Shown one piece after another: positions 1 to 42,921 of a DNA stretch of 42,921 bases. The notes below the pieces were generated by a model. That model was given only the letters and a program-made list of their open reading frames with translations. It ran no database searches and was not told where the DNA came from. Numbering within the stretch: position 1 is the stretch's first letter; the number at the start of each line of letters is the position of its first letter. Origin of the DNA: Tabrizicola sp. Lineage in GTDB: Bacteria > Pseudomonadota > Alphaproteobacteria > Rhodobacterales > Rhodobacteraceae. Both the position numbers and the translations under genes were made by a program. The stretch covers positions 1 to 42,921 of the forward strand of contig JAAURK010000004.1 in NCBI GenBank assembly GCA_012032275.1. The letters are read 5' to 3'.

Positions 1-849
1 AGCCCGTGCCGAAGCGCTTGCCAAGGCGGCCTCTGTCATCCCGCGTCCGCCGCTTGCGAACACTCCGATCCTCGAGGATCAGTTCCTGCAGACCCGGTGG
101 GAATATGCCCTGCCCTTCGAAACCGAACCCCAGATTGTTGGTGGAGAAACCTTCCCCGTCGTGACATCCGTCGATACCGAGGCGCTCGTCGGCATCGAGG
201 AAGATGCCTGGATCGAGCCCGGTGTGGTCATTTATGCGGTCAACGGCGAATGGGTTTCCGACATGGCGGCGATCGAGCGGTTTATCCGGCTGTCGACGAT
301 CCCGGATGCGCAGGGGAAGGTGACGACCAGCGTCCGGATCCGCCCGTCGAACGAAAGCGAGTTCCAGCACGTCACGCTCGTGGCGCCGACGACCCGCTGG
401 GTCGAGCTGAAGAACGGCGTGGTCCTTCGGACGGAATCCGTGGACGGCAAATGGCGCACGACTGTCGACGCGATCACCTATTCGGATGAGAACGGCCTGC
501 AGCCCGGAGACGTGATCCTGTCCGAGAAGAACCTGGGCAAATCGATCGACGTATCGGAAAGCGTCGAGATCATTGTCGATCTGCTTGCGTTCAAGGAGAT
601 TGACGAGGCCAGCTTCACGGTTTCGCGGAACGGCGACGAGATCACGGCAAGGATGCCTCTCGCGCGCGATGATCTATGGTGGGGGTCGGGGAAGCCTTCG
701 AAGTCAGGATATGCCGGTTCAAGTCCACTCCCGGATGCGCTGCGGTCGTCTTACCGGGCGGACCCATGGTGACAAAACCTACTGAAAACGGAAAGTCGAA
801 GAACACGATGTCAAGAATGTCAACGAAGTTCACTCAGGCAGGAAACTGA
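1..849 (+). CDS. Tandem PDZ-like exported protein, 5' partial, probable frameshift
   Basis: The frame of the 161-772 ORF is open back to base 2, so the start lies outside the window. Two PDZ-like units are visible: one around 'PGVVIYAVNGEWVSD' and one around 'GLQPGDVILSE', each followed by a strand-rich tail. PDZ units usually bind peptide ends in periplasmic proteases or scaffolds; no protease domain is seen in this part. The ORF ends at 772, but one extra base in the G5 run at 681-685 would continue it as 'GVGEAFEVRICRFKSTPGC' and on to a TGA at 847-849, one base before the next ATG. That fits an operon and the -1 homopolymer errors seen elsewhere. The PDZ reading is moderate; the extended C-terminus is inferred. 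Confidence 0.6.
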
Positions 850-850
850 T

Positions 851-2421
851 ATGCGTTATCAGAAACTGACGACGCTTGCTGTCGCCTCATGTGTGTTTGC
901 CGGTGCGGCCGTCGCCGCGTTTGCGCAGGATGTCACGCTGACGACGATTGACGGAACCTATTCGCTTGTGGGCGAGCTGACCGACTTCAACGACAAGACG
1001 GTCACGATCCGCACAAGCGTGGGGACGATGTCGGTGGCGCGCGACTCCGTGACATGCGCCGGGGCGGCCTGTCCGGAAGGGATGGCCCCGCTGCCCAGAT
1101 CGTGATCGCCGGCGACCGGACGATGAGCCTCGGCATGGTCCCTGATCTGATGCGCGCATTCTCATCGACTTTTTCGGCCGAGACCCGGACGGTCAAGACC
1201 GTCGACAATGGCCTCATGGTCGAGCTTTCGGGCGGCAGCCTGCCTGACCAGGCCTCTTTCAAGATCGGCCCGTCGACCTCTGCCGATGGGATCGCGACCT
1301 TGCTGGATGGCGGGGCCGAAGTTGCACTGTCCGACAGGCGCGCCCTGACGCGCGAGGTCCGCGCGGCGGGTGAGCTCGACCTTGGCGACCTCCAGAGCCG
1401 GACGCAGGAACAGATCATCGCGCTTGACGGGCTGGTCTTCGTGACCCATCCGCGCAACCCGATCCGCGCGGTTTCGCAAGGCGATGCCGCGGTGATCTTT
1501 GCCGGGCTGATCACGAACTGGTCGGAGGTCGGTGGCAGCAACGCTCCGATCAATCTTTACGTCAGCACGGCGGACGGCGGCGCGACGGAGATGTTCCAGG
1601 CGCTGGTGATGCGCCCCGCCGGGTTGACGATCCAGCAGAATGCCAAGGTGCTCGGCTCTGATCGGCTGGTTGCCGAGGCGGTTGCGGCCGACCCCAACGG
1701 GATTGGGTACACGCGGTTTTCCGGTACCGGCGCGGCACGTCCGCTCGCCATCCGCGGCGACTGCGGCATCCAGACCCAGCCCAGCGATTTCGCCATCAAG
1801 ACGGAAGAATATCCGCTGACGCGTCTGCTTTACATGTATCTGACGAACAAGGACATCTCGCCGATCACCAATCAGCTGATCACCTTCCTTGGAACGGATC
1901 TGGCGCAGGCCACGGTCACCTCCTCGGGCTTTATCGACCAGTCGATATCCTCGGCATCGATCGATCAGCAGGGCTTGCGGCTTGCGTCGGCAATGATGAT
2001 GGCGAGCGATGCCGATGCGCAGCGCGAGCTGCGGGAAATGATGGATTCGCTGCTTTCCGCAGAGCGGCTTTCCGCGACGTTCCGCTACCAGACCGGCACG
2101 CCCGATCTGAATGCCCGTGCACAGGCCGATCTTGACCGGCTTGCCGCGGCCCTGTCGTCGGGTCGGTTCGAGGGCAAGGAGGTTCTTTTCCTCGGCTTTA
2201 CTGATTCCATCGGCGATGCAGAACTGAACCGGCAGCTGTCGCAGCAGCGCGCAGAGGAAGTGATCGAAATACTGGTCACCGCTTACCCCGATCTCGCCAA
2301 CAAGGTCCGGCTGACCGCGGTCGGCTACGGCGAGCTGTCCCCGCTTGCCTGCAACGAGCTTGACGGAGGCCGGGCGATCAATCGGCGCATCGAAGTGTGG
2401 GTGCGCGATTATGTCCGCTGA
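851..2421 (+). CDS. PstS-like binding domain fused to OmpA peptidoglycan-binding domain (frameshifted)
   Basis: The product starts with a signal peptide (ending near 'AAFAQD'), followed by a short beta region containing a Cys pair. A phosphate-binding-protein-like domain comes next ('FVTHPRNPIRAVSQGDAAVI', 'NLYVSTADGGATEMFQ'). The C-terminus is an OmpA/MotB-type domain ('LGFTDSIGDAELNRQLSQQRA'), which normally grips peptidoglycan. The track shows two ORFs, 851-1105 and 1054-2421, because a base is missing from the C-run at 1086-1089; with one more C the text reads 'CPEGMAPAAQIVIAGD'. The corrected length is about 523 residues. It begins right after the probable stop of the PDZ gene. The ligand cannot be read from the sequence; the lack of a permease argues for sensing or scaffolding rather than transport. 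Confidence 0.8.
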
Positions 2422-2523
2422 TCGGGTGATCTTTCTTTCTGGGCTTGGGCCAAGAAACGCCAAGACGGCTATCAAAATGTCAATCAGTCGACAGGCAACT
2501 GTCCTCTTTGTGGATAAGTCTTC

Positions 2524-3546
2524 ATGAGAATGTTGGGTGCAGTTTTCGCGTCGCTCCTGATTGCCGTTCCCTTTTCGGGAGTCGCTCAGGAAAGGTGTGA
2601 CTCCGGTGAAAGAGAGCTGAAGTTCAGCCTTGTGACAGCGGTGAAGGGCCATCCGAAGGGAGAGGCGGCCCTTGCCTTTGCGACGGCGATCAACCGCAAG
2701 TTTCAAGGCAAGTACTGCGTCGTCGTCTACGGCGACAGCGAGCTTTTCAAGGATGACTACACGCTTTTCGAGGCGATGAAACGCGGTGAGGTTACTTTTG
2801 CCGCGCCGTCAGTGGATGTTCTGAACAAGTTCACCCCTAAGTCGACGCTGTTCAGTCTGCCATTCCTTTTCGACAGCCCGTTGCATGCGCTGGCGTTTAC
2901 GGATTCCGACGTGGCGCAGTCTATCCTTGCCGACTTCGCTGATGACGGTTTCCACGCCTTCGGGTTCTGGAGCGGCGGGATGCGACAGATGTCGGCCACC
3001 GTTCCGATCCGGAGCGTCAGGGATGCCGAGGGTCTGACCTTCCGTGTCTCCTCGGATTCTCCGGTCACCGCGGCGGTTTACGAGGCGATGGGGGTCAAGA
3101 CGATCGAAATGCCCTTTGCCGAGGTGTATGACGCGCTCGCTTCGGGGAAGGTGCAGGGGCAGGAAAACACCTGGTCCAACATCGACACGCGCGGGTTTTA
3201 CAAGGTGCAGGCCGCTGTCACCGAGACCAACCACAACTATCTCGGCTATGTCACCCTCACGACGACGGCCTTTCTGGACAGCCTCCCGGAAGCCGAGCGC
3301 AAGGTTTTCGTCGATACGATGCGGCTGGTTTCGCACGAACGCAATGGTTTCGCCTTCGAGTTGAACCAGCTCAGCCGTCAGGCTATCATTGAGGATGGCG
3401 GTGTCATCATCAGCCTGTCGAAGGAAGAACTCGCCGGTTTCCGCGCGGCGTTCAAGCCGGTTTTCGACCGGTTCAAGGGTCAAATCGGTGCTGAGCTGGT
3501 CGATCAGGCCATCGCGATCAATGCCACAACGAAACCGTTCGAATAA
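2524..3546 (+). CDS. TRAP-type (DctP-like) periplasmic solute-binding protein
   Basis: This 340-residue protein has a signal peptide (cleavage near 'GVAQERC') and the DctP fold signature. Recognisable pieces are 'AFATAINRKFQGKYCVVVYGDSELFKDD', 'FSLPFLFDSPLHALAF', 'GGMRQMSATVPIRSVRDAEGLTFRV' and 'GKVQGQENTWSNI'. DctP proteins normally pass organic acids to DctQ/DctM membrane subunits, but neither is encoded nearby. It lies about 100 bases after the PstS/OmpA gene on the same strand and is probably cotranscribed with it. Cys residues at 'ERCDS' and 'GKYCVV' could form a disulfide. An orphan binding protein like this may serve a sensor instead of a transporter; that part is inference. Confidence 0.85.
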   Translation: MRMLGAVFASLLIAVPFSGVAQERCDSGERELKFSLVTAVKGHPKGEAALAFATAINRKFQGKYCVVVYGDSELFKDDYTLFEAMKRGEVTFAAPSVDVLNKFTPKSTLFSLPFLFDSPLHALAFTDSDVAQSILADFADDGFHAFGFWSGGMRQMSATVPIRSVRDAEGLTFRVSSDSPVTAAVYEAMGVKTIEMPFAEVYDALASGKVQGQENTWSNIDTRGFYKVQAAVTETNHNYLGYVTLTTTAFLDSLPEAERKVFVDTMRLVSHERNGFAFELNQLSRQAIIEDGGVIISLSKEELAGFRAAFKPVFDRFKGQIGAELVDQAIAINATTKPFE

Positions 3547-3714
3547 GCCGACAGCCCCCCAATCCGGCTACTAACCGGCGGGATTGTGGCGCAACAATGA
3601 TCAATCTCTACAAATTGCATGTATCATGCCATTTGGAGACCATAATTCTGGATCACCTCTTTGTCACGAACGGTTGATCTGCCACCGCAACGCACTGCTC
3701 AAAGGAGTCCATTG

Positions 3715-4830
3715 ATGGCCCGCACCAATCGCATCACGAAGACGCTTCTCGGCCATGCGGCCGTCGCCCTTGGCCTCATGGCAACATCGGCCGGCGCTCA
3801 GGAGCTTTGCTCGGTCTACAGCGTGCAGAAGGGCGACACGCTCAGCGGCATTGCAAGCAGCGCAGGCGTCAAGGGTGGTTTCCAGACCATCTACAACGCC
3901 AACCGCGACACGCTCGCCAGCCCCAATATCATCGAGATCAACCAGAAGATCGTCATCCCCTGCGCGGACGGAACGCTGCCGGGCCAGGCCGCCGCCGCGA
4001 AACCGGTGGAGACCGCAACCGCCGAACCCGCAGCGACCGAAGAGCCGAAGCCCGCAGGCGGCCCGTTGCCCAAGCTGAAGTTCCTGACGGCAAGCGACTA
4101 TGCCCCGTTCACCGATGAAGAGCTTCCGGAAGGCGGCATGTTCACCGAACTCGTCCGCCGCGCAACCGAGCGTGGAGCCCCCGATCTGGAATATTCGGTG
4201 ACCTTCGTGAATGACTGGGGCTCGCATCTGTCCGATCTGCTTCCCTCTGGCGCTTTCGACGGTGGCTTCCCCTGGTTCCTTCCCGATTGCAGCAAGGTCG
4301 ATCTTCTGTCGCCCGCGATGCAACTGCGCTGCAACGACTATGATGCCACGGAGCCGTTCTTCGAAGTGGTGATCGGCTGGTATGCCAAGTCCGGCAGCGA
4401 TCTTCTTACCGCAACCTCTTATGACGCGCTGAAAGGCCTGCGCATCTGCCGCCCCGACGGTTGGTTCACATTCGATCTCGAGGCGCTTGAACTGGTCGAG
4501 CCGAAGATCCCGCTTCTTCTGCGCGCCCCAAGCCAGGTGGACTGCTGGCGCGCGCTGCAGAACGACGAAGTCGACATTGTGACCTTTGACGCCTTGCCGG
4601 CAGAGGATGACATCGTATCGCTGAACATCAGCGACGAAGTGAAGGAAATCACTGGACTGTCGTCGGTGGTGACCGCCCATGTCTTCGTGCCGAAAGGCAA
4701 CCCGAATGGCCCGGCCTACATCGCACTTCTGAACGAGGGGCTGAAAGAAATGCGCGACGATGGAAGCTGGTTCTCGATCGTGTCGCAGCGGCTGCGCGAA
4801 CATGAGGAAAAGCAGGCCGCGGGCAACTGA
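3715..4830 (+). CDS. LysM domain fused to family-3 solute-binding domain
   Basis: The start is set at the ATG at 3715, which follows AAAGGAG by seven bases; the track ORF begins at an upstream TTG without support. The protein has 371 residues: a signal peptide ending near 'SAGAQE', a LysM module at about 32-82 ('YSVQKGDTLSGIASSAGV ... IIEINQKIVIPC'), a Pro/Ala/Glu-rich linker, and a bacterial SBP_3-like domain ('LKFLTASDYAPFTDEELPEGGMFTELVRRA'). LysM binds peptidoglycan glycan, so the binding domain should be tethered to the wall. No amino-acid permease or ATPase is adjacent. It is the last gene of the envelope cluster and is followed by a strong terminator. Confidence 0.85.
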   Translation: MARTNRITKTLLGHAAVALGLMATSAGAQELCSVYSVQKGDTLSGIASSAGVKGGFQTIYNANRDTLASPNIIEINQKIVIPCADGTLPGQAAAAKPVETATAEPAATEEPKPAGGPLPKLKFLTASDYAPFTDEELPEGGMFTELVRRATERGAPDLEYSVTFVNDWGSHLSDLLPSGAFDGGFPWFLPDCSKVDLLSPAMQLRCNDYDATEPFFEVVIGWYAKSGSDLLTATSYDALKGLRICRPDGWFTFDLEALELVEPKIPLLLRAPSQVDCWRALQNDEVDIVTFDALPAEDDIVSLNISDEVKEITGLSSVVTAHVFVPKGNPNGPAYIALLNEGLKEMRDDGSWFSIVSQRLREHEEKQAAGN

Positions 4831-4853
4831 TCCGGACGCGGTGCCACAGTTTC

Positions 4854-4884
4854 GGGGCGGGCCTTCGGTCCGCCCCTTCTTGTT
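4854..4884 (+). terminator. Rho-independent terminator after envelope cluster
   Basis: A ten-base stem GGGGCGGGCC / GGTCCGCCCC (one G-T pair) closes a TTC loop and is followed by TTCTTGTT. It sits between the LysM/SBP_3 stop and the convergent end of hutU, so it probably ends rightward transcription and may also work leftward. Confidence 0.75.
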
Positions 4885-4902
4885 GACCGGCGGGCAGCGG
4901 CG

Positions 4903-6585
4903 TCAGTTTCCCAGAATCGTCGGCAGCCGCAGGCCCTGTTCCCTCGCGCAATCGACAGCCGTCGGGTAGCCTGCATCGGCATGCCGCCAGACGCCCGAGG
5001 CCGGGTCGTTCCACAACACCCGCTCCAGCCTGCGCGCGGCATCTTCGCTGCCATCGGCGACGGTCACGACCCCGGCGTGCTGGCTGAACCCCATGCCGAC
5101 GCCGCCACCATGGTGCAGCGACACCCAGGTCGCCCCGGAGGCCGTGTTGACCAGCGCATTCAGAAGCGGCCAGTCCGACACGGCATCGGATCCGTCCAGC
5201 ATCGCCTCCGTCTCCCGGTTCGGGCTGGCAACGCTGCCTGCATCCAGATGGTCGCGGCCGATGACGATGGGTGCCTTCAGCTCTCCCGACGCGACCATCT
5301 GGTTGAACATGAGCCCCGCGCGGTGCCGGTCGCCAAGGCCGATCCAGCAGATGCGGGCGGGCAGCCCCTGAAACGCGATCCGTTCCTGCGCCATGTCAAG
5401 CCAGCGGTGCAGATGAGCATTTTCGGGGAACAGCCTTTTCATCGCCGCGTCGGTCTTGTGGATATCTTCCGGATCACCTGACAGCGCCACCCAGCGAAAC
5501 GGCCCGATCCCCTTGCAAAAGAGCGGCCGGATATAGGCGGGTACAAAGCCGGGGAAGGCAAAGGCCGTTTCCAACCCCTCGTCGAGCGCGACCTGGCGGA
5601 TGTTGTTGCCATAGTCGAGTGTCGGCACGCCCGCGTTCCAGAAATCGACCATCGCCGCGACATGGGTCTTCATCGAGGCCCGCGCCGCTGCTTCGACGCC
5701 TTTGGGGTCGCTTTCCTGCCGGGCGCGCCAGTCGCCCATGGTCCAGCCCCGGGGCAGGTAGCCGTGCAGCGGGTCATGGGCCGAGGTTTGATCGGTCACC
5801 ATATCGGGCCTGAGGCCGCCCGCCTTCATCCGGGCAAAGAGCTGCGGAAAGACATCGGCCGCATTGCCCAAAAGCCCGACGGATTTCGCTTCGCCCCGCG
5901 ACGTCCAGCCCTCGATCAGTGCCAGTGCCTCGTCAACGGAAGGGGCCTTGGCATCCAGATATCGGGTGCGCATCCGAAAATCGATCCGCGTCTCGTCGCA
6001 TTCCACCGCCAGACAGCAGGCACCCGCCATCACCGCGGCGAGGGGTTGCGCCCCGCCCATGCCGCCAAGACCGGCGGTCAGGATCCACCGTCCGGCGAGG
6101 GTGCCGCCATAGTGCTGACGGCCGGCTTCGGCAAAGGTCTCGTAAGTTCCCTGCACGATCCCTTGTGTTCCGATATAGATCCAGGATCCGGCGGTCATCT
6201 GGCCGTACATCATCAGGCCCTTGCGGTCCAATTCGTTGAAATGGTCCCAGGTCGCCCAATGCGGCACGAGGTTCGAATTGGCGATCAGCACGCGGGGGGG
6301 CGTCCTTGTGGGTGCGCACCACGGCGACCGGACGGCCCGATTGCACCACCAGCGTCTCCTCCGCCTCCAGATCCTTCAGCGTGGCGATGATCCGGTCGAA
6401 ATCGTCCCAGGATCGCGCCGCCCGCCCGATACCGCCGTAAACCACCAGTTCGTGAGGGTTTTCCGCGACGTCGGGGTGGAGGTTGTTCATCAGCATCCGC
6501 ATTGCCGCTTCGGTCAGCCAGCTTTCGCGGTGATCTCGGTTCCGGTCGGCGGGTAGATGTCGCGCTGGTTATGGCGTCTGTTCAT
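4903..6585 (-). CDS. hutU: Urocanate hydratase (two compensating frameshifts)
   Basis: HutU converts urocanate to 4-imidazolone-5-propionate using tightly bound NAD+, the second step of histidine breakdown. Strong family text includes '[42 protein letters not shown]', '[24 protein letters not shown]' and '[15 protein letters not shown]'. The start at 6585 gives '[21 protein letters not shown]', the usual N-terminus. One base is missing in the run at 6523-6525 (AAA where AAAA is expected on the coding strand, '[14 protein letters not shown]'). One base is extra in the G7 run at 6294-6300 ('THKDAPRVLIAN' expected). The two cancel, giving about 560 residues, normal for the family. The start overlaps the hutH stop by 17 bases. 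Confidence 0.92.
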
Positions 6586-8122
6586 GGTGGCCTCCGAGGG
6601 TCGGCAAGGGTGTTTCACTGGCGGCGATCAACTTGCCCTCCGCGATCAGTTCCGCCGCCTTCTCGATATCGGGCGTGAGGATGCGGTCTTCCTGCAGCGG
6701 CGGCACGCAGGCACGCAGGCAGGCCTGGACGCGCTGAAGCGGTGCCGAGGTCAGCAGCGGCGCCCGGAAATCGAGCCCCTGCGCCGCGCAGATCGCCTCG
6801 ACCGCGAGGATGCGGTTCAGGTTTTCGACCATCCGCATCAGCCGCCGCGCACCATGGGCGGCCATGCTGACGTGATCTTCCTGATTGGCGCTGGTGGGGG
6901 TGCTGTCGGTCACTGTCGGATGTGCCAGATGCTTGTTTTCGCTCATCAAGGCGGCCGTGGTGACTTCTGCGATCATCAGCCCGGAATTCAGGCCGGGATC
7001 AGGGCTCAGGAACGGCGGCAGATCGAAAGAGAGCGTCGGATCCACCATCAACGCGATCCGGCGCTGCGAAATCGCGCCGATCTCGGACAGGGCAAGCGCG
7101 ATCATGTCCGCGGCGAAACCCACCGGTTCGGCATGGAAATTGCCGCCGCTGACGATCTGCCCGTCGGCCAGAACCAGCGGATTGTCGGTCACCGCGTTCG
7201 CCTCGATCGCCAGCGTTCCGGCAGCCATGCGCAGCATGTCCATCGCCGCGCCGGTCACCTGCGGCTGGCAGCGGATGCAGTAGGGATCCTGCACCCGGGT
7301 ATCGCCCGTCCGGTGGCTTTCGCGGATCTCGCTGCCCTCAAGCAGGCGGCGCATCGTTGCGGCCGCCTCGATCTGACCGGGGTGCCCGCGCAGGGCGTGA
7401 ATCTCGGGGTGGAGGGGGGCAGTCGATCCCATGATCGCATCGGTCGACATCGCGCTGATCACCAGCGCCGCCTGTGCCGCCCGCCAGCCCTCGAAAAGCC
7501 CCGCGAGGGCATAGGCGGTCGAAAACTGTGTGCCGTTGATCAGCGCAAGTCCCTCTTTCGGGCCAAGGGTGATGGGCGTCAGGCCCGCCGCGCCCAACGC
7601 CTCGACCCCCCTCATTTCACGGCCACGAAACAGCGCGGTTCCCTCGCCGATCATCACCGCGGCCATATGCGCAAGGGGCGCAAGATCGCCTGAGGCGCCG
7701 ACCGAGCCTTGCGCCGGGATGACCGGGACCACACCCTTGTCGCGCATGTTCCGGATCAGCTCGATCACCTGCCACCGCACGCCTGACGCGCCGCGGCCAA
7801 GCGACAGCGCCTTGAGGCACATCATCAGATCCACAATGGCCGAGGGCATCGGATCGCCGACCCCGGCGCAATGCGACAAGATCAGGTTTCGTTGCAGCTG
7901 TTCGGTATTTTCCGGCGCGATCTTCAGGTGGGCAAGCTTGCCGAACCCGGTGTTGACCCCATAGATCGCTTCGGTCCCCGCCGCTGCCTCCGCCACCCGG
8001 GCGGCAGACGCCTCGACCGCCGGGCGCGCGGCAGGGTCGATGCAGAATTGCCGTTCGCGGCGCAAAAGCTCCTCGAAACTCGACAGGGCGACCCGGCCCG
8101 GGGTCAGCGGCGTGGATGCCAT
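6569..8122 (-). CDS. hutH: Histidine ammonia-lyase
   Basis: HutH removes ammonia from L-histidine to give urocanate. The 517-residue product has the family signature '[14 protein letters not shown]'; Ala143-Ser144-Gly145 forms the self-made MIO cofactor. '[12 protein letters not shown]' near residue 53 carries the active-site Tyr loop, and 'NAVTDNPL' and '[15 protein letters not shown]' are further lyase motifs. The track ORF extends to 8356, but ATG 8122 begins the normal HutH N-terminus. It overlaps the hutI stop by 19 bases and the hutU start by 17, so the three genes form one translationally linked operon. The reading frame is intact. Confidence 0.96.
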
Positions 8123-9330
8123 ATTTCGCCTCCGTACATGCGGGCATGAAGCGGCACCCCACCGATGCGGTAGCCGAGTTCGGCGGGATGCTCTGCCTCC
8201 CAGATCGCCAGATCCGCGCGCATCCCGGGGGCAATCATGCCCCGGTCCGCCAGCCCAAGCGCCCGCGCCGCCTGCAGCGTGACACCGGCCAGCGCCTCGG
8301 CCGGGGTCATCCGGAACAGCGTGCACGCCATGTTCATCGCCAGAAGCGGCGAACACATCGGCGAAGAACCGGGGTTGAAATCGGTGGCCACCGCCATCGC
8401 AACGCCATGCGCGCGAAAAAGTGCAATGGGCGGCAGCTGCGTCTCGCGCAAAGTGTAGAACGCACCCGGCAGGATCACCGCCACCGTTCCCGAGGCGGCC
8501 ATCGCCACCACCCCCGCTTCGTCCAGATGCTCCAGATGATCGGCGGACAGCGCGCCATGACCGGCCGCCAGCACCGCGCCGCCAAGGTTCGACAATTGCT
8601 CGGCGTGCAGCTTCACCGGCAGGCCGAGCGTGCGGGCCACGGCGAAGAGGCGCCCGATCTGCACGGTATCGAAGGCGATGCCCTCGCAGAATCCGTCCAC
8701 CGCATCGACCAGCCCTTCGGCATGGGCGGCGCGCAGCGTGGGGATGCAGATCTCGTCGATATAGGCATCGGCGCGGCCCGCATATTCCGGCGGCACCGCA
8801 TGCGCGCCAAGAAAGCTCGTCTGCACCGTGACCGGCCGCCGGGTGGCGATCCTGCGCGCCGTGCGCAGCATCCGAAGCTCTGTCTCGCGGTCAAGCCCGT
8901 AGCCTGACTTGATCTCGATCACCGTCACGCCCTCGGCGATCATCGCATCGACAAATGGCAGTGCCGCGGCGAGGAGCGCGTCTTCACCGGCTGCCCGCGT
9001 GGCCCGCACGGTGGACAGGATGCCGCCACCCCCGCGCGCCACCTCTTCATAGCTGGCACCCTTCAGGCGCATCTCGAACTCTTCCGCGCGCTGGCCGGCA
9101 TGCACCAGATGGGTGTGGCAATCGATCAGGCCCGGGGTCACCAGCCGCCCGCCCGCATCGACGACTGCCAGCGCCCCGTACCGGCCCGGAAGCTCCGCGC
9201 GCGGGCCGACCCAGTCAAGCCGCGCCCCGTCGACCACCAGTGCTGCATCCTCCACCAGCCCGTAGTCACCCTGCCCCGGCCGCAGTGTCGCAGCCCGTCG
9301 TGCGGCAAGAATGTATGTTGAGGGCTGCAT
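8104..9330 (-). CDS. hutI: Imidazolonepropionase
   Basis: HutI hydrolyses imidazolonepropionate to N-formimidoyl-L-glutamate. It is an amidohydrolase: '[25 protein letters not shown]' supplies the metal-binding HxH, '[17 protein letters not shown]' a later metal His, and '[13 protein letters not shown]' the catalytic Asp. Starting at ATG 9330 ('[12 protein letters not shown]') the protein has 408 residues, the usual size. The track gives a 989-residue ORF in this frame, but its first ~580 residues are antisense to hutF and show no domain. hutI is the first gene of the leftward operon, facing hutF across an 84-bp regulatory gap. Confidence 0.95.
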
Positions 9331-9385
9331 TCGGCGGGGTTCCGGAAAAGCTGTTGCCTGAGCTTTGTGTATGAGGCTAAGGATA

Positions 9386-9401
9386 TTATGTCTACACATA
9401 A
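9386..9401. promoter_or_regulatory. HutC-type operator between hutI and hutF
   Basis: TTATGT-CTAC-ACATAA is a perfect inverted repeat, and its core GTCTACAC fits the GT-N-TA-N-AC pattern known for HutC-subfamily GntR repressors. It lies 14 bases before the hutF GTG and just upstream of the hutF ribosome site (AAGGAG, 9400-9405). On the minus strand a TAGACA inside it could be the -35 of the hutI operon, with a -10-like TACACA 17 bases on. Occupation by HutC, encoded just downstream, would therefore block both directions; urocanate is the usual inducer in this family. Confidence 0.8.
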
Positions 9402-9414
9402 GGAGAAGCCCGCC

Positions 9415-10773
9415 GTGATTTTCGCCGATCTGGCGCTGTTGGCCGATGGATGGGCAACGCATGTCCGCCTCGGCCTTGCGGATGGCCGTATCCGCAGCAT
9501 TGTGGCGGGGGCGGCACCCCAGCCAGGCGATATCCGCGTCTCGGCCCTGCTTCCGGCGCTTTCGAACGTTCACAGCCATTCCTTTCAGCGCGCGATGGCC
9601 GGGATGGCCGAACATCGGGTCAGTGGCACCGACAGCTTCTGGACCTGGCGCGAGGTGATGTACCGCTTTCTCGGTCGGCTGACGCCCGATCAGATGGAGG
9701 CCATCGCCGCCCTGGTATTCATGGAGATGCAAGAGACCGGCTATGCCGCCGTGGGCGAGTTTCACTACGTCCACCACCAGCCCGGCGGCGCGCCCTATGC
9801 CGATATTGCCGAACTTTCGAACCGGATCTTCGCCGCCGCCGCGCTGACCGGGATCGGCCTCACGCACCTGCCGGTCCTCTATTCGTGCGGCGGCGCGGGG
9901 GAACAGCCGCTTGCCCCTGGCCAGACCCGCTTTGGCAATGAGATCAGCCGTTTCGCCCGACTGCTGGAGGCGGCGCGCCACGGCGCGCGCGACTTGCCCG
10001 ATGACACCCGCATCGGCGTCGCGCCGCATTCGCTGCGGGCGATCCGACCTGCCGATCTGGCACAGCTTGTGGCGCTTGCCCCGGGCGAGCCCCTCCACAT
10101 CCATGTGGCCGAACAGCCGAAGGAGGTCGCCGACATCTCTGCCTGGCTTGGTGCGCGGCCCGTCGAATGGCTGCTGGCCCATGCGCCGGTCGGCCCCGAC
10201 TGGTGCGCCATCCACGCCACCCACATGACCCCGACCGAGGCCGCCGGTCTTGCAGCGACAGGCGCTGTCGCCGGGCTTTGCCCGATCACCGAGGCCAATC
10301 TTGGCGACGGTCCGTTCAATGGCCCGGCCTGGCGCGCCGCAGGGGGTGCCTTCGGCATTGGATCGGACAGCAACATCCGCATCTCGCTGACCGAAGAGCT
10401 TCGGATGCTGGAATACAGCCAGCGCCTGCGCGACCTTGCCCGCAATGTGATGCTGACGGAGGAAGGGTCGGTCGGGCTCTCGATTTATCTTGGCGCAGCC
10501 CGGGGCGGGGCACGGGCACTTGGCCGCGACGGGGGCGAGATTGCCAGGGACCGGCTCGCCGATCTGGTCGCGATCAACCTGTCGCACCCTGCGCTCTGTT
10601 CGCTTGCTCCGGAGCAGATCCTGGACGGTCTCGTCTTCGCGGCCCCTGACACGGTGGTCACCGACCTGTGGTCGGCGGGCCGCCACCAGGTGCGGGGCGG
10701 TCGCCATGTGGAGAGGGACCGCATCCTCGCGGGCTGGCGCCGCGCCGTGAAGGGGCTGACCGATGGCATCTGA
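9415..10773 (+). CDS. hutF: Formimidoylglutamate deiminase
   Basis: HutF deiminates N-formimidoyl-L-glutamate to N-formyl-L-glutamate, which marks the five-step pathway that ends with HutG. It is an amidohydrolase: metal HxH in '[17 protein letters not shown]', then 'GVAPHSLRA', '[12 protein letters not shown]', 'HATHMT' and '[22 protein letters not shown]'. I start it at GTG 9415, nine bases after AAGGAG, rather than at the track start 9367 or the ATG at 9388, which overlap the operator. That gives 452 residues, a normal size. It overlaps the hutC start by 11 bases. No hutG is seen in the window. Confidence 0.93.
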
Positions 10774-11488
10774 GCCCCGCGCCGCCTCGGCACCGAAAGA
10801 CAGAACCACCTTCCGCGAGGTGATGGCCGAAATCCGGCACCGGATCACGGAAGGATCCTGGGGCCCGGGCACGCTGCTGCCCGCCGAGGTGGCGCTTGCC
10901 CGCGAATTCGGCTGCACCCGCACCACGATCAACCGGGCGCTGCGCGAGATCAGCGACCTTGGCATTCTCGACCGGCGGCGCAAGGCCGGAACGCGGGTCC
11001 GCCTCGCCCCGAGACGCGAAGCCCGGTTCGAAATGCCGATCGTGCGGGCCGAGATCGAAAAGGCCGGCGCCACGTACAGCTACACCCGCCTTTCGCATGA
11101 CATCCTGACCGCACCCGACTGGCTTTGCGAACGGCTGAGGCTGCCTGACGATGCACAGGTCGTCCATCTCATCTGCCTGCACCGGGCCAATGGCGCTCCG
11201 TTTCAGCTGGAAGATCGCTGGATCAATCTTGCCGCCCTGCCCGAGGCGGGCGCCGAAGCATTCGTGCTGGTCGGCCCGAATGAATGGCTTGTGGCGACGG
11301 TGCCATATTCAGAGGTCGAGATCAGCTTTCAGGCCGAGGCGGCAGATGCGCTGGCGGCGGCCCATCTTGGCCATCCATCCGGCGCACCGGTCTTCGTGGC
11401 CGAACGGACAACCTGGTGGAAAGGCGCACCGATCACCCATGTGCGGCTTTGCTACCGCCCCGGTCACCGGATGACCACGCACTACTGA
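10763..11488 (+). CDS. hutC: Histidine utilisation repressor, GntR family
   Basis: This 241-residue protein has an N-terminal GntR winged helix ('[43 protein letters not shown]') and a C-terminal UTRA-type effector domain ('[23 protein letters not shown]', '[26 protein letters not shown]'). The C-terminal text is typical of HutC, which represses hut genes until urocanate binds. It is cotranscribed with hutF (11-bp overlap), so it should control its own synthesis through the 9386-9401 operator. Confidence 0.93.
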
Positions 11489-11630
11489 CCGAACGGGCGG
11501 CGCGACGGACAATGCGCCGTTCCGGGGCCGCTCACAAGGTGGTGAAGACCAGACCTTCCTGCCCGCCGACCGGGCTTGATTGTTGCCGCCCTGCGAATAA
11601 ACTGCGCGGGATCAATCAAGGGGTGACCGC

Positions 11631-12431
11631 GTGCAGATGCTCAAGATCTTTGCCTCCATTCTCGTTTCAGCCAGCCTTTCCACTGCCGCCCATGCCGCCG
11701 GATGCAGCGATACCGGGGGCCAGTACGAATCCTGGAAACCCCTGATGGCCAAGGAGGCCGCCGCCGCCGGGGTGGGCGACCGGGGCATCGCCGCGCTGAT
11801 GGCCACCTCATATTCCAAAGCGACCATTTCCGCCGATCGCAACCAGAAAAGCTTCAAGTACAGCCTGCAGAAATTCCTGCAGGTCCGCGGGGCAGACACG
11901 ATCGTGAACCAGGGCCGGTCGCGCAAGGCGAAGAACGCGGATTTCTTCGCCAACCTCGAGGCGCGCTACGGTGTGCCTGCCGGGGTGATCATCGCGATCC
12001 ATGGGATGGAGACGGGTTTCGGCGGCTTCATGGGCGACACCAACGTCGTCTCGGCCATCGCGACGCTCGCCTATGACTGCCGCCGCACCGATTTCTTCAC
12101 CCCCCATCTCATCGCCGCGCTGGTGCTGATCGACCGCGGCACGATCAGCCCGCAATCGGTTGGCGCCAAGCATGGCGAGCTTGGCCATACCCAGTTCCTC
12201 CCCGGCAATGCGCTTGCCTACGGGGTGGACGGCAATGGCGACGGTCGGGTCGACCTGAACAACATCACCGATGCCCTCTCGTCCACCGCGAATTTCCTGC
12301 GCCAGAAGGGCTGGAAACCCGGCCAGGGCTATCAGGAGGGCGAGCCCAATTTCGCCGTGATCAAGGCCTGGAACGCAGCGACCGTCTATCAGCAGGCCAT
12401 CGCCATAATGGGCGCGCAGATCGACGGCTGA
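11631..12431 (+). CDS. Periplasmic lytic murein transglycosylase, MltB-like
   Basis: This 266-residue protein has a signal peptide ending near 'HAAGC'. It matches the MltB family (SLT_2 domain): 'FFANLEARYGVPAGVIIAIHGMETGFGGFMGD', where the Glu of 'GMETGFG' is the catalytic acid, then 'DFFTPHLIAALVLIDRG', 'GELGHTQFLPGNALAYGVDGNGDGRVDL' and 'SSTANFLRQKGWKPG'. Such enzymes cleave peptidoglycan glycan with formation of 1,6-anhydroMurNAc. There is no lipobox, so it is probably soluble. Translation likely starts at GTG 11631, with an ATG two codons later also possible. It stands alone between hutC and tRNA-Glu. Confidence 0.88.
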   Translation: MQMLKIFASILVSASLSTAAHAAGCSDTGGQYESWKPLMAKEAAAAGVGDRGIAALMATSYSKATISADRNQKSFKYSLQKFLQVRGADTIVNQGRSRKAKNADFFANLEARYGVPAGVIIAIHGMETGFGGFMGDTNVVSAIATLAYDCRRTDFFTPHLIAALVLIDRGTISPQSVGAKHGELGHTQFLPGNALAYGVDGNGDGRVDLNNITDALSSTANFLRQKGWKPGQGYQEGEPNFAVIKAWNAATVYQQAIAIMGAQIDG

Positions 12432-12476
12432 TTTCTCTTGCGAAAGGCCCGGACCTCGCCTAGGAACCCCCGCAGT

Positions 12477-12551
12477 GGCCCGTTCGTCTATCGGTTAGGA
12501 CACCAGGTTTTCAACCTGGGAAGAGGGGTTCGACTCCCCTACGGGCTGCCA
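12477..12551 (+). tRNA. tRNA-Glu (anticodon TTC)
   Basis: The sequence folds as a cloverleaf. The acceptor arms are GGCCCGT and ACGGGCT, there is a D-arm 'GTCTATCGGTTAGGAC', and the anticodon stem CCAGG/CCTGG holds loop TTTTCAA (anticodon TTC). The T-arm is 'AGGGGTTCGACTCCCCT', with G73 and an encoded CCA. It stays intact because the mobile element restored its 3' end on insertion. Confidence 0.95.
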
Positions 12552-12553
12552 CT
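12537..12553 (+). repeat. attL core direct repeat
   Basis: CCCTACGGGCTGCCACT spans the 3' end of tRNA-Glu, including its CCA. An identical 17-bp copy occurs at 27561-27577. This is the expected footprint of tyrosine-recombinase insertion into a tRNA gene. Confidence 0.9.
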
Positions 12554-12595
12554 TCTTCCGCTAAGTTATTGATCTGCATTGAGTTTTTCCTCTCT

Positions 12596-12626
12596 TTTGT
12601 CCAACTACTTTGCTGGGTTGGACAAT
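12596..12626. other. Probable integrase arm-type sites, left end
   Basis: TTTGTCCAAC (12596-12605) and GTTGGACAAT (12617-12626) are inverted copies of one motif, next to attL and overlapping the 3' end of the integrase gene. The same motif occurs twice near attR, which suggests arm-site binding by the integrase. The core-plus-arm layout is known for lambda-type integrases; the assignment here is inference. Confidence 0.6.
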
Positions 12627-13648
12627 TTCCTGACTTTTTCGAATCCGCTGTCGGCCAATCGCGCCCGGTTTGCCTTGCGCGTATAGGTGCGCGCCTGTGT
12701 CGTATCGGCATGGGCAAGGTATGACGCGATCTCCCACTCCGACGCACCAGCATCTGCAAGCCGCGTGGCACCAGCCTTCCGCAGGCCGTGGATTGACCCA
12801 GGCACACCGGCCTCTTTGCACCGCTTCCTGAACCAGTTGCCGAATGAGGTGACCTTGTAAGGCAACAGCGAGTTCTCTCGCGTAATGAACAGGTTTTGGT
12901 CTGGCGGCAGGCGTGCGATTTCCTCCGCCAGTTCAGGCAGAACTGGCAAATCTGCCGCCACTGACGTCTTGCCCCGCGCATAGGCGATCCGCATTTGGCC
13001 GTCACGGATCGAGATCATGTGCCGACCCGCACCGCAAAGGTCCTGACGCGCCATCCCGGTGTTCAAGGCCACCAGCAGTGCCATTCGCGCTTTGGTCCCC
13101 GCGCCGTGCCGTTCGAGAAACATGGCAACCTCGGCTTCAGTCCAAGTGTGATATCCGGTGCTGTTTTCCTTCGATCGCTCAGCAGACTTAGCCGGGTTGG
13201 TCCCGACATAGTCCAACTTCTGCGCAGCGAAGTTGTAAAGCATCGACATGTTCTTCTTCACGCCATTCGCCGCACTTGGCCCGGCCTTTCTCGACATCAG
13301 CTTTTCGACATGGATGACCTTCATCCGTGCAAACGGCAGGTCACCAGCCTGTTCCCTGATCCAGTCGAACTGATACCGCAGTGTGGACCGTCGGATCGCG
13401 GAAGAGGACTTGTAACGCAGGCTGCCTAGGAACTGTTCGATCAACCAGCCAATCGTCACGGTCGCGGCCCGCGATTTCCGCAAGCGCACACGCTCAATGG
13501 CGGCCTCATGCGCCGCAATAAACTCAGTCGAGCCGTAAGGGCCGGGAAGGTTGGTCCGAAAATCACCCTTCTCGAAACGCCAGTAGATACGCCCCTTGAC
13601 GATGTTCTTGCGTACATACGGATAGGTATTGTTGGTCCGACGGCTCAT
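12605..13648 (-). CDS. Tyrosine site-specific integrase of the island
   Basis: This 347-residue tyrosine recombinase has an N-terminal core-binding region and a catalytic domain. Catalytic candidates are Arg201 ('NTGMARQDLC'), His287-x-x-Arg290 ('SIHGLRKAGATRLAD'), His313 ('YLAHADTTQ') and Tyr322 ('RTYTRKA'). It is transcribed towards tRNA-Glu, stops 52 bases from attL, and should catalyse both integration and excision. Its start overlaps the upstream small gene by 4 bases (ATGA), so it is translationally coupled to it. The reading frame is intact, so the element may still be able to excise. Confidence 0.94.
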   Translation of the reverse strand: MSRRTNNTYPYVRKNIVKGRIYWRFEKGDFRTNLPGPYGSTEFIAAHEAAIERVRLRKSRAATVTIGWLIEQFLGSLRYKSSSAIRRSTLRYQFDWIREQAGDLPFARMKVIHVEKLMSRKAGPSAANGVKKNMSMLYNFAAQKLDYVGTNPAKSAERSKENSTGYHTWTEAEVAMFLERHGAGTKARMALLVALNTGMARQDLCGAGRHMISIRDGQMRIAYARGKTSVAADLPVLPELAEEIARLPPDQNLFITRENSLLPYKVTSFGNWFRKRCKEAGVPGSIHGLRKAGATRLADAGASEWEIASYLAHADTTQARTYTRKANRARLADSGFEKVRKLSNPAK

Positions 13649-13830
13649 CGCAACAACCGGTCGCAGGGGTTACTTGAAGCCCGAGGCTCTTCACCTTCAG
13701 GGAAGATCACGACCTTCCCCTCGCGGTGGTCCACCTCGACCCGACCGATCTTCAGCCCGGCTGCCATCGCGGCCGCAATACTGCGTGTAACTTCGGTCTT
13801 GGTGACAATGGCGACGCGGTTGGCCATCAT
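13645..13830 (-). CDS. Small protein upstream of integrase
   Basis: This 61-residue protein ('MMANRVAIVTKTEVTRSIAAAMAAGLKIGRVEVDH...') is unrecognised, with a short N-terminal strand-helix pattern and an acidic/basic tail. It overlaps the preceding gene by 4 bases and the integrase start by 4, a compact three-gene unit. That arrangement supports a real gene and a role tied to recombination, but none can be read from the sequence. Confidence 0.65.
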   Translation of the reverse strand: MMANRVAIVTKTEVTRSIAAAMAAGLKIGRVEVDHREGKVVIFPEGEEPRASSNPCDRLLR

Positions 13831-14030
13831 CGACCGCTACGCTTGGCCTCGGCCGTCAGCAAGGTTTCAAGATGCGCCGGAGAGAGAACCATTGCGCGAC
13901 CGATTGAGTAGAAGCACCCCATTTCACGCGCTTTGGTGCGCAAGGCGCGTGACGACAGGCGCATGCCCTTCGACGACAAGAGTTTGACCCATTGTTCGGG
14001 CGTCCGCCCTTCGTTCAGATGCTCCAGCAC
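13827..14030 (-). CDS. Small putative DNA-binding/excisionase-like protein
   Basis: The track starts this at 14084, but GTG 14030 has AAGGAG six bases upstream and gives a 67-residue protein 'MLEHLNEGRTPEQWVKLLSSKGMRLSSRALRTKAREMGCFYSIGRAMVLSPAHLETLLTAE'. The helix-rich, basic sequence and its place as the first gene of the integrase operon resemble recombination directionality factors or small HTH proteins. It overlaps the next gene by 4 bases. A function in excision is inferred from context only. Confidence 0.65.
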   Translation of the reverse strand: MLEHLNEGRTPEQWVKLLSSKGMRLSSRALRTKAREMGCFYSIGRAMVLSPAHLETLLTAEAKRSGR

Positions 14031-14084
14031 GTTTTGCTCCTTGTCGTTGCTAACGCAGCGAAGCACAGCACGGGACACTTGCAC

Positions 14085-14142
14085 AAGATTGAGAGCGGAA
14101 TTATACTTCTAAGAGCACGAATATGCTTTTTTGGGGGGTAAT
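14085..14142. promoter_or_regulatory. Divergent promoter between integrase operon and XRE regulator
   Basis: This short A/T-rich gap separates divergent units. On the minus strand there is a perfect -10 box TATAAT (14100-14105) facing the integrase operon, with no clear -35. The XRE gene has a strong G-rich ribosome site (GGGGGG, 14133-14138). The regulator plausibly controls both directions. Confidence 0.45.
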
Positions 14143-14700
14143 ATGACGACTTATCAATTCAGAAAGCGGGCAGAAACAGAACGATCTGCTGAAGAAGGCG
14201 AAATGTTCGAAGCGCTTGAATGGGACGAGTTCGAGCGCAGGCTGCCATTGTTCGCGCCGGCTGCCGGTTTACTTCGTACACGGCAACGATTTGTCGCATC
14301 GCAAGCCCACATCGCCAAAATCGCGGATGTTTCACTTCGCGCCTACCAAAGCTATGAGCGCGGCGAGAAGACCGTCCCCGCACCCGTGCTCTGCCGGATC
14401 GCCGCGTTCTTCGAGCTGGACCTCCACGAACTGGTCACCGGGCAACGATCAACGCCTGACCCAGCAACCATTGCAACGCTGACCGACGATGCGATCCGTG
14501 TTGCGGGTCAGGTTTTTGATCAGTTCAAGGCCAGCGACATGAGCGGGAAGGAAGCCCGCCTGATCGCCGCCCAGGTCCTGAAATGGAAACGATCGGGCGA
14601 GGCGGCAGACCGGGATATGATTGTGGCTGCCACGCACATGGTCACAGGTGACAAGTACGTTGTGCAATCTAGGCTCGACCTGGACGAGGAGGACGAATAG
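14143..14700 (+). CDS. XRE-family transcriptional regulator
   Basis: I chose ATG 14143, preceded by GGGGGG, over the TTG at 14131. The product has 185 residues. A Cro/C1-type helix-turn-helix lies near 50-100: 'RQRFVASQAHIAKIADVSLRAYQSYERGEKTVPAPVLCRIAAFFELDLHELVTG'. The C-terminal helical region is unrecognised. It sits between the integrase operon and hsdM and reads the same way as hsdM, 49 bases ahead. Such regulators often control RM or integrase genes of islands; which one is unknown here. Confidence 0.8.
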   Translation: MTTYQFRKRAETERSAEEGEMFEALEWDEFERRLPLFAPAAGLLRTRQRFVASQAHIAKIADVSLRAYQSYERGEKTVPAPVLCRIAAFFELDLHELVTGQRSTPDPATIATLTDDAIRVAGQVFDQFKASDMSGKEARLIAAQVLKWKRSGEAADRDMIVAATHMVTGDKYVVQSRLDLDEEDE

Positions 14701-14749
14701 CCTTCTGGATGAAAATCAATAAGAATCAAATAACAGGACGGCAAAGCTC

Positions 14750-16324
14750 ATGATCACAGGTGCCATCAAGTCCCAGGTCGACCAGATTTGGAATGCCTTC
14801 TGGTCGGGCGGCGTGTCCAACCCGCTTTCGGTGATTGAACAGATCACCTACCTGCTCTTCATCAAGCGCCTCGACGAAATCCACACCCGCGAGGAAGCCA
14901 GGGCCAACACCCTGAAACACCCGATGGAGCGGCGCATTTTCCCAAAGGGCGCCTTCGGGTACAAGGTCAGCGACGATCCGGACGACGAGACGCACGTTGA
15001 TCGGCCCTATGACGATCTGCGTTGGCAGCGGCTGATCAACTTCGAATCGCGCGAGAAGATGAAGCTGGTCGATCAGCATGTCTTCCCGTTCCTACGCAAC
15101 ATGGCCGAAAGGGGCACCTCCTTTGCCACGCATATGAAGGATGCACGGCTGGGCTTTGCCAACGCTGCCCTTCTCGACAAGGTCATGCGGCTGCTCGATG
15201 ACATTCAAATGGATGATCGCGACACCAAGGGCGACGTCTATGAATACATGCTGGGCAAGATCGCCAGCGCGGGCCAGAATGGCCAGTTCCGCACGCCGCG
15301 CCACATCATCAACCTGATGGTGCATCTGATGGCCCCCAAGCCCAGCGATGTGATCTGCGATCCGGCGGCGGGCACCTGCGGTTTCCTGGTCGCCGCCGGG
15401 GAGTACCTGCGCGACACCCACCCCGAGATGCTACGCAACCCCGAACAGCGCGACTATTTCCACAACCGCATGTTCCACGCCTTCGACTTTGACAGCACCA
15501 TGCTGCGGATCGGGGCGATGAACATGGTGCTGCACGGGGTTGAAAATGCCGATGTCGCCTATCGCGACAGCCTTGCGCAGGAGCATGGGGCCGATGCGGG
15601 CACCTGCTCGCTGATCCTGGCCAACCCGCCTTTTGCCGGGTCGCTCGACTATGACGCGACGGCGAAAGACCTGCAAAAGATGGTGAAGACCAAAAAGACC
15701 GAGCTTCTGTTCATCGCGCTTTTCCTGCGCCTCTTGCGGACGGGCGGGCGGGCGGCGGTGGTTGTGCCGGACGGGGTGCTGTTCGGGTCGTCCAGCGCGC
15801 ACAAGGACATTCGCAAGATGCTGGTCGAACAGCATAAGCTGGATGCTGTGATCAAGCTGCCCTCGGGCGTGTTCCGGCCCTATGCGGGGGTGTCGACGGC
15901 AATCCTGCTGTTCACCAAGACCGGCGTTGGCGGCACGGGGACTGTCTGGTTCTATGACATGGCCGCCGATGGGCTGAGCCTGGATGACAAGCGCGCCGAT
16001 CTGCTGCCGCCCGAATTGCAGGGACCGACTCCCGCGCGCACACTGACGGCCGAAGAGCACGCAAAGAACAACCTGCCCGACATTCTGGCCCGCTGGGGCG
16101 ATCTGGGGGCAGAGGTTGCGCGGCCCCGCACCGCGCAAAGCTTCATGGTGCCGGTCACCGACGTCATCGCCACCGGCACATGGGACCTGTCGTTGAACCG
16201 CTACAAGCAGGTGGAACAAAAGCAGGTGACCCATGCCGCACCCAAGGACATCATCGCCGAACTGCGTGCGCTGGAGGCCGAGATCGCCGAGGGCCTGGAC
16301 CGGCTGGAGGGGATGCTGGGATGA
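14750..16324 (+). CDS. hsdM: Type I restriction-modification methyltransferase subunit
   Basis: HsdM is the N6-adenine methyltransferase subunit, active with HsdS. The 524-residue protein has the N-terminal HsdM domain ('IKSQVDQIWNAFWSGGVSNPLSVIEQITYLLFIKRLDE'), SAM-binding motif 'DPAAGTCGFLVAAGEYL' near residue 203, catalytic motif 'NPPF' near 290 and 'VVVPDGVLFGSSSAHKDIR'. The second Gly of the usual DPAxGTGGF motif is Cys here ('GTCGF'), which is seen in this family. It overlaps the hsdS start by 4 bases. The gene appears intact, unlike hsdS and hsdR, so any remaining activity is modification at most. Confidence 0.93.
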   Translation: MITGAIKSQVDQIWNAFWSGGVSNPLSVIEQITYLLFIKRLDEIHTREEARANTLKHPMERRIFPKGAFGYKVSDDPDDETHVDRPYDDLRWQRLINFESREKMKLVDQHVFPFLRNMAERGTSFATHMKDARLGFANAALLDKVMRLLDDIQMDDRDTKGDVYEYMLGKIASAGQNGQFRTPRHIINLMVHLMAPKPSDVICDPAAGTCGFLVAAGEYLRDTHPEMLRNPEQRDYFHNRMFHAFDFDSTMLRIGAMNMVLHGVENADVAYRDSLAQEHGADAGTCSLILANPPFAGSLDYDATAKDLQKMVKTKKTELLFIALFLRLLRTGGRAAVVVPDGVLFGSSSAHKDIRKMLVEQHKLDAVIKLPSGVFRPYAGVSTAILLFTKTGVGGTGTVWFYDMAADGLSLDDKRADLLPPELQGPTPARTLTAEEHAKNNLPDILARWGDLGAEVARPRTAQSFMVPVTDVIATGTWDLSLNRYKQVEQKQVTHAAPKDIIAELRALEAEIAEGLDRLEGMLG

Positions 16325-17406
16325 GTTGGCCGGTGGTTGCGCTTGGTGAGGTTGCCGAGATTGAACGCGAAGGCATAGCGGCCGATCTTATCCCGAACGG
16401 CACGGACTATCTCGGGCTGGAGCATATTGAAAGCGGCGGCATCATTCTCGGAAAGGAAACCGTCGCAAACGGCGATCTGGCCAGCACGAAGTTCACGTTT
16501 ACGTCCGACCATCTGCTCTACGGAAAGCTCCGGCCCTACTTGGCCAAGATCGCACTGCCGGAATTCGACGGTGTTTGCAGCACTGACATCTTGCCTATCC
16601 GTCCAGGGCCACGCCTTGATAAGCGTTTTTTGGCCTTTTACCTGCGTCAGTCTTCAATGGTCGATTATGCTGCAAGCAGGGCCACGGGCGCAAACCTGCC
16701 CAGGTTAAGTCCGACGGCACTGTCGGGATTCCCCGTCCCACTCCCCCCCTTAGTGGAGCAGAGGCGGATTGCAGGGATACTGGATCAGGCGGACGCGCTC
16801 CGCCGCCTCCGCACCCGCGCGCTAGATAGGCTGACCACCCTCGGTCAGGCAATCTTTCACGAGATGTTCGGGGACCCCAAAACTGAACCGGATCGCTGGC
16901 AAGCTATTGGATTTGATGAAGCCTGTCGTGACGAAACAGCGAAATCGCCAAAAGTGCAAAAAACGGAATACCAAATCGCTGGAAAAATTCCAGTGATCGA
17001 TCAAGGACAAAAGGAAGTTGCCGGGTACACGGAGAGCGAGAATGTCTGCAAGTCGCAGGGCCCGGTAATAGTGTTCGGGGACCACACTAAGGCAGTGAAG
17101 TACATCGATTTCCCGTTTGCCATAGGGGCAGATGGTGCAAAAGTATTGAAACCATCGAAACTCTATGAGCCGATATTCTTCGCTGCCTTGCTTCGCAACC
17201 TTCCTATTCCCGATTTGGGATACTCAAGGCATATGCGGGAGGTGAAGAAAATGCGCTTCCCTGCGCCCCCGGTTGTGTTGTAAGAAGTGTTTTCAGCTCG
17301 GTTGGCTGCATTGATAGAGCATGGCGTGGTGCTCAGGTCATCAAAGCAGGACTTATCCACCCTCTTCACCTCCCTCCAACACCGCGCGTTCCGGGGGGAG
17401 TTGTGA
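16321..17406 (+). pseudogene. hsdS: Type I RM specificity subunit with internal stop
   Basis: HsdS picks the DNA target. The first recognition domain starts at 'MSWPVVALGEVAEIERE', the central conserved segment is 'PLPPLVEQRRIAGILDQADALRRLRTRALDRLTTLGQAIFHEMFGDP', and a second domain follows ('PVIDQGQKEVAGYT', 'LLRNLPIPDLGYSRHMREVKKMRFPAPP'). TAA at 17281-17283 ends the ORF after 320 codons. The same frame then continues with a typical HsdS tail, 'EVFSSRLAALIEHGVVLRSSKQDLSTLFTSLQHRAFRGEL', to a TGA at 17404. A C-to-T change turning CAA into TAA would explain it. The truncated form loses the last conserved helix, which pairs with HsdM. Confidence 0.88.
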
Positions 17407-17407
17407 C

Positions 17408-18122
17408 ATGCGGGGCGAATTGATTGGTGTTTGGTCCGAGATGTGGCGCGAGGTCTGGTCGAAGCTCGCCAAGCACCCCGACGCGCCAAATGACCTGTTC
17501 TGCGAGTTGTTCCGAGAGTTGAACACCGCCCGCAATGCCCCGCTCGACCCTGCCACGACACTTGCCGACATCGTCGACAATGCCAACCAGTCCCGCGCCG
17601 CGTTCCGCAAGACCAAGGCGTCTGACCTGCAAGGGGAGCTGGCGTTGGTCAGCTTTCTTGAACGGGCGCATGAGACCATCGAAGATTTCAATCCGGGCGA
17701 TCTGACCAACCGGTATTTCGTTCTGGTTCAGGCATTCCTTGAAAAGTACAGCCTGCGCTACGACCTCCGCCGCCCGTTCAGCCTGCACCCGACATTGCCG
17801 GGCGTCTTCGCGCGCCTGATGCGCGACCTTCATGCCGTTACAGCACAGGATGCGATCCTCGCCGGGCTGATGCGCGATTTCGATGAAACGGTCCGCGACC
17901 TGAAAGGCAATCAGTCCGAGCAGAAGGTTCGGCAGTGTATCGCGGCGCAGTTCAACCTGATGGAGGCGCTGCTGCGCCATCATCCGGATGTGATTGCGCA
18001 CAATGGGGCGGGCGGACAGCAGGCCAACACCTTTGGCGCGATGTGCGACCGCACAATCGTCTGGCCCCATCAGGCAATGAAAGAGTCCGCACAACGCCTG
18101 TACAAATTCGCGTCGGACTATC
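17408..18122 (+). pseudogene. RM-linked accessory protein, 3' truncated by IS fragment
   Basis: ATG 17408 follows the hsdS TGA directly and has GGGGAG upstream. The protein is mostly helical ('MRGELIGVWSEMWREVWSKLAKHPDAPNDLFCELFRELN ... LPGVFARLMRDLHAVTAQDAILAGLMRDFDETVRDLKG'), with no motif that I can name securely. Native sequence stops near 'RLYKFASDYP'; after about 18120 the ORF runs antisense into a transposase fragment to 18340 and becomes Arg/Ser-rich nonsense. Position between hsdS and hsdR suggests an accessory or abortive-infection-like role, but that is inference. Confidence 0.65.
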
Positions 18123-18383
18123 CGGACAGGGACGTGTCGGCGATCAGGGCCAGGCATTCCCGCGTGCAGTCGTCCACTACGGTCAACACGCGGAAGCGGC
18201 GGCCATCGGTCAGCTGGTCGGACACGAAGTCGAGCGACCAACGCTGGTTCGGCATCAGCGGCAGCGCCATCGGGGCTCGCGTCCCTATCGCCCGTTTGCG
18301 GCCACCGCGGCGGCGGACATGCCGCCGCTCCTCGCGGTAGATGCGGAACAGGCGCTTGTGGTTCACCTCATGGCTTCCTCGTG
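18120..18383 (-). mobile_element. Fragment of IS3-family transposase (OrfB)
   Basis: The minus strand encodes 'HEVNHKRLFRIYREERRHVRRRGGRKRAIGTRAPMALPLMPNQRWSLDFVSDQLTDGRRFRVLTVVDDCTRECLALIADTSLSG'. This is the middle of an IS3-family (IS407/IS2-like) DDE transposase, including the first two catalytic Asp positions. Both ends of the transposase are missing, and no terminal repeats were seen. The left edge cuts the accessory gene and the right edge meets the middle of hsdR, so an IS-linked deletion removed the DNA between them. Confidence 0.85.
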
Positions 18384-20119
18384 CCACCCCGGGCGATATC
18401 CGTGCCGTTGAAGTTCCAGCGGGACGGAATTGACTACGACAGCCTTTCGGAGGAGGAAAAGGCGGAATGGGATGCGCTGGAGTGGGATGAAGATGGCACG
18501 ATCCCGGACCGGGTCGAGGCGGCTGACCTGAACAAGTGGCTTTTCAACAAGGATACCGTGGACAAGGTTCTGGAGCATCTGATGACCAACGGGATCAAGG
18601 TTGCTGGGGGCGACCGTCTGGGCAAGACGATCATCTTCGCCAAGAGCAGCCGCCACGCCCAGTTCATCACCGAACGCTTCGACGCGAACTATCCCCACAT
18701 GAAGGGTGAATTTGCCCGCCTGATCGACTACAGCATACCGTATGCACAAACACTGATCGATGATTTTTCAGAGGCCGCGAAGTCTCCGCATATCGCCGTG
18801 TCCGTGGACATGCTCGACACCGGCATCGACGTGCCGGAAGTCGTGAATCTGGTGTTCTTCAAGATCGTTCGGTCAAAGACGAAGTTCTGGCAGATGATCG
18901 GACGCGGCACCCGCACCTGCAAGGATCTGTTTGGTCCCGGTGAGGACAAAGACGAATTCCTAGTTTTCGATTTCTGCCAGAACCTGGAGTTCTTCAACGA
19001 AAACCCAACGGTCAACGACGCTCCAGCCGCAAGGCCAATCGGTGAACGGCTCTTTGCGACACGTGTTGACCTGATCGGCATCCTTCAGGACGTCGGGAGG
19101 CACGAAGGGCTTCTTGCCTCGGTTAAGGCACGATTGCAGGACGAAGTTGCAGGCATGAACCTCGAAAACTTTGTAATTCGCCACTATCGTCGATCCGTCG
19201 AAAAGTTTCAGGCACCAGAGAGCTGGAAAAGCCTCGATCTCGATGCCCGGCTGATTCTTTCCGACGAGGTCGCGGGGCTTCCGAGTGCCTTCGACGACGG
19301 CGCGCTTGCGGCAAAGCAGTTCGACCTCCTGGTCCTGAGCGCCCAGCTCTTTCTGCTGCGCGGTGATGCGGCTTTTGCCCAGCTCCAAAGGCGTCTTGTC
19401 GCATTTGCGTCAGCGCTCGAAAGCCTGTCGAATGTGCCGACGGTCGCCCGAGAGATGCCACTTATCCTTGACATGCAGACCGAGGATTTCTGGCACGACT
19501 TGACGGTCGACGGACTGGAAGACATCAGGAGGCGGCTGCGCGGACTGGCTGACCTGATTGAGCCGAGGCACCGCAAATCGTCATCACCAATTTCGAAGAT
19601 GCACTTGGGCCAACAGCGCCCGTTGATCTCCCCGAAATCGGGTCTGGCGTGGACAAAGCGCGGTTCAAGCTCAAAGCGCGCCGCTTTGTTGCCGAACACA
19701 AAGATCACATTGCCCTCTTAAAACTCCGGCGAGGCGAGGCTCTGACAACGACCGACCTTGCCGAACTGGAACGCATGATGATCGCAACAGGTTTCGCCGA
19801 TGCAAATGTCCTGACGGAGGTAAAGGCAGAACTCGGTCTAGGCACCTTCCTCAGGTCACTGACTGGCTTCGGCCGGGCTGCCGCAAAGGAACATTTTGGC
19901 AGCTTCGTCGCCGAAAACCACATGAGCGCAAGTCAAAACACATTTCTAGAGATGGTCATCGACGCGCTTTGCGAGAACGGGATGATCGACCCTGGCTTGT
20001 TCTACGAAAGCCCCTTCACCGATCTCGATAAAATGGGCATCGCGGGGCTTTTCGGACCGGAGCAAACGGCTGAAATTATCCAGATCGTGGAAAAGGTAAA
20101 CCATTCAGCAGCGGCATAA
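18384..20119 (+). pseudogene. hsdR: C-terminal remnant of type I RM restriction subunit
   Basis: Homology starts abruptly at 'PPRAISVPLKFQRDGIDYDSLSEEEKAEWDALEWDEDG', the middle of an EcoEI-type HsdR. It continues through helicase-domain-2 motifs 'GKTIIFAKSSRHAQFI', 'SVDMLDTGIDVPEVVNLVFFKIVRSKTKFWQMIGRGTR' and the C-terminal assembly domain. The N-terminal nuclease domain and the ATP-binding DEAD-box half, roughly 430 residues, are absent and replaced by the IS fragment. A base is also missing at the AAA run 19575-19577: 'RHRK-IVITNFEDALGP' is expected, joining the 19649-20119 ORF. The stump cannot cut DNA, with or without that frameshift. Confidence 0.9.
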
Positions 20120-20148
20120 GAATGAAAGGGTGATTTAGCATTTGCAAA

Positions 20149-20349
20149 CTAATCATACAGGTTCTCTAGCCATTTCTCGGCACGTCCGGCGGCTAGTAGC
20201 TTGCGTGAAAGCTCGCCGCTAGCAACATCATTGTCAAACTCCTGGATCATTTCATTTGTAATCTTTTTTGGAAATCTCTGAGTGCCTTTTATCAATTGGC
20301 CGCGATACAATTTCAAATCTATGTCTAGTTGGCCCACTTGCTTCCTCAT
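20149..20349 (-). CDS. Small hypothetical protein
   Basis: This 66-residue ORF ('MRKQVGQLDIDLKLYRGQLIKGTQRFPKKITNEMIQEFDNDVASGELSRKLLAAGRAEKWLENLYD') is A/T-rich, with balanced charged and helical composition that looks protein-like. It converges on hsdR. No strong ribosome site or known family is visible, so it could be spurious. Confidence 0.4.
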   Translation of the reverse strand: MRKQVGQLDIDLKLYRGQLIKGTQRFPKKITNEMIQEFDNDVASGELSRKLLAAGRAEKWLENLYD

Positions 20350-20541
20350 CACAGCTCAAAAAAAATGTATCTCAAAAAGCGATACTGTCAACCAGTACCC
20401 CAAAAAAACGCGCACTCTTCGCGAACTTGAGATTTTCGGTCACAATCGGTGGTTAGTATAGTTTTCGATGTCGATCAAACACTTGACTGTTCTTGGGACG
20501 ATATGCGCTGTCGGGTGGCCATTACAATACGCTCTGGGGTA

Positions 20542-21099
20542 TCACCCCCTCGGCTCCACATCCTTCCAGTGCCGATTTTGCGCCTGTGTCTTGGCCCGCG
20601 TGGTCGCGTCGCGCACGGTGACGGGATAGAAATCCCAGACATCCAGCCCCACATTCACCGCATTGCTGCTACCCCGCCAGTTGCCGTGGACGTGGCCGAA
20701 GAGGTGGAGCGCACCTTTGCGGGCGTGGTTCCAGGTGATCATCGGGTAGTGGCAGAGGGTCACTGGTTGGTCGGCCGCGGGGTCGTCGACCTCGACCAGC
20801 AGCGAGACGCTGTCCTAGGGCAGCCTTTGCGTCAGGTCACTGTCATGGTTGCCCACCAGAAGGTGCCGACGCGCACCGGGCAGTTGGGCGAAGATGCCAA
20901 ACAACCAGTCCTCGTCTTTCGCCTTGGGGCCCAAGGCAAAGTCGCCAATGATCCAGAGGTCATCCTCAGGGCCGACGCGCTCCCACAGCCGTTCGATCAG
21001 GACAGCCGTCATCTGGTCGACGTCCCGGAACGGGCGGCGGGCATTTGGGATGATGCTTTCATGGCCGAAATGCGTATCGGCGGTGTACCAGTGGGTCAT
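20542..21099 (-). pseudogene. Metallophosphoesterase with internal stop
   Basis: The minus-strand frame reads 'THWYTADTHFGHESIIPNARRPF', 'DDLWIIGDFALG' and 'HLLVGNHD', then TAG at 20815-20817. It continues in the same frame with 'DSVSLLVEVDDPAADQPVTLCHYPMITWNHARKGALHLFGHVHGNW'. These are the DxH, GD, GNHD, H and GHVH metal motifs of a calcineurin-like phosphoesterase of about 185 residues. The stop follows residue 94; 'LPW' changed to 'LP*' (TGG to TAG) would explain it. Without readthrough the C-terminal metal ligands are lost. The substrate is unknown; relatives include small predicted phosphodiesterases on plasmids and phages. Confidence 0.85.
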
Positions 21100-21212
21100 C
21101 GTAACGGGTCCTGAAAGACGGGGGGTGCCTATGCCGCACCTGAGGCGGCTTGGTCAAGGATCAGCCTTGGTTATCACAGGGATCGACCCGGCCCGCAGTG
21201 GACCGCATTCAG

Positions 21213-21818
21213 TCACTCTGCTTTCTTTGCAGCTGAAATTGCGCGGTGGATGCTGTCGCGCATGACCTCATTTCGCCGATTGGAACCTAATCTTGACTGG
21301 ATAGGCAGCCAGACCAACGCTGCAATGCCACCAAGAAATATCAGGTCAAGTAGCCCGCCGCTTGCCCTTGACATGCCGCCGCCATTTTGACCGATTGCCA
21401 CGATCAGCAGGCCGATGAACAAGAACATGGCCGTTCGGAGCAGAACGCCGAAGATGAACCTCCCGGTAACGGGTTCATCGTTCAGTCGTGAGGAAGTCCA
21501 TGCCTGCCCGGTTGAAAAGTTACCCATGCCAACGACACCTGACCGGTCAGTGACGACCACGACCTCATGTCCGGCGCGACAGTGCGTCAGCGTCATATCA
21601 GAGTATCGCAGCTCCTGCCCTTTAGCGTCTGCAATCCAGACCTCGGGAACCGAGTTCACTGTGGTATGGTCAGTGTACTTGCCCGAGTAGGTCGCGCTGG
21701 TCACTCGGTTGGCAATCGAGACAACCTTGCCGCGCTGGATGGTTAGCGCTGGATCGTCTCCCCGGACTGAAACCCGAGAGATTGCCGCGCGGTGCCAGGG
21801 CGCTGTTCCGTCAGTCAT
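21213..21818 (-). CDS. Predicted inner-membrane protein
   Basis: I start it at ATG 21818, which has GGAGGG upstream; the track start 21872 lacks one. The 201-residue product has a soluble N-terminal half, rich in strands ('GDDPALTIQRGKVVSIANRVTSATYSGKYTDHTTVNSVPEVWIAD'). Two membrane segments follow ('FGVLLRTAMFLFIGLLIVAIG' and 'GLLDLIFLGGIAALVWLPI') and a basic tail ends it. The family is not recognised. It is divergent from the XRE gene at 21947, across a 128-bp gap with a G/C palindrome. Confidence 0.65.
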   Translation of the reverse strand: MTDGTAPWHRAAISRVSVRGDDPALTIQRGKVVSIANRVTSATYSGKYTDHTTVNSVPEVWIADAKGQELRYSDMTLTHCRAGHEVVVVTDRSGVVGMGNFSTGQAWTSSRLNDEPVTGRFIFGVLLRTAMFLFIGLLIVAIGQNGGGMSRASGGLLDLIFLGGIAALVWLPIQSRLGSNRRNEVMRDSIHRAISAAKKAE

Positions 21819-21878
21819 CACCAACTCCCTCCCAGTAACGCAAATGGACAAACCCACGCCCACTGTCAGCATATATCA

Positions 21879-21893
21879 CCCCCATTTTGGGGG
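21879..21893. promoter_or_regulatory. CCCCCA-TTT-TGGGGG palindrome in divergent gap
   Basis: A perfect inverted repeat with six-base arms lies in the gap between the membrane protein and the XRE gene, beside an ATATAT stretch that could be a -10 for either direction. It is a candidate operator for the adjacent XRE protein. Confidence 0.45.
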
Positions 21894-21946
21894 CAATCCC
21901 AATACAGGGGTAACAGGTCCTGTCGAGGCGAAACGGCAGGCGGATT

Positions 21947-22198
21947 TTGGCGGGAAGCGTTCATTCAGATGCCTATCGCAGTTTTCTGAAAGCGCTCGTC
22001 GCTCTTCGGAACGATCAGGATTTGTCGCAGGCGGACTTGGCGGCAAAACTTGGTAAGCCGCCGTCGTTCGTCGGCAAGTATGAACTTGGTGAGCGGCGGC
22101 TCGACGTGATTGAGCTGATGGTCATTCTCCGCACGCTAGGGGCCAACTTTGATACCTTCTGGGTGGAAGCACGAGTTTCTCTACCGGATCGCCTCTAA
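21947..22198 (+). CDS. Small XRE-family HTH protein
   Basis: This 83-residue protein is almost entirely a Cro/C1 helix-turn-helix: 'YRSFLKALVALRNDQDLSQADLAAKLGKPPSFVGKYELGERRLDVIELMVILRTLG'. No ATG is available, and TTG 21947 with GGCAGG upstream is the likely start. It is followed after 48 bases by the AAA/DUF4143 ATPase on the same strand, so it may repress that gene through the dyad at 22208-22248. It is a clear domain match with a small, compact size typical of antitoxins or phage repressors. Confidence 0.75.
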   Translation: MAGSVHSDAYRSFLKALVALRNDQDLSQADLAAKLGKPPSFVGKYELGERRLDVIELMVILRTLGANFDTFWVEARVSLPDRL

Positions 22199-22207
22199 TC
22201 GCAGTTT

Positions 22208-22248
22208 ATCCTTGCAAATCGGGAGTTGAACTCCATAATAGCAAGGAT
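22208..22248. promoter_or_regulatory. Two-tier 41-bp dyad over ATPase start codon
   Basis: Outer arms ATCCTTGC (22208-22215) and GCAAGGAT (22241-22248) and inner arms GGAGTT / AACTCC (22222-22234) share one centre at base 22228. The outer right arm overlaps the ATG at 22247. As DNA this suits a dimeric or tetrameric repressor; as RNA it could fold and hide the start. Confidence 0.65.
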
Positions 22249-23416
22249 GATTGACCGCCGCATCGCCGCCATCCTGCAAACCCGACTGGACGAAAGTCCC
22301 GCCGTCGCCCTTTTGGGGCCGCGTCAGGTGGGCAAGACCACGCTGGCGCAAGAGCTGGGCGATGCGCGCCCCTCGATTTACCTTGATCTCGAATCCGATG
22401 CCGACCGTGCAAAGCTTGCGGACCCCGAACTCTACCTGTCGGCGCATGAGGACAAACTGATCATCCTAGACGAAGTCCAGCGGATGCCCGGCTTGTTCCA
22501 GCCCCTGCGTGGCCTGATCGACCAGGGGCGGCGCAAGGGCTTGCGCGCGGGCAGGTTCCTGCTGCTCGGTTCCGCCTCAATCGACCTCCTTCGGCAATCG
22601 GGCGAGACGCTTGCCGGGCGGATCGCCTATCTTGAACTCGCGCCCTTAGATGCGCTGGAGGTGCCTGCTGCCGATATTGACCGGTTGTGGCTGCGAGGTG
22701 GCTTCCCCGACAGCTTCCTCGCCAAGAACGATCCAGCCAGTCTGCGCTGGCGACGCGATTTCATCCGCACTTATCTGGAGCGCGACATCCCCGCCCTTGG
22801 CCCCCGCATCGCGGCCGAGACGTTGCGGCGGTTCTGGACCATGCTGGCGCATCGACAATCCAGCCTGTCGAATGCCGCCGAACTGGCCCGCGCGCTTGGG
22901 GTCGATGCCAAGACCATCGCCTCCTACCTCGACCTCTTGGTTGATCTTATGCTCGTCCGACGGCTGGAACCCTGGCACGCGAACACTGGCAAGCGGCTTG
23001 TGAAATCACCACGCATCTATGTGCGCGATACCGGCATCCTGCATGCCCTTCTTGGGCTGACAACGCTGGATGACGTTCTGGGCCACCCCGTCGCAGGTGC
23101 CAGTTGGGAAGGCCTTGTCATCGAGACCGCCCATGCCCTGATGCCGGACGGCACGCAGGCGCAATTCTATCGCAGCGGTGCGGGGGCCGAGGTCGATCTC
23201 GTATTGACCCTGCCGGGCGGCGCAGTTTGGGCGGTCGAGGTCAAGCGCAACCTTGCCCCCAAGGTAGAGCGCGGCTTTCACCACGCCTGCGAAGACCTGA
23301 ACCCCGCCCGGCGGATCGTCGTCTATCCGGGAACAGAGACCTTTCCGATGGGCAACGGGATCGAGGTTATGCCGCTACACGCGTTCGGGCAGGAGTTGTT
23401 TGCGCTGCGGCCCTGA
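22247..23416 (+). CDS. AAA ATPase with DUF4143 domain
   Basis: From ATG 22247 the product has 389 residues and begins 'MIDRRIAAILQTRLDESPAVALLGPRQVGKTT', typical of the AAA_14/DUF4143 family. Walker A is at 24-32 and Walker B 'LIILDE' at 71-76, followed by sensor 'LLLGSAS'. The C-terminal DUF4143 part contains 'GAEVDLVLTLPGGAVWAVEVKRN', matching a PD-(D/E)xK nuclease-like pattern. These proteins are common in genomic islands; most have no tested function, and some are proposed in defence or toxin-like roles. The gene is intact, which stands out in this decaying island. The track start (TTG 22226) lies inside the dyad and is less likely. Confidence 0.85.
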   Translation: MIDRRIAAILQTRLDESPAVALLGPRQVGKTTLAQELGDARPSIYLDLESDADRAKLADPELYLSAHEDKLIILDEVQRMPGLFQPLRGLIDQGRRKGLRAGRFLLLGSASIDLLRQSGETLAGRIAYLELAPLDALEVPAADIDRLWLRGGFPDSFLAKNDPASLRWRRDFIRTYLERDIPALGPRIAAETLRRFWTMLAHRQSSLSNAAELARALGVDAKTIASYLDLLVDLMLVRRLEPWHANTGKRLVKSPRIYVRDTGILHALLGLTTLDDVLGHPVAGASWEGLVIETAHALMPDGTQAQFYRSGAGAEVDLVLTLPGGAVWAVEVKRNLAPKVERGFHHACEDLNPARRIVVYPGTETFPMGNGIEVMPLHAFGQELFALRP

Positions 23417-23556
23417 TCACTCGATCTCAACCACCCGATGTATCTGCCAGTTGGAATAGCTGGTGTAGATGCCAAAAGCCGGAAAACACCAGCGTGAACT
23501 TGACGGCGCCTGGCAACTTCTGATTGAAGCAGCCATGACATTCGGAGGATTTCGCA

Positions 23557-24177
23557 GTGCCCCAGTGGTTCATTGAGCTAACGCAGCCCCAAGCGACGCT
23601 TGGTTCTGGGCTGCTCACTTTTTTCGGCGCTATTGCGGCAGTTCTGCTTGGATGGTGGTTGTTCTCCGGGAAAGTCCGAGACATTAAATCTGCACTCGAT
23701 GCTACCGAAAAACTTTTGACGGACCATGAGGTGCGTGTTCAGCAATCACTTTCGGACATTGAGGAAAAGCTGAGCAGCCTAACAGCGAGCACCGCTCAGA
23801 TAAGAGCAGATGTATCCGACAAGCAAGCGGTTGAAGAAGAGGCGGAAGTCGAACCCGATGAGGTAGCTCAGCACGCTGGATTGAACTTTGAAGACCTGGC
23901 CAATAACTGGTTCAAGATTCGTGATCGCCTTGAGGAGATTGCTGCGGACACTCAGATTGACGGTCGAACAGCCGCAAAGTATGCTAGGATTGATCGCAGG
24001 AAGTACGCTGATCTTGTTGCCTCGCTTAATAAAGATGGACAGCTCAAGGATGCAGGTCCACAATTTTTGGAGGCAGCACAAATTTGGGCCTCCCATCGGT
24101 CAAGAAAGAAAGCTCCCACCCAAGATGCCATTCAGAAGATGGTTGACCTTGCGCTCTTGCTCGCGCTTCCCGAATAG
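23557..24177 (+). CDS. Membrane-anchored coiled-coil protein, unknown function
   Basis: GTG 23557 has GGAGGA upstream, and the protein has 206 residues. One N-terminal membrane segment ('LGSGLLTFFGAIAAVLLGWWLF') is followed by a long heptad-like helix ('IKSALDATEKLLTDHEVRVQQSLSDIEEKLSSLTAS'), then an acidic linker and a globular C-terminal region ('FEDLANNWFKIRDRLEEIAADTQIDGRTAAKYARIDRRKYADLV'). The C-terminal part may carry a helix-turn-helix-like fold. Its A/T content is above that of its neighbours, a sign of foreign origin. No family is recognised. Confidence 0.7.
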   Translation: MPQWFIELTQPQATLGSGLLTFFGAIAAVLLGWWLFSGKVRDIKSALDATEKLLTDHEVRVQQSLSDIEEKLSSLTASTAQIRADVSDKQAVEEEAEVEPDEVAQHAGLNFEDLANNWFKIRDRLEEIAADTQIDGRTAAKYARIDRRKYADLVASLNKDGQLKDAGPQFLEAAQIWASHRSRKKAPTQDAIQKMVDLALLLALPE

Positions 24178-24245
24178 CTGGCGTCTGCAAGTAGGGATCG
24201 TTCGAGAACGCCGGGGTGTATTTCGTCCTTTCACCATCAACCCTT

Positions 24246-24596
24246 TCACTCGCTATCCATAATCCGGTACATCCGCCCGTTGTAGCGCGCCAGATCATGC
24301 AACCCCGCCGCCCGCCAGAGGCGGATTTCGCGACCTTCGGGCACGATGATCACCGGCTGGGTCCGCCCTTCGATCACCTGGATACCAAGGCGGTCACGCA
24401 GTTCTTCGAAATCAGCCAATTCCGCCCTGACCGCATCCCGTTCAGCGGCAAGGCCCGCCAGCTCCACCCCGACCTCCTCGATCCCGCGCTCCACCTCGGC
24501 GCGTTGTTCAGCCAGATCGTCCTGCAAAGCCGCAAGCAGCCGCTCGCCCTCGGCCCGTGCTTCGGCAACAGCCCGCAGGTTCCCCGCCCGGATCAC
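24246..24596 (-). CDS. Coiled-coil protein of mobilization operon
   Basis: The 116-residue product is two-thirds coiled coil ('VAEARAEGERLLAALQDDLAEQRAEVERGIEEVGVELAGLAAERDAVRAELADFEELRDRLG'), ending in a small strand-rich tail ('PVIIVPEGREIRLWRAAGLHDLARYNGRMYRIMDSE'). It overlaps the preceding gene by 4 bases (ATGA), so it is the third gene of a relaxase operon. Accessory Mob proteins with coiled coils occur beside relaxases on small plasmids; that role is inferred from position. Confidence 0.7.
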   Translation of the reverse strand: MIRAGNLRAVAEARAEGERLLAALQDDLAEQRAEVERGIEEVGVELAGLAAERDAVRAELADFEELRDRLGIQVIEGRTQPVIIVPEGREIRLWRAAGLHDLARYNGRMYRIMDSE

Positions 24597-24991
24597 CTCG
24601 GCCTCGGCGCGCGCTCCTGGACCAGAACCACGCCCGCCCAGATCGCCACCAGAATGACAGTCCCGGCGGCAACAATGGCAAAGCCAAGGGCCTGCCCGGC
24701 CCGGCGCGCCTGCCGCCGGAGAGAGGCCTCGTTGGCGTCAAGGCGCGCGGCAAGGCTTTCGGAGCCAGAGACAAGGTTTCCGATCAACGTCTCGGCATCC
24801 TGAACCTGACACTGAACCGAGGCCATCTGGCCGGTGATCTTCCCGGCCTCGGACGCAAGCTCAGACCGGATGCCTTCCGCCTGTTCCGAAAACGCAGCGA
24901 TGAGCCTAGCAGCCTCGGCTTCGGCTTCCGCAAAGGCCCGGCCCCTGCGCTGGCGCAAAGCGGCGATCTTGGCATCAAGTTCCGGGGTCAC
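24593..24991 (-). CDS. Membrane coiled-coil protein of mobilization operon
   Basis: This 132-residue product starts with a helical, heptad-rich part ('LDAKIAALRQRRGRAFAEAEAEAARLIAAFSEQAEGIRSELASEAG') and ends with one membrane segment ('ALGFAIVAAGTVILVAIWAGVVLV') before a basic tail. It overlaps the relaxase gene by 4 bases and the next gene by 4. A membrane-anchored accessory that brings the relaxosome to a helper transfer channel is plausible, by analogy with MbeB/MobB-type proteins; this is not shown by sequence identity. Confidence 0.7.
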   Translation of the reverse strand: MTPELDAKIAALRQRRGRAFAEAEAEAARLIAAFSEQAEGIRSELASEAGKITGQMASVQCQVQDAETLIGNLVSGSESLAARLDANEASLRRQARRAGQALGFAIVAAGTVILVAIWAGVVLVQERAPRPR

Positions 24992-26385
24992 GGCGTCATG
25001 CCCCTATCAATCGGCGATGCCTTGCTTGGGGAAAGTGCAGCTTCTGCTTTGTCGCGTTCGGTCGTCACTTCCTTCGTCGTCAAGCGGCCGACCAACCGCT
25101 CCCACAGCGCCGCTACCCTTGCGACCACCTCGCCAAGCACCGGCCCAAGGTCCAGCGCCTCGACCTTCTGGCGAAGAGCATTGTCGTGAACCTCCCAGCC
25201 CGCACCATCCGGTCGACGGGTCACCTTGCCGGTTAACACGCCCAGCACCACCTGCACCGCCACCGACGCAGCCTGTGCAGCCGCATGCCGGGCAATCGTG
25301 GCCTTCTGCCCTTCGAAAGCCTGCCGGACCTGCTTCAGCTCGTCAGTCAACCGAGCTGCGTTGGTTCGGGCCTCGGTCAGGATCAGTGCCGCGTCCTGCT
25401 GTCCCTTTAACCTGATCTTCTGAGCCTCCTCCTCCGCAGCGGACCTCTGGGCCGCTGCTTCCCTCTCTACCGCTTGGGCAAGAACCCCGACCCGCGCCCG
25501 CTCTTGGGCAGCCAAGGCCTTTTCGGCCTCGGCATCCGCAAACAGGGTTTCGGCCTGATCCAGCCGATCTGCGAGGTCTTCGACCGATGCCTCCAGCGCC
25601 TCCTCCTGTTCGGCCAGCTCCACTACGCGCGCTTCCATCTCCTGCAACACGCGCGCCGTCCGTTCAGCCTCAGCCTTGCGGGCCTGCCACTGGGCACGCG
25701 ACTGGCACTGCCGCTTTGGCCCGTCGCGCGTCAGGCCCGCCGCCAGCGAGACCTCATGATAATACTGGTCCTGAAGCGCCCTGGCGCGGTCCTTGTAGGC
25801 GGCATTCCCCAACTTGACCGCCGCCTTCGCATCCAACCCCTGTGACTTCGCCGCCGCCTCTGCCTCAACCTTCGCAGTCCATGCAGGGTTCAGATCGCGC
25901 GCCGAGCAGTTCCGGTCCCCCGACGGCAGGATGAAGGCGTGCAAATGGGGATGCTCTTCGTCCAGATGCTGGACCACGCTGACCAGACGTTCACCGTAGA
26001 GCGCCCGGAAGAACGCGACATTCAAGCGAACCCATGCCTGACAGTCGGAATTCGCGCTGGCAACCTGCATCACCTGCGCGGTCAGGTAGGGGTGCGAAGC
26101 AATGGCAGTCATCAGCGTGTGCCGGTCATTGCGCACGGCCCTTTGCTTGATCGTGCCATCGGCCAGCCTGACCGTTACCCCACCCTCAGCGACCATCTGG
26201 GCATGTTTCTCTGCCACTTTGTCAGGCGACAGACCGAAGACCACCAGCGGCGGCTGCGGGCTTTTGACGTGCGCAGAATACTCGAGTTGCCGCGCCGCTT
26301 CGCCAAGGACTTGAGCAACGGACTGCCCTGCCGGGTTGGCCTTTTGCGAGAATGACTGGATGCGAAAGAATTGGGGGCCAGCCAT
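24988..26385 (-). CDS. MobV-family (Pre/Mob) relaxase
   Basis: Starting at ATG 26385 ('MAGPQFFRIQSFS') the protein has 465 residues. The N-terminal relaxase domain carries 'VVQHLDEEHPHLHAFILPSGD' at 138-157. This fits the MobV HxDExxPHxH metal motif (His140, His147, His149) that supports nicking at oriT. A very long coiled coil follows ('ARVLQEMEARVVELAEQEEALEASVEDLADRLDQAETLFADAEAEKALAAQ...'), then a C-terminal tail. It heads a three-gene operon with 4-base overlaps. A palindrome 36-65 bases upstream is a candidate oriT. Finding a plasmid-type relaxase in a tRNA-integrated element marks the island as mobilizable. Confidence 0.88.
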   Translation of the reverse strand: MAGPQFFRIQSFSQKANPAGQSVAQVLGEAARQLEYSAHVKSPQPPLVVFGLSPDKVAEKHAQMVAEGGVTVRLADGTIKQRAVRNDRHTLMTAIASHPYLTAQVMQVASANSDCQAWVRLNVAFFRALYGERLVSVVQHLDEEHPHLHAFILPSGDRNCSARDLNPAWTAKVEAEAAAKSQGLDAKAAVKLGNAAYKDRARALQDQYYHEVSLAAGLTRDGPKRQCQSRAQWQARKAEAERTARVLQEMEARVVELAEQEEALEASVEDLADRLDQAETLFADAEAEKALAAQERARVGVLAQAVEREAAAQRSAAEEEAQKIRLKGQQDAALILTEARTNAARLTDELKQVRQAFEGQKATIARHAAAQAASVAVQVVLGVLTGKVTRRPDGAGWEVHDNALRQKVEALDLGPVLGEVVARVAALWERLVGRLTTKEVTTERDKAEAALSPSKASPIDRGMTP

Positions 26386-26420
26386 CACGCACCCCCGTTG
26401 CAGAGAGAACGCAATATGGA

Positions 26421-26450
26421 CCGACTATTATGTTGCAAGCAACATGTCGG
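26421..26450. other. Candidate oriT stem-loop upstream of relaxase
   Basis: CCGAC-tatt-ATGTTGC-AA-GCAACAT-GTCGG is a two-part inverted repeat (7-bp inner arms, 5-bp outer arms, 4-base bulge on one side). It lies 36 bases before the relaxase ATG. MobV origins of transfer normally lie just upstream of the mob gene and contain such repeats; no match to a known nic site was seen. Confidence 0.5.
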
Positions 26451-26493
26451 CGAAGGCGCTACGCCCCTCGACCCCGCAAGCGGCTGCGCCGCC

Positions 26494-26527
26494 GATCCGT
26501 CCCGGATCGAAGCCGCCTTTGGCGGCT
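26494..26527. repeat. Two adjacent hairpins between rep-like and mob genes
   Basis: GATCCG-TCC-CGGATC (26494-26508) and AGCCGCC-TTT-GGCGGCT (26511-26527) are perfect inverted repeats with 3-base loops. No T-run follows on either strand, so they are not typical terminators. They lie in a 268-bp gene-free stretch (26386-26653) and could belong to an origin. Confidence 0.5.
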
Positions 26528-26653
26528 GCAATCCCCGCCCTTCGCCAGCCTTTTGGAGGGCGCTTCGGGCAGGGTTTGCAAGGGAACCGCCGGGGATCGG
26601 CGTGACTTGCCCGAATGCATTCAGAATCGCTGGTTGCAACCGAAGCGCCGATG

Positions 26654-27448
26654 TCATTGCAGGAACCCCGCCGCCCGTGCTGCGTCCAGCGTGATCGCCC
26701 CATGCTGCACCGCCGCCCGAACCTGGCCATCGCTGAGGTGTTTGCACATTCCGTGGCGGGCGGTCACCCAAGCGGCGATCTGGGCAAGCTGCTTCTCGGC
26801 AGCGGCATCTGCATCAGCTTTGCGCCGCCTGTGGTCATCGACATGCCGTCGCCATTTCCCATCTCGCAGCCAGTTATCGCAGAAGCTGACCTTCGACCGC
26901 GTGAAATCGGCACTTTCGGCCGCATAGGCCTCCACGGCGGCAAGCAGTTCACCGGCCGACACCTCGGACAGCGCCTCTTGCATCCGTCTCAGACTGGTCG
27001 TCCGGTCCCGGCGTCGATCCACAGGATAGGCCTGCCATACCTGATCGAAGGTCTGATCGACCGCCACTTCCTCATGGCCGGGTGGAGGATTTGGTTTAGA
27101 ATCTGGTTCTGATCTGTTCTCTATACATTTGCCCAAGGCATACCAGTTCGCACGCTTGAACTTGTCTTGTGCGAAATTGCCCTTCACGATCAGTCCCGCT
27201 TCAAGCAACTTCTCAATCGCGGTCCTAATCTGTTTTGCGGTCAGATAGGGAAACTGGCGTTCGAAGGCCGCGAGCGAGTTGTAGGTCCAATGGCGACCGT
27301 CATGGAAATTCAGATCGTTTGCCTCGTTGTGCCGGACCCAAAAGACGATGTTCCTGAATACGATGGCGGAGTTTACATCGACCCGCAGGGCGATATCGGC
27401 GTCGAAGCTGTGATACGCAGCGTCCTGTCTGATGCGGGGCGCGCTCAT
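26654..27448 (-). CDS. Winged-helix replication-like protein of the element
   Basis: ATG 27448 has GGAG seven bases upstream, and the protein has 264 residues. The N-terminal half reads like a plasmid or phage replication winged helix ('RHWTYNSLAAFERQFPYLTAKQIRTAIEKLLEAGLIVKGNFAQDKFKRANWYALG'). After a Pro-rich linker the C-terminal region ('FDQVWQAYPVDRRRDRTTSLRRMQEALSEVSAGELLAAVEAYAAE ... VSFCDNWLRDGKWRRHV') matches the tail common in phage O-like and DnaD-like replication proteins. It lies next to attR and reads inward towards the relaxase operon. A role in replication of the excised circle is inferred. Confidence 0.7.
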   Translation of the reverse strand: MSAPRIRQDAAYHSFDADIALRVDVNSAIVFRNIVFWVRHNEANDLNFHDGRHWTYNSLAAFERQFPYLTAKQIRTAIEKLLEAGLIVKGNFAQDKFKRANWYALGKCIENRSEPDSKPNPPPGHEEVAVDQTFDQVWQAYPVDRRRDRTTSLRRMQEALSEVSAGELLAAVEAYAAESADFTRSKVSFCDNWLRDGKWRRHVDDHRRRKADADAAAEKQLAQIAAWVTARHGMCKHLSDGQVRAAVQHGAITLDAARAAGFLQ

Positions 27449-27465
27449 CAGACTGCTCCGAATGC

Positions 27466-27545
27466 GTTGGACAAATTGCCTTTTTCTCCAATGAATTCAG
27501 TCCCGGTCACATTGCCTGTTGGACAAATCAATGTGTTGATATCAA
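27466..27545. other. Right-end arm-type repeats and palindromes
   Basis: GTTGGACAAAT occurs at 27466-27476 and 27518-27528, matching the motif pair at the left end. The second copy sits inside a CACATTG / CAATGTG inverted repeat (27508-27535), followed by the perfect palindrome TTGATATCAA (27536-27545), 15 bases before attR. The stretch may serve both recombination and the promoter of the rep-like gene. Confidence 0.55.
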
Positions 27546-27560
27546 ACGGATATGATCTCA

Positions 27561-27577
27561 CCCTACGGGCTGCCACT
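27561..27577 (+). repeat. attR core direct repeat
   Basis: CCCTACGGGCTGCCACT is identical to the tRNA-Glu 3' end at 12537-12553. It marks the right boundary of the integrated element. Confidence 0.9.
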
Positions 27578-27801
27578 CAACCTATGTAAGTTGTTGATTT
27601 TGCTTAATAGTTCTGAGGCTCGAAAATCTGAACCTATTGCAACCCATGACAGAATGACTCCTGAAAGCGGCCTTTCGGGCGCTGCGATGGTCGGAAGTAA
27701 TCACGCATTCGTGAACACGATCAGGCTGCTGGAACTGCGGTCGCTGAACTTGCTTCGCGGGCAGCGGTTAATCTCCAAAGAACTTATATGGGCAACATAC
27801 G

Positions 27802-28368
27802 ATGAAAAGCACAGTCATAGGTTTTGTTGGCGCTTTGCTGATTGCGGGGTGTGCGACGGTGCCAACCCAAAGCGATTTGCCGCAGCTACAAGAACTTAGT
27901 TCGTCAACGCTGTGGACCAAGCAAGCGACGACAAGTTCGCCGCTTGAACTTGCCATGGTCGAAGCCGAACTAGGCTCACGCGGCGAAACTTCATATGGAA
28001 CTTGGTACTTGGGTCAAAAAACAGCGTCTGCTTACGGACGCAAGCTTTACCAACGAACGACAGCAGGCAGACCGACGGCAGACGAAAAGAATTGTAGCGA
28101 TTTCGGTTCCAGCGCCGAAGCGCAAAAATACTTCCTTGCTTCGGGCGGTCCCGTGTCTGACCCGAACCGCCTTGACGGCGACGGCGACGGGCTAGCCTGT
28201 GATTGGGGAACGCAGATTGCGACTGCTAAGAAACGCTATGCATCTAAACCGACGGCAACGCCAAGGGCGACTTCGACTTATCGTTCCTCAAGCCGCTGCT
28301 ATGTGGGCCCAAGGGGCGGGCGATACACAATTACTTCGAGCGGCAGAAAGAACTACGGTGGCTGCTAA
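27802..28368 (+). CDS. Lipoprotein with excalibur calcium-binding domain
   Basis: This 188-residue protein has a signal peptide with lipobox 'LLIAGC', so it should be lipid-anchored. The middle holds an excalibur-type motif: 'NCSDFGSSAEAQKYFLASGGPVSDPNRLDGDGDGLACDWG', with the DxDxDGxxC calcium loop. The C-terminus ends 'SSSRCYVGPRGGRYTITSSGRKNYGGC', resembling a PBCV-type basic adaptor motif. The gene is visibly more A/T-rich than the chromosome to its right, although it lies outside attR. The start is ATG 27802. It may come from an older insertion at the same tRNA. Confidence 0.8.
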   Translation: MKSTVIGFVGALLIAGCATVPTQSDLPQLQELSSSTLWTKQATTSSPLELAMVEAELGSRGETSYGTWYLGQKTASAYGRKLYQRTTAGRPTADEKNCSDFGSSAEAQKYFLASGGPVSDPNRLDGDGDGLACDWGTQIATAKKRYASKPTATPRATSTYRSSSRCYVGPRGGRYTITSSGRKNYGGC

Positions 28369-28754
28369 CGAAAAAAGACCACGAAACCTTGCGCAAACGG
28401 ACGGTCAGGTAGCTTCCTCAGTGGCCCTGTGGAAGATCGTTAGAACGCGGCTGCGGGGATGCCCACAAGGGGCGCGTCGGGGTCCATACCTGCAGCGGTG
28501 CAGGCTCGGCGCGGGGTGGCCCCTGTGGCGAGCCGCAGTGCAGCGGCGGGGCGTCCTCTCGGTGTGACCCCCGCGGCGTGTTGCGTCCTGTCAGGCGGCA
28601 GCGTTTCTCCTTTTCGCTGCCGATCCGCGCACGTCCGGCCAGAAGGGGACGCGTCTTCGATGCTTGCCGGGCGTTTTGACCTCGGTCAAGGCTGCTTCGC
28701 CCAAACGGACTTATGGCTGTGAGAGGCGTGACAAGCTTGGCTGGGTAATCCGAC
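28369..28754. other. Gene-free stretch before the kinase gene
   Basis: There is no convincing coding frame; the ORFs listed here are Arg/Pro-rich and lack domains. It contains an eight-base stem with an 11-base loop (CGGCAGCG / CGCTGCCG, 28596-28622) and, at the right, an FnrL-type promoter. A small RNA cannot be excluded. Confidence 0.5.
28676..28717 (+). promoter_or_regulatory. FnrL/CRP-type promoter of the kinase gene
   Basis: TTGAC-CTCG-GTCAA (28676-28689) is a perfect Fnr-type dyad. A -10-like TATGGC lies at 28712-28717, placing the box near -41.5 as in class II Fnr-activated promoters. The next gene starts at 28755. Low-oxygen induction is expected from the family rule. Confidence 0.7.
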
Positions 28755-30289
28755 ATGTCCGGGACGATTGGCGATTGTCAGGATGAGGTGATCCGCTTCT
28801 GGGGTCTTCCCGGGCGTTTCCGGGCAATGGCCCGGTCAGTCACGTGCAGACCCATTGCGCGCATGTGTTTCTTGGCGGCGATGTCGCGCTGAAGATGAAG
28901 CGGGCCGTCCGCTATGATTACCTCGACCAGTCCACGACGAAGCGGCGCCATGAACTGCTGAACCGGGAGTTGGCGCTGAACAAGCCCTCCGCCCCGATGA
29001 TCTATCGCGACGTGATCGCGGTGACGCGGGCGCCCGATGGCGGGCTGGAGCTCGACGGCACGGGGGCGCCGGTGGAATGGGTCTTGCGGATGCACCGCTT
29101 TGCCGAAGATTGCGAGATGCCGACGGTTGCCGCCAGCGGCAGGTTGACCGATCCGGCGGCCGAGGCGTTGGGGCGGGCGATCCACCGGTTTCACGCCGAT
29201 TGCCCGCCAAGACCCGACCATGGAGACGCGCTTATCCGCGACATACTGGACGAGTTGCAGCGTGTCCTCTCGCCGTTCGAGACGGCGGTCGGCGACGGCC
29301 TGGTCAGCGCGGCCCTCGGCCATGCGCGGCGGCATCTGTCGCGGCTCTCGCCGCTTTTGCGCGAACGTGCGGCGGAAGGTCATGTCCGGCGGGCGCACGG
29401 CGATCTTCATCTGCGAAACCTGCTGTTGATCGACGGGCAGCCGGTACTGTTCGATGCCCTTGAATTCGATGAACGGCTTGCCACCTGCGACGTGCTTTAC
29501 GATCTGGCATTCCTGCTGATGGACCTCTGCCATCGCGATCTTCGCCGCCCGGCCAACACGACAATGTCTGCATATCTTCTTGCGGCCGGAGGGGCGGAGG
29601 ACGTGGGCCTTGCGGCCCTGCCATTGTTCATGTCGGTGCGCGCGGCCATTCGTGCGATGGTGCTTTTGCAGACGGATCAGGCGACGGGCGAGACCGGCGC
29701 CTCCACCTCCGAGGCACGACAATACCTGACGCAGGCTTGCAGCGATCTTGCAGACCGAACACCGGTTCTGATTGCCGTCGGCGGCATCTCCGGCACCGGC
29801 AAGACCGTGCTCTCCCGCGATCTCGCGCCGGGTATCGGGCCCTGCCCGGGAGCGGTGCATCTGCGCACGGATACGGAGCGAAAGGCGCAAGGGCGCGCGG
29901 TGGACTATGCGCCGTCGGCGCGTCATGCGGTCTATGACCGGATGCTGGCGCGCGCCAAAAGGCTTCTCGCGGCGGGCCGGAGCGTCATTCTCGACGGCAC
30001 CTTTCTGAATGCGGCGCAGCGCAGGGACGCCGAAAGCCTTTCCCTGCGCTGCGGCATCGGCTTTCACGGCCTCTGGCTGACGGCACCGGCACCCGATCTG
30101 ATCGAGCGGGTCACCGCGCGCCGGGGCGATGCGTCAGACGCCAATGCCGCCGTGGTCAGGGCCCAGACCGCCGCGCCCTCCCCCTCCATGGAGGAACCGG
30201 GCTGGCGAAGGGTCGACGCAAGCGGCACGACCGAAACGACCATGGCCAGGGCGCGCGCCGCCCTCGATGGCGTTCATGGCGCCGGATAG
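28755..30289 (+). CDS. Two-domain phosphotransferase / P-loop kinase (frameshifted)
   Basis: The protein pairs an aminoglycoside-phosphotransferase-like domain (COG2187 type: 'VALKMKRAVRYDYLDQSTTKRRHELLNRELALN', catalytic 'RAHGDLHLRNLLLIDGQPVLFDALEFDE') with a C-terminal P-loop kinase (COG0645 type: 'GGISGTGKTVLSRDLA', 'RSVILDGTFLNAAQRRDAE'). The track start at 28844 omits the N-terminus. ATG 28755 gives 'MSGTIGDCQDEVIRF', and one missing base near 28799-28804 joins it to 'GNGPVSHVQTHCAHVFL'. The substrate is unknown. An Fnr-type promoter just upstream suggests a role under low oxygen. It converges on the phasin gene. Confidence 0.8.
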
Positions 30290-30299
30290 CGAGCGGACG

Positions 30300-30650
30300 T
30301 CACAGCGGAACGTCGTCGTATTTTCGGGCCTGCGATGTGGCGACCATTCCTGCAGTAGTCGACTTGCCGATGATTTCCAGCATCTTGCGGGCCTCTGCCG
30401 TGTACTGATCCTGCGCCGAGCGGAAGAATTCGGACTGGACCCGCTGCACCTCCTCCAGGCTGGTGCAGGCCAGGACGGCCTGTTGCGTCTTGATGTCCTG
30501 TTGCAGCCGATCCCACACGAACCGGATCGCTTCGTTGCCAAGCTCCATCCAGGCTTGCATGGCCACACTGCCGACCGCGATCATCGGGCCGGGGCCGGGC
30601 ACCATTGCGTCAACGGTCGGGCTTGCAGTCTTGGGTTTGCTTGCTGTCAT
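30300..30650 (-). CDS. phaP: Phasin family protein
   Basis: The 116-residue product matches the phasin family: 'MQAWMELGNEAIRFVWDRLQQDIKTQQAVLACTSLEEVQRVQSEFFRSAQDQYTAEARKMLEIIG'. Phasins coat polyhydroxyalkanoate granules and control their size. Its ribosome site AAGGA lies seven bases before ATG 30650. A CTGC-N3-GCAG element 50 bases upstream fits the PhaR repressor site known from Paracoccus, and an FnrL-type box lies further up. No PHA synthase gene is nearby, which is common for phasins. Confidence 0.87.
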   Translation of the reverse strand: MTASKPKTASPTVDAMVPGPGPMIAVGSVAMQAWMELGNEAIRFVWDRLQQDIKTQQAVLACTSLEEVQRVQSEFFRSAQDQYTAEARKMLEIIGKSTTAGMVATSQARKYDDVPL

Positions 30651-30699
30651 CGTTTTTCCTTTGCTGCGATGTCACGGTCAGGATCAAGGCGACCACGTC

Positions 30700-30710
30700 C
30701 TGCCCTGCAG
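30700..30710. promoter_or_regulatory. PhaR-type operator of phaP
   Basis: CTGC-CCT-GCAG fits the CTGC-N3-GCAG half-site pair reported for Paracoccus PhaR, 50 bases upstream of the phasin ATG. PhaR would be released when PHA accumulates. Confidence 0.6.
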
Positions 30711-30812
30711 CCGCGCAGACCGGCCGGAATGACAGCCTTGCTGCGGAAAGTGATCAGGGGTCGGCCGCAAATCTGCAGGAGAGAATGATCGCGGATTTTC
30801 CCGCACGTGTCA

Positions 30813-30826
30813 TTGACCATCGTCAA
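30813..30826. promoter_or_regulatory. FnrL-type box in the divergent gap
   Basis: TTGAC-CATC-GTCAA is a perfect Fnr-type dyad. A -10-like GATCAT faces the phasin at 30785-30790 and CATACT faces the ABC operon at 30848-30853, both about 32 bases from the box centre, so it could act in either direction. Confidence 0.6.
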
Positions 30827-30971
30827 TAGCAGCCGAAACAGCCTCCGCCATACTGCTTTGGACCACCCGGGGCTGCGAGGTTGAAAGGTTGCGCACGGCA
30901 ACGGGACTGTGATTGGCATTACAGCCCCTTTTCGGTTTGATGGATCGGGAAACAGGGAACAGGACACCAGG

Positions 30972-32198
30972 ATGACGACACGATCTTTCGGCCTTCTTGC
31001 CGCGATGCTGGCACTTGCGCCAATGGCTCACGCCGATACGGCCGACGGCGATGCGCTGTTGTCGATGTCCTGGGATCAGATCGTCGCCGAAGCACGCGGT
31101 GGGACGGTCAACTGGTTCATGTGGGGCGGGGCCGACAACATCAACCGCTATGTCAGCGAAGACATCGGCGGGAGGCTTCGATCGGAATATGGCATCACGC
31201 TCAATCGTGTCGGCATCAGCGATACGGTCGAGGCGGTGAACATCGTTCTTGGCGAGAAGGAGGCCGGTGTCACCGACAAGGGTTCGGTCGACATGATCTG
31301 GATCAACGGCGAGAACTTCTTCACCATGAAGCAGGCCGGGCTGGCATTCTGCGGCTATACCGGGCTCTTGCCCAACAACGCGTTGGTCAACTGGGAGAAT
31401 CCGGCCATCGCCAATGATTTCGGGGTTCCGGTCGACGGTTGCGAAGTGCCCTGGTCAACGGCCCAGTTCGCTTTTGCGCATGACAGCGCGGTGATGCCCG
31501 AACCGCCAAGATCCATTCCCGACCTTATCGCCTGGGTGAAGGCCAATCCCGGCCAGTTCACCTATCCCGCCCCGCCCGATTTCAACGGATCGGCCTTTGT
31601 GCGGCATGTCTTCTACCATGCGGCCGGTGGGGCGGAGAATCTTCTCGGCCCCTTTGACAAGGCCCGCTACGATGCCGCCGCGGCAAAGACCTGGGCCATC
31701 CTGAACGAGATCGAGCCGTTCCTCTGGCGCGAGGGGCAGACCTACCCGACTTCCATCACCCAGCTGAACGAGCTATACGCCAATGGCGAAGTAGGGTTGA
31801 CCTTCAACTATGGCGCGGCGGAATTCGGTGTGGCGGTGCAGAACGGCATCTTCCCGGAAACCACGCGGTCCTTCGGGCTGACAGACGGGACAATCGCGAA
31901 CACCAATTACACGATCGTCCCGTTCAATTCGCCGAACAAGGCGGCCGCGCTGGTGCTGCAGAACCTGCTCCTTTCGGGCGAGGCACAATATACCAAGGCC
32001 AGGCCCGAAATCTGGGGCGCCGATCCGGCGATCGAGATCGACCGCACCACCCCCGAAATCCAGGCGCAATTTGCCGCAATCGAAACCCACCCCGCCGCTG
32101 TGCCGGCAGCAGAGCTGGCAAAAGCCGCCCTGCCCGAACTTCAGGCCGACTGGATCGCCGCCATCGAAAAAGGCTGGATTGAAAATGTCGGCCAATAG
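30972..32198 (+). CDS. ynjB: ABC transporter substrate-binding protein, YnjB family
   Basis: From ATG 30972 the 408-residue product has a signal peptide ending near 'MAHADTAD'. It matches the YnjB (COG4134) binding proteins: 'SMSWDQIVAEARGGTVNWFMWGGADNINRYVSEDIGGRL', 'WINGENFFTMKQAGLAFCGYTGLLPN', 'YPAPPDFNGSAFVRHVFY'. YnjB-type systems have no firmly known substrate; distant kinship to thiamine, iron or sulfate importers is known. The track start at 30909 precedes the signal peptide and is less likely. It is the first gene of a four-gene operon (ynjB, two permeases, ATPase). Confidence 0.88.
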   Translation: MTTRSFGLLAAMLALAPMAHADTADGDALLSMSWDQIVAEARGGTVNWFMWGGADNINRYVSEDIGGRLRSEYGITLNRVGISDTVEAVNIVLGEKEAGVTDKGSVDMIWINGENFFTMKQAGLAFCGYTGLLPNNALVNWENPAIANDFGVPVDGCEVPWSTAQFAFAHDSAVMPEPPRSIPDLIAWVKANPGQFTYPAPPDFNGSAFVRHVFYHAAGGAENLLGPFDKARYDAAAAKTWAILNEIEPFLWREGQTYPTSITQLNELYANGEVGLTFNYGAAEFGVAVQNGIFPETTRSFGLTDGTIANTNYTIVPFNSPNKAAALVLQNLLLSGEAQYTKARPEIWGADPAIEIDRTTPEIQAQFAAIETHPAAVPAAELAKAALPELQADWIAAIEKGWIENVGQ

Positions 32199-32218
32199 GC
32201 CGATCCTCACCAGCAGAA

Positions 32219-33073
32219 ATGTCTGATCGATGGAAAATCCTGCTGCTTCTGGCCCCGGCGATGCTGATCATCGGGGTTCTTTTCTTTGGCGCGCTGGCGA
32301 CGGGGCTGGTCCGGTCATTCAACTACATGCCGGTCCTGGGTCTGACAGAGCCGAGCCTTGAGGCCTATGCCGCCGTCTTCTCTTCTCCCGCCTTCGGGCG
32401 CTCGCTGCTGTTATCGCTCCACATCGCGCTGACCTCGACGCTGCTCTCGGCGCTGATCGCGCTTTGGGCTGCCGTGCTGCTGCGGCAAAGCTTTCCCGGC
32501 CGCCGGATCGCGACCTTTCTCTTTCAGCTCAACCTCACCGTTCCCCATATTGTCGGGGCGATCGGCATTCTCTACCTTTTTTCGCAATCGGGAGCCTTCG
32601 CCCGGCTTGCCCATGCGACAAGCCTGATCGCACGGCCCGCAGAATTCCCCGCCCTCGTCTTCGATCCCTATGCCATCGGCATCATCCTGCAATATGTCTG
32701 GAAGGAGGTGCCGTTCATCGGTCTGATCCTTCTGGCCAACATGCAGGCCATCGGCGATGATTACGAAAGCGCGGCGCGGTCGATGGGGGCAAGCCGGTGG
32801 CAGGCCTTTCGCCATGTGCTGCTGCCGATGCTGATGCCTGGTCTTCTGTCGGCCTCGATCCTCGTCTTCGCCTTCGCCTTTGGCGCCTACGAGATCCCGG
32901 CCATTCTGGGGGCAAGCTTTCCCCAGGCGCTTCCCGTTCTGGCCTACAAGAGCTTCACCGACGTCGATCTTGCCGCGCGACCCGAGGCGATGGCCATGGC
33001 CATGGTCATCGCGGGCATCAGCGCAGTGATGATCCTCGCCTATCTGCGCCTGACCCGACGGGGAGCGCGGTGA
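32219..33073 (+). CDS. ABC transporter permease 1, YnjC-type
   Basis: This 284-residue integral membrane protein has about six membrane spans. The EAA loop is 'DYESAARSMGASRWQAFRHVLLPMLMPGL', which docks to the ATPase. In E. coli YnjC the two permease halves are one protein; here they are split into two genes. Its stop overlaps the next start (TGATG at 33071-33075). Confidence 0.9.
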   Translation: MSDRWKILLLLAPAMLIIGVLFFGALATGLVRSFNYMPVLGLTEPSLEAYAAVFSSPAFGRSLLLSLHIALTSTLLSALIALWAAVLLRQSFPGRRIATFLFQLNLTVPHIVGAIGILYLFSQSGAFARLAHATSLIARPAEFPALVFDPYAIGIILQYVWKEVPFIGLILLANMQAIGDDYESAARSMGASRWQAFRHVLLPMLMPGLLSASILVFAFAFGAYEIPAILGASFPQALPVLAYKSFTDVDLAARPEAMAMAMVIAGISAVMILAYLRLTRRGAR

Positions 33074-33873
33074 TGCGCAGCCTTCGTCTGCTCAGCGGCG
33101 CGGTGCTGATCACCTGGCTGGTGCTGCCGCTGATTCCGCTTGCCATCTGGTCCTTCGCCCGCGGCTGGCGCTTTCCCGATCTTCTGCCCCGCGACTGGAC
33201 CCTTGCCGCCTGGTCCTATGCCCTTTCCGGCACATCGGGCGTGCTTGCAAGCCTTGGTCTGACGCTTGGCATTGCCGCCGCGGCAACCGCCGCCTCGATC
33301 GTGATCGGCGTACCGGCGGGGCGTGCGCTTGGTCTCTACCGGTTCCGGGGCAAGACGCTGGTCCAGCTGATGATCCTCGCCCCCGCCATCGTGCCGGGCA
33401 TCGCGAGCGTGCTGGGCCTTCACGGCCTCTTCCTTGCCCTTGGCCTCACCAACACCGTCACCGGCGTCATCCTCGTCCATCTGATCCCGACCCTGCCCTA
33501 CATGATCCTCGTGATGGCCGGCGTCTTCGCCAATTTCGACACCAGGATCGAGGATCAGGCCCGCAGCCTTGGCGCTTCGCCCGTGCAGGTCTTCCGTTAC
33601 GTCACCCTCCCCGCGATCCTTCCCGGCATCATCGTCGGCGGGCTGTTCGCCTTCCTGATCTCGTGGTCGCAGTACATCCTGACGCTCGTCATCGGCGGGG
33701 GAAGGGTCACCACGCTGCCCTTGCTCCTTTTCACCTTCGCGACGTCCGGCCGCAATGACGTGACCGGGGCCATCGGCATGATCTACATCCTGCCCGGCAT
33801 CCTCATCCTCGCGCTGACCGCGCGCCGCATCACCGGACGCTCGGGTGCCATTGCCGGGGTCGGGCGGGCATGA
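33073..33873 (+). CDS. ABC transporter permease 2, YnjC-type
   Basis: ATG 33073 overlaps the stop of permease 1 by one base; the track start at 32797 lies within permease 1. The 266-residue product has about six membrane spans and the EAA loop 'IEDQARSLGASPVQVFRYVTLPAILPGI'. With permease 1 it forms the channel for the YnjB-bound solute. It overlaps the ATPase start by four bases (ATGA). Confidence 0.9.
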   Translation: MRSLRLLSGAVLITWLVLPLIPLAIWSFARGWRFPDLLPRDWTLAAWSYALSGTSGVLASLGLTLGIAAAATAASIVIGVPAGRALGLYRFRGKTLVQLMILAPAIVPGIASVLGLHGLFLALGLTNTVTGVILVHLIPTLPYMILVMAGVFANFDTRIEDQARSLGASPVQVFRYVTLPAILPGIIVGGLFAFLISWSQYILTLVIGGGRVTTLPLLLFTFATSGRNDVTGAIGMIYILPGILILALTARRITGRSGAIAGVGRA

Positions 33874-34916
33874 CCGAAGTCTCCCTGACCAAGCTGACGA
33901 AGACCTATCCCGGCGCGCCCCGCCCCGCCGTGGACCGGCTGACCCTGCCCCTGACCTGCGGCAAGCTGACAGCCCTTCTTGGCCCCTCGGGCTGCGGCAA
34001 GACCACCGTCATGCGGATGATCGCGGGCCTCCTCCAGCCCAGTTCCGGCGACATCTCGTTTGACGGCCGCTCCATCCTCGGTGAGCGGCCCGAAGATCGC
34101 CGGGCGGTGATGGTGTTCCAGAACCATATGCTCTTTCCCTTCATGACCGTTGCAGAAAACATCGGCTTCGGGCTCAAGATGCGGCATCTTCCGGCAGCCG
34201 AGATCGCCACACGCGTGGACGAGATGCTGGAACGCGTGCGCCTTCCCGGCATGGGCGCGCGCCGGCCCGCCGCGCTTTCGGGCGGCCAGCAGCAGCGCGT
34301 GGCCCTCGCCCGCGCCCTGATCCTGCAGCCCAAGGTGCTTCTGCTGGACGAGCCTTTGTCCAACCTCGACGCCCATCTGCGGCTTGAAATGCGCGATCTG
34401 ATCCGGGGGTTGCAGCAGGACATGGCGATCACCACGCTTCTGGTGACCCATGATCAGGAAGAGGCTGTGGTGCTGGCCGATCACGTGGCCCTCATGCTGA
34501 ATGGCCAGTTGCGCCAGACGGGCGCGGCGCAAAGCTTCTACCGCCGCCCTGCCGATGCCGAGGTGGCGCATTTCTTCGGCGGCCGGAACTTCATCGCCGG
34601 ACAGTCCCGGGGAGGCGTGTTCACCTCTGCACTCGGGGCCTTGCGCCTGCCGGACGGCGCGCCGGAAGGGCCCGGGCTTCTGACCTTCCGCCCCGAGGCG
34701 GTCGAGATCGGCGCCGAACCGGAAAACTCCCTGACCGCAACGCTGACCGATTGCCAGTTTCTCGGCAGCGAAATCCGGCTGCTGCTGCAGTCGGGGGGCC
34801 TCGCGCTCGAGGCGCTGACCCGGCCGCGCGACGCCGAAGGCCTCGCCCCCGGCAAGGAGATCGCGATCACTCTCCCGCGAGAGACACTCTGGGTGATCCC
34901 GAAGACACCGGGCTGA
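33870..34916 (+). CDS. ABC transporter ATPase, YnjD-type
   Basis: The 348-residue product has Walker A 'GPSGCGKTT' (about 38-46), Q-loop 'VMVFQNHMLFPFMTVAENI', signature 'LSGGQQQRVALARAL', Walker B 'VLLLDEPLSNLD' and H-loop 'LLVTHDQEEAVVLAD'. A C-terminal TOBE-like domain follows ('LLTFRPEAVEIGAEPENSLTATLTDCQFLGSEIRLLLQ'), which often senses substrate or regulators. E. coli YnjD is much shorter and lacks this tail. This is the last gene of the operon, convergent with asmA. Confidence 0.93.
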   Translation: MTEVSLTKLTKTYPGAPRPAVDRLTLPLTCGKLTALLGPSGCGKTTVMRMIAGLLQPSSGDISFDGRSILGERPEDRRAVMVFQNHMLFPFMTVAENIGFGLKMRHLPAAEIATRVDEMLERVRLPGMGARRPAALSGGQQQRVALARALILQPKVLLLDEPLSNLDAHLRLEMRDLIRGLQQDMAITTLLVTHDQEEAVVLADHVALMLNGQLRQTGAAQSFYRRPADAEVAHFFGGRNFIAGQSRGGVFTSALGALRLPDGAPEGPGLLTFRPEAVEIGAEPENSLTATLTDCQFLGSEIRLLLQSGGLALEALTRPRDAEGLAPGKEIAITLPRETLWVIPKTPG

Positions 34917-34967
34917 CGCGCGGACAGCCCGCAGCCGAAGCGGGCCGGGCGCAGGCCGCGCGCCGGT

Positions 34968-36956
34968 TCAGTTCCCGCCGAGAATGCCTTCCAGAAGCTT
35001 CCGCGTCTCTTTGTCAAGCACCTCGTCCGCGCGCCGTTTCGCGGCATCCTCGACCGTTTCCCCCTCCACGACGCCCAGCTCTTTTTCCAGTTTCGCCTTG
35101 GCCTTGGCCTCCGCCTCTTTCGCCGCCGCCTTTGCCCGGGTTTCGGCAGCCTTGGCTTCGGCCTCCATCTTTTCGCGGGCGATGCTCTCCAGATCCAGCC
35201 GGAACTTCGGATTTGCCCAGGTTCCGCTGATCAGAAGCGGCACCATGACGCCGCCGGTCCCGTCCGCATCCGCCAGCGCCGTGGGCTTCAGCCGGTAGTC
35301 CAGGGTTTGCCCGCCGATCCCGATCTTGCCCGCCCCCGTGGCGGTCACATAGGGCGCGACCAACTTCAGGTCGCTGTTCGACAAGACGCCCTGCGTGATC
35401 GAGTAACTTCCTGAAACACCGTCGAAAATCGTCTTCTGCCCCTCGCCGACATAGCCGGCATCCAGCGTCCGCAGCATCCCGCCGATATCAAGGCCGCGCA
35501 ATTCGCCCTTGCCAAGCGACAGCCGCCCCTCGCCCTTCAGGCTTTTCATGATCTCATCCACGGAATTGCCCACGCCGAGGAATTTCACATCAAGGTCACC
35601 CCGACCGATCAGCCGGTCATAGTCCATCACATCCTTCAGCAGCGGCTCCATGGCGAGGCCCGCGAAGCTCAGATCCCCGCCAACCGACAGCCCGCCACGC
35701 CCGTTGACCACGAACTCCCCGGTGATCTTGCCGCCATAAGCCGCCATCTCGCGGATATCGAACACCGCCCGCGCCCGGTCCACCGTCACCGCCAGCCGCG
35801 TGGCCCCAAGCTTCGCTGTGCCAAGATCGATCGAATTTGCCACCAGCGCCACCGCGAGGTCGATGGCCCCGACCCCGACACATCGATCCGCTCTGCAGGC
35901 CAGCCCCCGGCCTTGGCGCCGCTGCCCCCCGCACCGCCGCCGCCCGTCCCCTCCGATGTGGCAAAGCGCAGATCGCCTGCCCGCAATTGCGCCGAAAGCT
36001 TTGGGCGCGCCTCGCCCGGCACCAGATCCATGTCGCCGGTGACGGTATTGCCGTCGGCCACCACCGTCGCCCCGCGCAGATAGACCGCGCCATCCTCCGC
36101 AAGTGTCAACTGCCCTTTGGCGGTCAGCACCCCGGCCCCGAACCCCTGCGGCAGCGCAGGCGCAGCGATCCCCGCCAAGGCGCAAGCGCGCCCATGTCGG
36201 AAAGATCGGCAATCAGCGCCCCCTCTGCAACCATCGGCTGCATCCCCATCCGGCCCTCGAAGGCAGCGGTTGCGCCGCCAGCGGTCAAGGTCGCCTTGAA
36301 CGGCACCACCCGGCCCTCGGTGAAAGCCGAATAGACCCCCGCCTCGGCCATCAGCTCGACCGCTTGCCCGCCGGTGACCGCCTCGCCGCGAAAACTGACC
36401 GGCCCGGTGAAATCCGGGATCGCGACAGTCGCCTCGATCGCGTCAAAGGCCAGCCGCGTGCCTGCCTGGTGGTCGATGAACTGGAAGGTTCCTTCGCGGA
36501 TCACCCCGCTGTCCAGACTGTAGGCCGCCCCACGCCCGGTGTCTCCGCCGTCACCGTGCCACCCCCGCCGCCACCGCCAAAGACCCAGTTTTCCTCGCCG
36601 GTCTTGCTCCGCTCCAGAATGATTTCCGGCCGGACCGCCTCGATCCCGGTGATCCGGATATCGCCGCCAATCAGCGCCGCCATGTCGATGTCGATGGCCA
36701 GCGCCTCGGCCTTCAGCATCGGCCCCTCGGTCGACCAGGCGGCATTGGCAATGCTCACCGGCCCGGTCCTGACACCAAGGCTCGGCCACAGGGTCGGCCG
36801 GACATCGCCGCTCAACGACAGTTTCCGTCCCGTCAGTTCCTCGAACTTGGCCGAAGCCGCCGCCGCGATCCGCTCCGCCGGGATCAGCGCCAGCCCGCCC
36901 ACGACCAGCAGGGCCAGCACCGCAAGGGTGGCTCCGATCCGGATGATCCAGCGCAT
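34968..36956 (-). CDS. AsmA family protein (three frameshifts)
   Basis: AsmA-like proteins are large, inner-membrane-anchored periplasmic proteins linked to outer-membrane lipid traffic. The N-terminus 'MRWIIRIGATLAVLALLVVGGLALIPAERIAAAASAKFEELTGRKLSLSGDVRPTLWPSLGVRTGPVSIANAAW' is diagnostic. The C-terminal part has 'GRGDLDVKFLGVGNSVDEIMKSLKGEGRLSLGKGELRGLDI' and ends in an Ala/Lys/Glu coiled coil. The track splits it into four ORFs. One base each is missing near 36535 (C-run), 36179 (GG) and 35873-35876 (C4 run); with these restored, the frame is continuous for about 663 residues. Three such errors in one gene point to base-calling, not decay. Confidence 0.85.
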
Positions 36957-37278
36957 CCTTTCCTCCGGGAAATCATGGCGATGAGTTCCGAGACTAAGCC
37001 CCTCGCCCCGCAGACGGCAAGGCCCGGTTTTCCCGATGGCGCATCAATTCGCCGCGAACGGCGGCCCGGGGCATCCACACCGCCATCCCTTTCATCTTGG
37101 TCAAAATATCCCCGCCGGAGGCTCCCACTCCGCCGCCGGGGCATGCAGATCGCGCGGCGACCGGCAGCCACACATGGATCTGCCCCGCGATAGTTTCATG
37201 AACTCAACGGCATAATCCTCTCTTCCGTGGCACGCCCGCCCCCTTTCCACGCCGTCGACGACCGGCTATATCCCGCGC
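36957..37278. other. Gene-free divergent gap between asmA and rimO
   Basis: No protein, tRNA or strong hairpin was seen. It includes 'GGTCAAAATATCCCCGCCGGAGG', which resembles short G/C-flanked sequences frequent between genes in Rhodobacteraceae; I saw no second copy in the window. Confidence 0.5.
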
Positions 37279-38657
37279 ATGTCCGCAAACCCGCCGCTCC
37301 TCCGCCCCGACCTCGCGCGCTCGCTGATCCCCGATACGCGGCGGGAGGGTCAGCCCTCCATCGGCATGGTCTCCCTCGGTTGCCCGAAAGCGCTCGTCGA
37401 CAGCGAGCGTATCCTGACCCGCCTCCGCGCCGAGGGCTACGCAATCTCCTCCGATTACACCGGCGCCGATGCGGTCATCGTCAACACCTGCGGCTTTCTC
37501 GACAGTGCGAAGGCCGAGAGCCTTGAGGCGATTGGCGAGGCGCTGCGGGAAAACGGCCGGGTCATCGTGACTGGCTGTCTTGGCGCGGAACCGGACTATA
37601 TCACCGGCGCACATCCAAGGGTTCTCGCCGTCACCGGCCCGCATCAGTACGAAGCCGTCCTCGACGCCGTCCACCGCGCCGTGCCACCAGCGCCCGATCC
37701 GTTCATCGACCTTCTGCCCGCGACCGGCGTCACCCTGACCCCGCGCCATTACAGCTATCTGAAGATTTCCGAAGGCTGCAACCACGCCTGCAAGTTCTGC
37801 ATCATCCCCGACATGCGCGGACGCCTGGTCAGCCGCCCCGCCCATGCCGTGCTGCGCGAGGCGGAAAAGCTGGTCGAGGCCGGGGTGAAGGAGCTTCTGG
37901 TGATCTCTCAGGACACCTCCGCCTATGGGGTCGACCGCAAGCATGACCTCTCGCCCTGGAAAGGTGGCGAGGTGCGGACGCATATTACCGACCTTGCGGC
38001 CGAAATGGGCACGCTTGGCGCCTGGGTGCGGCTCCACTACGTCTACCCCTACCCCCATGTGCGCAATCTCGTCCCCCTGATGGCAGAGGGTCTGATCCTT
38101 CCCTATCTCGACATCCCCTTCCAGCACGCCCACCCCGACACGCTCCGCCGCATGGCACGGCCGCCGCGGCGGCAAAGACCCTCGACGAAATCGCCGCCTG
38201 GCGGCGCGACTGCCCGGAGATCACGCTTCGCTCCACCTTCATCGTCGGCTACCCCGGCGAGACCGAGGCCGAGTTCCAGACGCTTCTCGACTGGATGGAT
38301 GAGGCACAACTGGATCGCGTCGGGTGCTTTCAGTATGAAAACGTGGCCGGAGCACGTTCGAACGCCCTGCCCGATCAGGTGGCCGCCGAGGTGAAGCAGG
38401 ACCGTTGGGATCGCTTCATGTCAAAGGCGCAGGCAATCTCCGCGGCTAAACTGGCCGAAAAGGTTGGAAAAGTGCAAGAGGCGATCGTTGATGAGGTGGA
38501 TGCCGAAGGCGCCACCTGCCGCACGAGATCGGACGCACCGGAAATCGATGGCAATCTTTTCATCGACGCGGGCTTCGAGGCACTCAAGCCGGGCGATATC
38601 GTCAAGGTTCTGGTCGACGAAGCGGGGGAGTATGATCTTTGGGGTCGGCTCGTCTGA
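37279..38657 (+). CDS. rimO: Ribosomal protein uS12 methylthiotransferase (frameshifted)
   Basis: RimO methylthiolates the conserved Asp of ribosomal protein uS12. The N-terminal MTTase domain has Fe-S Cys residues in '[12 protein letters not shown]', '[10 protein letters not shown]' and 'VTGCLGAE'. The radical-SAM cluster is '[23 protein letters not shown]' (CxxxCxxC), and the C-terminal TRAM domain ends '[33 protein letters not shown]'. The track breaks it at 38150-38300; one missing C near 38161 ('[18 protein letters not shown]' expected) repairs it to about 459 residues, the usual length. It appears single-gene, divergent from asmA. Confidence 0.92.
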
Positions 38658-38789
38658 GGGAGCGGCCCGTCCGGCACCGTTTCCGCCCCCCGGGGCCCCG
38701 CGCCGCGAACTCTCCATCCCTATTTCGTGAAGATGCCAAGGGCCTCCGTGCGCGCCCAAGCAAATCGGGGGTCTGCGGGGCGGCCGGGA

Positions 38790-39041
38790 TCAGGGGCCGA
38801 GCGCTTCGATGCCCGCCTTGTTCGGACAGAACCCCGGCATCGCCCGCGCCGGACCCGATTGGGCAAGCCAGCTTTCGCAGTCCGCCCCCTTGCCGCAACT
38901 GCCACAGCGTTCGACGAGGTCGGACAGTTCGCTCCGCGTAAGCCAGCCTTCGACCACCGCCTGCGGCAGATTGACGCCGCTGACCCGCGCCATGCCGCGC
39001 GTCAGCCACCAGGCCCGCGGAGCCTCGGCATATCCGATCAT
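38790..39041 (-). CDS. DUF6455-like small protein
   Basis: ATG 39041 has GAGGAGG upstream and gives 83 residues: 'MIGYAEAPRAWWLTRGMARVSGVNLPQAVVEGWLTRSELSDLVERCGSCGKGADCESWLAQSG...'. The Cys pattern C-x2-C-x5-C plus a C-terminal 'GFCPN' could bind a metal or form disulfides. Similar small proteins (DUF6455) are common in Rhodobacteraceae and have no known function. The longer track ORF starts in non-coding sequence. Confidence 0.8.
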   Translation of the reverse strand: MIGYAEAPRAWWLTRGMARVSGVNLPQAVVEGWLTRSELSDLVERCGSCGKGADCESWLAQSGPARAMPGFCPNKAGIEALGP

Positions 39042-39126
39042 GATCAGCCTCCTCAGTTTCGGCATCCTGATCCGGCAATGGTGCCGGGGCGCCGCGCCTC
39101 CGGCCTTGATGCAGATCAATCGGCGG

Positions 39127-39846
39127 TCACGAGCCGGTGAGTCGACGCACCGTCGCCGCAACGAGGGCCTTGCGGTCGCGGTTCGGCGGATGGGTGCCGA
39201 GAAACTTGTCGCCCGGATCGGGCAGCCGGTCGAAAAACCCCGTTCCCCGGATCGGATCATACCCGGCCATCAGCGTGATCTCGGTGCCAAGCGCGTCGGC
39301 CTCAAGCTCGAACTCCTTGGAATAGCTCAGGGCTGCTGCTTCGGCGCCGATGGCCTGGGCCTCGCGGATCTCCTCCGGCGACAGGCCGCTTGCCTGGGCC
39401 AGCACTCCGGCCAGAAGCGCGCCGGACAGCGCCTGCTCGCGCCGCTTCGGGATATGGCCCGCGATGTGATGCGCGGCTTCGTGACCAAGCACGAAGGCCA
39501 GCTCGTCAGGGTTGCGGGCATCCGCAATCAGGGCCAGCGAAAAGCCGACGATCGGCCGCCCGCTTCTGTCCAGCGTCTGAAAGGCGTTCGGCGGCTGACC
39601 CGGACGGTCATCGACCACGATCCGGAAATCGCAGTTCTCGGCGATCCCGCGTTCGCGGCAAAGGCGTTCTGCAACCGGCTCCACCCGCGCGACGACCTGG
39701 AGGAAGGTGATTGCAGCGGCGCGCGGACCCTGCCGGCCATCGGCACCGGAGGGAGCGGTTGCCGGCGGCGGTAGCGGCGGGGGCGGTGGCGCAGTCGTCA
39801 CGCATCCGGAAAGGACAAGTGCCAGGGCGACAAGGAAATTGCGCAT
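39127..39846 (-). CDS. M48-family metalloprotease lipoprotein
   Basis: From ATG 39846 the protein has 239 residues, a signal peptide with lipobox 'LVLSGC', a Pro-rich linker ('APPPPPLPPP'), then an M48 peptidase domain. The zinc motif is HExxH in 'LAFVLGHEAAHHIAGHIPKRR', and the third ligand Glu lies in 'KEFELEADALG'. C-terminal 'FLGTHPPNRDRKALV' is typical. Relatives such as LoiP and BepA handle outer-membrane protein quality control. The start at 39873 lacks support. Confidence 0.9.
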   Translation of the reverse strand: MRNFLVALALVLSGCVTTAPPPPPLPPPATAPSGADGRQGPRAAAITFLQVVARVEPVAERLCRERGIAENCDFRIVVDDRPGQPPNAFQTLDRSGRPIVGFSLALIADARNPDELAFVLGHEAAHHIAGHIPKRREQALSGALLAGVLAQASGLSPEEIREAQAIGAEAAALSYSKEFELEADALGTEITLMAGYDPIRGTGFFDRLPDPGDKFLGTHPPNRDRKALVAATVRRLTGS

Positions 39847-39962
39847 CAAACCCCCATGGCGCCAGAGCGGCACCGGATCAAGCTAGCAAATCCTGCGCCG
39901 GGGGAAAGCCCGCCGCGCGCAATTTCATTGCCCGGACCGCGCCAAGCGCATAGCGTGAGCGG

Positions 39963-40256
39963 ATGTTTACCATCGAACATGACTTCGACGCGACCGTGAT
40001 CACGCTGGTGGATGAGGCTGGCGGGCAGCCCCTGCGCGAGGATGTCATCATCTCGGCCTTCGAGGATTGCGTGACGCTGGAGCAGGTGGATCCCCAGACC
40101 GATGAACCGGTGCGCATCACCCTCTCGCTGGCGCAGATGAACGATCTGGCGGCGGCGCTGAACCTGCCGGAGGGCAGCTACCGGATCACGCGCGCGCCGG
40201 CTGATCGCGCGATCGTCGCCAGGCACGGGGACTGGTGTCCCTGCGGCGGCGGTTAA
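39963..40256 (+). CDS. Conserved hypothetical protein
   Basis: This 97-residue soluble protein ('MFTIEHDFDATVITLVDEAGGQPLREDVIISAFEDCVTLEQVDPQTDEPVRITLSLAQMNDLAAALNLPEGSYRI') is acidic and ends 'HGDWCPCGGG', a possible metal-binding tail. The regular composition and lack of overlap support a real gene. I do not recognise the family. It is divergent from the M48 peptidase gene. Confidence 0.65.
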   Translation: MFTIEHDFDATVITLVDEAGGQPLREDVIISAFEDCVTLEQVDPQTDEPVRITLSLAQMNDLAAALNLPEGSYRITRAPADRAIVARHGDWCPCGGG

Positions 40257-40402
40257 CGCACCGGCGCGGCCTTCAGCCGCAAGCGTCAGCGTCGCCTGCG
40301 CGGCCAGTGCCGCTTGGCTCCGGCGGTTCCAGGGCGGCTGGTTGGCTGGAACTTGCTGCGGCTTGGGGTTACCCTGTCGCGTCGCCGAAGAAGGAGAACC
40401 CG

Positions 40403-40980
40403 ATGCCGGACCGCAATGTCGCCGCGCTGACATTTCTTGCAACCCGCCGCTCGCGCCCCGCGAAACTGTTCACTGGACCTGTGCCAGGCCGGGACGAGAT
40501 GATCGAAATCCTGACAGCGGCGCTTCGGGTGCCGGATCACGGCAAGCTTGAGCCCTGGCGGCTGATGGTACTGGAACGCCCAGCGCTGCGACGGCTCGCC
40601 GATCTGGCCGAAGCGCGGGCAAAGGAGTTGGACGGGGATGCCGAGAAGATTGCCAAGGGTCGCGGCCAGTATGATGCAGGTCAGCTGGCGGTCGCGGTGA
40701 TCGCCTCGCCTAAGGAAGCGCCAAAGGTGCCGCAGATCGAGCAGATCCTGTCCGCCGGAGCGCTGTGCCTCGGCATCGTCAACGCGGCGACGGCAGCGGG
40801 CTGGGGCGCGTGCTGGTTGACAGGCTGGCCCGTTCATGACCGACCGTTCATGCAAACCGGCTTTGACTGCAAGGATCATGAACAAGTGGTCGGCATTGTT
40901 CACATCGGCACACCTCCGCCAGACGGTCCGGACGCCCGCGGCCCGATGTCGACCAGCTTGTCGAATGGGTTTCGGTGTGA
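40403..40980 (+). CDS. Nitroreductase family protein (frameshifted near C-terminus)
   Basis: ATG 40403 follows AAGGAG by six bases. The product matches small FMN-dependent nitroreductases of the YdjA type: 'LATRRSRPAKLFTGPVPGRDEMIEILTAALRVPDHGKLEPWRLMVLE', 'AVAVIASPKEAPKVPQIEQILSAGALCLGIVNAATAAGWGACWLTGW' and 'VVGIVHIGTPP'. The track runs on out of frame to 41263. One missing C near 40935 restores the C-terminus 'PRPDVDQLVEWVSV' and a TGA at 40978. The corrected length is about 192 residues, normal for the family. It overlaps the next gene by about 16 bases. Confidence 0.87.
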
Positions 40981-41672
40981 TCTTCGGCGATTTCCTGCGC
41001 GCTCTGGGGCAGTTGGGCGATCCGCGGTTTCGCCGCGTGGCACTGACGGGCGTCGCGCTGGCATTTGCCCTGCTGGCCGCGATCTATGCGCTGTTCCTGA
41101 CCCTCATCCAGATGTTCGTCCCCGATACGATCAACTTGATCTGGATCGGCCCTGTGACCGGCCTCGACCAGCTTCTTGGCTGGGCATCGCTGTTCCTGAT
41201 GCTAGGCCTCTCGGTCTTTCTGATGGTCCCCGTCGCCTCGGCCTTCACCGGCCTTTTTCTTGACGAAGTGGCCGATGCGGTAGAGGCGCGCCATTATCCG
41301 CATCTTCCACCGGCCCCCGACGTCCGGTTTGCGGACAGCCTGCTCGATGCCGCGAATTTCCTTGGCCTGGTGATCGCGGTCAATGTCGCGGCGCTGTTTC
41401 TTTACATCTTCGTCGGCCCTGCAATTCCGTTTTTCTTCTGGGGGATCAATGGCTTCCTTCTGGGGCGAGAGTATTTCACGCTTGTCGCCATGCGCCGCAT
41501 CGGCCGCGATGGGGCGCGGGCCATGCGCAAGCGGAACCGGTTGGAGATCTGGATTGCGGGGATGCTGATGGCAGCGCCGCTGTCGGTGCCGGTGATCAAC
41601 CTTGTCGTGCCGGTTCTGGGCGTGGCGAGCTTCACCCATCTTTTCCACCGGCTTGCGGCGGCGGGGCGCTAG
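40965..41672 (+). CDS. EI24/CysZ-like membrane protein
   Basis: From ATG 40965 ('MGFGVIFGDFLRALGQLGDPRF') the protein has 235 residues and about four to five membrane segments ('VALTGVALAFALLAAIYALFLTLIQ', 'LLGWASLFLMLGLSVFLMVPVAS', 'FLGLVIAVNVAALFLYIFVGP', 'WIAGMLMAAPLSVPVINLVVPVLGVASF'). The 'FWGINGFLLGREYFTLVAMRR' motif is typical of the EI24 family that includes the sulfate permease CysZ. Sulfate transport is possible, but many members are uncharacterised. It overlaps the nitroreductase stop, so the two are likely cotranscribed. The GTG at 40974 is an alternative start. Confidence 0.83.
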   Translation: MGFGVIFGDFLRALGQLGDPRFRRVALTGVALAFALLAAIYALFLTLIQMFVPDTINLIWIGPVTGLDQLLGWASLFLMLGLSVFLMVPVASAFTGLFLDEVADAVEARHYPHLPPAPDVRFADSLLDAANFLGLVIAVNVAALFLYIFVGPAIPFFFWGINGFLLGREYFTLVAMRRIGRDGARAMRKRNRLEIWIAGMLMAAPLSVPVINLVVPVLGVASFTHLFHRLAAAGR

Positions 41673-41950
41673 GAGGCGCGGTCGCTCTCCATCCGGTCGA
41701 ACCAGTCGAGATCCTCGATGGTGATCCAGCCGGAGAGGATGATGCCGCAGATGGCCATCCAGATCACGGTCGCGATCAGGGTGGTGAGCTTCGCCTTCCT
41801 GCCGACGATCTCTTCTGCCGGAGCGCCGCGCGGAGTGCCTCTGACAACCGTGCCGGTATCCGACTGGGCCGTCAGCCGCAGCGGCAGCACGATGAAGAAC
41901 ACCATGAACCAGGTGACGGAATAGAGAACCAGTGCCGCGGTGATCGTCAT
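41669..41950 (-). CDS. DUF1467 family membrane protein
   Basis: This 93-residue protein has two membrane segments ('ALVLYSVTWFMVFFIVLPLRL' and 'LTTLIATVIWMAICGIILSGWI') with the 'GTPRGAPAE' loop typical of DUF1467, an alphaproteobacterial family of unknown function. It overlaps the epimerase stop by 4 bases, and its own stop overlaps that of the EI24 gene on the other strand. Confidence 0.85.
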   Translation of the reverse strand: MTITAALVLYSVTWFMVFFIVLPLRLTAQSDTGTVVRGTPRGAPAEEIVGRKAKLTTLIATVIWMAICGIILSGWITIEDLDWFDRMESDRAS

Positions 41951-42351
41951 GCCTGCTCCAGTTCGACGAGGCAGCCGTTGAAGTCTTTCGGATGCAGAAA
42001 CAGCACCGGTTTCCCATGCGCGCCGATCTTCGGCTCGCCCGTTCCCAGCACCCTTGCACCCGCGGCTTTCAGATGGTCGCGCGCGGCAAGGATATCCTCC
42101 ACCTCATAGCAGATGTGATGGATGCCGCCGCCCGGGTTCCTTTCAAGAAATCCGGCAAGGGGAGAGGCATCGCCGAGGGGCTGGAGAAGCTCGATCTTGG
42201 TGTTCGGCAGGGTGATGAAAACCACGGTCACGCCGTGGTCGGGCTCTTCCTGCGGCGGGCCGACAATGGCGCCGAGTGTCCCGCGATACTGCGCCGCAGC
42301 GGCGGCCAGGTCCGGCACCGCGATGGCGACATGGTTCAGACGTCCGATCAT
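41947..42351 (-). CDS. mce: Methylmalonyl-CoA epimerase
   Basis: From ATG 42351 ('MIGRLNHVAIAVPDLAAAAAQYRGTLG', with ACGGAG upstream) the protein has 134 residues. It is a vicinal-oxygen-chelate fold protein. Metal ligands are His in 'LNHVAIAV', His in 'GIHHICYEVEDI' and Glu in 'GCLVELEQ'. The enzyme interconverts (R)- and (S)-methylmalonyl-CoA in propionate breakdown. It overlaps the DUF1467 gene by four bases, a pairing common in Rhodobacteraceae. The track start 42366 is three to five codons too early. Confidence 0.92.
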   Translation of the reverse strand: MIGRLNHVAIAVPDLAAAAAQYRGTLGAIVGPPQEEPDHGVTVVFITLPNTKIELLQPLGDASPLAGFLERNPGGGIHHICYEVEDILAARDHLKAAGARVLGTGEPKIGAHGKPVLFLHPKDFNGCLVELEQA

Positions 42352-42490
42352 CTTTGCTCCGTTCAACCGCCGTTATGGCCGCGCGGGGATCGCGAGGCAA
42401 GGGGTCGATCGGTCGCGGATGCGGGGGGCGGGAGTTAAACCTTCCTTCACCGCAGCGCGCTAGGCTGAGCCACCTATCTGGAGGTCAACC

Positions 42491-42921
42491 ATGCCATTCC
42501 CCCCCGCGTCGAGCGGATTTGCCGTCCTGACAAGGGGGGGCCGCGGTTGCCCTTCAGGGGCTGACCATTCTGGCGGTGGAGGACAGCCGCTTTGCCAGCG
42601 ATGCCCTGCGCCTGATCTGCCAACGCGCCGGCGCCCGGTTGCGCCGTGCGGAAAACATCGAACGGGCCGAGATCTATCTGACCACGGCCACTCCGGATGT
42701 GGCGCTGATCGATCTTGGCCTGCCCGATGGGCGGGGGGAGGATCTGATCCGCGATCTTGCCCCGCCCTCTGGTCTGCGCCCCGTCGTCCTCGGGATGAGC
42801 GGCGATCCGGCAGGCCGCGGACGTGCCCTCGCTGCCGGGGCGGTCGGCTTTCTGGAAAACCCATCGCCGGGTTCATGGCCCTGCGGGAGGCGATCGAGCC
42901 GCATCTGGCCGTCATCGACGA
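42491..42921 (+). CDS. Response regulator receiver protein, 3' partial, frameshifted
   Basis: ATG 42491 has GGAGGT six bases upstream. The receiver domain reads 'LTILAVEDSRFASDALRLICQRAGARLRRAENIERAEIYLTTATPDVALIDLGLPDGRGEDLIRDLA'. The Glu-Asp pocket is in 'VEDS', the phospho-acceptor Asp in 'LIDLGLPDG', and the conserved Lys in 'GFLEKPIAGFMALREAIE'. A base appears missing in the G7 run at 42534-42540 (joining the start codon to the domain) and another in the A4 run at 42856-42859. The gene runs off the window, so its output domain is not visible. Confidence 0.78.
   Translation, partial: MPFPPASSGFAVLTRGGRGCPSGADHSGGGGQPLCQRCPAPDLPTRRRPVAPCGKHRTGRDLSDHGHSGCGADRSWPARWAGGGSDPRSCPALWSAPRRPRDERRSGRPRTCPRCRGGRLSGKPIAGFMALREAIEPHLAVID

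Follow-up and report, generated by a model that had tools for sequence, protein, structure and literature searches.

The gene cluster that opens the analysed window (the whole stretch of 42,921 nucleotides from a Tabrizicola sp.) probably forms the periplasmic input to a pathway run by a membrane Ser/Thr kinase, with binding proteins anchored to the cell wall that would act on the kinase by way of its PDZ ectodomain. We base this proposed control on gene linkage, topology and precedent. An initial annotation of the same DNA had suggested wall-tethered sensing or scaffolding, and perhaps an undescribed periplasmic system. Wall-tethered sensing is the best-supported reading, ahead of transport; the periplasmic system is better described as transmembrane phosphorylation signalling whose periplasmic partners are exchangeable.

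Organisation of the cluster

Base 1 of contig C173 is the first base of the window; the draft genome consists of 391 contigs and is 85.8% complete. The open reading frames confirm four co-directional genes on the forward strand, running to a hairpin at positions 4854-4876 (forward strand) directly after the last of them. With 10 pairs, 9 of them G-C, and a T-rich tail, this hairpin resembles an intrinsic terminator closing the cluster. Terminator-like hairpins in the whole scan were not rarer than chance; this one was by far the strongest, in keeping with the single strong terminator described initially. On the 3' side follow hutU/hutH on the opposite strand; on the 5' side of the kinase, located on contig C333 (see below), lies an SDR gene, likewise on the opposite strand. 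These adjacent genes include no transporter permease or ATPase, as the initial annotation had it.

Further along the window, positions 12605-19721 look like an inserted island: a phage-type integrase (12605-13648, minus strand) is followed by the type I restriction-modification genes hsdM (14750-16324) and hsdS (16321-17283).

Three binding proteins with signal peptides

Signal peptides are recognisable from sequence on all three binding proteins. The first, PstS-OmpA, had been described as a PstS-like domain fused to OmpA. Both domains are present in its main part (1054-2421, forward strand): a PstS-like binding fold (Pfam PBP_like_2, E 2.5e-22) and an OmpA peptidoglycan-binding domain (E 1.5e-11). 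A frameshift between roughly 1,080 and 1,100, however, splits the gene. Its true start lies near 851: the frame 851-1105 (forward strand), which ends at the frameshift, encodes the signal peptide and a small N-terminal domain, and matches residues 11-85 of the intact homologue at locus L004. The main frame is 62% identical to that homologue, its match to relatives starting near 1066. The relatives are intact; since the assembly is a draft, the frameshift may be either a sequencing error or decay. PstS-OmpA is nearly family-wide: a search of 61 genomes gave about 57 strong matches. It usually lies close to secA and radC (L072-L087, L089 and others), and we found no function for it in the literature searched. 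At L088 (8744-11119, G038:C45), a 791-aa protein joins an SBP_3-like domain to PstS-OmpA, both partner types in one chain.

The second gene encodes a DctP-type binding protein with a signal peptide (2524-3546, forward strand; Pfam DctP, E 2.5e-70), whose nearest solved structure is DctP 9dsy (E 3e-59). With no permease adjoining, its description as an orphan is sustained. It belongs to a DctP subgroup found beside PstS-OmpA in four loci: the window, L139, L073 and, more loosely, L004. It is 52-58% identical to its counterparts in L139 and L073, 33% to that in L004, and at most 25% to the other DctPs of the surveyed loci. The arginine of the GLxFR motif is kept in the window protein and lost in that of L004.

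The third protein (3715-4830, forward strand) consists of a signal peptide, a LysM domain and an SBP_3-type binding fold. Pfam detects LysM alone (E 7e-10), with no SBP_3 model above threshold, yet the predicted structure bears out the fusion: the AlphaFold model (pLDDT 82) has glutamine- and arginine-binding proteins as its top PDB matches in Foldseek (E ~1e-14 to 1e-12). In the family alignment, the protein has conserved cysteines and its SBP_3 domain a conserved core that includes an invariant VNDW.H motif; the profile of the family gives a weak match to GlnH (E 0.0016). A second, stand-alone copy in the same genome (L003 12127-13341, G000:C279) is 66% identical to the window copy. A LysM protein, Dshi_2138, is abundant in the vesicles of D. 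shibae (PMC7901474).

LysM-SBP is far less common than PstS-OmpA and often occurs as tandem pairs without a kinase. We rejected it as a kinase-specific protein, as many such pairs have no kinase within ~8 kb; they may constitute a separate LysM-SBP system. At L159-L174, the kinase-less pairs adjoin a gene of ~200-260 aa.

The PDZ protein is the ectodomain of a kinase

The first frame of the cluster (2-772, forward strand) had been read as a tandem-PDZ protein. The fold itself stands: Pfam gives PDZ below threshold (E 0.001), and an AlphaFold model built with the family alignment is predicted to be a tandem PDZ, nearest to DegP and RseP in a structure search. It is however no separate protein. 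Contig C173 begins inside this frame, whose homologues elsewhere are C-terminal parts of Ser/Thr kinases, most of them ~650-970 residues long; we therefore assign it as the periplasmic ectodomain of such a kinase. A free-standing PDZ protein or HtrA-like protease was rejected on the same grounds, no protease domain being present.

The missing half probably lies on contig C333 (6,085 bases), where a kinase gene (L033:4487-6085) runs off the contig end. It encodes one transmembrane helix and the motifs VVIKECFP, HRDISPDNI and LIDFGAAR, and it ends in an Ala/Glu-rich stretch where the L004 kinase has a coil preceding its PDZ part. The catalytic Lys, HRD and DFG of Hanks-type kinases, within a Pkinase domain, are found in it and in nearly all homologues; in the L004 kinase, Pfam scores the Pkinase domain at E 4e-30. 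That the two contig ends carry one split gene is well supported, because the C333 kinase is the sister of the L004 kinase in the kinase tree (support 100/97) and L004 is likewise the best match to the PDZ part in the window (54-55% identity, against 26-28% to others); as the contigs do not overlap, the join is inferred rather than proven. On the same tree and identities we rejected a second truncated kinase, on contig C120, as the source of the ectodomain, C120 grouping with L141. The window PDZ protein also has a tail absent from L004, and a further kinase paralogue of this genome, on contig C229, is broken. Of the protease or sensor that the initial annotation had surmised upstream, only the sensor materialised, in the form of this kinase.

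Linkage across Rhodobacteraceae

Our first relatives were found by means of LysM-SBP. Since this biases the picture, we ran a further search across 298 genera of the family, using only the kinase ectodomain as query, obtained matches in 26, and fetched and annotated their surroundings with purpose-built profiles. This gave 29 readable loci, with the window and C229 included, L138 and L004 counted once as the same locus, and L150 (a false positive), L124 and L136 (contigs too short) left out.

LysM-SBP or PstS-OmpA lies within ~10 kb of the ectodomain in 22 of the 29 loci. LysM-SBP is present in 12, usually as two copies 3' of the kinase and in the same direction (the pair of L130 being taken from the separate LysM-SBP search); PstS-OmpA is also present in 12, and both types occur in the window and L004. 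The remaining seven (L132, L134, L137, L140, L142, L148 and C229) have neither. Chance would give ~0.05 loci for LysM-SBP and ~0.14 for PstS-OmpA, rough figures because the loci are related to one another and were judged readable only after inspection. Gene order and strand are operon-like, often with only 68-363 bp between kinase and LysM-SBP; PstS-OmpA stands ~8 kb away behind dynamin genes in L141, L143 and L152, and is divergent in L144. The presence of a LysM partner tracks the kinase tree (4 changes, compared with 13.5 for shuffled labels); that of PstS is scattered over it (7 changes, compared with 8.3).

The initial annotation had made its reading depend on the four genes being kept together. 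Taken literally they are not in most genomes, the exact set existing only in the window and L004, yet the modules stay linked: the parts recur in other combinations, with each type of anchored SBP strongly tied to the kinase. The parts of the kinase cluster are thus exchangeable modules. PstS-OmpA and LysM-SBP have a far wider distribution than the kinase and in most cases occur without it, so that the kinase seems to have recruited them.

Most related loci also contain genes for FHA proteins, a PP2C phosphatase and dynamins. On Ruegeria plasmids, annotated records give the order dynamins, kinase with PDZ, FHA, PP2C and two LysM-SBP genes; one Ruegeria example is NZ_CP045385, where FIU92_RS18930 stands with the LysM-SBP genes RS18915 and RS18910. 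FHA and PP2C are absent beside the kinases of the window and L004; a single PP2C homologue turned up in the window genome, on contig C102, near a VgrG gene. A natural control for the link between ectodomain and partners may be provided by the Leisingera plasmid kinases L070, L156 and L157: they have neither the transmembrane helix nor the PDZ part, and genes for FHA, PP2C and dynamins are still beside them, but none for binding proteins. It is suggestive only, as the three are closely related. Beyond Rhodobacteraceae, a class-wide sample returned only weak matches to the ectodomain (E 1e-4), covering ~70 residues in frames of 520-590 aa, as ordinary PDZ proteins would give.

Pairs of dynamin-like GTPases, together with two small unannotated genes (~133 and 250-290 aa, no Pfam match), accompany kinase clusters (L067 247-8615, L069, L155, L142, L143); the larger GTPase weakly matches LeoA/LeoBC models. 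We dismissed a defence system, the PADLOC matches being generic kinase and LeoA-like dynamin models only. By sequence reading, T6SS-type genes exist elsewhere in the window genome: a ClpV-like gene by a different kinase (L036, G000:C269), and VgrG near PP2C and a caspase-like gene (L091, G000:C102).

Proposed mechanism and alternatives

In the proposed pathway, a binding protein would be kept at the wall by its LysM or OmpA module, close enough for the ectodomain to be reached. Its contact with the PDZ domains would alter when it binds or loses its ligand, or when wall damage sets it free, and the kinase would thereby change in dimerisation and activity. FHA proteins and dynamin-like GTPases probably carry the output in related clusters, with PP2C as the reversing enzyme. 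The seven loci with neither partner, the mostly kinase-free occurrence of PstS-OmpA and LysM-SBP, the lack of overlap between C333 and C173 and the PstS-OmpA frameshift weigh against this pathway.

One precedent for such control is the actinobacterial GlnH-GlnX-PknG system (PMC6069109, PMC9769921), where a permease-less protein of the SBP_3 family is likewise encoded with a Ser/Thr kinase and regulates it: GlnH controls PknG through GlnX, and the authors point to other SBP-linked kinases (PMC6069109). Regulation in our case is inferred. There, a lipoprotein is connected by the separate membrane protein GlnX with a soluble, TPR-containing kinase; here, the four-gene locus has no gene for a GlnX-like membrane linker, the kinase has its own transmembrane helix and PDZ part, and the binding proteins carry wall-binding modules. 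A second precedent is the RtkS or TagR input to PpkA in type VI secretion, again with different parts: periplasmic RtkS binds the periplasmic domain of PpkA and stabilises the kinase (PMC6082577).

The folds might instead be structural adaptors without solute recognition, with LysM and OmpA reporting the state or distance of the wall as in a two-piece PASTA kinase. PASTA kinases (PknB, PrkC, Stk1) are also membrane Hanks kinases that sense the wall, often with a PP2C gene near (PMC6213207); the wall-binding modules, unlike the binding-fold family, are common to both partner types, and the L004 DctP is without the GLxFR arginine. The retained arginine of the window DctP and the conserved SBP_3 core with its invariant VNDW.H nevertheless suggest a functional site that has been kept, and we hold this alternative to be unlikely. 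In structure it would also depart from PASTA kinases: wall contact would run via separate LysM and OmpA proteins, the ectodomain is a tandem PDZ, and Pfam finds no PASTA repeats in the kinases of L004, L015 and L017. A place in the T6SS threonine phosphorylation pathway (PpkA, PppA and Fha, with TagQRST or RtkS as inputs; PMC10482370, PMC6082577), the binding proteins acting as periplasmic activators, appears improbable. In its favour, Serratia PpkA is the closest of the solved kinases (E 2e-41, versus 2e-21 for PknB), most clusters, though not those of the window and L004, share the make-up of the kinase-FHA-PP2C trio, periplasmic proteins are the likely input, and the genome does hold the T6SS-type genes mentioned above on other contigs. 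However, a search for ClpV and VgrG homologues found neither in any fetched PDZ-kinase locus, the kinase linked to T6SS genes in this genome is another one, at 27% identity and placed on a very long branch, and the PDZ ectodomain, SBP-fold partners and dynamin-like GTPases set the clusters apart.

Orphan SBPs are common, and LysM-SBP and PstS-OmpA are also found alone; they could be ordinary binding proteins serving transporters encoded elsewhere, their place beside the kinase being meaningless. Against this speak a linkage repeated far above chance and the absence of these proteins beside kinases without the ectodomain. They share their binding folds with the transport proteins PstS, DctP (TRAP) and SBP_3 (ABC), but have no adjacent permease or ATPase, and two of the three carry a fused wall-binding module, which fits tethering better than shuttling; we regard the transport explanation as very improbable. 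Similarly little weight goes to a locus that is decaying in this genome and no longer working, which we rate as highly improbable: the PstS-OmpA frameshift, the broken C229 paralogue, the PDZ tail lacking in L004 and the lack of PP2C and FHA beside the kinase would fit it, while DctP, LysM-SBP and the catalytic part of the kinase are open and well conserved, and indel errors are possible in a fragmented draft.

Significance

Signalling from a binding protein to a kinase is already known, and a 2005 survey reported kinases fused to solute-binding domains; the new part, as far as the literature we searched goes, is the form with PDZ and wall anchors. We found no description of the cluster in open-access literature, which misses many subscription journals, and the surveys of bacterial Ser/Thr kinases that we searched do not mention PDZ.

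What activates most bacterial Ser/Thr kinases is an open question, and the linkage described here names candidates for a whole kinase family. These carry binding clefts and wall anchors, hence are directly testable, and the complete annotated cluster on several Ruegeria and Leisingera plasmids offers workable laboratory systems. The swapping of LysM-SBP_3 and PstS-OmpA points to a modular receptor design, for which we found no description in the literature searched. More tentatively, Rhodobacteraceae might possess a family-wide form of envelope sensing, in which interchangeable receptors, each combining a wall module with a different type of binding fold, plug into one PDZ kinase; with FHA proteins and dynamin-like GTPases driven in this way, membrane remodelling could come under the control of nutrients or of the state of the wall.

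Follow-up and report, generated by a model that had tools for sequence, protein, structure and literature searches.

The window (the whole 42,921-nt stretch of Tabrizicola sp. DNA analysed in this work) comes from a 391-contig draft genome (MAG) with two identical copies of tRNA-Glu. The copy in the window is linked to an SLT_2 lytic transglycosylase gene, a linkage that we find also in the genomes G033, G074, G027 and G021. A restriction-modification island is inserted at the 3′ end of this tRNA gene, and the 17-bp core that the original prediction placed at both island ends, CCCTACGGGCTGCCACT, is present exactly twice in the window, without a single mismatch between the copies. The features that define the island are:

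12477-12551, plus strand: tRNA-Glu (TTC), called by ARAGORN and linked to the SLT_2 gene; in our reading, integration target common to both elements
12537-12553, plus strand: attL, 17-bp core CCCTACGGGCTGCCACT, exact repeat at the end of tRNA-Glu
12562-12575, minus strand: IHF-like site of the younger island at attL (GATCAA-TAAC-TTA, one mismatch to WATCAANNNNTTR)
12597-12625, no strand assigned: arm-like repeats TTGTCCAA / TTGGACAA for the integrase, at 12597 and 12618 in the left end of the younger island
12605-13648, minus strand: tyrosine integrase of the younger island (PF00589)
27467-27526, plus strand: two TTGGACAA arm-like repeats of the younger island's right end, at 27467 and 27519
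27525-27541, no strand assigned: overlapping IHF consensus sites of the younger island's right end, full matches to the consensus
27561-27577, plus strand: attR, 17-bp core CCCTACGGGCTGCCACT, exact repeat; in our reading, also the older element's boundary

The younger island thus has coherent ends of its own, with arm-like repeats on both sides and IHF sites. Within 17321-20119, Helicase_C (18381-19721) and EcoEI_R_C (19649-20119) fall in overlapping ORFs of different frames, preceded by an ORF without Pfam match, which may mean that the type I restriction subunit of the island is broken. The GC minimum of the window (0.446) is reached at 20001-20500, beside a 221-aa ORF, also without Pfam match. 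A weak match to Mob_Pre (plasmid recombination enzyme), below the curated cut-off, is seen at 24988-26388 on the minus strand of the island, as a possible mobilisation gene. In another genus (L182, G027:C28, ~12432-13609), the same SLT_2-linked tRNA-Glu has beside it an integrase with 47% identity to that of the island.

The likeness beyond the core

Similarity between the two ends had been claimed to continue past the core, and the likeness itself is there: TAAGTTATTGATCT (12562-12575) and TAAGTTGTTGATTT (27587-27600) agree in 12 of 14 bases (p = 0.0014 in composition-preserving shuffles) and are the sole two matches of the 14-mer motif in the window. They begin, however, 8 and 9 bp past the core, and with this offset of one base the likeness is not a simple extension of the 17-bp repeat. 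Read on the opposite strand, TAAGTTGTTGATTT is AAATCAACAACTTA, which contains the perfect IHF consensus WATCAANNNNTTR (PMC8942017). Where 0.4 full matches to the consensus would be expected in 43 kb, three are present, all of them within 75 bp around attR. For the shared TAAGTTRTTGATYT the best reading is an IHF site of an attachment arm, with IHF binding suggested by the sequence, and both attachment sites would probably require such a site to bend DNA. This would explain the puzzling likeness beyond the att repeat. The match to the IHF consensus had not been foreseen; neither had the element-specific palindrome nor the truncated element gene at 28443-28592 described below.

The same arrangement is found well outside this window. 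The end of tRNA-Glu followed by TTGATTT occurs in 24 of 397 Rhodobacteraceae genomes (reversed control: 0), at a spacing of 16-18 bases in 22 of 25 matches and with the full IHF consensus in 17 of the 25, and the motif is absent from five other tRNA-Glu ends checked (the second copy of the source genome, G033, G074, G021 and G027). Such a fixed spacing after tRNA-Glu in some genomes, together with the absence from these other ends, argues that the likeness marks an element's attachment arm. A shared IHF site in both layers is nevertheless no proof of kinship between the two elements, and comparison of the younger island's integrase with integrases of the older element's type gave no detectable similarity.

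The segment right of attR and its sister elements

To the right of attR the window carries, in this order, an IHF site, weak arm-like repeats, a palindrome, an A/T-rich gene for an excalibur lipoprotein, a terminator with a weakened stem and the end of a truncated element gene (LVGIP below), with homology to the element ending near 28592:

27587-27599, minus strand: IHF consensus site AATCAACAACTTA at the end of the older element, at fixed spacing after tRNA-Glu in many genomes
27628-27649, plus strand: degenerate arm-like direct repeats (ACCTA..ACCCA), by alignment the counterpart of CTACCCAcaatCTACCCA in sister elements, weak in the window
27701-27714, no strand assigned: palindrome TCACGCATTCGTGA, specific to the element and located upstream of the cargo gene (alignment)
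27802-28368, plus strand: cargo gene, intact excalibur-domain lipoprotein of 188 aa (Pfam; 83% aa identity to PR2)
28371-28406, minus strand: the element gene's terminator, its stem weaker than in sister elements (alignment)
28443-28592, minus strand: truncated C-terminal part (~54 residues) of the element's LVGIPAxxF gene (tblastn, blastn)

The A/T-richness predicted for this region is evident (GC 0.502 at 27501-28000 and 0.574 at 28001-28500, compared with 0.65-0.67 in the sequence to the right of it), and the interval from tRNA to terminator has a GC of 0.531, against 0.626 for the whole window. The predicted excalibur lipoprotein is likewise borne out by PF05901 at 27.6 bits (cut-off 22) and the lipobox LIAGC. 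We rejected the reading of 28443-28592 as the end of a long primase gene, since LVGIP stands as a gene of its own, 141-147 aa long, in G286 and G412; it is fused to PrimPol only in the IMG/VR prophage contig L037. GenBank phage records gave no match to 27540-28600.

Being A/T-rich like the island and directly adjoining it, the segment could be taken for the island's outermost part, with the true right end further out. We regard this as extremely unlikely: a complete right end, with two arm repeats and an IHF site (27467-27541), already lies left of the core; no further core is found in the window; and the segment occurs alone at tRNA-Glu elsewhere. A third att-like core, which the original prediction had proposed to look for further right, did not appear at up to three mismatches anywhere in the window (chance mean 0.10), so that the original right end of the older element cannot be placed.

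What the segment is becomes clearer from other genomes. The same ends, usually with other cargo, adjoin intact tRNA-Glu in about 12 of them, mostly by recJ and not SLT_2; conserved ends with swapped cargo are seen in G012, G155, G310, G391, G412, G286, G199, G213 and PR2. In G012 a different gene stands between the same two ends, and in PR2 (L004, Rhodobacteraceae) the same lipoprotein (83% identity) directly follows an intact tRNA-Glu, with the same terminator and gene end behind it. When aligned, the left ends have in common the IHF site, arm-like repeats in pairs (CTACCCA or CTACTACA, at a distance of 11 bp) and the palindrome TCACG-N4-CGTGA, and the right ends the terminator and the LVGIP end. 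In a protein search most of the close LVGIP matches lie 0.6-1.8 kb from tRNA-Glu in the same orientation. The longer palindrome motif ATCACGCRWWCGTGAAC is present in seven of the 397 genomes (reversed control: 0), each time just past tRNA-Glu; six are loci already known through LVGIP and the seventh is G389. The palindrome has 12 matches in IMG/VR, none beside a tRNA or any tested element gene and therefore taken as chance, and the LVGIP gene is found in one IMG/VR contig only. All tRNA-linked copies sit at tRNA-Glu. Tested copies adjoin recJ in nine genomes and in PR2, and the copy in the window adjoins SLT_2, which indicates that the unit follows tRNA-Glu genes and not a chromosomal neighbourhood.

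These comparisons bear directly on the possibility that tRNA-Glu natively has the lipoprotein with its surroundings as right neighbour and that the likeness past the core arose by chance. A relative without the island but with the same lipoprotein downstream of tRNA-Glu had been named as what would speak against a scar, and PR2 is such a relative; the gene is, moreover, intact and conserved. What PR2 carries is nonetheless the same element with its conserved ends attached, at the recJ-linked and not the SLT_2-linked tRNA-Glu, and this leaves the scar standing. Unrelated genes occupy the same ends in other genomes, the palindrome is element-specific, and the SLT_2-linked sites of G033 and G074 are clean. 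A native neighbour is therefore very unlikely, being largely refuted by the clean sites and the swapped cargo.

One sister element, in G286, is complete. It is bounded by the same 17-bp repeats, 8.3 kb apart, and holds the cargo and LVGIP, two genes of 259 and 181 aa, an AAA_25 helicase, PrimPol, AlpA, a 103-aa gene with a one-base overlap with int, and a P4-type integrase. A search of the 397 genomes through the gene overlapping int found no further complete copy, so that reconstruction of the whole element rests on G286. The layout of the family would begin with attL in tRNA-Glu, followed by the IHF site, the arm repeats, the palindrome, an A/T-rich slot for variable cargo and the terminator, and continue with LVGIP, helicase, PrimPol, AlpA, the small gene overlapping int, the P4-type tyrosine integrase and attR. 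In G412 both cores are present 5.3 kb apart, with transposase-like genes and no integrase between them. The remnant in the window keeps one boundary core only, as opposed to the tRNA 3′-end repeats at both boundaries of G286 and G412; IHF consensus and arm repeats adjoin this core, the repeats being clear in the sisters and weak here, and integrase, AlpA and primase are absent.

Eight genomes carry a tRNA-proximal end without a PF00589 integrase of its own nearby (the source genome of the window, G012, G155, G391, G199, G213, G365 and G389), a count that leaves out PR2, G310 and G394, as their copies run into contig ends. That at least eight genomes have just this unit, the cargo in each case being one gene or a few small ones, could suggest that IHF site, palindrome, cargo, terminator and LVGIP end form a small integrase-less cassette moved in trans, and not a decayed stub. 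We consider this improbable, because the unit is not bounded by a second core in those genomes, its LVGIP end is cut at differing points, both cores surround a longer element in G412 and G286, and more of the element body is kept in G155, G310 and G391.

Two observations concern sequences beside the sister elements. In L037 a remnant of the family (4724-8420, with the fused PrimPol-LVGIP and an NYN cargo) lies beyond the prophage end between two copies of CCTACCGCCGGAGCCA, which reads as another tRNA-like att sequence. Past the attR of the complete element in G286 (L110, 11521-11600) there is again GCTATTGGTTTTGC, which looks like the end of another element and is possibly a further scar.

Two probable layers at one tRNA gene

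Genomic islands that target tRNA genes are known to accumulate in tandem, successive elements using one tRNA 3′ end and displacing older ones outward. The comparisons above establish conserved ends with exchangeable cargo, cores at both ends in G286, loss of the integrase side in the window and relatives' sites without the element. Taken together, they make it very probable that an older integrative element, one of a recurrent family of small elements in Rhodobacteraceae, had inserted in the 3′ end of this tRNA-Glu and that 27578 to ~28592 is what remains of its tRNA-proximal end. That element is different from the younger island, and one cargo gene of it survives in the remnant. The original prediction of a remnant of an earlier related element at the same tRNA accordingly holds as to the earlier element, through the ends in G155, G412 and G391, the complete copy in G286 and the clean sites in G033 and G074, but its kinship with the island is not shown by the shared motif, and the integrases have no detectable similarity. 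The locus would then combine, at a single tRNA gene, layers of two integrative elements unrelated to each other, which is nothing fundamentally different from other tandem islands, the older layer being here a stub with intact cargo.

The older element would have arrived first, and then lost its integrase, its replication genes and its right attachment site; later, the restriction-modification island would have recombined at the core by means of its own, different integrase, displacing the stub outward. The first 26 bases right of attR match, in 22-23 of 26 positions, those directly beside intact tRNA-Glu in G155, G412 and G391, which fits an island inserted between the tRNA and the stub, and excision of the island would rejoin tRNA-Glu to CAACCTATGTAAG, exposing the older end. 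A comparable layering is seen in G365, where a fragment of an island-type integrase precedes the LVGIP stub. The SLT_2-linked tRNA-Glu of G033 and G074 has neither motif nor lipoprotein, and the second, recJ-linked tRNA-Glu of the source genome is also clean; as no relative was found with the window's right flank beside an SLT_2-linked tRNA-Glu, these comparisons are not strict empty sites. In a draft of 391 contigs with two tRNA-Glu copies, the contig might be a chimera joined at one of them. This is the most remote of the alternatives, given that the SLT_2 join is seen in four other genomes, that the attR repeat is only 17 bp long, and that IHF sites, arms and core are coherent on either side of attR.

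Satellite-like layout and cargo

As far as its sequence goes, the G286 layout resembles that of PICMIs, satellites of Vibrionaceae that target the fis region, carry a DUF3987/DUF5906 primase (PMC10803314) and are characterised by induction and packaging through a virulent helper phage, and "satellite-like" is used here as a working description. Small size, 17-bp direct repeats, an integrase with an overlapping small gene, AlpA, a primase and, at the end opposite the integrase, a cargo hotspot are common to both. G286 differs in its Rhodobacteraceae host, its target (tRNA-Glu and not the fis region), its PrimPol and AAA_25 helicase in place of a DUF3987/DUF5906 primase, and its extra LVGIP and 259-aa genes, and it is not known to have a helper phage. 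The window itself holds the cargo end only, whereas the trio of integrase, AlpA and primase is present in the sister. P4-like satellites share with G286 a P4-type integrase, AlpA, primase/helicase functions and a variable hotspot. Their criteria are psu, delta and sid (PMC8628076), and a Pfam scan of the eight G286 element genes and the cargo gave no Psu, Delta, Sid or Epsilon family, so that an assignment to the P4-like group fails. Somewhat short of even confidence, we propose that tRNA-Glu genes of Rhodobacteraceae harbour a PICMI-like satellite family not described before, in which the TCACG-N4-CGTGA palindrome and the terminator mark the cargo slot. Its cargo ends would repeatedly stay behind as stubs without integrase and be retained by the hosts, possibly for defence or exclusion.

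The cargo varies among copies: the excalibur lipoprotein in the window and PR2, an NYN protein in L037, a Panacea/SocA-domain protein in G155 (with a near-identical gene in G391), an HNH-nuclease-like protein in G199 and several proteins without match. The G199 protein has PADLOC matches to defence effectors and resembles HNH effector nucleases of known defence systems, and the palindrome and end sequences offer a simple handle for finding further cargo genes. In the window the lipoprotein has a dN/dS of ~0.15 relative to PR2, and the adjoining element gene is broken. The family seems to be one whose cargo gene outlives the element. The lipoprotein would have been retained under purifying selection, perhaps for a surface or phage-exclusion function, which is our guess, and the constraint may in part predate capture. 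Its relatives in other Rhodobacteraceae (L005-L017, 47-56% identity) were considered as family cargo, but have no palindrome nearby and are not evidently cargo. The last 23 residues of the lipoprotein, CYVGPRGGRYTITSSGRKNYGGC (28300-28365 in the window), recur at up to 91% identity in otherwise unmatched loci of beta-proteobacteria (L020-L031), and are possibly a widespread small module.
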